Positions 1 to 38,118 of a stretch of 38,118 nucleotides of DNA are shown one piece after another (the first letter of the stretch is position 1; each line of letters opens with the position of its first letter). A program made the translations under genes and the position numbers. Origin of the DNA: Pseudomonadales bacterium (GTDB taxonomy: Bacteria; Pseudomonadota; Gammaproteobacteria; Pseudomonadales; Pseudohongiellaceae); the NCBI GenBank assembly GCA_022821865.1, contig JAJECW010000049.1, positions 1-38,118 on the forward strand, read 5' to 3'. Under the pieces are notes generated by a model. The model saw only the letters and a program-made list of their open reading frames with translations, was not told where the DNA came from and made no database searches.

Positions 1-14
1 GTCAGAGCTTCCCT

Positions 15-95
15 GCGGCACATGGAAGTGCCGCCGAATTCGATGGCGTAAGCCATTGAATTCGGGAGCAAAACAAAACCACGCTTTTGTTTTGC
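15..95. repeat. Three consecutive stem-loops
   Basis: Three near-abutting inverted repeats are visible. GCGGCAC (15-21) pairs with GTGCCGC (28-34). CCGAATTC plus ATGGC (34-47) pairs with GCCAT plus GAATTCGG (52-65), leaving a GTAA tetraloop. GCAAAACAAAA (68-78) pairs with TTTTGTTTTGC (85-95). A fourth hairpin follows at 101-128. The third, with A-rich and T-rich arms, could act as a terminator for a gene left of the window. The function of the group is unknown. Confidence 0.6.
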
Positions 96-100
96 GATAA

Positions 101-128
101 TGAAAAACTCCACGGATGGAGTTTTTCA
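101..128 (+). terminator. Bidirectional terminator-like repeat, copy 1
   Basis: A 12-bp perfect stem, TGAAAAACTCCA (101-112) and TGGAGTTTTTCA (117-128), encloses a CGGA loop. A-rich and T-rich arms give a U-tract in either direction. The flanks GCGATAA (left) and GAGAATACCT (right) are shared with copies at 25780 and 27715, which sit just after stop codons. By analogy this copy would end a plus-strand gene lying left of the window. Confidence 0.6.
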
Positions 129-468
129 GAGAATACCTAGGCGCTATGCAACGAAATCGAGCGGCCGGGGGCGTGGATGAGAGCGGATTTGCAGCCGTGA
201 ATTCCTACGGCGCAGGCTCCTAGCAAGAACCATCGTGCGATATGGCGGGGCAGCCGGAAGAAGGGCGGGGCGCGAGCGGTCGCACCATACCACATCGGGA
301 AGGGGAATGGATTCGCAGCCGGGAGCCTTATCCGGCAATCAGGATGCGGAAAGTCCCGGGCAACTTGCGACGGGTGAATTGCGGTAGTATTCGGCGGATT
401 ACCCCCAGGGAAGCTCTGATTGTGTCAGAGCTTCGTGCATACCCTGTACAGCCAGACAGGATTTGGCC
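129..468. other. Intergenic region without a recognisable gene
   Basis: Short frames here have no recognisable protein content. The visible structure is an imperfect palindrome at 411-433 (AAGCTCTGA / TCAGAGCTT) just before the squalene synthase gene. The promoter of that gene should lie here, but I see no convincing -35/-10 pair. Confidence 0.5.
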
Positions 469-1509
469 TTGCGCGATTCAAACGAGCACTCGCCGGGCGC
501 ATTGGAGGCGGACCGGCAATATCAGGCAGGGATCCTGCCTGCCGTATCGCGCACCTTCGCCTTGACGATCCCCGCCCTGCCGGACCGCCTCGCCCTGGTG
601 GTGGCCAATGCCTATTTGCTGTGCCGCATTGCCGATACCGTCGAGGACGACCCGCAACTTGCCGCCGGGGAGAAGGAAGTCGGGCTCGGGCGGTTCCTCG
701 CCGCGGTCAAGGGGGAGGAAGACGCCGCCGGCTTCTCCGCCGCAATGGCGCCCCGGCTCGCTCCGGAAACTTCCGAGGCGGAACGCGAACTGATGCGTAA
801 TGTGGCGCGGGTGGTTGCCGTAACCCATTCCTTCAGCGACGCGGAGCGCCGAATACTTGAGCGCTGCGTCAGCGTCATGTGCGTTGACATGCCGAAATTC
901 CAGCGCAACAGCAGTCTGGCGGGACTGCGGGATCTGGCCGAACTCGATGCCTACTGCTATGCCGTGGCCGGCGTTGCCGGCGAGATGCTCACCGACCTGT
1001 TCTGCATTCATTGCCCGGAACTCGAGCCGAAGCGGGAGGAGCTTCGCAAGCTTGCGGTGTCTTTTGGCCAGGGCCTGCAAATGACCAATATCCTCAAGGA
1101 CATCTGGGACGACCATGAGCGCGGCGCCTGCTGGTTGCCCCGTTCGGAATTCGATGATGGACGCCTGGAACTCGCGAAACTGCCGGAAATCCACTTGCGC
1201 GGCGAATTCCAGCAAGGCTTGCAAAACCTGATCGCCGTCGCCCACGGGCACCTCGTGAACGCCCTCGAATTCACCTGCCATCTGCCCGCCCGGGAGCGGG
1301 GCATGCGCCGCTTTTGCCTTTGGGCCCTGGGTCTTGCGGTGCTGAGCCTGCAGAAGCTCCGGCGCAATTCCGGCTTTACCGCCTCCGATCAGGTAAAAGT
1401 GTCCCGGCGCAGCGTGCGCGCCACGGTATTGGCCACCAATCTGCTGGTGTCAAACAATTCCGGCCTGCGCGGCCTGTTCCGCTTCGCCGCCCGGGGGCTG
1501 CCCCGCTGA
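469..1509 (+). CDS. sqs: Squalene synthase (farnesyl-diphosphate farnesyltransferase)
   Basis: Predicted to condense two farnesyl diphosphates head-to-head, via presqualene diphosphate, to squalene, the substrate for the neighbouring epoxidase. Both aspartate-rich Mg-diphosphate motifs are visible: DTVED at about residues 56-60 and DIWDD at about 211-215, the latter inside LQMTNILKDIWDD. The YCYAVAGVAGEMLTDLF stretch before it is typical of squalene synthases. The protein has 346 residues and no obvious C-terminal membrane anchor, unlike eukaryotic enzymes. No ATG is usable; I chose TTG at 469 because AGGA lies 7 nt upstream, whereas TTG at 463 is too close to it. The gene overlaps the convergent epoxidase-cyclase gene tail-to-tail by 60 nt. 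A presqualene diphosphate or phytoene synthase is the alternative, but the locus argues for squalene synthase. Confidence 0.88.
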   Translation: MRDSNEHSPGALEADRQYQAGILPAVSRTFALTIPALPDRLALVVANAYLLCRIADTVEDDPQLAAGEKEVGLGRFLAAVKGEEDAAGFSAAMAPRLAPETSEAERELMRNVARVVAVTHSFSDAERRILERCVSVMCVDMPKFQRNSSLAGLRDLAELDAYCYAVAGVAGEMLTDLFCIHCPELEPKREELRKLAVSFGQGLQMTNILKDIWDDHERGACWLPRSEFDDGRLELAKLPEIHLRGEFQQGLQNLIAVAHGHLVNALEFTCHLPARERGMRRFCLWALGLAVLSLQKLRRNSGFTASDQVKVSRRSVRATVLATNLLVSNNSGLRGLFRFAARGLPR

Positions 1510-4500
1510 GGATTCCACCCGCAATTGCCGGGCGCGGCGGCGGCGCTCGAAAAGACCAAGCGCATGGAGCGGGAAGTATTGCCGGTACAACTCGTAATCG
1601 AGCAATGCGGTGCGAAAGAAAACTCCCACCATGTCCTGTCTCGGCCAACTGCCGTCGGCTTGCTGGGCATCGATCAGGAATCTTGCGCCCCGGGAGATTG
1701 CAGTCCAGTGTGAATCGCCGGCTTCCAGCAGGGCAAGCAGTGCCCAGGCGGTCTGGATGATCTGGCTTTCCTGGTGTTCGACATAGGCGCCGCTGAGACA
1801 ACCACTGGCATGTTCGCCCCAGCCGCCGTCGCTACGCTGGCGGTCCAGCAACCAGCGGCAGGCCTGCCTGAGCGCCGGGTCGCCGGAACGGGCGCCGCCC
1901 GCCATCAGTCCCTTGACGCCAAACATCGTGCCGTAGATGTATTGCACCCCCCAGACGCCCCGCCAGGAGCCATCCCCGGCCTGATTGCGCCGCAGCCAGT
2001 CATCGGCCCTGGCGATGGCCTTGCCCACTTCGGGTCCCGCAGCCCCGGTGTATTCCCGACGGCAGGCGGCAAGCGCGGCCAGGCAGGATGCCGTGCATTC
2101 CACATAGGAATGCTCGGTCATGGACTCGCCGAACATTTCCGCCGGATTGAGCCAGTCCAGACCGATGCGGGAGCGTCTGGCCTCGTAGCTGCCGAAGCCC
2201 CCGTCCCGGCACTGGCTTCGCAACATGAAGCGGATGCCCCGGGTCATGGCTTCCCTGTCCTCCCCTGGCCCTCCCGCGGCAAGCACGCCTAGGATGGCTT
2301 CGGCGGTGCAGTCGCTTACCGGCCAGCCATGCCAGACGCCGGCAAAACACCAACCGCCCTCGGGGTCATTGCGAAAGGCTTCATGAAAGCCCGGGAAGCT
2401 GCGGGGAATCTGCTGGCGGCGAAGAAAGTCCGCCCCCCGCCCGAGGCTGGCTTTCACCGCATCGCTTTGGTTGGCGGCAGCCAGCGCCTGCAGGGCGAAG
2501 CCGGTGTCCCAGGAAGCGCTGCGGGCGCCGGTGATACGGGTTCCACCGGATTCATCCTCCCAAATCCAGTCCTCGAGTTTTGCCAGAGCCTGCCCGCAGT
2601 TTGCGTCGTCCGGGTCGTGCAGCCACAGGGCCAGAATATTGAGCATGCCGCTTACCGGGGAAATACTGGTATGGCTTGAACTTTGCAACTCCCAGCGGAT
2701 ACGGTCGATCAACTCATCCCGGCAGCGGGCCCGCAGGCGCTTGCTGTGGAAGCGCTCATAGCACCGGGCCAGCGCGTATCCACCCCGCAGCCAGCGGCTC
2801 GGCCGAACGAACAGTTCCTCCTCCCGCAGCCGGTTGCGCCCGGTGCTGAAATCCATCGAGCCATAGCCTTCCGGATACAGTTCTTGCCGCAGGGTTTCAG
2901 CGAGGCGATTCTCCGGCAAGGTATCGCGGTGGGCATAAACCGCCGCCATCGCCATGTAGATGAGGCGGGTGTGGCAGTACCAGTTGGCTGGATGCAGTGC
3001 CAGCCAGCGCGGCAGGCGCCAGAGTTCCGGTAGTAGCACATGCATCCCCCGCCAGTCATAGAGGCCGAGCAGCGCCAGCCAGAATTTCCCCCAACTCGGA
3101 ATGTTCAACACGCCTTCCCGCCCGATAAACTCCCGGGCGGGGGCGATGAGCGGGTCATCGGGTTCCACATCAAGCACCCGCGCCGCCACATACACCAGGG
3201 TCGTGACAAAAAGGTAAGCCCCGGAATGATCGTGCAGCCCCCAAAGCCCATCGGCAAGCCGGGTTTGCTCGAACTGCCGCAGCAGCAATCGGCGACGCTC
3301 CGGGGTGGCCGGCTTGCCCATGATGTGATGCAGCAGCGCATACTGGGCGGCAAGCATGGGGCACCACCGCATTTCGCCTTCCCAGGCGCCGTCTTCCCGC
3401 TGCAGGGCCAGCAGGCGCTTGCTTGCCTGTTCCAGGGCGGCGGCGTCGCCATCGGCCGGCCCAACCGGCGGGTCCGGGCGCGCGCTGTGGGTGTATCCCC
3501 GCATGGAAGTCAGGAAGGCCCCGGACATCTTGTCCAGCACAACTTTTTCATTGGCGCCGGTCAGGCTGCGCGCCCTGCGCATTTCCCCCACGGCGCCCAG
3601 CAGCGCGCGGATTCGCCTGGTAATCGCGCGGAATTCCCGAGAAGCCTGGCGCCAGGCGATCCTGCGTCCTGGCCGAAACAGACTGTTCCCAACGCCAGCC
3701 AATACGGTTGCGGTGAACGCCAGGCTGAGCATGCCCACCGACCGGCTTTCACAGGCGAGCAGCCGCATGGTCTGCCGGCGAATGAGTTTGCTGAGGCGCC
3801 AGTTGCCGTAGATGGCCTGCCGCAGGGAGGCAGACTCCGGAGCATGGTCGCTGAAAACCTCGTACAGCCCCATGGCGAGAAGCTGGGGCATCCGGGTGTC
3901 CTTCAGCCGCCGATGGGAAAAATCCCTGAAGTTGTTGCTTTCGGCCAGGGCGAGGGCGTCTCCGAAACCGAGGGTCATGCCGGCGGCGGTCATGGGATGG
4001 TAATGTCCGGCGGCATCGCCGATGAGCGTCCGCCGGCTGTTTCCGTAGGTCAACCGGGGTCGCAATTCATTGGCGGCGGCCTGGAAGTTTCCCGCCTGCA
4101 ATTCGGCAATGAAGGCTGGCCCGAGACCATCGGGCAACAGGCCGGCATAGGATTCCGCAAGCACATGGATCCGGTCTTTTGGCGTCCAATGGTCCAGGGG
4201 CATGTCGGCAATGACCCGCACGCGACCTTCGCCGAGCGGCACGGTGAGCATGGGCCCCGGGGCGCCGAGCACCACATAGCCATAGCCCTCATGGGCCAGT
4301 TCCGCGTTTTCCACCACCACGCCCACCATGCGCGAGCAGGTCATGCGCTCCGTGGGCAGCCCGAGTGATTGCCGCACGATGGAAGCGCGCCCGTCGGCGC
4401 CGACGATGCGCCCGGCGCGCAGCAGGCGTTTCTCGCCGTCCTGACTGAAACGGATGCCGTCGTCCTCAATGGCCCGGGCCCGGGCGCGCCGGAAAACATC

Positions 4501-4908
4501 GATGGCGGACGCTTCCCCGATGGCTTCATGCAAGGCGGTCACCAGGGCGGCATGTTCGAACACCAGACCGCTGGCGCCGTCGGCATAGGGCAATACCACA
4601 GGCACTGAGCCGTCTTCGGGAAATACCACGAACCCTTTGCCCGGAGAAAATCCCGGGCGGCCATCAAGATCAATGCCCACACTTTGCAACATTCGCACGG
4701 CGGGAGGGTGCAGCCATTCTCCCGCCAGCCGGTCCGCGGCTTTGGGATTGGCTTCGAGCAGGGCAACCCTGAAGCCCTTGCGGGCATGAGCCAGGGCGCA
4801 AAGACTGCCCACCGGGCCAGCGCCAACAATGGCGATGTCGTAGCTGGCGTGCTGTCCCTTCAGTGGTTCAGGCTGGTCCGGGAGCGGCGTTGATAGCGAA
4901 TGCGACAT
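1450..4908 (-). CDS. Fused squalene monooxygenase - oxidosqualene cyclase
   Basis: One uninterrupted 1152-residue frame carries two sterol enzymes. Residues about 22-450 are an FAD monooxygenase of the squalene epoxidase type: dinucleotide motif IVGAGPVGS (27-35) and second FAD motif GDAAGHYHPMTAAGMTLG (297-314), matching the GD...HPLTGGGM pattern of squalene epoxidases. A Pro/Ala-rich linker (about 475-490) leads to a triterpene cyclase (about 490-1120) with repeated QW motifs and the oxidosqualene cyclase acid motif DCTAE (866-870), not the DXDD of squalene-hopene cyclases. Predicted reaction: squalene to 2,3-oxidosqualene to a lanosterol-type sterol. ATG at 4908 overlaps the end of CYP51 by 49 nt. 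Internal ATGs near residues 461 and 469 lack ribosome sites, so separate translation of the cyclase is unlikely. Bacterial sterol producers I know of use two separate genes. Confidence 0.9.
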   Translation of the reverse strand: MSHSLSTPLPDQPEPLKGQHASYDIAIVGAGPVGSLCALAHARKGFRVALLEANPKAADRLAGEWLHPPAVRMLQSVGIDLDGRPGFSPGKGFVVFPEDGSVPVVLPYADGASGLVFEHAALVTALHEAIGEASAIDVFRRARARAIEDDGIRFSQDGEKRLLRAGRIVGADGRASIVRQSLGLPTERMTCSRMVGVVVENAELAHEGYGYVVLGAPGPMLTVPLGEGRVRVIADMPLDHWTPKDRIHVLAESYAGLLPDGLGPAFIAELQAGNFQAAANELRPRLTYGNSRRTLIGDAAGHYHPMTAAGMTLGFGDALALAESNNFRDFSHRRLKDTRMPQLLAMGLYEVFSDHAPESASLRQAIYGNWRLSKLIRRQTMRLLACESRSVGMLSLAFTATVLAGVGNSLFRPGRRIAWRQASREFRAITRRIRALLGAVGEMRRARSLTGANEKVVLDKMSGAFLTSMRGYTHSARPDPPVGPADGDAAALEQASKRLLALQREDGAWEGEMRWCPMLAAQYALLHHIMGKPATPERRRLLLRQFEQTRLADGLWGLHDHSGAYLFVTTLVYVAARVLDVEPDDPLIAPAREFIGREGVLNIPSWGKFWLALLGLYDWRGMHVLLPELWRLPRWLALHPANWYCHTRLIYMAMAAVYAHRDTLPENRLAETLRQELYPEGYGSMDFSTGRNRLREEELFVRPSRWLRGGYALARCYERFHSKRLRARCRDELIDRIRWELQSSSHTSISPVSGMLNILALWLHDPDDANCGQALAKLEDWIWEDESGGTRITGARSASWDTGFALQALAAANQSDAVKASLGRGADFLRRQQIPRSFPGFHEAFRNDPEGGWCFAGVWHGWPVSDCTAEAILGVLAAGGPGEDREAMTRGIRFMLRSQCRDGGFGSYEARRSRIGLDWLNPAEMFGESMTEHSYVECTASCLAALAACRREYTGAAGPEVGKAIARADDWLRRNQAGDGSWRGVWGVQYIYGTMFGVKGLMAGGARSGDPALRQACRWLLDRQRSDGGWGEHASGCLSGAYVEHQESQIIQTAWALLALLEAGDSHWTAISRGARFLIDAQQADGSWPRQDMVGVFFRTALLDYELYRQYFPLHALGLFERRRRARQLRVESSAGQPPGGEAEQAAQAGIV

Positions 4909-6251
4909 GGCAGCCTGGGGCCGGTGACCCAGCTTCCGTAATTCGGGGCGGGAAATGGCGTGGCGGGTTGAAAATCGAAGCGGTCCAGCAAAACGGTCCA
5001 GATCGCCTTGATCTGCATGATGGCAAAATTCTTTCCCATGCAGCGGTGTTTGCCGCCGCCAAAGCCGATCAGGGCGTAGGGATGCTGTTTTTCCCCGCTG
5101 GAAGGCGGGGTGAAACGATCCGGGTTGAAGGATTCCGGGTCGGCGAATACTTCGGGCAGGCGATGGGAAACCGCCGGCGAAATCGCCGCCAGGGATCCTG
5201 CGGGCACGGTGTAATCGCCGTAGCGCAAGGGTCTGAGCGCCTTGCGGAAAAGAATGATCAGCGGCGGATGCAGGCGCTCGCATTCGCGCACGGTGTTTTC
5301 CATGGTCTGCTGCTGCTTCAGGCCGGCGTAGCTCAGCTTTGCCTCGTCCCGGTACACCGCTTCTATCTCTTCCCGCAGCCGGTCGGGAAAGGGCGCATGC
5401 CGGTGCATTTCGAGGGCGGTCCAGGTGGCGAGCACGGCGCTGGTGTGCTGACCGGCAAACAGCACCGTGAGCAGGATGCCGGTGATCTCGTCATCGCTCA
5501 GGCTGCGGCCATCCTTGTAGCTCGCTTGCATCAGGGTCTGCATGAAATCCGTGGATTCGGCGCCGCTTTGGCGCCGTTCATTCATGATGCGGATGAATAT
5601 TTCCGTGATTCTGCGCCGCGCCCGATCCCGGCTCCGATGGGCGGGAGTCGGCAGCCGGGGAAAGAAAAAGCCCAGGGTATTGATGCCATTTTGCAGGTCG
5701 TGGTAGGCCTCGGCAAAGCCGGAGTCCACTTCATTGCGAATTTCCTCGCCGAGAAAGCAGCGGCTGGCGATATGGATGGTGAGCTCGTTCATCGCCACCG
5801 GCAGGTCGATTTCGCCCTGCTCGCCCAAGGAGTCGGCAAAGCGGCCGGTTTCCTCGTGCATGATGTCCACATAGCGCTTCATTGCGGACTCGCGCAGCGC
5901 GGGAAACAGAAAACCGAGCTGCTCTGTCATGATTTCGGAGGAAACATCGTAGGCTACGCCGCGACCGAAGATGGGCACGGTGAACTGATACACCGATTTG
6001 GCGTCCAGGGTTTCTTCCGGGGCCTTGAAGTAGGCGTTGTGGGCGTCAAGGCCGGAAAACAATACGAACTTGCGCGGCCCGAGTCGAAACTCGAACAACT
6101 CTCCCTGCTCCCGGCAACCCCGGCTGAGCATTGCGACCGGGTCGCGCTGGAATTCCCGCAAATGCCCAAGCAGGGGCCAGCCGCCGGAAACTTCAGGCGG
6201 AGATTGCCCGGTTTCCAGGGCAGCGTCGGCGCTTTGCGAACCCGGCGTCAT
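4860..6251 (-). CDS. cyp51: Sterol 14-alpha-demethylase, cytochrome P450 CYP51
   Basis: Removes the C-14 methyl of lanosterol-type sterols by three successive oxidations, leaving a delta-14 double bond. The 463-residue protein has the CYP51 I-helix motif AGQHTS (266-271), the ExxR motif ECER (323-326) followed by LHPPLIILFR, and heme-binding FGGGKHRCMG (397-406) with Cys404 as iron ligand. These closely resemble mycobacterial CYP51. No N-terminal membrane helix is evident. It ends after the P450 domain, so it lacks the C-terminal ferredoxin of Methylococcus CYP51 and needs separate redox partners, which are not in this window. I chose ATG at 6251, 8 nt after the sterol reductase stop, over upstream starts lying inside that gene. 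Its 3' end overlaps the epoxidase-cyclase start. Confidence 0.93.
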   Translation of the reverse strand: MTPGSQSADAALETGQSPPEVSGGWPLLGHLREFQRDPVAMLSRGCREQGELFEFRLGPRKFVLFSGLDAHNAYFKAPEETLDAKSVYQFTVPIFGRGVAYDVSSEIMTEQLGFLFPALRESAMKRYVDIMHEETGRFADSLGEQGEIDLPVAMNELTIHIASRCFLGEEIRNEVDSGFAEAYHDLQNGINTLGFFFPRLPTPAHRSRDRARRRITEIFIRIMNERRQSGAESTDFMQTLMQASYKDGRSLSDDEITGILLTVLFAGQHTSAVLATWTALEMHRHAPFPDRLREEIEAVYRDEAKLSYAGLKQQQTMENTVRECERLHPPLIILFRKALRPLRYGDYTVPAGSLAAISPAVSHRLPEVFADPESFNPDRFTPPSSGEKQHPYALIGFGGGKHRCMGKNFAIMQIKAIWTVLLDRFDFQPATPFPAPNYGSWVTGPRLPCRIRYQRRSRTSLNH

Positions 6252-6259
6252 TGCGGCTC

Positions 6260-7363
6260 TCAATAGACAAAGGGCAGCATGGCGAACCGCGCCCGCCGGG
6301 TGTAGCACTCCCAAAGCTCGCCGTACTTGGCGCGGCAGCGGCGCTCATCGCGCAGGCAGCGGTGGGACAGCAATGCCGCCAGCCATGCCGGCAGCAGCAG
6401 CGGCACAAGCGAGGCGAATCCCGCGGTGAGGGTGAAGGCCAGATACACGCAGATTTCGCCGGTGTAGTTCAGGTGCCTGCCAATGCCCCAGAATCCCGAA
6501 ACCAGCAGGCGCCCGTCGAGCGATTCGGCTGGTTTGCCCCAGATGCGGGTGGCCGGGTCCTGCCTGAAGCGGTGCTTTTGCCCGTTGGCGCCGCGAAACA
6601 GCCAGAAGCCGAACAGAAACAGCAGTGCAAGCCCGACAGCGGCAGGAGTTGGCAGGGCGGGCCCCGCGGCGTCCACCAGCCACCAGCCGGTGATACAGTA
6701 GAAGAAGGGCACGAGCACATAGTCGCCCCAGACGAGCATCCAGCCAAAGCGTTCGGCGACGATGTCCCAAGTGTGGATCATGCCGTGCTCGAAGTGAAAG
6801 TAATTGAAGACATAAAGAAAAGTGAAAAGCTGATACAAGACCATGGCCAGACTGAGCTCGCCATGGGTTTCATACTGCACCACGGCGAAAGAGGCATTGA
6901 ACAGCGCCAGCCCGATCAGCGAGGGGCGATAGCTGAACATTTTCAGATCAACGCCGAAGCACGAGGGGTTCAGTTCCCGGCCAAAAAAATAGCCGCGCCA
7001 GAATCCCGCCGGCGCCCCCGATGCCTTCGCGCCGCGCCAGTACAGCCAGCCGGCAAAGGCAAAAGCGAAAACATTGGCCATCACCAGCAGCGCCGGGAAA
7101 TGGCTGTACAGCATCGCCAGCGAAAACCAGCCGAAAAAGCCCGCAATGCCAGCCAGGACAAAACTCAGCAGAAACAGGTGCAGGCCATTGAGCCTGCACG
7201 GGCGGCTTGCGCCGCCGGCGTCGCGCAGCATGAGTTCGCGACCGGGCAACAGCCGGGAACCGGCAAAAAGGAAGGCAATGAAGCCGAGCAGCATCAGCGC
7301 GGCTTGCAACAGATTCGCCGCCGAAAGCATGCCGGCGGCGAATGGCGAATCAGGCGGCGGCAT
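6260..7363 (-). CDS. Sterol C-14 reductase, ERG4/ERG24 family
   Basis: A 367-residue polytopic membrane protein of the ERG24/DHCR7/lamin-B-receptor family. The C-terminal family signature is clear: SGFWGIGRHLNYTGEICVY followed by a hydrophobic stretch, then DERRCRAKYGELWECY and a terminal LPFVY. Upstream lie several hydrophobic segments. In this locus the natural job is NADPH-dependent reduction of the delta-14 bond made by CYP51. A delta-7 or delta-24(28) activity of the same superfamily cannot be excluded from sequence alone. ATG at 7363 overlaps the sdmA stop by 14 nt; a later ATG at 7330 is possible. CYP51 follows after 8 nt, so the two are almost certainly cotranscribed. Confidence 0.85.
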   Translation of the reverse strand: MPPPDSPFAAGMLSAANLLQAALMLLGFIAFLFAGSRLLPGRELMLRDAGGASRPCRLNGLHLFLLSFVLAGIAGFFGWFSLAMLYSHFPALLVMANVFAFAFAGWLYWRGAKASGAPAGFWRGYFFGRELNPSCFGVDLKMFSYRPSLIGLALFNASFAVVQYETHGELSLAMVLYQLFTFLYVFNYFHFEHGMIHTWDIVAERFGWMLVWGDYVLVPFFYCITGWWLVDAAGPALPTPAAVGLALLFLFGFWLFRGANGQKHRFRQDPATRIWGKPAESLDGRLLVSGFWGIGRHLNYTGEICVYLAFTLTAGFASLVPLLLPAWLAALLSHRCLRDERRCRAKYGELWECYTRRARFAMLPFVY

Positions 7364-8456
7364 GTCCGGCCCCGGCTTCCCGCTCGAGATACTCCTGCCA
7401 TTTGCGCACGGTAACCCGCTGAAACGCGGCCACCACCGGATTGACCTCGATCGCCGGCTCGTCCCAATGTCGCTCGTAACCGGATTGCTCGGCCTCCACG
7501 GCAACCCGGTCCTGGTCGAGCAGGGGGCCGATAAGCAGCCGGTTGGAAATCTTCATCAGGGACTTCATGGCAAAGCGCGGGATGCGCACCGGCAGCAGGG
7601 GGATTTTCAGAGACTTGAAGTAGAACAGAAAAAATGTCCGGGTGGTGCGCTCATCGATGGGCAGCACGAACAGCCAGTGCTTGATTTCATCGTCGGTATT
7701 GGACCACTGGTAGGGGTACTGGTAGCACAGTTTCATGTGGTTGGTATTGAGCCGGCCATGATCGACAAACAGGCCGGAAATGCGCCCGCGGCCAACCCGG
7801 GAATCGTACTCCAGATGCACATCGTCCCCCAGGGTTTTGCAGGCGGTGAGTTCGGCCCCGTCGAAGGGGCGGTACTTGCGGTGCAGGTGGGCGTGGGAAA
7901 AATCGCTCACATTGTCGATGATCATCGAATGATGGGCCGCGCAGGTGAACCCCAGGGGCACGCAGGCCCAGCGGTCATTGCCTTCGATTTCGGGAATCTC
8001 GGGGATGCTACGCTGCCCCGCGAGTTCCGGATTGCCGGGAAAAAGCCAGACAAGCCCATAACGCACCCTGATCGGATAACTGCGGATGGAGATGTCGGGC
8101 AATTCCTTGCGGCCGAACAGGTCGGGGATTTCCACCACCCGGCCTTGCTCATCGTACTTCCAGCCGTGATAGGCGCAGACCAGCTTGCAGTCATCCACCT
8201 GACCGAGCGACAGTTTGAGCTGGCGATGGGCGCAGCGGTTTTCCACCGCGTGAAATTCTCCGTCATCGCTGCGAAAAAGGGCGATGGAACGTTTCCAGAA
8301 CACCACCTCCACCACGGTTCCGGGTTTGACATTGCGTACTTCTTCCACCGCGTACCAGTAATCCGGGCACATGCCCGCCGCCCGGGATTTCTGCCGCAGG
8401 CTGCGGGCCTCCTTGAAACCGGGCGGCGGTGTTGTCGTCGTTGCTGCCGTATTCAT
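7350..8456 (-). CDS. sdmA: Sterol C-4 demethylase, Rieske oxygenase (SdmA-like)
   Basis: Predicted to oxidise a C-4 methyl group of the sterol nucleus. The 368-residue protein has an N-terminal Rieske [2Fe-2S] domain with C75-x-H77 and C94-x2-H97 (NRCAHRQ and LVCAYHGWKY), then a catalytic domain with DNVSDFSHAHLH (181-192), in which Asp185, His188 and His192 are candidate mononuclear iron ligands. Bacterial C-4 demethylation is known to use the pair SdmA (Rieske oxygenase) and SdmB (reductase), and that pair is adjacent here inside a sterol operon, which is the main reason for the specific name. ATG at 8456 overlaps the sdmB stop as ATGA, indicating translational coupling. Rieske oxygenases need a reductase for electrons; none is nearby. 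Confidence 0.85.
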   Translation of the reverse strand: MNTAATTTTPPPGFKEARSLRQKSRAAGMCPDYWYAVEEVRNVKPGTVVEVVFWKRSIALFRSDDGEFHAVENRCAHRQLKLSLGQVDDCKLVCAYHGWKYDEQGRVVEIPDLFGRKELPDISIRSYPIRVRYGLVWLFPGNPELAGQRSIPEIPEIEGNDRWACVPLGFTCAAHHSMIIDNVSDFSHAHLHRKYRPFDGAELTACKTLGDDVHLEYDSRVGRGRISGLFVDHGRLNTNHMKLCYQYPYQWSNTDDEIKHWLFVLPIDERTTRTFFLFYFKSLKIPLLPVRIPRFAMKSLMKISNRLLIGPLLDQDRVAVEAEQSGYERHWDEPAIEVNPVVAAFQRVTVRKWQEYLEREAGAGHAAA

Positions 8457-9601
8457 GCCTGCGCCTCGCCGGCTGTCGCCGACGAATCCTCTTCCGGCCA
8501 AGCTTCCATGGACTGATACGCTGCATTGTCCCGCGGCGGTTTTGCCGCGGGATTTTCAATCGCCTTGCGCTCATGGTAGTGGAACGCATAGGCCTCGTGG
8601 ACCGCGTCGCGGATGCTGCTCGGCTGGTAGCCCAGTTCATTCTTCGCCTTGGCCAGATTGGCGTGGCGGCATTTCTTCAACAGCCGGATGGCGCCGGGGG
8701 TGAAGCGCTGGGGAAAGTCCGGATGGAAGCGGCTCAGATAAAAACTGGCAATCTCCGAAAACACATACATGAGATTGGCGGGTATCCGCCGGTTCGGGCG
8801 CGGAATGCCGGAAACTTCCTCGTAGAGGTCGAGAATATCGGAAATCGTCAGGTACTGGCTGCTGAAGATGTATTTTTCTCCGCTGCGGCCTTTTTCCATG
8901 CATAGCAGGTGACCCTGCACAATGTCCCTGGCCGCGACGAATTCAAAACCGCCATCGACATAGGCTCGCAGCTTGCCATTGGTGTAATCGCAGAGCGTCC
9001 TGCCGAGCCGCGATGGGAAATAATCCGCGCCGCCCACCACCGCGCAGCAGGTCGCCACGATCACATCCTGACCCTTGGCCGCCGCCCGCAGGCATTCGTG
9101 CTCCACCAGCGTCTTGCTGCGCTCGTAGGGCATGGTGCGTTCCATGGGGTAGAACTGCATGGTCTCGTCGCTGGGCGCGGACGGGTCGTCCAGATCGTAA
9201 CCCACGGCGCTGAACGAACCGGTAACCACCACCCGGCCGGCTTCGGCTTCCCGGGCCGCCTGGAGCAAATTGCGGGTGCCGAGCACATTGCATTCATAGA
9301 TTTCCCGGCGGTGGGCGAGGTCGCCGTCGATAGTGGAAATCTTGGCGGCGACGTGATACACGCCCCGGCTACCTTCCACGGCGCGGCGGGTAGCGTCCAG
9401 GTCGCGAATGTCGGCCCAGGCGCGCTCCACCGCAAGGCCATCCAGCGCGGAATTATTGTCTTCCCCGCGCAGCAGCACTCGTACCCTGACTCCATCGTCA
9501 AGCAGCCGACGCACGAGATTCGCCCCCACATGGCCGGCTGAGCCGGTAACGAGGACCGGCGCCGTCCGTGAATCGGAGGCTTGGGAAGATTGGGTATTCA
9601 C
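8453..9601 (-). CDS. sdmB: Sterol C-4 decarboxylase/reductase, 3-beta-HSD family (SdmB-like)
   Basis: An extended short-chain dehydrogenase of the 3-beta-hydroxysteroid dehydrogenase / NSDHL type, predicted to act with SdmA in the NAD(P)-dependent steps that remove the oxidised C-4 carbon. It has 382 residues, the Rossmann motif TGSAGHVG (about 19-26) and the catalytic Y-x3-K pair YERSK (about Tyr159, Lys163), with an upstream serine in VVTGSFSA. I chose GTG at 9601 because AGGA lies 6 nt upstream; an in-frame TTG at 9616 is less likely. It is the first clear sterol gene of the minus-strand operon and overlaps sdmA by 4 nt. A generic 3-beta-HSD role would be possible out of context. Confidence 0.82.
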   Translation of the reverse strand: MNTQSSQASDSRTAPVLVTGSAGHVGANLVRRLLDDGVRVRVLLRGEDNNSALDGLAVERAWADIRDLDATRRAVEGSRGVYHVAAKISTIDGDLAHRREIYECNVLGTRNLLQAAREAEAGRVVVTGSFSAVGYDLDDPSAPSDETMQFYPMERTMPYERSKTLVEHECLRAAAKGQDVIVATCCAVVGGADYFPSRLGRTLCDYTNGKLRAYVDGGFEFVAARDIVQGHLLCMEKGRSGEKYIFSSQYLTISDILDLYEEVSGIPRPNRRIPANLMYVFSEIASFYLSRFHPDFPQRFTPGAIRLLKKCRHANLAKAKNELGYQPSSIRDAVHEAYAFHYHERKAIENPAAKPPRDNAAYQSMEAWPEEDSSATAGEAQA

Positions 9602-9660
9602 CTTGTTTCCTGGCAATTGTCAGTCCGCGATTTCTTCTGTCGCGGTAAGCGCCGTTGAAG

Positions 9661-9687
9661 TTGACTATATTGCGAGAGCTTAGTCAA
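9661..9687. promoter_or_regulatory. Inverted repeat before sdmB, possible operator
   Basis: TTGACTA (9661-9667) and TAGTCAA (9681-9687) form a perfect 7-bp inverted repeat with 13-bp spacing, upstream of sdmB on the minus strand. It overlaps the stop codon of the PD40 gene. TTGACT and TATAGT are only 12 bp apart on the minus strand, too close for a standard sigma-70 promoter. A repressor site or chance are both possible. Confidence 0.25.
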
Positions 9688-10624
9688 CATTCAGCTTGCT
9701 GGTCCAGAATATGTCGATATTGCCCAGGCTGTTGTCGGCCCGGGAGGAAAACCAGGCTATCGTTTCCTGGCCGGGGGGCAGCGCCGGGCACATGTCGGCG
9801 CCCGCGGTATTCACCTGTGGCCCGAGATTGAAGGCCGGCCCCCAACTGTCCACGCCCTCGGCGGCGGCGCCCCAGATATCCATGCCGCCATAGCCTCCCG
9901 GGCGGCTTGAGGTGAAGTACACGGTGCCGTCTTCGGCCTGGCTGAAATGAAATTCCTCGCCTTCGGTATTGATGTTCGGCCCCTGGTTCACCGGCTCCAT
10001 CCAGTTGCCGGCGGCGTCCTGCCGCGAGCAGTAAATGTCGGAACCGCCGAAGCCGCCCGCCCGCCGCGATGCGAAACAGAGCGTTTCGCCATCCCGCAGA
10101 ATCGCCGGGCAATGTTCATCGCCTTCGTCGGTGCTGATGGGGTAGCCCATGAGTTCCGGCTCGGTCCATTCGCCATTCACCTTGCGGGTGATGAAGAGGT
10201 CATTGTTGTTCCGCGGCGATGTGGTCGCCAGCCGGTCGGACTTGAAGTAGATGACATTGCCGTCTGCGGTGATCCAGGGCTCACGGTCATCGCCCTTGCG
10301 CAGTGGGTCCACATCGGTGGCGGGCGCCGCATTGACGGGCATGCCCATGTTCACCGGGGTGTTCCAGGTGCCGGTTTCCCGATTGAAAGTGGCGATATAC
10401 AGGTCTTTCGGGTCGCCAGGCGCCACGGCCATGTCCTGCCGCGCGCTGCAATAGACCATTGTGCCATCGTCGGCAAAGGACAATTCCCCTTCGGCCCACA
10501 TGGTATTGATGGGCGCGCCGAAATTATGCACGGCAAGTTCCACCCAGTCATTCTGGGCCAGGGATGCGCTGCCCGCGGCGAATACCGCCGCCGCCAGCGC
10601 AAGTCTTGCAAGAATTCTGTTCAT
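9680..10624 (-). CDS. Secreted PD40 (WD40-like) beta-propeller protein
   Basis: The 314-residue product has a signal peptide (about 1-23, ending in SASLAQ) and at least five PD40-type blades, for example LSFADDGTMVYCSARQ, WITADGNVIYFKSDR, LRDGETLCFASRRAGGFGGS, DGTVYFTSSRPGGYGGMDIW and a last blade ending NIDIFW. Such TolB-like propellers are periplasmic or surface binding scaffolds. The real partner is unknown. The gene follows the 173-residue membrane protein after 17 nt, with AAGGAAAG at a suitable distance before ATG, and sdmB starts 78 nt downstream, so it may be cotranscribed with the sterol genes. A role in sterol handling is only an inference from position. Confidence 0.8.
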   Translation of the reverse strand: MNRILARLALAAAVFAAGSASLAQNDWVELAVHNFGAPINTMWAEGELSFADDGTMVYCSARQDMAVAPGDPKDLYIATFNRETGTWNTPVNMGMPVNAAPATDVDPLRKGDDREPWITADGNVIYFKSDRLATTSPRNNNDLFITRKVNGEWTEPELMGYPISTDEGDEHCPAILRDGETLCFASRRAGGFGGSDIYCSRQDAAGNWMEPVNQGPNINTEGEEFHFSQAEDGTVYFTSSRPGGYGGMDIWGAAAEGVDSWGPAFNLGPQVNTAGADMCPALPPGQETIAWFSSRADNSLGNIDIFWTSKLNVD

Positions 10625-10641
10625 AAGGGCTTTCCTTCCCG

Positions 10642-11163
10642 TCAGCTTCGCGATTCAACGCGGAATGTCCACCAGTGGTCCGGGCGCTCGGCGTCCGCAG
10701 CCGGCCTCGGGTTGTAGGGATCATTGCCAAAGCTCTGCAATTTGGTGATGCGCGCGGTCCAGGACTGGTCCATCAGCGCCGGGTCGGTAATCCGGTTGAC
10801 CTTCACGGGATACACCACGCCCTCAAGGCGCAATCTGCCGGGAGAATCGGTCCCCACATGGCTCGCCCAGTACTTGCTGTCGCAGACCGAACAACTCAGA
10901 TAAAGTTCCCCCGCCGGCGTGGCCATGCAGTTCAGATTGATGGCATGGGGGCGCCAGCCGCCGGCATAGATCTGCAGGGCGCACAGCGGCACCTCATTGG
11001 TGAAGGTCCAGTCATCCACCGAGGCGTCTCCGGCGCTGCCGAAAAGATAGAAACCCGGCGTCCGGTCCCGGGGATATGCGCTTGTCCAGACCAGCAGGGC
11101 GAGCAGGGCCAGGACCAGAACGGCCAGACCCGCGCGTTTGGCGGTAATTGCGGATATTGCCAT
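10642..11163 (-). CDS. Membrane-anchored protein of unknown function
   Basis: A 173-residue protein with one N-terminal transmembrane segment or uncleaved signal (about residues 11-28, GLAVLVLALLALLVW) and a predicted periplasmic domain. Three cysteines are clustered or paired: a CALQIY site, LNCMAT, and LSCSVCDSKYWA, the last a CxxC that could bind metal or form a disulfide. I do not recognise the family. It starts at ATG 11163 with GAGGAG upstream and is followed after 17 nt by the PD40 propeller, so the two form an operon that may continue into the sterol genes. Confidence 0.65.
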   Translation of the reverse strand: MAISAITAKRAGLAVLVLALLALLVWTSAYPRDRTPGFYLFGSAGDASVDDWTFTNEVPLCALQIYAGGWRPHAINLNCMATPAGELYLSCSVCDSKYWASHVGTDSPGRLRLEGVVYPVKVNRITDPALMDQSWTARITKLQSFGNDPYNPRPAADAERPDHWWTFRVESRS

Positions 11164-11504
11164 AGCTGCGTTCTCCTCAATTGCGCGGGGCCTTCACGGG
11201 TCGCGCCAGCCCCTGGTGAATGTCCAGTTGCAGAATATCCCCCAGGGCCGCCAGGGGCAAGCGCTGCGCGTCAGGTCAGTCGGCGCCAGGCGGTGATGAA
11301 GGAAAAGCAGTCGTTTCCAGAACATGTGTTCGCGATCGGTTCGGACAATTTGTAACAGTATCAGGCCGCATTCTCACCTAGTATTTACTCTTGAAACAAA
11401 GCAATACGGTCCATCGTGCCACCTTCCCGCCGCCGCATTGAAGTTTCCGGCGCCAGACACAAACCGGCGGGCGGTTCTGGTGAAACGAGCATCCGAGGTT
11501 TGCA
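11164..11504. other. Divergent intergenic region with a possible gene remnant
   Basis: This gap separates the minus-strand 173-residue gene from the plus-strand TonB receptor. On the minus strand a short open stretch (about 11178-11270) reads AQRLPLAALGDILQLDIHQ and ends in a TGA that overlaps the GAGGAG ribosome site of the 173-residue gene, as in a normal operon junction. It could be the decayed 3' end of a lost upstream gene. I see no other gene. Confidence 0.3.
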
Positions 11505-13700
11505 ATGATGCCTGGTCGATTTCGATACCGCTTGACTGCTGCCGCACTCGCCGGCCTCGCGCTTGGCCTCTGCGGCGGCGGCGCAGCCCAGGACAATGTG
11601 GGGGAAGAGTCCACCGTGGTCTATCCCGCCTCGTATTTCGAGGAATACTCCCCGGTCAGCGCCCAGGACATGCTTGACCGTATTCCCGGCATGGAGTCCA
11701 GGGGCGGACCCGGCGGCGGCGGGCCTCCCCGGGGTTTTTCCGGCGGGCCGGGGGGTGGGCCGAACGTTTCCCGGGGCGGCCGCGGATTCGGCGGCGGCCG
11801 CAGCGGCGGCAATGAGATCCTCATCAATGGCAAGCGCACCGCGGGCAAGAACAACAACACCAGCGGCGTGCTCGACCGCATCACCGCGGCCCAGGTGGAC
11901 TATATCGAAATCATCCGCGACACCAGCGGCTCGCTCGACGTGCGCGGCTCGGGCCAGGTGGTCAATGTGGTGCTGTTCGAGGAATTGTCCAGCACCAGCA
12001 TTTCCTACGATGTGAACATGGACAACTACATCAGCAATGAGAACCGCCCCGGCGGCAATCTCGCGCTCAGCGGCCAGAGCGGCGGCCTCAACTATGTGAT
12101 CAGCGCCCAGGCCACGCCGCGCTTCATGGACCAGACCACCTGGGAGGAATCGGTGCTCGGCGACTTCTCCCCCAATGACGCCATCCGGGAGGAGCGCACC
12201 ATCGATGCGGCCAATTACGAACTCAGCGCCAATCTTGATTACCAGTTCAGCAACCGCAGCAGCGCCCGGCTGAATGCGCTGTTCGGCCACAACGACCGGC
12301 CATCATCGGTAATGCGTCATATCACCGATCTCAAGGTCGAACCCAATGTGCGGGACATTGAGCGGGAGGAAATCCCCGCCGAATCCAACAACTGGGAAAT
12401 TGGCGGCGACTATGAATATCTCACCGACAACAACTCCCGTTTCAAGGTGCTGTTCATCGCCAATGAAAACGACAATGCCTCCCTGCGCGAACGCTTTGAC
12501 GTGCTCGCGGGCGGCGATGAGAAAAACCTGTTCCTCAATACCGATTCGACGATCACCGAGCGCATCATCCGCGGTTCCTGGACTTTCGACATCGGCGACA
12601 GCCAGGATCTGGAGCTTGGCGCCGAGGGCGCCCAGACAGTGCTCGATTCCAGCCTGGCGCTGGGGCTTGCCGGAACCGGCGCGCCTTCGGCGGCGGTGGG
12701 CGGGCTGGTGCCGGTTTCCGTCGCCAATGCCAATTCCGAGGTGGAGGAGTTGCGCTACGAGCCTTTCGCCATCCACAACTGGGCGCTCAATCCGCGCCTG
12801 ACGCTGGAATCGACCCTGCTGTGGGAAACCTCAACGATTACCCAGAGCGGCGATGTCAGCAACTCCCGGGATTTCCAGTTCCTCAAGCCCAAGCTCGACC
12901 TGCGCTACAACCTGACGCCGCAACTGCAACTGCGCGGCTCCGTCGAGCGCGTGGTGCTGCAATTGAGCTTTGCCGATTTCGTCGCCGCCAATGACGAGCA
13001 GGACGACGATTCCAACACCCAGGCGGGCAATGTCAACCTGCGTCAGGAATGGTTGTGGAAATACGATTTCAACGCCGAATACCGGCTCCCCAATGACTAT
13101 GGCGTACTCGACGCCAATGTCTATTACCACGCCCATCACGACCGCATCGAGCGTATCGACGTCACCGTGGACGAAGACAATCTCCAGTCCGCCAACGGCA
13201 ATATCGGCGATGGCGAAATGTGGGGATTCCGGGGCAACGCCAGCGTCCGCATGCGAATGTTCGACCTGCCCAACCTGCTGCTCACCGCCAGCCTCACGGT
13301 GGAGGACTCCCGCATCATGGACCCCTTCCTGGCCTATGAGCGGCGCTTCCAGAACATGGCCCGGGGTTTCAATTCCTTCGGCTTCCGCCACGACATTCCC
13401 CAGTGGAATCTCAACTGGGGCGGCCGCTGGATGAACCGCCACGACGGCAATATCCTGCGGGTCGATATCGACGATATCGAATACGCCTCCGGCGACCCCC
13501 GGGGCTCGCTGTTCGTGGAATACATCGACCGCCGCGGACTCACCTGGCGCCTGGAAGGCCAGAGCCTGTCCAATCCGGAAAACTGCCGCGAGCGATTGCG
13601 CTATCTTGGGCGCGTTTCCGCAGGCGTGCTGGAAGAACTGGAGTTCCGCTGCAATTCTTCCGGGCGGGTGATCAATTTCAAGGTGAGCGGGACGTTCTGA
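11505..13700 (+). CDS. TonB-dependent receptor with glycine-rich plug
   Basis: A 731-residue outer-membrane receptor: signal peptide (about 1-28, ending GGGAAQ), plug domain with SAQDMLDRIPGM and later ILINGKRTAGK and RITAAQVDYIEIIRD, then a long beta-barrel ending in a C-terminal Phe (VINFKVSGTF), as usual for outer-membrane proteins. Between residues about 63 and 103 is a run of Gly, Pro, Arg and Ser that interrupts the plug. The substrate cannot be told. GAGG lies 6 nt upstream of ATG 11505. The gene is divergent from the operon leading into the sterol genes. Confidence 0.85.
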   Translation: MMPGRFRYRLTAAALAGLALGLCGGGAAQDNVGEESTVVYPASYFEEYSPVSAQDMLDRIPGMESRGGPGGGGPPRGFSGGPGGGPNVSRGGRGFGGGRSGGNEILINGKRTAGKNNNTSGVLDRITAAQVDYIEIIRDTSGSLDVRGSGQVVNVVLFEELSSTSISYDVNMDNYISNENRPGGNLALSGQSGGLNYVISAQATPRFMDQTTWEESVLGDFSPNDAIREERTIDAANYELSANLDYQFSNRSSARLNALFGHNDRPSSVMRHITDLKVEPNVRDIEREEIPAESNNWEIGGDYEYLTDNNSRFKVLFIANENDNASLRERFDVLAGGDEKNLFLNTDSTITERIIRGSWTFDIGDSQDLELGAEGAQTVLDSSLALGLAGTGAPSAAVGGLVPVSVANANSEVEELRYEPFAIHNWALNPRLTLESTLLWETSTITQSGDVSNSRDFQFLKPKLDLRYNLTPQLQLRGSVERVVLQLSFADFVAANDEQDDDSNTQAGNVNLRQEWLWKYDFNAEYRLPNDYGVLDANVYYHAHHDRIERIDVTVDEDNLQSANGNIGDGEMWGFRGNASVRMRMFDLPNLLLTASLTVEDSRIMDPFLAYERRFQNMARGFNSFGFRHDIPQWNLNWGGRWMNRHDGNILRVDIDDIEYASGDPRGSLFVEYIDRRGLTWRLEGQSLSNPENCRERLRYLGRVSAGVLEELEFRCNSSGRVINFKVSGTF

Positions 13701-13786
13701 GCCCCGACTGCGCCGCTGAAGTTTTCTTTCACTGTCAGCAAAATCGGGCTTCCGGCTGGATGCTCCATGCCATGACGAACAAGCCC

Positions 13787-14389
13787 TCAAGAAGCGCGGT
13801 ACTTGTCGTGCAGGCCTCTGTCGTCGAGGATCAGCGGGCGGGCCTTGTCGAGGCGCGAGAGGCGGGTTTTCTCCTGTTTGGCGCTGGCGATGTGTTCGGC
13901 GTATTCCTTCTGTTTGCCGGGAGTCAGTTGGTTGAAGGCTTCGTGCAGGGCGGCGTCTTGCTCGAGGGCCTGTTGCAGCTCGGGCGGGATCCGCAATTGC
14001 CTGGAGACGGGTTTGACCTTCTTGCCAGCCTTGTGATTCTCGATGGTTTCCAGCGCGTAGGCGGCAAGCAGGTCGCGGGGAACTTCATCGCCGGCAGCGA
14101 ACTTCCATTGGCGCATGGCCCGGGTTTTGCCTTCCTGGGCATTGCTCAACTTGCCAGCTGCGTCCTTGAGGAATACGCCCTGGTGGAACCAGAGCGCGCA
14201 GTGCTGTCTGAATCCGGCGAAACCGATCAGGTTCCCGCCCTGGTGGAGATAAGCCGGGATTCCCCACTTGATGTCCTCGTCGAGACCCGCGGCGAGCAGG
14301 ACTTCGCGGAACGCGAGAAACTGCCCGCGCCATTGCGGGTGCTTGTCCAGGTAGGCGTCGACCCGTTTGTCGGGGATTCCGGTGGCCAT
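13787..14389 (-). CDS. YdeI/OmdA-family protein with DUF1801 domain
   Basis: A 200-residue cytoplasmic protein. The N-terminal part (about 1-115: DKHPQWRGQFLAFREVLLAAG, WGIPAYLHQGGNLIGFAGFR, ALWFHQGVFL) is a DUF1801-type domain. The C-terminal part (about 130-200: PPELQQALEQDAALHEAF, LTPGKQKEYAEHI, KQEKTRLSRL) is the OmdA/YdeI domain linked to envelope and bacteriocin protection in enterobacteria. Its biochemical role is not known. The ATG overlaps the stop codon of the serine hydrolase as TGATG, so translation is coupled. Confidence 0.85.
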   Translation of the reverse strand: MATGIPDKRVDAYLDKHPQWRGQFLAFREVLLAAGLDEDIKWGIPAYLHQGGNLIGFAGFRQHCALWFHQGVFLKDAAGKLSNAQEGKTRAMRQWKFAAGDEVPRDLLAAYALETIENHKAGKKVKPVSRQLRIPPELQQALEQDAALHEAFNQLTPGKQKEYAEHIASAKQEKTRLSRLDKARPLILDDRGLHDKYRAS

Positions 14390-15651
14390 CAGCGGTCGAT
14401 GACGGCTTCGTCCACCAGGCGTTTGAAGTTCTCGCGAAAACCGCCGCCGCGGGATGGTGAGACCTGGGACATGATGACCATGACCATGTCCAGATTCGGG
14501 TCGATGAAATAGCGCGTGGCGGCGGAGCCGTCCCACCAGATCACGCCGTTGCCGACCGGGAAGTCGTAGGCTTCGGCGTCCATGACCAGGTTGAAGCCGC
14601 CGAGAGTCCAGCCCGAGCCGAGCCAGTAGCCGCCGGTGCCGATGGGCATGGCGGCGTCGGGTACGGCGTTCTGGTACATCAGTTCGGCGGTTTCGGTTTG
14701 CAGTACGCGTTCGCCGTCGAGTTCGCCCTTGTTCAGAATCATCTGGCTGTAGCGCATGAAGTCGGGCACGGTGGACAGCAGGCCGACGCCGCCTTCGATC
14801 AGCGGCGGCCGCGATGTCCATGGCACCTGTTCGATCTGGTGCGGATTGAGGCGGCCGTCCGCGGGCCGGTAGACCACCACGAGCCGTTCGGCGTCTTCGC
14901 CTTCGGCCCAGAACATCGTGCTGTCCATGCCGAGGGGTTCGAACAGGTTTTCTTGCAGGTATTCGTTGAAGGGCTGACCCGACCAGACTTCGACGAGCTT
15001 GCCCAGGATGGTGGCGTGGATGCCATAGCGGAAAGCCGTGCCGGGGTCGTGGTATAGCGGTATGCGCGCGGCATTGCTCGTCATCTCGTCGAGACTGATC
15101 GATTTGTCGCGCACGTTGTGTTCGCGATAGAGCGCCGAACTGCGAGGTCCGAGCCCGGAAGTGTGCGTGAGCAGGTGCGCCACGGTAATGTCGCCGACGC
15201 GCTCGCGGGTTAGCGTAATGTCGGTGCCGCCGGGGTCGAGCAGCACGCGCTGGTCGGCGAATTCGGGAAGGTACATCGAGATCGGGTCGTCGAAATCGAA
15301 CTTGCCCTGTTCGTATTGCTGCAGCACAGCGGTGCTGGTGACCTGCCGCGTCATCGAATAGATGCGGAACAGGGTGTCGGGCCCCATTTCCCCGCCGTTT
15401 TCCAGGTTGTATCGTCCCAGAGCTTCGAAGTAGACAAGCTTTCCGTCGCGGGCTACCGCCGCGACCACGCCGGGTATGTCGCCATCGTCGATATGCCGCT
15501 GTAGTCTGGTGGTAACGAGTTCCAGTTTCGCCGGGTCGATGCCAAGCGAGGCCGGGTCACCCGGCTGCAGGGTCTGCCCGAACAGGGCCTCCGGCAGCAT
15601 CAGCGTCAGCAGCGAAGCGAAACACTGCGCAATTCGTTTACGCAAGATCAT
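14389..15651 (-). CDS. Exported beta-lactamase-family serine hydrolase
   Basis: A 420-residue protein of the beta-lactamase/CubicO superfamily with a signal peptide (about 1-26, ending EALFGQ). The nucleophile motif sits in FRIYSMTRQVTS: Ser99 is followed by Arg102 where the family norm is Lys (SxxK). The tyrosine region is HDPGTAFRYGIHATILG (Tyr209), and an LLTHTSGLG stretch is typical. Likely an esterase or peptidase in the periplasm; substrate unknown. ATG 15651 overlaps the upstream stop as ATGA, and its own stop overlaps the next ATG. The Arg may mark a subfamily or an altered mechanism. Confidence 0.87.
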   Translation of the reverse strand: MILRKRIAQCFASLLTLMLPEALFGQTLQPGDPASLGIDPAKLELVTTRLQRHIDDGDIPGVVAAVARDGKLVYFEALGRYNLENGGEMGPDTLFRIYSMTRQVTSTAVLQQYEQGKFDFDDPISMYLPEFADQRVLLDPGGTDITLTRERVGDITVAHLLTHTSGLGPRSSALYREHNVRDKSISLDEMTSNAARIPLYHDPGTAFRYGIHATILGKLVEVWSGQPFNEYLQENLFEPLGMDSTMFWAEGEDAERLVVVYRPADGRLNPHQIEQVPWTSRPPLIEGGVGLLSTVPDFMRYSQMILNKGELDGERVLQTETAELMYQNAVPDAAMPIGTGGYWLGSGWTLGGFNLVMDAEAYDFPVGNGVIWWDGSAATRYFIDPNLDMVMVIMSQVSPSRGGGFRENFKRLVDEAVIDR

Positions 15652-15863
15652 GGCTCGTCTTCCGCATACCGCACGGCGGTGAAGGACCAGATCAGGGCGC
15701 CGACCCAGCCCAGGAATGTCCAGCCCAGGAAAATATTCAGCATCAGGATTGCCATCCGGTTGTGGTGCTCGCGCCGGAAAGCCACGAAGGCGGGCAGAAA
15801 ATACAGGAATACCCCAAGCCCGAAAAACAACAGCACGAAAATTGCTGCAAGAATTACTTCCAT
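15648..15863 (-). CDS. Small membrane protein, superinfection-immunity (Imm) family
   Basis: About 71 residues with two transmembrane segments: VILAAIFVLLFFGLGVFLYF and, after FRREHHNRMAILMLN, the conserved IFLGWTFLGWVGALIWSFTA. This HHNR...NxFLGWTxxGW pattern is that of small inner-membrane proteins named after phage T4 Imm, which blocks DNA injection; most chromosomal members are uncharacterised. ATG 15863 has GGAG 9 nt upstream; ATG 15869 is also possible. Its stop overlaps the hydrolase start (ATGA). Confidence 0.8.
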   Translation of the reverse strand: MEVILAAIFVLLFFGLGVFLYFLPAFVAFRREHHNRMAILMLNIFLGWTFLGWVGALIWSFTAVRYAEDEP

Positions 15864-16038
15864 GGTCATGGGTCTCCAAAAATTGCGGCAACACCGTTTG
15901 GCAGATTTTGTGACTATGCTCCGCCAAGCGCAGAATGGCACGGATTTACCGCAACTGCCAAGCGATTTGGAGGCTCAACCCACCCTGCAATGAGCGGGAG
16001 ACCCTGTTGCCATGAGCGGTGAACTTGCGGAGAGCAGC

Positions 16039-16065
16039 CGGGAAGCCGCCTCCGGCGGCTTCCCG
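16039..16065 (-). terminator. Strong hairpin after the second TonB receptor gene
   Basis: CGGGAAGCCGCC (16039-16050) pairs perfectly with GGCGGCTTCCCG (16054-16065) across a 3-nt loop, starting 7 nt past the TonB receptor stop codon on the minus strand. No clear U-tract follows, so it may be a stabilising or attenuating hairpin rather than a classic intrinsic terminator. Confidence 0.5.
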
Positions 16066-16071
16066 TTGTCG

Positions 16072-18591
16072 CTAGAAATTCAACCGCAAGGTTGCGCCGT
16101 AGGTCCGGGGGGCTTCGAGAAAGGAACCCCGGGCGCCTGGCCGCAGCGGGATATTGAAAGTCAGATTGCGGGCCCGGGTGTCGGTGACATTGTTGCCCCA
16201 GATTTCGAACATCCAGCCGCCGTCTTCATCGCCGATGCCGGCGCGCAGATTGACCATGTCGTGGGCTTCCATGATGTCGAAGTCCAGGTTGGGCTGGGTG
16301 CTGGTGCGGCGATCATCCACCCAACGATAGTTGCCGGACAGGAAGTACCGGTAATCGCCGACAAAGCCCTGGTACTCCAGGCCCGCGGTGGCGGTGTTCT
16401 CCGGCGCATTGGTCAGGGCCGCCCCGCAAAGCGAGCTGACCGAACCCGGCGCGTTCGGGTCATTGCCGTCGCAATCGCCGGGATACTCGGAGTCCGCCAG
16501 GGTGTAGCCGAAGTTCAGGTTCAGGTTTTCGGTCAGCAGGGCGGCGAGTTCAAGCTCGGCGCCCTGGCTCCGGGCCTTGGGCACATTGAAGGTTCTGAAC
16601 TGCACACCGGTGAATTCAAGCACCTGGAAGTCCTCCAGGTCGTAAGTCCAGGCCGCGACATTTGCGCGCAGGCGATCATTGAAGATCTGGGTCTTGAGCC
16701 CCACTTCCCAGGCGTCATTGGTTTCGGCGCGGAATCTCGGGTCGGCGCCGCCGATGGCCGCGGTGGCGTCGAGGTTGAATCCGCCGGACTTGTAGCCGTG
16801 GGTAAAGCTGACGTAACCCGAAACGAGTTCGCTGAAGTCATTGGACAGCTTGACGGTATAGGCAAGCGTATCGTCGTCGTAGGTATCGGCGAAAGTCACC
16901 GGGCGGCCGGGTATGAGGTCGGCGGGCGCGGCAAAGGGAAAGCAGACGTATCCCGCGCTGAAGGCGCCGATGGTGCCCGCCACCACTTCCAGTCCGGTCC
17001 CCGCCGCGCCCGCTGCCAGCGCCCCCGCATTGGCGACGGTATTGGCGCAGGCCTGATTGGGTGACGGACCCTGGCGGAAGGCGCCGTCTTTCTGTTCGTC
17101 GATCCAGCGCAGGCCGAAAATCAGGTCCAGATCTTCGGTCAACTCCAATGTGTTCTGGGTGAAAAGGGAAGTCGAACGCCCGTCCTGGGTGAAGTGGTTC
17201 TGGGCGTGGCTGCCCGCGGCATTGACGCCGCCGGCGAAAGCCGTGGCGGGCGAAGGCGACGCCAGCACATCGGCAAAGGTGCCGCCGGTGGCCAGGGGAA
17301 CCTGGCCGAGCAAGGGCGCGGCGCCGAGCACGGGAGCGAAGGCGAAACGCCACAGCATGGCGTCGGTGTTGGCGGTGAAGTCGCTGCCAAGGCCAAGGCC
17401 GGCGCTGGCATAGATGTCTTCGGTGCTCAGGTACGCGCCCAGCATCCAGCTCAGCCGGTTCGTTTCTCCCGTCAGTCGCAATTCGGTGGTGATCGTGTCG
17501 ATTTGCGCGACGGTGGGAAATCCGCCCGCCGCGGCAGGCGATACCGAAAAGACGTCCATGCTGACGAAATCGGATTGCTGCACCGCATCCGAATCATAGG
17601 AACGCCAGGAGCTGAGCCAGGTGAGCGCCACATTCTCGTCAAGATCCCAGTTCAGTTCCGCCGAGATTCCGGTTTGCTCGGAGCCGTTCTCGAACTGCTC
17701 CGCATTGGAGATCATGTTTTCCACGGCCCCATCGCCCAGTGCCTGGATGCCGCCGTCCGCGGGCAGCCCGGCGGCGGCGAAGGAGCCGAGGGCGCGTCCC
17801 GCCGAATCCTGCATGGTCACAGCGTCGCAGCATAGCTCGTCGGAGTCCGCGTAGTCGGCGATCAGCCGCAGGTCGGCGGTGTCGGAGAGGTTCCAGAGCA
17901 ACTGCCCCCGCAGCGAGAGCCGGTCCCGGTTGCGGCTTTCGGCGCCGGTGGTGGATTCGAGAAAGCCGCCCTGTTCGCGCCGGGCGATGGACAGTCGGTA
18001 GCCGAGCTCGTCCCGGATGATCGGCCCGCTGATTCCGGCCTGGAGATTGAGACCATCGTAATTCGCCGCGGTGATATTGGCGAAGGATTCGTTTTCGCCC
18101 AGATTCGGCCTGCGGGTGCGGATGCTGATGGCGCCGGCGGAAGTATTGCGGCCGAACAGGGTGCCCTGTGGCCCCCGCAGCACTTCCACCTGCTCCACGT
18201 CCATGAGGTCGCTGAGGGCGATGCCCGGGCGGCTCAGGTAGACATCGTCGAGAAACACGCCCACGGCGCTTTCGAGGCCGATATTGTTGCCCGTGGTGCC
18301 GACCCCGCGGATGCGCAGGGTGGTGCCGCCGGTTTCGGTCTGGGACGAATTCATGTTGAATGAAGTCGCCAGGGTGGAAAGGTCCCTGAGGTCCTTGACG
18401 CCGGCCCGGTCAAGGGCTTCGGCGCTGATCGCGGTTACCGCCACCGGTACCTCCTGCAGGGATTCCTCGCGCCGGGTGGCGGTGACGAGGATTTCCTCGA
18501 CTGCCGCGGTTGCTTCGGTTTGCGCCTGCGCGAAAGCAGGCGACACAAGTGTGAGCCCTGTGCAGATCGCACAGGCAAGATGTTTTTGCAT
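16072..18591 (-). CDS. TonB-dependent receptor
   Basis: An 839-residue outer-membrane receptor. Signal peptide about 1-21 (ending SPAFAQ), a TonB-box-like EEILVTATRREESLQEVP (about 32-49), plug with TLRIRGVGT and QVEVLRGPQGTLFGRN, and a barrel that ends RTYGATLRLNF with terminal Phe. The plug resembles the large family of receptors used by marine and oligotrophic Proteobacteria for sugars, aromatics or terpenoid-like molecules; the ligand cannot be inferred. GGGGGAG precedes ATG 18591. The immunity-like/hydrolase/YdeI operon lies downstream on the same strand after about 200 nt. Confidence 0.9.
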   Translation of the reverse strand: MQKHLACAICTGLTLVSPAFAQAQTEATAAVEEILVTATRREESLQEVPVAVTAISAEALDRAGVKDLRDLSTLATSFNMNSSQTETGGTTLRIRGVGTTGNNIGLESAVGVFLDDVYLSRPGIALSDLMDVEQVEVLRGPQGTLFGRNTSAGAISIRTRRPNLGENESFANITAANYDGLNLQAGISGPIIRDELGYRLSIARREQGGFLESTTGAESRNRDRLSLRGQLLWNLSDTADLRLIADYADSDELCCDAVTMQDSAGRALGSFAAAGLPADGGIQALGDGAVENMISNAEQFENGSEQTGISAELNWDLDENVALTWLSSWRSYDSDAVQQSDFVSMDVFSVSPAAAGGFPTVAQIDTITTELRLTGETNRLSWMLGAYLSTEDIYASAGLGLGSDFTANTDAMLWRFAFAPVLGAAPLLGQVPLATGGTFADVLASPSPATAFAGGVNAAGSHAQNHFTQDGRSTSLFTQNTLELTEDLDLIFGLRWIDEQKDGAFRQGPSPNQACANTVANAGALAAGAAGTGLEVVAGTIGAFSAGYVCFPFAAPADLIPGRPVTFADTYDDDTLAYTVKLSNDFSELVSGYVSFTHGYKSGGFNLDATAAIGGADPRFRAETNDAWEVGLKTQIFNDRLRANVAAWTYDLEDFQVLEFTGVQFRTFNVPKARSQGAELELAALLTENLNLNFGYTLADSEYPGDCDGNDPNAPGSVSSLCGAALTNAPENTATAGLEYQGFVGDYRYFLSGNYRWVDDRRTSTQPNLDFDIMEAHDMVNLRAGIGDEDGGWMFEIWGNNVTDTRARNLTFNIPLRPGARGSFLEAPRTYGATLRLNF

Positions 18592-18631
18592 GGCAACTCC
18601 CCCTAACAGAATGCCAGATGGATGTCTGCGT

Positions 18632-18637
18632 ACTATA
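18632..18637 (-). promoter_or_regulatory. Possible -10 element for the second TonB receptor
   Basis: On the minus strand TATAGT lies about 40 nt upstream of ATG 18591. A recognisable -35 is lacking (TTCGGG-like at about 17 bp), so this may be a weak or activator-dependent promoter. Confidence 0.3.
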
Positions 18638-18676
18638 CACGAAATCGGTAAGATGCCCGAAATGTTTTTTTGGCTT

Positions 18677-18711
18677 CTAGGGAAGCTCTGATTAAGTCAG
18701 AGCTTCCCTAG
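18677..18711. repeat. Perfect 35-bp palindromic repeat
   Basis: CTAGGGAAGCTCTGA (18677-18691), a 5-nt spacer TTAAG, and the exact reverse complement TCAGAGCTTCCCTAG (18697-18711). It lies 26 nt past the gcdH stop and before the TonB receptor promoter. The half-site recurs at 2-14 and 406-433. It could serve as a terminator for gcdH, but no U-run follows; a REP-like or transposon-end origin is likelier. Confidence 0.7.
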
Positions 18712-18737
18712 CTTTCTTTAAGGTTTCGATCCGTCGC

Positions 18738-19931
18738 TCAACGGGAGGTGAATGCCTGGATGCCGGTTTGGGCGCGGCCGAGGATCAGTGCGTGGATGTC
18801 CTGGGTGCCTTCGTAGGTGTTGACGACTTCCAGGTTCTGGGCGTGGCGCATGACGGGATATTCGTCGGAGATGCCATTGCCGCCGAGCATGTCCCGGGCT
18901 TCCCGGGCGCAATCGAGAGCCTTGAGGCAGGAGTTGCGTTTCAGCAGCGAAACCAGCGGCGGCGCCAGCTTGCCTTCATCGCGCAGACGGCTTGCCCGGA
19001 GGCAGCCCTGCAGGCCAATGCCGATATCGGTCTGCATCTGGGCGAGCTTTTTCTGGATCAGTTGATTCGCCGCCAGCGGGCGCTGGAACTGCTTGCGCTC
19101 CAGGGTGTAATCCAGCGCGGTATGCCAGCAGGTGCGCGCCGCGCCCAGGGCTCCCCAGGCAATACCGAGGCGGGCGGAATTCAGGCAACTGAAAGGCCCG
19201 GCAAGCCCCCGGGCATCGGGCAGCAGGTTTTCTTCGGGAACGAAAACCCCGTCCATGACGATCTCGCCGGTGATCGACGCCCGCAAGGCCAGTTTGCCTT
19301 CGATCTTCGGCGCGCTCAGACCCGGCATGTCCCGCTCGAGGATGAAGCCGCGAATCGCGCCGGCGTCATCCTTGGCCCAGACGATAAAGACATCGGAGAT
19401 GGGAGAATTGCTGATCCAGTTCTTGGCGCCGGTCAATTCATAGCCGCCGGCGACGCTGCGCGCCCGGCTGATCATGCCGCCGGGGTCGGAGCCGTAGTCC
19501 GGCTCGGTGAGGCCGAAGCAGCCGATCAACTCGCCGCTGGCAAGCCCCGGCAGATACTTCCGCTTCTGGGCTTCGCTGCCGAAAGTATTGATGGGATGCA
19601 TAACCAGACTCGACTGTACCGACATCATCGAGCGGTAGCCCGAGTCCACCGCCTCGATCTCCTGGGCCACGAGCCCATAGCAGACGTAATTCATGCCGGC
19701 GCAGCCATGGCCTTCAATCATGCAACCGAGCAGGCCGAGTTCGCCCATTTCGCGAAAGATCGACGGGTCGGTTTCCTCCTTGCGATAGGCCTCGCGCACC
19801 CGCGGCAGCAGTTTGTCCCGGGCGTATTGCCGCGTGGTTTCGCGCACCATGCGCTCTTCTTCGCCGAGCTGCTCGTCAAGCAGGAACGGATCGTCCCACT
19901 GGAAGGGAGCGGAATCGGGTGTGGCGGGCAT
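18738..19931 (-). CDS. gcdH: Glutaryl-CoA dehydrogenase
   Basis: An FAD acyl-CoA dehydrogenase that oxidatively decarboxylates glutaryl-CoA to crotonyl-CoA in lysine/tryptophan breakdown. The 397 residues match the family length. Specific features: [15 protein letters not shown] (139-153), [16 protein letters not shown] (172-187), QMQTDI, and [17 protein letters not shown] (371-387) with Glu374 as the catalytic base. AAGGAGG lies 6 nt before ATG 19931; in-frame upstream starts lack a ribosome site. It is transcribed alone, divergent from the CHRD gene. Confidence 0.9.
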
Positions 19932-20089
19932 CTCGGCCTCCTTGGGGAATGGAAGGGCGGCGCGAAAGTCTAACAGATTGCCGCCAAGCCAGAAATTTAC
20001 GGAGAAAATCCGCCAGACAGGTCCTGGAAGCATCCCGGACAAATTGGTAAATGGGGTAACATCGGGCCTGATCTTGACGGGAGGAGACG

Positions 20090-20527
20090 ATGAAACGGGT
20101 TCACCATATTGTCCGGGTTCCCCTGGCGGCTTTGCTGCTGGTTTCGCTGATGGTCTGGGCGCAGACGGAAAGCTATCGCGCCCGGCTTTCTCCCATGCCC
20201 ACCACGCCCCAGACCGTCGACAGCATTACCGGCGAAGGCGAGGTGTTTCTCAGTCTGGAAGGTAATTTGCTGACGGTGAGCGGCAGCTTCGCCGGCATGA
20301 GCTCGGTGGCCACCGCGGCGCATCTGCACAATGGCCCGCCAGCCCAGCCCGGCCCGGCGGTGCATCCGCTTGAAGTCAGCGCGGCCACCGGCGGCGAGAT
20401 CAGCGGCGAAATTGAGTTGACCGACGAGCAGGTCGCGGCCCTGCGCGCCAATTCGCTGTACGTGCAAATTCACAGCGAAGGCAATCCGCCGGGCGAATTG
20501 CGCGGCTGGATTTTCCCGCGGGAGTGA
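20090..20527 (+). CDS. Exported CHRD-domain protein
   Basis: A 145-residue protein with a signal peptide (about 1-24) and one CHRD domain (about 30-143): AHLHNGPP, the stretch before [20 protein letters not shown], and the closing [16 protein letters not shown] domains occur in animal chordin and in many bacterial exported proteins; the bacterial role is unknown. GGGAGGAG precedes ATG 20090. It is a single-gene unit ending about 100 nt from the convergent DUF6351 gene. Confidence 0.88.
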
Positions 20528-20629
20528 AATTGCGGGCTGTGGGCAAGCGCCTCCTGAAACCAATCCATCACCGGGAGAGACGGAAAATGTATCAGACCCG
20601 ATTCAGGCTACTTTGTTCAGGTTTTGCCG

Positions 20630-22849
20630 TCAATTCATCCGGTTGACCGGGGACGGGCCGAATGAGAGCCAGCCTCCCTGATACTTCGCGCCGCCGGCGT
20701 CACCGCGGTTCCAGTCACATACGCCGTCGGGGAAAATCATCTGCAACTCGGCCCATTCGCGTTCGGTAAGCGGCTGGCGATATTCATCCCGGTTCACGGG
20801 CCGCAGGCGGCAGGAGACGATATGGTTCGCCAGGGGCGCCCCCGCCACATGGCGCGGCGTGGGATACGCGGGATACAGCTCGCCGCAGCGACCCTCGCCG
20901 GCGTAGCCGAGTTCTTCCTCGATCTTGATTCGCTCGGGGCCGGTGGCGTCCCAGCAGGCGTCATTCAGTCGGGTGGGACGATTGGCGGCAACGATCAGGT
21001 CAGACGGCATGGATGACTCGTCCCGCCGGATTGCCAGAATCCACTCATCCATGCGCCGGAACAGCTCGCCGAGATCATCGTTCCCGGGCTCAAAACCCCA
21101 TTTTCCGCCGATCTGCATGACGTGATTGCGGGCATTGCCATTGACGAGCCGCAACCGTTCCCGGGTGGAGTACTGATGCACGATCATGTGGATATCGCCG
21201 TTTTCAGCGTGGTCGGTGTAGCTGCGGTAATCGATCACCGGGATTGCCGCGAGCCCCCCGCCGCCGTTGAGTATGCGGCCCGATTCGAAGGCGCGGCGAC
21301 GGGCGGCCGGGTCGGCGCGGTGGCGCTCGAACACATGGTTCAGGTCGCGGTCAAAACCGCCGATATCGCGGTTCAGATCGATGAACTGCCGCGCCGTGAT
21401 CTGCCCGGTATTGAAAGCGGCGAGGCCGTACTGCACGCCGTAATTGTCCAGTGGACGCAGGGCGCTGCCGCTGGCCGGGTCTGCGCCATACACATTGACG
21501 GCATGATCGTACACGGTGGCCCGGATTCCTCCCTGCCCCGGGTGATAGAGAATCGCGCGCAATTGGTCGAGGCCCACTTCGCCGCCCTGGTCTTCGGGCA
21601 GCGCATTGGGCTCGAAAATCGGATCGAGCCGGGCCGCGCCGCGGCTGAGATTGGCGATGGACCCCCAGGATCCGAAACCCGATATCGCCTGCTGCTGTTC
21701 GGGGCTGAATTCGCCGGGGCTGATCACCGTGAAGTAGTGATACAGCAATCGGGCATCGACGACGGTGAAAATGGTTGCCGAGATGACGTCGGGGAAGCTG
21801 GCGGAGACGATGATGCCGTCGAATACGCCGGGATAGTTGTCGGCGGTCTGGTGTGACTGGTAAGAGCCGCCGGAAGCTCCGGTGGCGATGGTGTAGCCGG
21901 GCACGCCATAACGCTCAATGAATCGCTCCTTGACCATGATGTGGGTCTCGGAAGCGAGCAGGTCGTTGCAGTTCTGGCCGAACACATTGAGCGAGGAAGA
22001 GACGACGGCGTATCCCTGTTCGAACAGGCCCCGCCGCATGACGCCGCCGGTGCGCGCGCCCTGCCGGTACCAGCCGCCCCGGCAACCGCCGCCGTGGGTG
22101 TAGACCAGCTTGCCGTTCCAGCCGTTGCTGCGCTGCCACGGGCCGGGTTCGCCCTGGGCCGGGTCGTGCAGCATGGCGATTTCGTAAATGGCGCGGTTCA
22201 CCGTGCCGGTTTCCACCCGGACAATATAGGGAATCATTCGGCCCCGGCTCAGGATCCGGGCCAGGTCAGCGGGCGGCAAGGCGCCCGGGTCCGACGGGTA
22301 GGGTTTGAAGCCCTGCTCAAGATCGCTCCAGTAGACATGCTCCACCCGGCTCGCCACCGAGCAGTTCCGGTCCAGCGGCTCGCCTAGCGAATCGCCCCCC
22401 ACGGTGCGGAAGTCACCGGTTTCGCAGTAGAATGGCGCCTGTTGCGGGCCCGAGATGATGGGGCCGGTAATGGGCCAGTTGGTGATGGCGAGACTTGCCG
22501 TCCCGTCGGCGCCGGCGATGCTCGCGATGAGTTCGCTTTCGCCTTCGGGCAGCCCTTCGAGCAGCCCCTGCATGGTCTGCTCGCCCGTCTGGCGAAACCC
22601 GGCGGAAATGTTTTCTCCATTCAATTCGATTCGCAGGGCGCCCGGCTGCAGGGAACCGCCCGCATCGGTCACTCGCACTTCAACCAGGGCATCGCCGCCG
22701 GTAACCAGCCAGGGGCGGGTGGAAAGCACCTCGATTTCGATGGGCGGCGCAGCCTCAGGCTCCATCAGCATTCCGCTCGTGCTCACCGGTTCGGTGCAGG
22801 ACATCACAAGCAATCCGGCAATAACAGGCAGAAAATACAAGCGGCTCAT
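20630..22849 (-). CDS. DUF6351 family lipoprotein, alpha/beta-hydrolase-like
   Basis: A 739-residue protein starting with a lipoprotein signal (LLVMSC, Cys18) and an N-terminal beta domain (about 38-125, with PWLVTGGDALVEVRV). The rest is an alpha/beta-hydrolase-like region: THGGGCRGGWYRQG (251-264), GYAVVSSSLNVFGQNCND, and the nucleophile elbow GASGGS (324-329, Ser326), a variant of GxSxG. This matches the DUF6351 family, near to depolymerases and tannase-like esterases. The substrate is unknown. ATG 22867 would add six residues; I preferred 22849 for the compact signal peptide, but the ribosome site is weak for both. Confidence 0.82.
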   Translation of the reverse strand: MSRLYFLPVIAGLLVMSCTEPVSTSGMLMEPEAAPPIEIEVLSTRPWLVTGGDALVEVRVTDAGGSLQPGALRIELNGENISAGFRQTGEQTMQGLLEGLPEGESELIASIAGADGTASLAITNWPITGPIISGPQQAPFYCETGDFRTVGGDSLGEPLDRNCSVASRVEHVYWSDLEQGFKPYPSDPGALPPADLARILSRGRMIPYIVRVETGTVNRAIYEIAMLHDPAQGEPGPWQRSNGWNGKLVYTHGGGCRGGWYRQGARTGGVMRRGLFEQGYAVVSSSLNVFGQNCNDLLASETHIMVKERFIERYGVPGYTIATGASGGSYQSHQTADNYPGVFDGIIVSASFPDVISATIFTVVDARLLYHYFTVISPGEFSPEQQQAISGFGSWGSIANLSRGAARLDPIFEPNALPEDQGGEVGLDQLRAILYHPGQGGIRATVYDHAVNVYGADPASGSALRPLDNYGVQYGLAAFNTGQITARQFIDLNRDIGGFDRDLNHVFERHRADPAARRRAFESGRILNGGGGLAAIPVIDYRSYTDHAENGDIHMIVHQYSTRERLRLVNGNARNHVMQIGGKWGFEPGNDDLGELFRRMDEWILAIRRDESSMPSDLIVAANRPTRLNDACWDATGPERIKIEEELGYAGEGRCGELYPAYPTPRHVAGAPLANHIVSCRLRPVNRDEYRQPLTEREWAELQMIFPDGVCDWNRGDAGGAKYQGGWLSFGPSPVNRMN

Positions 22850-22920
22850 GGCAGTGCGTCCTATCACAAAGGCAGACGGCTATTGTGGAAATCCGTCCCC
22901 GCAAGGTCAAGTTTGTGCCC

Positions 22921-22958
22921 GTCATTCTGCGACTTCGCTTCGCTCCGCGCAGAATGAC
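22921..22958. repeat. REP-like palindrome
   Basis: GTCATTCTGCG (22921-22931) and its exact complement CGCAGAATGAC (22948-22958) surround ACTTCGCTTCGCTC. Related copies lie at 23644, 25612, 27647 and 30036. It sits between the divergent DUF6351 gene and the 208-residue gene. Confidence 0.75.
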
Positions 22959-23005
22959 AGTGAGCGGGGCAGCGCAAAAGTGAAAATTGCTGGTAGTATG
23001 GATTC

Positions 23006-23632
23006 ATGTTTCGGTTCACTTCCGCCTCGGGATGTTCGCTTCTGGCCACGATGGCCTTGTGGTCCAGTCCCTTGCCCGGGCAGGAGATGACAGTCGAGGA
23101 GCGGATTGCGGAAGCGGAAAGAATCCTGCAGGCGGTGGATGCGCAGGCGGAATCCTGTCTTGCACAACTCGCGGAAGCATCCAATGCGGGCCAATCGGCC
23201 GAGTGTACGGACTTTCTGGCAGCAATTGATGGCGAAACCCTGGCCGGCTATCTCGCCCACTGCGATGCGCTCAAGCAATGGCGGGATGATTATGTGGAGA
23301 ATCCGCCAGCCATGAGCATGGAAGGCGAACGCGACTTGCAACGGCTCATTGGAATCGAGCGGGCATGCGGCGAAAACGCGCTGCGCCGACGAACCAGCTT
23401 TGTGGCGGAGGCATTCGACGCCATCAATACGCGCCGCGCGAGCCGCCTGAGTGGACTCTCCCTGCAAAGGCGGCTCGGCGAGATTGAGTTCCAGTCAACC
23501 CTCGGCGGCTGGCAAAATGAACTCGACGCCACAAACCCCAACCGCCGAATCCACAACGAGACCTTGCGACAATTCGATCAACTCGAAGAAGAACTCATCC
23601 GCCAGCAAATCAACCGCCCGCAGCCTTTCTGA
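23006..23632 (+). CDS. Exported protein of unknown function
   Basis: A 208-residue product with a putative signal peptide (about 1-26, ending SSPLPGQ) and a mostly helical, charged mature part with four cysteines (in AESCLAQ, SAECTD, LAHCDA and ERACGEN) that could form two disulfides. I do not recognise the family. The ribosome site is poor. REP-like repeats flank both ends, so it is probably a single-gene unit. Confidence 0.6.
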   Translation: MFRFTSASGCSLLATMALWSSPLPGQEMTVEERIAEAERILQAVDAQAESCLAQLAEASNAGQSAECTDFLAAIDGETLAGYLAHCDALKQWRDDYVENPPAMSMEGERDLQRLIGIERACGENALRRRTSFVAEAFDAINTRRASRLSGLSLQRRLGEIEFQSTLGGWQNELDATNPNRRIHNETLRQFDQLEEELIRQQINRPQPF

Positions 23633-23643
23633 CGTGTGGAAAT

Positions 23644-23689
23644 GTCATTCCGCGCGTAGCGAAGCGAAGTCGCGGAATCTCCATGACGA
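23644..23689. repeat. REP-like palindrome
   Basis: GTCATTCCGCG (23644-23654), GAAGCGAAGT in the loop and CGCGGAAT then CATGAC form an imperfect palindrome closely related to the repeat at 22921. Confidence 0.65.
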
Positions 23690-23776
23690 TTCTCATGATG
23701 TGGCTATTGCAGCCCCCATGGAAAATTGCGGGGAATTGGGGCAGACTCTGGTGCCTGGCATGATTCGGGGATAGAC

Positions 23777-24280
23777 ATGCGGAAAATCGGTTTGCGGGTG
23801 CTGGCGGCATTGGCCAGCTTGGGCCTGTTGGCCGGCTGCTCGGATTCCGCTGATGACGGAGCGGTGCCGGTTGCCGGGGAAATGCGTTACGACACCACGT
23901 TGACCATGCGGGAACTCATGCTGCATGTGCTCGAGTTTGCCGCCGACGGGCTGTGGAGCAATGCCGGCTGGGTCGAAGACGCAAATGGCTACCGTGAACT
24001 CTATCCGGAAACCGAAGAAGGCTGGGAGCAGGTGGTCGCCAGCGCCGCCATGGTGGCGGAGGCCGGCAACCTGCTCAACCTGCCCGGCCGCCGCATGGAC
24101 AACAACGCCTGGGTCATATACTCCGAGGGCCTGACCCAGGCGGGCCAGCGCGCGATGGCCGCCGCCATCGACCGGGACAAGGAAGCCTTGTTCCAGGCCG
24201 GCGCCGATGTGTATAGCGTCTGTTCGGCCTGTCATCAGGCTTATGACCCGGAAATCAACAGCCGCTTCGTATCCAACTGA
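23777..24280 (+). CDS. Heme-binding lipoprotein, cytochrome c'-like
   Basis: A 167-residue lipoprotein: lipobox LLAG-Cys21, a helical body (TMRELMLHVLEFAADGLW; WEQVVASAAMVAEAGNLL), and a C-terminal heme-attachment motif CSACH (149-153). The single C-terminal CxxCH after four likely helices is the layout of cytochrome c'. The motif is clear; the redox role is not. I chose ATG 23777 because the signal peptide begins there. It is the first gene of an operon with a HupE-like protein 22 nt downstream. Confidence 0.8.
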   Translation: MRKIGLRVLAALASLGLLAGCSDSADDGAVPVAGEMRYDTTLTMRELMLHVLEFAADGLWSNAGWVEDANGYRELYPETEEGWEQVVASAAMVAEAGNLLNLPGRRMDNNAWVIYSEGLTQAGQRAMAAAIDRDKEALFQAGADVYSVCSACHQAYDPEINSRFVSN

Positions 24281-24302
24281 GCCGCTTGCAACCCAATCCG
24301 GA

Positions 24303-25028
24303 ATGAATCGCCTTGGCGCCAGCATGAACCCGAACTTCCCACGGGCGGTATCGTGGGCCGCCGGGATATTGTTGCTGCTCGCTTCCACCCTCCTGTTTGC
24401 CCACACCATCGAAGGCTCCGACGCCAGCTTTGTGCAGAACATCGACGGTGCCGCCATAGGCCCTTTCATTTATCTCGGCGCCAAACACATGGTGACCGGT
24501 TATGACCACCTTTTGTTCCTGGTGGGGGTGATCTTCTTTCTCTACCGGCCCCACCATATCGTGCAGTATGTGACCCTGTTTGCGATCGGACACAGCATTA
24601 CCCTGTCGCTTGGCGTACTTGCCGACTTGCAGGTCAACGCCTATTTCATCGATGCCGTCATCGGCCTCTCGGTGGCCTACAAGGCATTTGAAAACATGGG
24701 AGGCTTCGCGCGCCTGGGATTCGAGCCCGACGCCCGGCTGGCGGTATTCGTCTTCGGCCTTTTCCACGGCCTTGGCCTGGCGACCAGATTGCAGGAATTC
24801 GAACTCTCGGACAATGGACTGGTGGCCAATATTCTCAGCTTTAATGTGGGCGTGGAGGTCGGCCAGATTCTTGCCTTGTCGCTGGTCTATATCGGGCTGA
24901 GCGTATGGCGCGCGAGAAGTTCCTACCTGCGCCATGCCTTCGTCGCGAACACCGTGCTGCTCGGCAGTGGCTTTCTGTTGACCGGCTATCAGCTGAGCGC
25001 ATTCCTCCTGCTGCCCTGGGAGCCATAG
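24303..25028 (+). CDS. HupE/UreJ family membrane protein
   Basis: A 241-residue polytopic protein with a signal-like N-terminus (ILLLLASTLLFA) and about six further membrane segments. The family motif GAKHMVTGYDHLLFLVG (H..G.DH) is present, with more histidines in a second membrane segment (IGHSIT) and in FGLFHGLGLATR. HupE/UreJ proteins are proposed nickel or other metal permeases, but no hydrogenase or urease gene is nearby; in many Proteobacteria this subgroup sits beside a small membrane-anchor gene, as here. A start at 24324 is possible. Confidence 0.82.
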   Translation: MNRLGASMNPNFPRAVSWAAGILLLLASTLLFAHTIEGSDASFVQNIDGAAIGPFIYLGAKHMVTGYDHLLFLVGVIFFLYRPHHIVQYVTLFAIGHSITLSLGVLADLQVNAYFIDAVIGLSVAYKAFENMGGFARLGFEPDARLAVFVFGLFHGLGLATRLQEFELSDNGLVANILSFNVGVEVGQILALSLVYIGLSVWRARSSYLRHAFVANTVLLGSGFLLTGYQLSAFLLLPWEP

Positions 25029-25030
25029 CC

Positions 25031-25594
25031 ATGGACCCGCAAAACCCACCGCCTTCGCCCAATAGTCTGATGCGGGCCGGCATCACGGCTTTTCTGGTTT
25101 CCGTGCTGGTGCTGCTCGCCTTCATCCTGCCCGCGGAATTCGGCCAGGACCCCCTGCGCACCGGCGATCTGTTTGGCCTCACCGCGCTTTCCCGCGGCGC
25201 CAACGCTTTCGAGGAGCAGGTTGAGGTGCACCGGGAAGACTATGTGGAATTCGAACTCGGTCCGTTCCAGTCGGTGGAGTACAAGTACCTGATGGACCGG
25301 GACGCGCCGCTGGTTTTCAGTTGGCTGGCCAATGGCGAGGTGTACTTCGACATGCACGCCGAAACCGCGGGGCTGGAAGAGGAAGAAGTGCAAAGTTTCG
25401 ATCAGGGCACCGCGAGGCAGCGCATGGGCTCGTACCACGCTCCCTTTACCGGCATCCACGGCTGGTTCTGGGAGAACCGCAGCGCCCAAAGAATCCTCGT
25501 TCGCGTGTACAGCGCGGGCTTTTATCAGACTTCAACGGTATTTCGCGACGGCGGCGACTTCGAGCGCGTTATCGACCCTATCGCCAGACCCTGA
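25031..25594 (+). CDS. Transmembrane anchor protein partner of HupE-like protein
   Basis: A 187-residue protein with one N-terminal transmembrane segment (about 16-34, GITAFLVSVLVLLAFILPA) and a periplasmic beta-rich domain (YVEFELGPFQSVEYKYLM, PLVFSWLANGEVYFDMHAE, GIHGWFWENRS). It starts 2 nt after the HupE-like stop, so they are coupled. Similar small anchored proteins accompany HupE/UreJ genes elsewhere; the joint function is unproven. Confidence 0.78.
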   Translation: MDPQNPPPSPNSLMRAGITAFLVSVLVLLAFILPAEFGQDPLRTGDLFGLTALSRGANAFEEQVEVHREDYVEFELGPFQSVEYKYLMDRDAPLVFSWLANGEVYFDMHAETAGLEEEEVQSFDQGTARQRMGSYHAPFTGIHGWFWENRSAQRILVRVYSAGFYQTSTVFRDGGDFERVIDPIARP

Positions 25595-25611
25595 GCCCGT
25601 TCACCATTCCC

Positions 25612-25665
25612 GTCATTCTGCTCGGAAGAAAGCGTAGCCGCAGAATCTCATCGGGGATTCTGCGG
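25612..25665. repeat. REP-like element with internal hairpin
   Basis: It starts with GTCATTCTG and contains CCGCAGAATC (25638-25647) paired with GATTCTGCGG (25656-25665). It belongs to the same family as the repeat at 22921 and follows the anchor-protein gene. Confidence 0.65.
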
Positions 25666-25779
25666 GATTGCCAATACCATCCATGGCGTGGATTTACTGA
25701 CTTCGATTAGCCCCAGTTTCGACGGCCCAGCCGCCGAGCATAGTCCGTCGCCGCTCGGGACAGCACACCAGGTATTCTC

Positions 25780-25807
25780 TGAAAAACTCCATCCGTGGAG
25801 TTTTTCA
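25780..25807 (-). terminator. Bidirectional terminator-like repeat, copy 2
   Basis: The same 12-bp stem as copy 1 (TGAAAAACTCCA / TGGAGTTTTTCA, loop TCCG), 13 nt past the DUF6152 stop codon on the minus strand. The flanks AGGTATTCTC and TCATCGC match those of copies 1 and 3. Confidence 0.75.
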
Positions 25808-25820
25808 TCATCGCACTTCC

Positions 25821-26273
25821 CTAGTTCTGCTCGGTGGGGTCCGAACCGTCCCGGGGGGCGCCTGTGCCGGAACTGCCCATGAACAGCTTGCGACCATCCG
25901 GGAAAGTGATATCCCGGCCATTGGCGCGGCAAGTGGGGTCGCAGAGGCGATCCTTGCTCTGGTAGCCGGTCACGATGATATCGGTGCCGAGTACCAGGGA
26001 GTTGCGGTTGATGCCGCGGCGCAGCAGGGTGTTGGGCGTGCCGCCTTCCACCATCCAGGGGCCGGGGTCGCGGGTGGATTCCGGATCGTTGTTCTCCAGA
26101 TGAATCCAGGTATGCGGATTGATCCACTCCACGCGGGTGATGGGGCCGCCCAAACGCACCGGCAGGTTCGCATCAAATTCCGCGGAGAAGGCGTGATGCG
26201 CAGTGGCCGGGGGCTTGATGGCGACTACGCCGACCGCAGCAACCGCCGCCAGAGCCAACATTTTGATTTTCAT
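25821..26273 (-). CDS. DUF6152 family exported protein
   Basis: A 150-residue protein with a signal peptide (about 1-25) and the family core HHAFSAEFDANLPVRLGGPI then VEWINPHTWIHLE, with GTDIIVTGYQSKD and DITFPDGRKLFMGS near the end. DUF6152 proteins are small periplasmic proteins of unknown function. GAGGTGG precedes ATG 26273. It lies 119 nt downstream of the lipoprotein gene on the same strand, and the two often occur together. Confidence 0.85.
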   Translation of the reverse strand: MKIKMLALAAVAAVGVVAIKPPATAHHAFSAEFDANLPVRLGGPITRVEWINPHTWIHLENNDPESTRDPGPWMVEGGTPNTLLRRGINRNSLVLGTDIIVTGYQSKDRLCDPTCRANGRDITFPDGRKLFMGSSGTGAPRDGSDPTEQN

Positions 26274-26392
26274 GAATCCACCTCTTTACTTTCACTCGAT
26301 TTGCCAAGAGTTCCCGAAAGGACAATACCCGACATTCTATCCAAAGGCCAGATGGAATGCCAAGCGCCCCGGGGCCGTTTCTTCGATAGCGC

Positions 26393-27319
26393 CTATTGCT
26401 GGTCCTGCTGTTCCTGCAGCATCTCCTGACGCAGTTGCCGCTCGAACTCGCCGCCCCGGCGATACTGGCCGTACATCAGTTCCTCGACAAACTCGACGCA
26501 CTTGAACTGGGGCAGTTCATAGCCCTCTTCAAGCCGGCGGTACAGCGGCATGCGGATTGTCCAGGGATCTTCGTAGATTTCCGGATCTTCCATGGTGGCG
26601 GAATACATGATGACGTTGTCGTCGATCATGTCATAGCGCTCGGTGACCTTGAGTTGATAGCTGTGGTAATTGCCGGCGCGGTCGAGCCAGGTCCGGTCGT
26701 CAAGGCCGGTGACCTCAACCACGAAGGTGTCGCCTTCCCAGTAGCCGTAGGATTGTCCCATCCAGGAATCCAGCGGTGGCGGACCCGGGTCTTCCAGGAA
26801 TATGTTGCGCACCGAACCGGCAAAGGAATAAGCGATGAAGAAAGCGCTTTCGCTCTGGAATATCTGGAAGGGATGCGGCATGTAGGTAGCCCGGGGCACA
26901 CCCGGCATGAAACACTTGATCTCCGGGTCCCGCTCCAGCCAGTTTTCACGATTCTCATCCCGCCGCGCCAGGGCTTCCGGGCGGTAGGGAATCGTGCCGC
27001 CTTCCACCACGCCAAAACTGGCGGGAACCGCACCCGCGGCGCCGAGGGCGACAACTTCCGGTGCCGGCACCGGCACGAAATCGCCGGGAACCAGTTGGTA
27101 GGCGGCCTTGGGCGGCGCCGCTTCGAGATTGTCGTTGGCGTTCATGAGAACCTGCCAGATACCGTTCAGGTCCGGCCTGCCGCCGGGAGTCCTGGGGATA
27201 TCCGAACCGCTGTTTTCCGCCGCGGCCTCGGCCATGGCGGCGCCGTCAAGGATTGTCTCTTCCTGGGAACATCCCGCGAACGCCACCGCGAGGGCGAAGA
27301 GCATGCACTTTGTCTTCAT
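26393..27319 (-). CDS. Lipoprotein of unknown function
   Basis: A 308-residue lipoprotein (AFAGC lipobox, Cys17). After a low-complexity stretch comes TPGGRPDLNGIWQVL (about 44-58), a recurring start of exported proteins found next to DUF6152 genes in environmental Proteobacteria. Later parts include ERDPEIKCFMPGVPRATYMP, IAYSFAGSVRNIFLEDPG and YWEGDTFVVEVTGLDDRTWLD. The fold looks beta-rich and periplasmic; the function is unknown. It ends in a Gln-rich tail. Confidence 0.75.
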   Translation of the reverse strand: MKTKCMLFALAVAFAGCSQEETILDGAAMAEAAAENSGSDIPRTPGGRPDLNGIWQVLMNANDNLEAAPPKAAYQLVPGDFVPVPAPEVVALGAAGAVPASFGVVEGGTIPYRPEALARRDENRENWLERDPEIKCFMPGVPRATYMPHPFQIFQSESAFFIAYSFAGSVRNIFLEDPGPPPLDSWMGQSYGYWEGDTFVVEVTGLDDRTWLDRAGNYHSYQLKVTERYDMIDDNVIMYSATMEDPEIYEDPWTIRMPLYRRLEEGYELPQFKCVEFVEELMYGQYRRGGEFERQLRQEMLQEQQDQQ

Positions 27320-27400
27320 TGGTTCTGCCTATGCTGAAAAGGGGAATCACCGGGCCGTTTCGGGCAAAAGATATAATCACCCATCCGAAAGCGTGTCAAG

Positions 27401-27428
27401 CATGCGGAGTGTGGCATGCGGAGTGTGG
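27401..27428. repeat. Two tandem copies of a 14-bp unit
   Basis: CATGCGGAGTGTGG occurs twice in a row just past the 3' end of the tRNA gene. No function is evident. Confidence 0.55.
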
Positions 27429-27440
27429 CAAACAGGGGAG

Positions 27441-27518
27441 TGGTGCCGCCACCAAGAGTCGAACTCGGGACCTGCTGATTACAAGTCAGCTGCTCTACCA
27501 CGGCTGAGCTATGGCGGC
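27441..27518 (-). tRNA. tRNA-Thr(TGT)
   Basis: The reverse complement folds as a full cloverleaf: acceptor GCCGCCA with TGGCGGC, D-stem GCTC/GAGC, anticodon stem GCTGA/TCAGC around CTTGTAA (anticodon TGT, threonine), T-arm with TTCGACT, discriminator A and an encoded CCA (27441-27443). It lies alone between the lipoprotein gene and galU. Confidence 0.95.
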
Positions 27519-27646
27519 ACGGTGCATTGCCAGTCGCCTGCTGCCCGAAGCGTGCGGAATCAGGTGCTTCCGCAGCCCTGCGCAGGGGGACGGAAGATGG
27601 TACAGAAACAGCCCTTGCCGGTTCAACATGCAAGTTGCGCATTTAC

Positions 27647-27704
27647 GTCATTCTGTGCGCAGTCGCAGCATCTCCCCGGATGGCCACCGCCATGAGATTC
27701 TGTC
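27647..27704. repeat. REP-like element
   Basis: Starts GTCATTCTG and ends GAGATTCTGTCA, matching the REP-like family of this region with more divergence. It directly abuts the terminator-like repeat at 27715. Confidence 0.5.
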
Positions 27705-27714
27705 AGGTATTCTC

Positions 27715-27742
27715 TGAAAAATTCCCTCCCTGGAATTTTTCA
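27715..27742 (-). terminator. Bidirectional terminator-like repeat, copy 3
   Basis: TGAAAAATTCC (27715-27725) pairs with GGAATTTTTCA (27732-27742). It begins 8 nt past the galU stop on the minus strand. Relative to copies 1 and 2 a C:G pair has become T:A on both arms, so the pairing is conserved. The flanks AGGTATTCTC and TTATCGC are shared. Confidence 0.8.
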
Positions 27743-27750
27743 TTATCGCC

Positions 27751-28572
27751 TTACGGCCGCTTCCAGACGTATTCGTTTGCCGCCATGTATCCGGCGACGC
27801 TGCCGCAGTCGAAGCGGCGGCCGCGGAATCGCAGGGCAAGCACCTTGCCCTGCCGGGCCTGGGATTGCAGGGCGTCGGTGAGTTGCAACTCGTTGTTGCG
27901 TCCCGGCTCTGTGGCCCGGAGGATCGCGAAAATGTCCGGGGTGAGAATATAGCGCCCGATAATGGCGAGATTGCCAGGAGCTTCTTCCGGCGCGGGTTTT
28001 TCCACCATCCGGCTGACGCGGAACAGGCCGGGGGAGATTTCCTCTCCGGCGATCATGCCGTAGCTGGCGGTTTCGCTGGCCGGCACTTCCTCCACGGCGA
28101 CGATGCTGCACTGCTGCTCCGCGAATACCGCCGTCAGTTGCCCGAGTACCCCGGCGTCCCCGGTTACGCAGAAATCGTCGGCGAGCAGCACGGCGAATGG
28201 TTCGTTACCGATCAGGGTCTCGCCGGTGAGGACGGCGTGTCCGAGCCCCCTGGCCTCGCGTTGCCGCGTCCAGGAAAAACGGCATTCCCGCACGAGGCGG
28301 CGTATGTCCTCGAGCAGGGACTCGCGTTCGGAACCGGCGATCTGGCGTTCGAGTTCGTGACTAGTATCGAAATGGTCTTCGAGCGCCCGCTTGCCGCGGC
28401 CGGTAACGAAGGCCATGTCGGTAATGCCCGCGCGGGCGGCCTCTTCCACCCCGTACTGGATCAGCGGCTTGTTTACGACGGGCAGCATTTCCTTGGGCAT
28501 GGCCTTGGTCGCCGGCAGGAACCGGGTGCCGTAACCGGCGGCGGGGAAAAGGCATTTGCGGATCGGCGGCAT
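27751..28572 (-). CDS. galU: UTP-glucose-1-phosphate uridylyltransferase
   Basis: Makes UDP-glucose from UTP and glucose-1-phosphate for envelope polysaccharides. The 273-residue protein has the nucleotide-binding start FPAAGYGTRFLPATKAMPKE, then VNKPLIQYGVEEA, VLLADDF and the closing FRGRRFDCGSVAGYM, all standard for bacterial GalU. Its ATG overlaps the manC stop as TGATG, so the two nucleotide-sugar enzymes are translated together. A terminator-like hairpin follows the stop. Confidence 0.93.
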   Translation of the reverse strand: MPPIRKCLFPAAGYGTRFLPATKAMPKEMLPVVNKPLIQYGVEEAARAGITDMAFVTGRGKRALEDHFDTSHELERQIAGSERESLLEDIRRLVRECRFSWTRQREARGLGHAVLTGETLIGNEPFAVLLADDFCVTGDAGVLGQLTAVFAEQQCSIVAVEEVPASETASYGMIAGEEISPGLFRVSRMVEKPAPEEAPGNLAIIGRYILTPDIFAILRATEPGRNNELQLTDALQSQARQGKVLALRFRGRRFDCGSVAGYMAANEYVWKRP

Positions 28573-29987
28573 CAGTCTTTCACCCGGTCGTAGCGGTCCT
28601 CGTAGCGGACGATGTCGTCCTCGCCGAGATAGTCGCCCAGTTGCACTTCGATGATTTCCACCGGTTCGTTTCCGTCATTGCGAAGGCGGTGCTTGCTGCC
28701 GAGGGGAATCACGGTCGATTCGTTCACCCCGAGTGTAAATTCCCGGTCGTCGCAGGTCACGACGCTGCGGCCGCGCACCACGGTCCAGTGCTCCGCGCGC
28801 CGCGCGTGGCTTTGCAAGGACAGGGCGGCGCCGGGGTTGACGATCAGATGTTTCACCTGGAAGCCGGGACCGGCGGCGAGGCTTTGGTAACTTCCCCAGG
28901 GGCGATTGACCAGGCTATGACGTTCGGCCTCGGCGCGCGCCCGCTGCTGCAACTCACGCACGATGTCGCCGACTTCCTGCGCCCTCGCGCGATCCGCAAC
29001 GAGCAATGCGTCCGCGGTGTCGATGACGAGCAGGTCGCGCAGCCCGAGCGCGGCGATGAGGCGCGAACCAGCCTGGATATGGCTGCCGCTGAGATCGCGT
29101 CCGATGACGTCGCCGCTGACGGAATTGCCCTTGTTGTCCCGTTCCGCATCGTTCCAGACCGCGTCCCAGGCGCCCAGATCGGACCAGCCGGCGTCGAGCG
29201 GAATCACCGCGCCGCCATCGGTGTGTTCCATGACGGCGTGGTCGATCGACAAGTCGCGGCAATCGGCGAAGGCATCGTCCGGATAACGGCTGAAGTCGGC
29301 GCCGCGCTCGATCCCGTCATGAGCCTGGCGGCAGACTTCGTAAATTTCAGGCGCGTGACGCTTGAGTTCTGTCAGATAAGTCGCGGCGCCGAAGAGGAAC
29401 ATGCCGCTGTTCCAGAGATAATCGCCCGAAGCAAGATAAGCTTCCGCCGTGGCGGAATCGGGTTTTTCCACGAAGCGGTCGAGCTTGCGGGCGGATGACC
29501 GGGCGAGCACTTCACCCGCCGCCATGTAGCCGTACCCCGTAGCAGGCGCGTCCGGCACGATGCCGAACGCCATCAGATATCCTTTTCTCGCGAATGTTTC
29601 GGCCTCGGCGACCGCCGCGAGCAGGCGCTCGGGCCGGCTGATCGCATGATCGCTGGGCAGCACCAGCAACAGCGCTCCGGCATCGGTTTCCATCGCTTCC
29701 AACGCCGCGAGCGCCGCGGCCGGCGCGGTATTGCGCATCGCCGGCTCCAGCAATATGCGGGTGCCGGCGACGCCCGCCCGCCGCAACTGTTCCGCAGCCA
29801 GAAAACGATGCTGTTCGTTGCAGACGACGACAGTCGCGCTCGCGCGCTCGCCGAGACGCAACAGGGTTTCCTGGAACAGCGTGTGTTCGCGGCCGGGGAA
29901 TGCAACGAATTGTTTCGGCATCTCGGCCCGGGAAAGCGGCCACAGGCGCGTTCCGGATCCCCCTGCCAACACTACTGGAATCAGCAT
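28572..29987 (-). CDS. manC: Mannose-1-phosphate guanylyltransferase / mannose-6-phosphate isomerase
   Basis: A bifunctional 471-residue enzyme of the ManC/AlgA type making GDP-mannose. N-terminal nucleotidyltransferase: VVLAGGSGTRLWPLSRAEMP (about 5-24), PSDHAI, TGYGYM, FVEKPD. C-terminal cupin isomerase (about 335-471): RPWGSYQSL, NPGAALSLQSHARRAEHW, IPLGSKHRLRNDG. ATG 29987 begins exactly at the conserved N-terminus; upstream in-frame starts lie in a REP-like repeat. First gene of the manC-galU pair, divergent from fabA. Confidence 0.93.
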   Translation of the reverse strand: MLIPVVLAGGSGTRLWPLSRAEMPKQFVAFPGREHTLFQETLLRLGERASATVVVCNEQHRFLAAEQLRRAGVAGTRILLEPAMRNTAPAAALAALEAMETDAGALLLVLPSDHAISRPERLLAAVAEAETFARKGYLMAFGIVPDAPATGYGYMAAGEVLARSSARKLDRFVEKPDSATAEAYLASGDYLWNSGMFLFGAATYLTELKRHAPEIYEVCRQAHDGIERGADFSRYPDDAFADCRDLSIDHAVMEHTDGGAVIPLDAGWSDLGAWDAVWNDAERDNKGNSVSGDVIGRDLSGSHIQAGSRLIAALGLRDLLVIDTADALLVADRARAQEVGDIVRELQQRARAEAERHSLVNRPWGSYQSLAAGPGFQVKHLIVNPGAALSLQSHARRAEHWTVVRGRSVVTCDDREFTLGVNESTVIPLGSKHRLRNDGNEPVEIIEVQLGDYLGEDDIVRYEDRYDRVKD

Positions 29988-30035
29988 CAAACACACCCGC
30001 AGAACTGCTCGGAATGATAACAGAATCAACCGTGA

Positions 30036-30115
30036 GTCCGTCATCCTGCGCCGGGCGAAGTCTCCCGGAAGGGGCCGCTGCATGAGAATCCGCGACTGTG
30101 CGCGGAATGACGGAC
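30036..30115. repeat. Long REP-like imperfect palindrome
   Basis: GTCCGTCATCCTGCGC (30036-30051) pairs, with two mismatches, with GCGCGGAATGACGGAC (30100-30115). It lies between the divergent manC and fabA genes and belongs to the family at 22921. Confidence 0.65.
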
Positions 30116-30150
30116 AGGGGAGCGCAGATGATTCATGCCGGGCAATTCCA

Positions 30151-30180
30151 TTCGATTATTTGGGCGCGGCAGGATACACT
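30151..30180 (+). promoter_or_regulatory. Possible fabA promoter
   Basis: TTCGAT (30151-30156) and TACACT (30175-30180), spaced 18 bp, lie about 30 nt before the fabA start. The match to sigma-70 boxes is only moderate. Confidence 0.3.
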
Positions 30181-30208
30181 CGCAGCCTCGAATCGAACTG
30201 CGGCGCCC

Positions 30209-30757
30209 ATGACTGCAACATCCGGATCCGGCCAGGTTTTCGTGCCCAAGCCTTCCTATGAATATGAGGAACTGCTGGAGTGCGGCTATGGGCGGCTGTT
30301 CGGCCCCGGCAACGCCAGGCTGCCGGTGGACAACATGCTCATGTTCAACCGCATCACCGAGATCAATGACGATGGCGGCGTCTACGGTCGCGGCCAAATC
30401 CGGGCCGAACTCGACATTCATCCCGATCTCTGGTTTTTCTCCTGTCACTTTCCCGAAGATCCGGTCATGCCCGGCTGTCTCGGCCTTGACGCCTTATGGC
30501 AGCTCGTGGGCTTTTTCCTCGGCTGGCGCGGCCACCCCGGCAAGGGTCGAGCGCTTGGCGCCGGTGAGGTAAAATTCACCGGTGAGATTTTGCCCAGCGC
30601 CAGCAAGGTGCAGTACGACCTGTCCATCAGCCGGATCATCAAGCGCAGCCTCGTGATGGGGATCGCCGACGGCGCGGTGCTGGCGGACGGTGAAGTCATC
30701 TACACATCCAAGAGCCTCAAGGTGGGCTTGTTCACGCCGGAACAGTCCTTTCAATAG
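30209..30757 (+). CDS. fabA: 3-hydroxydecanoyl-ACP dehydratase/isomerase
   Basis: Introduces the double bond in anaerobic-type unsaturated fatty acid synthesis by dehydrating 3-hydroxydecanoyl-ACP and isomerising trans-2 to cis-3. The 182-residue product aligns along its length with E. coli Fab[21 protein letters not shown] with catalytic His80, [19 protein letters not shown] with Asp94, and [12 protein letters not shown] short N-terminal extension accounts for the extra length. fabB follows after 21 nt, the classic FabA/FabB operon of Gammaproteobacteria. Confidence 0.95.
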
Positions 30758-30778
30758 CCGCCAGTGCAAGAGGAGCAT

Positions 30779-31999
30779 ATGCGACGCGTCGTGGTGACCG
30801 GAATCGGAGTGGTTTCCTGCCTCGGCAATGACAAGGAGTCGGTGTTGCAATCCCTGCGGGAGGGCCGCAGCGGCATCGGCTTCAATTCCGAATACGCCGA
30901 AATGGGCATGCGCTCCCAGGTGAGCGCCCGCATTGAAATCGATCTCAAGGAACGCATCGACCGCAAATTTCTGCGCTTCATGGGCGAAGGCGCGGCCTAT
31001 GGCCATATCTCCCTGGAGCAGGCCATCGTCGACGCCGGGCTGGACGCCGGCGAGATCTCCAGCGAGCGCATCGGTATCGTGATGGGCTCCGGCGGCGGCT
31101 CGCCCAAGGATCAGCTGGAGTCCTTCGACGTCATGCGCGAGCGCGGCATCCGCCGGGTCGGGCCCTACCGGGTGCCCCGCACCATGAGCAGTTCGGTGTC
31201 GGCCTGCCTTGCCACGGCTTTCGGCATCAAGGGCGTGAACTATTCCATTTCCTCGGCCTGCGCCACCAGCGCCCACTGCATCGGCCATGCCGCCGAACTG
31301 ATTCAGATGAACAAGCAGGACCTGGTTTTCGCCGGCGGCAGCGAGGAAGAACACTGGACCCTCGCCCATATGTTCGACGCCATGGGCGCCCTGTCCTCGA
31401 ATTACAACAAAACCCCCGAACGCGCTTCCCGGGCATTCGACAAGGACCGGGACGGCTTTGTCATCGGCGGCGGCGGCGGCGCCCTGGTGGTGGAGGAACT
31501 CGAACACGCCAGGGCCAGGGGCGCCCGCATCTACGCCGAAGTCACCGGCTACGCCGCCACCTCCGACGGCTACGACATGGTGGCCCCCTCCGGCGAAGGC
31601 GGCGCCAGGGCCATGCGGCTCGCTCTCCAGGGACTGCCGGGCAAAGTGGATTACATCAATACCCACGGCACCAGCACACCGGTGGGGGACATTTCCGAAC
31701 TCAACGCCATCCGCTCGGTTTTCGGCGAAGACCTGCCGGCGATCAATTCCACCAAGTCATTGAGCGGCCACGCACTCGGCGCCGCCGGCGTTCACGAAGC
31801 CATCTTCAGCCTGTTGATGATGGAGCAGGATTTCCTCTGCGAGTCCATCAATATCGATGCCCTCGACGAAGAAGCCGAAGGGCTGCCGATCCTGCGCGAG
31901 CGGCGGGACAATGCGCAACTGAACCGGGTGCTTTCCAACAGTTTCGGTTTTGGCGGCACCAACGCCTGCCTGGTGTTTGACCGCCACCATGAAGCCTGA
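30779..31999 (+). CDS. fabB: 3-oxoacyl-ACP synthase I
   Basis: Elongates acyl-ACPs, including the cis-3-decenoyl-ACP made by FabA. The 406 residues carry the full catalytic triad of condensing enzymes: Cys161 in [10 protein letters not shown], His296 in [11 protein letters not shown], His331 in GHALGAAG. The tail [14 protein letters not shown] is canonical. I chose ATG 30779 because GAGGAG lies 4 nt upstream and the protein then starts at the conserved [10 protein letters not shown]. It overlaps the next gene by 11 nt. Confidence 0.95.
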
Positions 32000-32471
32000 G
32001 CGCGCCTTTCGTCCCGCGACCGCGCTGTGCTGGCTGGCGGCGCTGACCCTGGCGTCGCCGGCGCCGGCCCAGTTGCCCGAGCGTTCCACAGGTGTACTTG
32101 AGGACAACAGCCAGCGCGTGCTGCCCATGGATGAGGCTTTTCCCTGGCACGTCAGCGAGGCGGCGCCGGGGCAGTTCCGTATTGTCTTCCGCCCCGCTCC
32201 CGAACACTACCTGTATCGCCACGCCTTCCGCTTCCATCTGCAAACCGGCGTGGAAACACAGGCGCTTGCCTATCAACTGCCGCCGGGACTGGAAAAAAAC
32301 GACCAGTTCTTCGGCGATATCGTCGCCTATTACGACCAGGTTACCGTCGAACTCGAAATGATCGAGAACTTCCCGGAAGGCGCCGCACTATTGATCGAAT
32401 TCCAGGGCTGCGCCGACTGGGGCTTCTGCTACCCGCCGCAACAGGCCCGCTTCGAACTTCCTTCCCGCTGA
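31989..32471 (+). CDS. Stand-alone DsbD N-terminal (alpha) domain protein
   Basis: A 160-residue exported protein: signal peptide about 1-27 (ending ASPAPAQ), then a domain matching the periplasmic alpha domain of the disulfide reductase DsbD, ending with the cysteine pair in [12 protein letters not shown]. Full DsbD adds eight membrane segments and a thioredoxin domain, absent here: the frame stops at the domain end and the following DNA is a decayed transposase in reverse. It may be a true single-domain protein or a truncated dsbD. It overlaps fabB by 11 nt, so it is coupled to the fatty-acid genes. Confidence 0.78.
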
Positions 32472-32867
32472 AACTTCGCGCACAGCCGTTCCCGCCAGCA
32501 CGTCCAACTGCCCGTGCGCCGCCCCGTCCAACTCGCCCCGGAGATACGTCCGCGCCAGCGGATCGCCGGAAAACAGCCGCAGCCAGCGCCGGATGACCTC
32601 GTCCCGGTCCCAGGACCGGCCCTGCTCGATATTCAGATACAGCACGACATGGTAGCGGTTGCCCGTCACCACGTAGGCGGCGGTGCGGATCGCGAAGACT
32701 TCCTCCAGCATCTTCATCCGCGCCAGGAGCCAGGATTTGCGGTGGTCGAAGTTCCTGCCGGTGTAGTCGTCTTCGCCGCAGAGCCAGGCGCGGCGCACGC
32801 AGCGGGCGACGCAGTGGTGGTGGCGGGTGTGTTCGGGCTGGACGATTTGTGAACGGGGCTGGGTCAT
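32388..32867 (-). pseudogene. Truncated REP-associated tyrosine transposase (RAYT)
   Basis: The first 110 or so residues match the RAYT/Y1-transposase family (HHHCVARCVRRAWLCGEDDYTG, FDHRKSWLLARMKML, IRTAAYVVTGNRYHVVLYLN, DEVIRRWLRLFSG). The HUH metal motif, normally SNHYHVVL, reads GNRYHVVL, so the first His is Arg. The C-terminal part with the catalytic tyrosine is missing; the frame instead runs antisense into the DsbD-domain gene. Both defects point to an inactive relic. Confidence 0.75.
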
Positions 32868-33299
32868 GGAACTTCCGCCAGCCGCGGGTTCCGGTGGGGA
32901 AAGTATCGGCGAGGATGATTCGGAATGCCAAGTTTAGGGGGAATTAATTGAGAGGGGTTAGTCGGGGGAGGAGGGACAGGGACAGGGACAGGAACTGGAA
33001 CTGGAGCTGAATCGAACCTTGACTGGTGGAATGGGTATCCCGTGGGTTCTGCGTGGGTTATGGATACGGTGGGTTCCCCCTGAGTTTTCCTGAGTCTCCA
33101 TAGGCGTCCAGACGATGGGTGTCCCACGATGGCCGGCTTGTGACCAAATAGCTCTGGAAGTTCTGACTAGATGCGTGGAGTCCACGGAGTCCACCGTGGA
33201 GTCCGCTTGGTCTTCTGCTTGGTCTCAGTTTATGGGGAGACCGTCAGCAAGCTCAGATTCGAACATAGCTCATTGGATGTCCCGTCTTGTGCCTCGCAT
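32868..33299. other. Gene-free stretch with short repeats
   Basis: No gene is recognisable. It holds six tandem hexamers at 32973-33008 (GGGACA three times, GGAACT twice, GGAGCT) and a GTGGAGTCC-rich patch at 33175-33202. Base composition becomes AT-rich toward the right end. It marks the border between housekeeping genes and the repeat-protein region. Confidence 0.5.
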
Positions 33300-34388
33300 C
33301 TACAAATCGTCTCTGTAACCGAATTCCGTTATATCTGTACGGAGCAATGGTTTGTCAGTTACGACCACTTCTGTAAGAATAGAGTCCGATACGTAAGTTC
33401 TTGATTTAACTTCTGCGGTTATTGGGTCGAATACAACTACACTACCACCAAAAGTCATAGCTACGTCATCACTTTTGGGTATGGGGGTTGCGTGATGATA
33501 TTGAGTTGGCGCACCGAAATCAAATGTTTCTCGAAATTCATGAAGCGCCAGCAGTTCCCCGCTATCTCGATCAAAAACTTCCAACCTGTTAAAAAGTCTA
33601 TTTCTCCTTACGTGTACCAAGCGATCATTGGAGGCTCCCCAGGGCGGATATAAGTTGCTGTTATTTTCATGTTCTGTTCGAGATATCTGTTCGCCGGTTT
33701 CCAAATCCCAGACTATTACAATTCCCGGAAATTCTGGTATGCCATTCGCGATTTCTCTACTTAACCCCGGATGTATTTCGGCAACAAATTTTCCATCCGG
33801 CGAAAATTCGAAATCTTTTGTAATAAATGCATCATTCTGCCCTATGATGCTTTCAGTGGTAGGGTCGTACACAATTCTTCTGGAAGGATAATTTCTGCTT
33901 CCCAAGGAATTATGCAGCAAGCCTGATTCAGGACTAAATTTCAGGTAATAGATTGGTGGCTCATTCATATCGGACTCGGGTGAGTAAGCGGGATCTACCC
34001 AACTTTCAAGCAATATCTCTGGAACCTCTTTAAGACTTACCGCAACCAATGGAACATATCCTCTTGCCCTTCCAATAAACTCCGGGCCACTGCCAATGTA
34101 TAGTATTGATTTGTCTCTGTCCAGATCTATCTCAGTAGGATTTCCAATTTGTCCAAGCGGTTCTGAAGTCCACTTGAGTTTTCCTTCATTCAAATTAACC
34201 ATATAAATTCTTCGATCATCATCAACTGCATAACCGTACCAAATTGTTGTGGTTTCCCGCCAAAATGAAAACCTTAAGCCAAAATTGAAAAAGAAGATTG
34301 CTAGGATAATAAAAGAAATTGTTGAAAGAATTAGGTGCCGTTTTAGTAGCAACCAAATTTTCGAAGCATCAGAATTGTTGTTAGTCAT
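33300..34388 (-). CDS. Membrane-anchored beta-propeller-like protein, possible immunity partner
   Basis: A 362-residue protein with a short cytoplasmic N-terminus, one transmembrane helix (about 18-42, rich in Ile and Phe) and a periplasmic domain with WD40/YVTN-like strands (KLKWTSEPLGQ, SILYIGSGPEF, FEFSPDGKFVAEIHP, IVIVWDLETGEQIS, RLEVFDRDSGELLALHEF). I do not recognise a named family. The DNA is clearly AT-richer than the rest of the window. ATG 34388 overlaps the stop of the lysozyme-like gene (ATGA), as effector/immunity pairs often do. A periplasmic anchored inhibitor of a cell-wall enzyme would fit; this is inference. Confidence 0.6.
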   Translation of the reverse strand: MTNNNSDASKIWLLLKRHLILSTISFIILAIFFFNFGLRFSFWRETTTIWYGYAVDDDRRIYMVNLNEGKLKWTSEPLGQIGNPTEIDLDRDKSILYIGSGPEFIGRARGYVPLVAVSLKEVPEILLESWVDPAYSPESDMNEPPIYYLKFSPESGLLHNSLGSRNYPSRRIVYDPTTESIIGQNDAFITKDFEFSPDGKFVAEIHPGLSREIANGIPEFPGIVIVWDLETGEQISRTEHENNSNLYPPWGASNDRLVHVRRNRLFNRLEVFDRDSGELLALHEFRETFDFGAPTQYHHATPIPKSDDVAMTFGGSVVVFDPITAEVKSRTYVSDSILTEVVVTDKPLLRTDITEFGYRDDL

Positions 34389-36196
34389 AATCTATCCCCA
34401 CTGGGAATATCATTCCAAGGTTTTTCCTTCATTATTTTCCTGATTTCTTCTGCGTACTTGCAGCCAATTGGATTCATGAAAGGGTCATACTTGGTTTTAG
34501 TTTTTTTATCAAGTATTTTCTCGTGCTCTACTTCATATTCGCAATGTTTTTTACCATCGTTTCCGTTTGGAGAATACATGGGATTTCCAGTGTTGTATCG
34601 GGAAAAAGCATCATCCCAAATTCGCTCCTTAACCGTGTCATCCTCATCTGCTTTGGTAGGGTCCCAACTCCAACCAGTGGCAGAATCACCGCTGAAATTA
34701 GGTACATGATGTTCTTCAAAATACATCAGTGCGTCATCATACAAATCATCCAGATAAGTCGAACCGGTACTCAAATTTGTGCGCCAATTCCAGAAATGGC
34801 CTACTGTCTTTGTCACTCCAGGGATATTGTCGATTTGCATCAATCCCCAGCCGTCCGGCGGGCCATACACAGGGTTTCCCGTACCACCGTACTGGAGACC
34901 CTCAAATTGCCTGTGCGAACTTTCTTTCCAGGCAACCGCCATTTTTTCATTGGATTCTCCTATGATTTCTTTCATTTTCTCCAAGGATGGATTGGTTCCA
35001 GTAATCGGGAATACCTCTTGATCGGACACTTTCGCGATTTCGTTTCCTCCCGAAGATACCGTTGCGGTCACTTCCACTGTTAAATTGCCCCCCTGAAGGA
35101 TGTTCCCCCAAGGTATCGTCCAACTGTTATTGAAAACATCTGTACCCGCAAGTCCGGATACCGTACCCACCCTTGGGATTCTTTCCAGGAAATCATGATG
35201 CTTGTCGACATAGAACCGCTTTGTCATCTGAACTGTCCTTGTCACCATGTTACCGTCCTCGTCCTCGACTTCAACTGTCTTGTCGAATTGGTAGATTTGT
35301 CTCTTTTTTCCAGTCTCGCGATTATAAAGATAGGCATGCCAGTCATATTCAATTTGGTATTCACTCCCGCTGAGCCCCTCGACCTCGGCGTTGAATGTCG
35401 CCACGGGCATGGCGGGGACCGCGGATATCAGCAGTTCATCGGTACCCGTTTTCGCGATCTCCACGACAGGGTCCGATTCATCGCCGGGATCTACGGTGCC
35501 TGGAACTGGCAGCGGATGCGGCACGACTTCGCAATCATCGGGGTCAACCGATATGCACAGGATCAGCACCTGCCGTATTCTGTAGAGAATGTACTCGATC
35601 ACCTTGATAATGTCGCATTCCGGGCCTGTTGTGGCGCAGTAGCTGTCGATCGTGGCGAACACGGCGCGTTCGGCGTTTTCCAGGGAGCCTCCAAATACCT
35701 CAACATTCAGGACGCTTTCCAAGGTATCCGAAATCACCCTGGCGACGCGGGAACCCGGATCCAGCGTCCTGCCATCCCGGAACTGCCGGAGATAATTCAA
35801 GGCCAGCAGCCTCGCGTCATAGTCGAACTGCGAAGTATTGTAGATGTTCAGGTTTGTCTCCTGCAGTGTCGTATCGTCGGGAATCACAATCAGTATCTTG
35901 TTGGGATACTGCGGATACAGATAACGGCCCCTGTGCAACACCGGATGTCGTGCCGCCCAATATCCGTCGTTACCTATCAACAAGCAGAAAACTGAGGAAA
36001 ATCCGATACAATTAAGTTGGTTGCTGTTCCAGACTTGGCTTGCGACTGTTACCGTTCCCCATAATGAGAAGCCTGCGGAGAATCCGTCGCCCGACTGCAG
36101 GAATTCCTCTTCATTCGGATTTTCGTCCACTTTGACTATGGGGATTTTGCCCCCACGGAAACGTCGCCTTCCAGATAGGCCGGATTCCCGACCCAC
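34385..36196 (-). CDS. C-terminal part of a large repeat protein, with lysozyme-like domain
   Basis: A 603-codon frame. The first residues (to about GGK) are probably not translated: the real protein seems to enter this frame near 36150 from the FG-GAP-like fragment by a frameshift. The middle part is unrecognised, with a hydrophobic IIKVIEYILYRIRQVLILCI stretch and several cysteines, then two beta-rich stretches. The last 200 residues resemble a lytic transglycosylase/lysozyme fold: putative catalytic Glu425 in AVAWKESSHRQF followed by DGWGLMQID. Composition drops to AT-rich DNA in the 3' half (below about 35400). The stop overlaps the downstream membrane-protein start by 4 nt. The layout resembles a toxin with a swapped-in C-terminus. 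Confidence 0.6.
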   Translation of the reverse strand: MGRESGLSGRRRFRGGKIPIVKVDENPNEEEFLQSGDGFSAGFSLWGTVTVASQVWNSNQLNCIGFSSVFCLLIGNDGYWAARHPVLHRGRYLYPQYPNKILIVIPDDTTLQETNLNIYNTSQFDYDARLLALNYLRQFRDGRTLDPGSRVARVISDTLESVLNVEVFGGSLENAERAVFATIDSYCATTGPECDIIKVIEYILYRIRQVLILCISVDPDDCEVVPHPLPVPGTVDPGDESDPVVEIAKTGTDELLISAVPAMPVATFNAEVEGLSGSEYQIEYDWHAYLYNRETGKKRQIYQFDKTVEVEDEDGNMVTRTVQMTKRFYVDKHHDFLERIPRVGTVSGLAGTDVFNNSWTIPWGNILQGGNLTVEVTATVSSGGNEIAKVSDQEVFPITGTNPSLEKMKEIIGESNEKMAVAWKESSHRQFEGLQYGGTGNPVYGPPDGWGLMQIDNIPGVTKTVGHFWNWRTNLSTGSTYLDDLYDDALMYFEEHHVPNFSGDSATGWSWDPTKADEDDTVKERIWDDAFSRYNTGNPMYSPNGNDGKKHCEYEVEHEKILDKKTKTKYDPFMNPIGCKYAEEIRKIMKEKPWNDIPSGDRL

Positions 36197-36423
36197 TCGG
36201 CCAGGTCGGAGAAGAATTTCTGGAACGTCTTGTCCAACGCCACGTGGCTGCCCGGAATCTCATGGATGTCGTCGTAGCCGCTGAATATGATCTGGTCCGC
36301 CGCGTTCTCGATCTGGCCGTCCAGACCCTTGAGCATCAGATCGATCACGCCGTCCGCGTTCAGATCGTGCAACCGGATCACCGGGTTGATCGGCACAAGG
36401 GGCGGCGCGGCGCCGCACCTCAT
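36136..36423 (-). pseudogene. Frame-shifted middle segment with FG-GAP/VCBS-like repeat
   Basis: This 95-codon frame reads INPVIRLHDLNADGVIDLML and DQIIFSGYDD, a calcium-binding FG-GAP/VCBS-like repeat that naturally continues the preceding frame (...TDLLIRNPVPG...FVLKGPDE) after one extra base in the GC run near 36390-36420. It ends at 36136, but one added A at the TTTT run (36145-36148) would join it to the next frame as VGAKIPIVKVDENPNE. It is best read as an internal piece of one gene, not a separate one. Confidence 0.6.
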
Positions 36424-38118
36424 CCGGACCCTTCAAAACGAATCCACCGCCGGCCTGTTGAATCATCACGAAATCCGCTACCGCGGGCACCACGCCGGGC
36501 ACCGGGTTCCGAATCAGCAGGTCCGTGAGCGAATCGCCGTCGATGAAACCTTTTTCCACCGTGTAGTTGGCGTTGAATCCGGGAAAGATTTCCGGGATGT
36601 TCCCCGGTGTGCTCAGGCTCCAGCGCGGGTCCGAACCGCCGTCGTGTTCGTCGCGGTTCCTGTGGCCGTCGTTGTCCGCGTCCCCGTCCGCGTCGGCGGC
36701 ATTGCGGGAATCAAACCCGTTCTCGATTTCCCAGATGTCGGTCATGCCGTCGTTGTCGTCGTCCGGGTCTTCGCTGTCGGGAATGCCGTCCCTGTCATGG
36801 TCCGGTGCGCCGGTCGCCTTCACCGCGGTCAGGCTCGCGGAGTCGCTGGCCGTGCCGCCGTCTCCGGTGCAGCTTACGGTAACATCGTGCGCGCCTTCGG
36901 CAAACGGGCCGACTTCCCGGGTTCCGCTGGTGGACAGGATGTCGCTTCCGTATTGACAGGAAGTGGCGCCGGCGCTCGCCCAGGTCATCTCCACCTTGTC
37001 CTGGTTCGCGGTGACGCTGGCTTTGGCAAGGCTGACGGTAACGGTGGGAAGCGGCGCGACGGTCAGTCTGGCGGTGGCGCGGTCCGTGCCGCCCGCTCCG
37101 GTGCAGGTGACGGTGAAGCGGTAGGCGCCTTTCGCATAGGGTCCGACCCGCTTGTTGCCCGACGTGGAGACCGGGGTTCCATCCAGGTCGCAGGAATTGG
37201 CCCGCACGCTGCTCCAGGTCAATGTGGACTTGCCGGTGTTCGCCGTGATCGTGGTCGGGTCCAGGCTTGCCGTGACTTCCGGGGCATCGGGCGTGGGCGG
37301 CGGGTCCACGGTGAGCGTGGCGCTGCCGTTGGCGGAACCACCGGGGCCGGTGCAGCTTACGGTGAAGGTGTGGCTGCCTTGCGAATACGGACCGACACTG
37401 GCGCTGCCGCTGGTGGCCACGGTGCTGTCGTTCCGGGAGCAGGAAGTCGCATGCTCGCTTTTCCACTTCAGAGTGGATGTTCCGGTATCCGCCGTGATGG
37501 TGTCGGGGTCCAGGCTCACCGTGACCGTCGGCGGCGCCGCCGGTTCCTCGGCGGTGAGCGTGACGGTGTCGCTGCTCGTGCCGCCGGTGCCGGTGCAACT
37601 GACCGTGAACGAGTGGTTTCCGGCGGAAAAAGGGCCCAGATTCGAGACCGTGCCGTTGACTCCACGCCGACTGCCGCCGTAGGAACAATAGTCACTGTCG
37701 CTGCTGGTCCAGGAGAGATTCACGGTGTCCATGTCCGCGACAACCGGGTTCTGGGACAGTGTGGCGGAAACCGAAGGCGCGAGCGCGTTTGCGGTCCAGT
37801 TCACCGTGCTCGTTTTGGAACCAAGACGGTTCTTGCAGGCAACCGCTGCGGATTTCGAGCCGGCTTCGCTGTAGGAATAGGGGCCGAAATTCCTGGAACC
37901 CGACTTGGCGGCGTTCGCGCTGTCGAGGATGCACGAATCCGCGTTGGCGCCGGTCCAGGAAACCCGCGCCGTTTCCGATCCGTTGGCCTTGACTGTCGCC
38001 GGAGAAACGCTCGCGCTGAGGGTAACAGCATTGATGGCTTCCCAATTGAAAGTGTGCGAGGTTGAACCACCGTCTCCGGAGCAGGAAAAGGTGAGGCTGT
38101 GTTTTCCGACCGGATACG
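36260..38118 (-). CDS. Large secreted repeat protein, N-terminal part (5' end outside window)
   Basis: The frame is open to the right edge, so the start is missing. It holds at least five Ig-like repeats of about 80 residues, each with a WTS/WSS-type core, a central Cys, a VGPY-type turn and SCTGxGG. Then come acidic thrombospondin-type-3 calcium motifs (DHDRDGIPDSEDPDDDNDG, DADGDADNDGHRNRDEHDGG) and an FG-GAP-like start (GFIDGDSLTDLLIRNP). The last 50 or so residues of this frame (from about 36415 down) are out-of-frame nonsense after a probable 1-nt insertion. Together with the two following frames it would form one cell-surface protein of more than 1200 residues. Confidence 0.7.
   Translation of the reverse strand, partial: YPVGKHSLTFSCSGDGGSTSHTFNWEAINAVTLSASVSPATVKANGSETARVSWTGANADSCILDSANAAKSGSRNFGPYSYSEAGSKSAAVACKNRLGSKTSTVNWTANALAPSVSATLSQNPVVADMDTVNLSWTSSDSDYCSYGGSRRGVNGTVSNLGPFSAGNHSFTVSCTGTGGTSSDTVTLTAEEPAAPPTVTVSLDPDTITADTGTSTLKWKSEHATSCSRNDSTVATSGSASVGPYSQGSHTFTVSCTGPGGSANGSATLTVDPPPTPDAPEVTASLDPTTITANTGKSTLTWSSVRANSCDLDGTPVSTSGNKRVGPYAKGAYRFTVTCTGAGGTDRATARLTVAPLPTVTVSLAKASVTANQDKVEMTWASAGATSCQYGSDILSTSGTREVGPFAEGAHDVTVSCTGDGGTASDSASLTAVKATGAPDHDRDGIPDSEDPDDDNDGMTDIWEIENGFDSRNAADADGDADNDGHRNRDEHDGGSDPRWSLSTPGNIPEIFPGFNANYTVEKGFIDGDSLTDLLIRNPVPGVVPAVADFVMIQQAGGGFVLKGPDEVRRRAAPCADQPGDPVARSERGRRDRSDAQGSGRPDRERGGPDHIQRLRRHP
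36808..38118 (-). repeat. Tandem Ig-like coding repeats, about 240 bp each
   Basis: At least five copies run to the window edge. Typical units read TVSLDPDTITADTGTSTLKW and ASLDPTTITANTGKSTLTW, ending FTVSCTGPGGSANGSATLTV or FTVTCTGAGGTDRATARLTV. The two middle copies are the most alike, suggesting expansion by duplication. Confidence 0.75.

Follow-up and report, generated by a model that had tools for sequence, protein, structure and literature searches.

A predicted squalene monooxygenase/oxidosqualene cyclase fusion of the MsbE type in a sterol gene cluster of a Pseudomonadales bacterium

Background

The closest described counterpart of the gene reported here is MsbE, a fused squalene monooxygenase (SMO) and oxidosqualene cyclase (OSC) from a sponge-dwelling bacterium that was published in 2020 (PMC7074536). 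As described in that paper, MsbE has, like our gene, an N-terminal epoxidase and a C-terminal cyclase with the lanosterol-type valine, and its neighbours are likewise an oxidoreductase (msbA), a Rieske protein (msbB), a C-14 reductase (msbC) and a demethylase (msbD). The msb locus (MT026193) was compared by the text of the paper, with the msb gene order taken from the gene letters only. According to that text the methyltransferase gene msbF lies inside the msb locus and the squalene synthase is on another scaffold, whereas in our sequence a squalene synthase gene is convergent with the fused gene and the methyltransferase domain is encoded on another contig. A 2023 study refers to "Fused SMO/OSC homologs", the same fusion as ours, in one sentence of its Methods, which states that they were trimmed before the OSC tree was built (PMC10070321). 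By contrast, homologous enzymes for the same two reactions are encoded by two genes, MCA2872 and MCA2873, in Methylococcus capsulatus (PMC4919349), rather than by one polypeptide as here.

The preliminary description of our sequence was not aware of a natural fusion of this kind having been described; novelty on that ground does not stand, as both MsbE and the 2023 homologs were already in print. The kind of fusion is known, and the present gene is another MsbE-type case, likened to MsbE by its published description. Added here are the distribution of the fusion, a motif survey, tests of the linker and of the trees, and a change of the partner to which the SMO is fused.

Steroid gene clusters have additionally been reported from 115 of 537 metagenome-assembled genomes (MAGs) of Ircinia symbionts, with MT026193.1 as the best BLASTn match (PMC9531527, published in 2022). 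Like the locus described here, these clusters have the order ERG24-CYP51-LSS with a reductase and a hypothetical gene upstream, and FDFT1 or SMT on the opposite strand at the 3′-end. Records with names of the jk18x..bins form, as used for the Ircinia sponge MAGs of that study, hold 11 of our 19 fused loci. The paper names the gene LSS/ERG7 only; section 14 lists no squalene epoxidase, and the main text does not contain the word "monooxygenase". The LSS/ERG7 codon alignment was 3765 positions long, which is far beyond what an unfused OSC needs and therefore fits a fusion; the LSS/ERG7 gene of that study apparently contains it. Annotation by one domain hides the fusion, so that a cluster labelled "LSS" can seem to be without an epoxidase. 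This matters for judging sterol synthesis by symbionts and hence bears on the sponge sterol biomarker debate.

The fused gene and its start

The sequence analysed (the window) is the whole stretch of 38,118 nucleotides. It had been described as encoding a FAD epoxidase and a cyclase in a single frame, and this was confirmed, with the addition of the strand, which had been left unstated and is the minus strand. The gene and its parts are as follows.

1450–4908, minus: fused squalene monooxygenase/oxidosqualene cyclase gene, MsbE-type (ORF, Pfam, open frame in relatives)
3682–4842, minus: squalene monooxygenase domain, amino acids 23–409 (FAD_binding_3 and SE, motif alignment, fold match)
3433–3681, minus: interdomain linker, amino acids 410–492 (alignment, dN/dS, AlphaFold2 pLDDT)
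1549–3432, minus: oxidosqualene cyclase domain, amino acids 493–1120 (Pfam, NCBIfam, lanosterol synthase alignment, motifs, fold match)

With the ATG at 4908 as its start, the open reading frame comprises 1152 amino acids and a stop, with a calculated mass of 127.1 kDa; the first frame of the plus strand over the same interval has many stops. The longest mechanical ORF (1450–5283, minus) is 1277 amino acids long and its first 125 residues overlie, in a different frame, the upstream cytochrome P450 gene. Of eight relatives in the same genus, four had stops in the match to the full 1277 amino acids and four had not, although a stop-free match can also result from overlap with a conserved gene. 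From the equivalent of the ATG at 4908 the frame was open in the window and in five relatives, including, by locus, four of these eight. The start at 5283 was rejected for the overlap with the P450 gene together with the stops. Because the longer match is interrupted in half of the eight relatives, while the frame from 4908 is open in relatives, 1450–4908 is likely to be the gene and the ATG at 4908, judged from these frames, its likely start.

The squalene monooxygenase half

Numbering from the Met at 4908, Pfam placed FAD_binding_3 at amino acids 23–322 and SE (PF08491) at amino acids 169–409, the latter with 65.5 bits, above the gathering cut-off of 20.1. The closest solved structure by sequence to this part is squalene monooxygenase 6c6n (E 1.2e-21), and the AlphaFold2 model matched human squalene epoxidase with a TM score by target of 0.81. 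The motifs GxGxxG, DG and GD, which we take to be the FAD motifs expected of a squalene monooxygenase, are all intact in the window, as GAGPVG (amino acids 29–34), VGADG (amino acids 169–173) and GDAAGHYHP (from amino acid 297). Of the 24 fused rows that were aligned (L045 is cut at the 3′-end), 22 keep the DG motif, the window included; the exceptions were the myxobacterial L110 and L111. The dN/dS of the SMO was 0.12–0.13 in the three closest pairs of the window.

The oxidosqualene cyclase half

SQHop_cyclase_N was found at amino acids 493–786 and SQHop_cyclase_C at amino acids 797–1120 (Pfam). The squalene/oxidosqualene cyclase model TIGR01787 scored 509.9 bits, above its cut-off of 322.7. 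The narrow 2,3-oxidosqualene cyclase subfamily TIGR03463 scored 709.3 bits, below its cut-off of 851, and the gene is therefore not filed under that subfamily; the same cut-off was passed by only one of the 188 Myxococcota genomes sampled. The closest solved structure overall by sequence is lanosterol synthase 1w6k (E 2.2e-129), and the model matched human OSC with a TM score by target of 0.83. Alignment and motifs identified D866 in DCTAE, H646, Y908 and the lanosterol-type valine V864. The Asp of DCTAE, the counterpart of human H232 and the valine at the position of human V453 are present in all 24 fused rows. Valine at the V453 position marks lanosterol synthases and isoleucine cycloartenol synthases, as summarised in PMC4919349. 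In a 55-row OSC tree the cyclase was separated with 100/100 support from eight low-scoring cyclase rows, the two sides being labelled by TIGR03463 score, with no named reference enzyme in the tree.

A divergent cyclase frame of another genome (L106:4486–6747, plus; G032) had 32% identity to the query; in the tree it sits on a long branch among the low-scoring cyclases, which are probably of squalene-hopene type.

The sterol gene cluster and the predicted pathway

The fused gene is the last of a minus-strand run of sterol genes with overlapping frames, and it meets a squalene synthase gene on the plus strand.

463–1509, plus: squalene synthase (Pfam SQS_PSY, 164 bits)
4860–6314, minus: cytochrome P450 (Pfam p450, 213.7 bits; same position in relatives)
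6260–7504, minus: sterol C-14 reductase, ERG24/msbC-like (Pfam ERG4_ERG24, 222.1 bits)
7350–8501, minus: Rieske oxygenase, SdmA/msbB-like (Pfam Rieske and VanA_C)
8453–9616, minus: NAD(P)-dependent 3-beta-HSD/epimerase-like dehydrogenase, SdmB/msbA-like (Pfam Epimerase and 3Beta_HSD)

From its position, the P450 is likely the sterol C-14 demethylase (msbD/CYP51-like). Its 3′-end overlaps the start of the fused gene by 49 bases, and its true start may be downstream of the TTG. The squalene synthase and fused genes are convergent and their 3′-ends overlap by 60 bases. The four upstream genes all adjoin the fused gene in 13 of 19 fused loci (Gammaproteobacteria, Rhodothermales and Candidatus Versatilivorator). 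The P450 was not recognised beside the fused gene of L054, and none of the four was recognisable within 6 kb in the Gemmatimonadetes loci L043 and L044; L045, L049 and L051 entered this comparison as short contigs. A convergent downstream squalene synthase was present in seven of the 19.

The gene very probably encodes an MsbE-type bifunctional enzyme that would form lanosterol from squalene by way of 2,3-oxidosqualene within a single polypeptide. The sequence itself establishes the fused frame, its recurrence, the intact motifs, the neighbouring genes and the single-copy status; from these we infer the activities, the product and the order of the pathway. The convergent squalene synthase would supply squalene, which the N-terminal FAD domain would oxidise to 2,3-oxidosqualene, using O2 and a separate reductase as the source of electrons. 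The C-terminal cyclase of the same polypeptide would then cyclise 2,3-oxidosqualene, most likely to lanosterol, from which the P450, the ERG24-like reductase and the SdmA/SdmB-like pair would remove the C-14 and C-4 methyl groups. Alkylation of the side chain may be the task of a sterol methyltransferase whose gene is in another part of the genome. Putative channelling of the substrate and a fixed 1:1 ratio of the two activities are plausible, and the fused protein is a ready subject for tests of substrate channelling.

The assembly of the genome (153 contigs) is 98.66% complete. It contained one match to the cyclase model and one SQS_PSY (squalene synthase) match. A search with SE gave one strong match and two others, at 19.9 bits (20.1, at the cut-off, with its neighbours) and 19.6 bits; these are frames of 414 and 497 amino acids with 27–28% identity to the query and are probably other FAD hydroxylases. 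As the strong matches are single, the genome offers no good candidate for the first two steps other than the fused protein.

The only sterol methyltransferase C-terminal domain of the genome (85.4 bits) is off the window (L149:3026–4051, plus; G000 contig C123). Near the sterol genes of the window are two TonB-dependent receptor genes (11,505–13,700, plus; 16,072–18,591, minus), and a tannase-like DUF6351 protein of 745 amino acids (729 bits) is encoded at 20,630–22,867 (minus).

Distribution of the fusion

Eight of 83 further genomes from this genus had a near-full-length match (E = 0). The preliminary description had proposed a search for single proteins covering both domains; one genome_contigs scan of public genomes revealed 22 relatives, 19 of which have both domains in one frame. 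Such recurrence goes beyond chance. The remaining three were an unfused OSC (L053) and two loci cut by contig ends (L052 and L055); on a different contig the genome of L052 carries an SMO in frame with the beginning of an OSC. The record titles of the relatives name Gammaproteobacteria/Pseudomonadales, Gemmatimonadetes, Rhodothermales and Candidatus Versatilivorator.

Among 398 genomes of the window's own phylum, only its own genome, G000, scored above 265 bits with the OSC model. The same model gave matches over 580 bits in 23 of 188 Myxococcota genomes; SMO and OSC were fused in four of these (G704, G718, G739 and G767) and unfused in 19, and partial matches over 340 bits in G611 and G659 were left out of the count. 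Among 249 Gemmatimonadota genomes the genes were fused in G579 and G580 and occurred together on cut contigs in G822 and G939 (L045). In G874 a contig end truncates the OSC, and a second OSC, split over two frames, is present in G939. L107 and L112 were considered as fusions for their long frames and rejected, as neither our SMO profile nor Pfam found an SMO in them. The fusion, which would bring the two initial committed steps of sterol synthesis together in a single protein, recurs across several bacterial phyla, and many of the bacteria that have it are from sponges.

L105 (G021:C47) is a second copy of the fused gene in its genome, broken by an internal stop, with SMO and OSC in separate open stretches.

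Fusion of SMO to squalene synthase in Myxococcota

When 187 Myxococcota genomes were searched with the L111 protein, five of them, the query's own included, proved to encode SMO and squalene synthase as a single frame (G739, G767, G758, G777 and G715). Two genomes have both SMO fusions, to OSC and to squalene synthase; in G758, G777 and G715 the OSC is unfused. The frames, with a few hundred residues between the domains of the first five, are as follows.

L111:1000–4473, minus: SMO-squalene synthase
L110:1411–4824, minus: SMO-squalene synthase
L165:7902–11,216, minus: SMO-squalene synthase
L166:7732–10,803, minus: SMO-squalene synthase
L167:2526–6170, plus: SMO-squalene synthase
L110:4763–8341, minus: SMO-OSC fusion with the Asp of the DG motif lost (motif alignment)
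L111:5656–9108, minus: SMO-OSC fusion with the Asp of the DG motif lost (motif alignment)

In L110 and L111 this second protein, encoded near the SMO-OSC gene, consists of an SMO, a middle part of about 370 amino acids and a squalene synthase domain. The middle part gave weak cyclase-type Pfam matches, below cut-off, in L110 and none in L111. The SMO of the squalene synthase fusion keeps its motifs in both loci, whereas that of the SMO-OSC fusion has AAG or ASG for ADG; a fused SMO is therefore not always a likely working epoxidase. The stand-alone SMO of L125 also has ASG, so that loss of this Asp is by itself no proof of inactivity. The fused SMO half of G767, one of the two genomes with both fusions, has a changed DG motif.

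The sterols of Sandaracinus amylolyticus, which makes lanosterol and zymosterol (PMC4919349) and cholesterol (PMC12004948), were considered as proof of a working fused epoxidase; they do not give such proof, as its epoxidase and cyclase have separate locus tags in the former paper.

On a tentative and rather doubtful reading, the epoxidase would be a mobile module, ancestrally fused to the cyclase and in some myxobacteria joined to squalene synthase, either in place of the cyclase or in addition to it, the tether serving to hand on a water-insoluble or reactive intermediate. If this were true, either the preceding or the following step would be physically tethered to the epoxidase.

The linker and alternative readings of the frame

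The linker had been described as short and rich in Pro and Ala. Its end is indeed Pro/Ala-rich and disordered, but the linker as a whole is about 83 residues long and begins with helices. The AlphaFold2 model, made from a 22-row alignment, had a mean pLDDT of 75.3 and a pTM of 0.56, with pLDDT below 50 at amino acids 446–452 and 462–486; given the low pTM and the poor confidence in the linker, the model does not predict the relative placement of the domains. In the four closest pairs dN/dS was 0.36–0.46 in the linker versus 0.12–0.20 in the two domains. The linker reached 0.85 and 1.02 when the window was paired with two more distant relatives, and L038-L046 gave 0.39. The linker is therefore read through, yet loosely constrained.

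One frame could still yield two enzymes, if initiation inside the linker or proteolysis released a separate cyclase of normal size. The obvious candidate is Met469 (position 3504 of the window), from which a protein of 684 amino acids and 76.6 kDa, near the size of an unfused OSC, would be made. This Met is kept in 18 of 20 rows outside L108–L111, although the linker is otherwise variable, and in the window the ribosome-end pairing upstream of it (−5.0) is better than that of the start at 4908 (−3.0), which is itself weak. The earlier statement that no internal ribosome site is plausible therefore holds in part: the ATG at 3504 scores at least as well as the accepted start, but the linker has no conserved site, as in the 18 rows that have Met469 its pairing takes ranks between 0.12 and 0.94 when set against all codons of the gene concerned (0.21 in the window). 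Open linkers in the 24 aligned rows are no evidence by themselves, as these rows were chosen for two-domain frames; the scan of public genomes did not select for fusion, and its count of 19 in 22 argues that the domains stay joined. Production of two separate enzymes is improbable.

It is still less probable, and indeed very unlikely, that the SMO half is vestigial or structural and that another epoxidase feeds the cyclase. Such an arrangement is suggested by L110 and L111, with their altered DG motif in the cyclase fusion and intact motifs in the nearby squalene synthase fusion, but in the window the three motifs are intact, the SMO has the low dN/dS given above for its three closest pairs, and the genome has no other strong SE match. 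Hardly any weight falls to an artefact of assembly or binning that joined two neighbouring genes. The assembly is fragmented, but the fusion recurs in 19 separate loci with 52–93% identity (best segments) and is present in the single-contig genomes G056 and G063 and in a single-contig myxobacterial record of 10,327,335 bases. The bifunctional MsbE-type enzyme remains the preferred reading.

Evolution of the fusion

In the OSC tree, which leaves out L102 and L103 (duplicates of L053 and L055), the piece from L105 and OSC pieces of fewer than 440 residues, all 25 fused rows are within one supported group of 34 rows. The other nine rows of this group were counted as unfused and are seven myxobacterial rows, L101 and the contig-cut L052. 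With L052 and L101 so counted, the fused label needs four changes on the tree, at least three of which are forced by supported branches. A single fused clade, with L052 held with the fused rows and L101 free, had a p-AU of 0.0715 and was not rejected at 5%. Loss of the SMO in the seven-row myxobacterial group is an alternative.

L101 (L101:5286–7244, plus; G585) is an unfused OSC paralog in the sponge-symbiont clade, and the same genome also has a fused gene.

The copies from Gemmatimonadota and Candidatus Versatilivorator, the latter placed in Acidobacteriota, group together with 100/100 support inside a 23-row, mainly gammaproteobacterial set whose branching is unresolved. This grouping across phyla suggests that the fused gene may have been transferred between phyla. 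Transfer of steroid clusters was also reported from the trees of the Ircinia study itself (PMC9531527). In the SMO tree, with five stand-alone or cut SMO rows left out of the count, the 28 fused rows need one change relative to the two rows fused to squalene synthase; the deep branching is open. L051 is a contig of 4.1 kb with Pseudomonadales in its title; its fused SMO clusters with the Gemmatimonadetes copies, which would reflect either transfer or a binning error.
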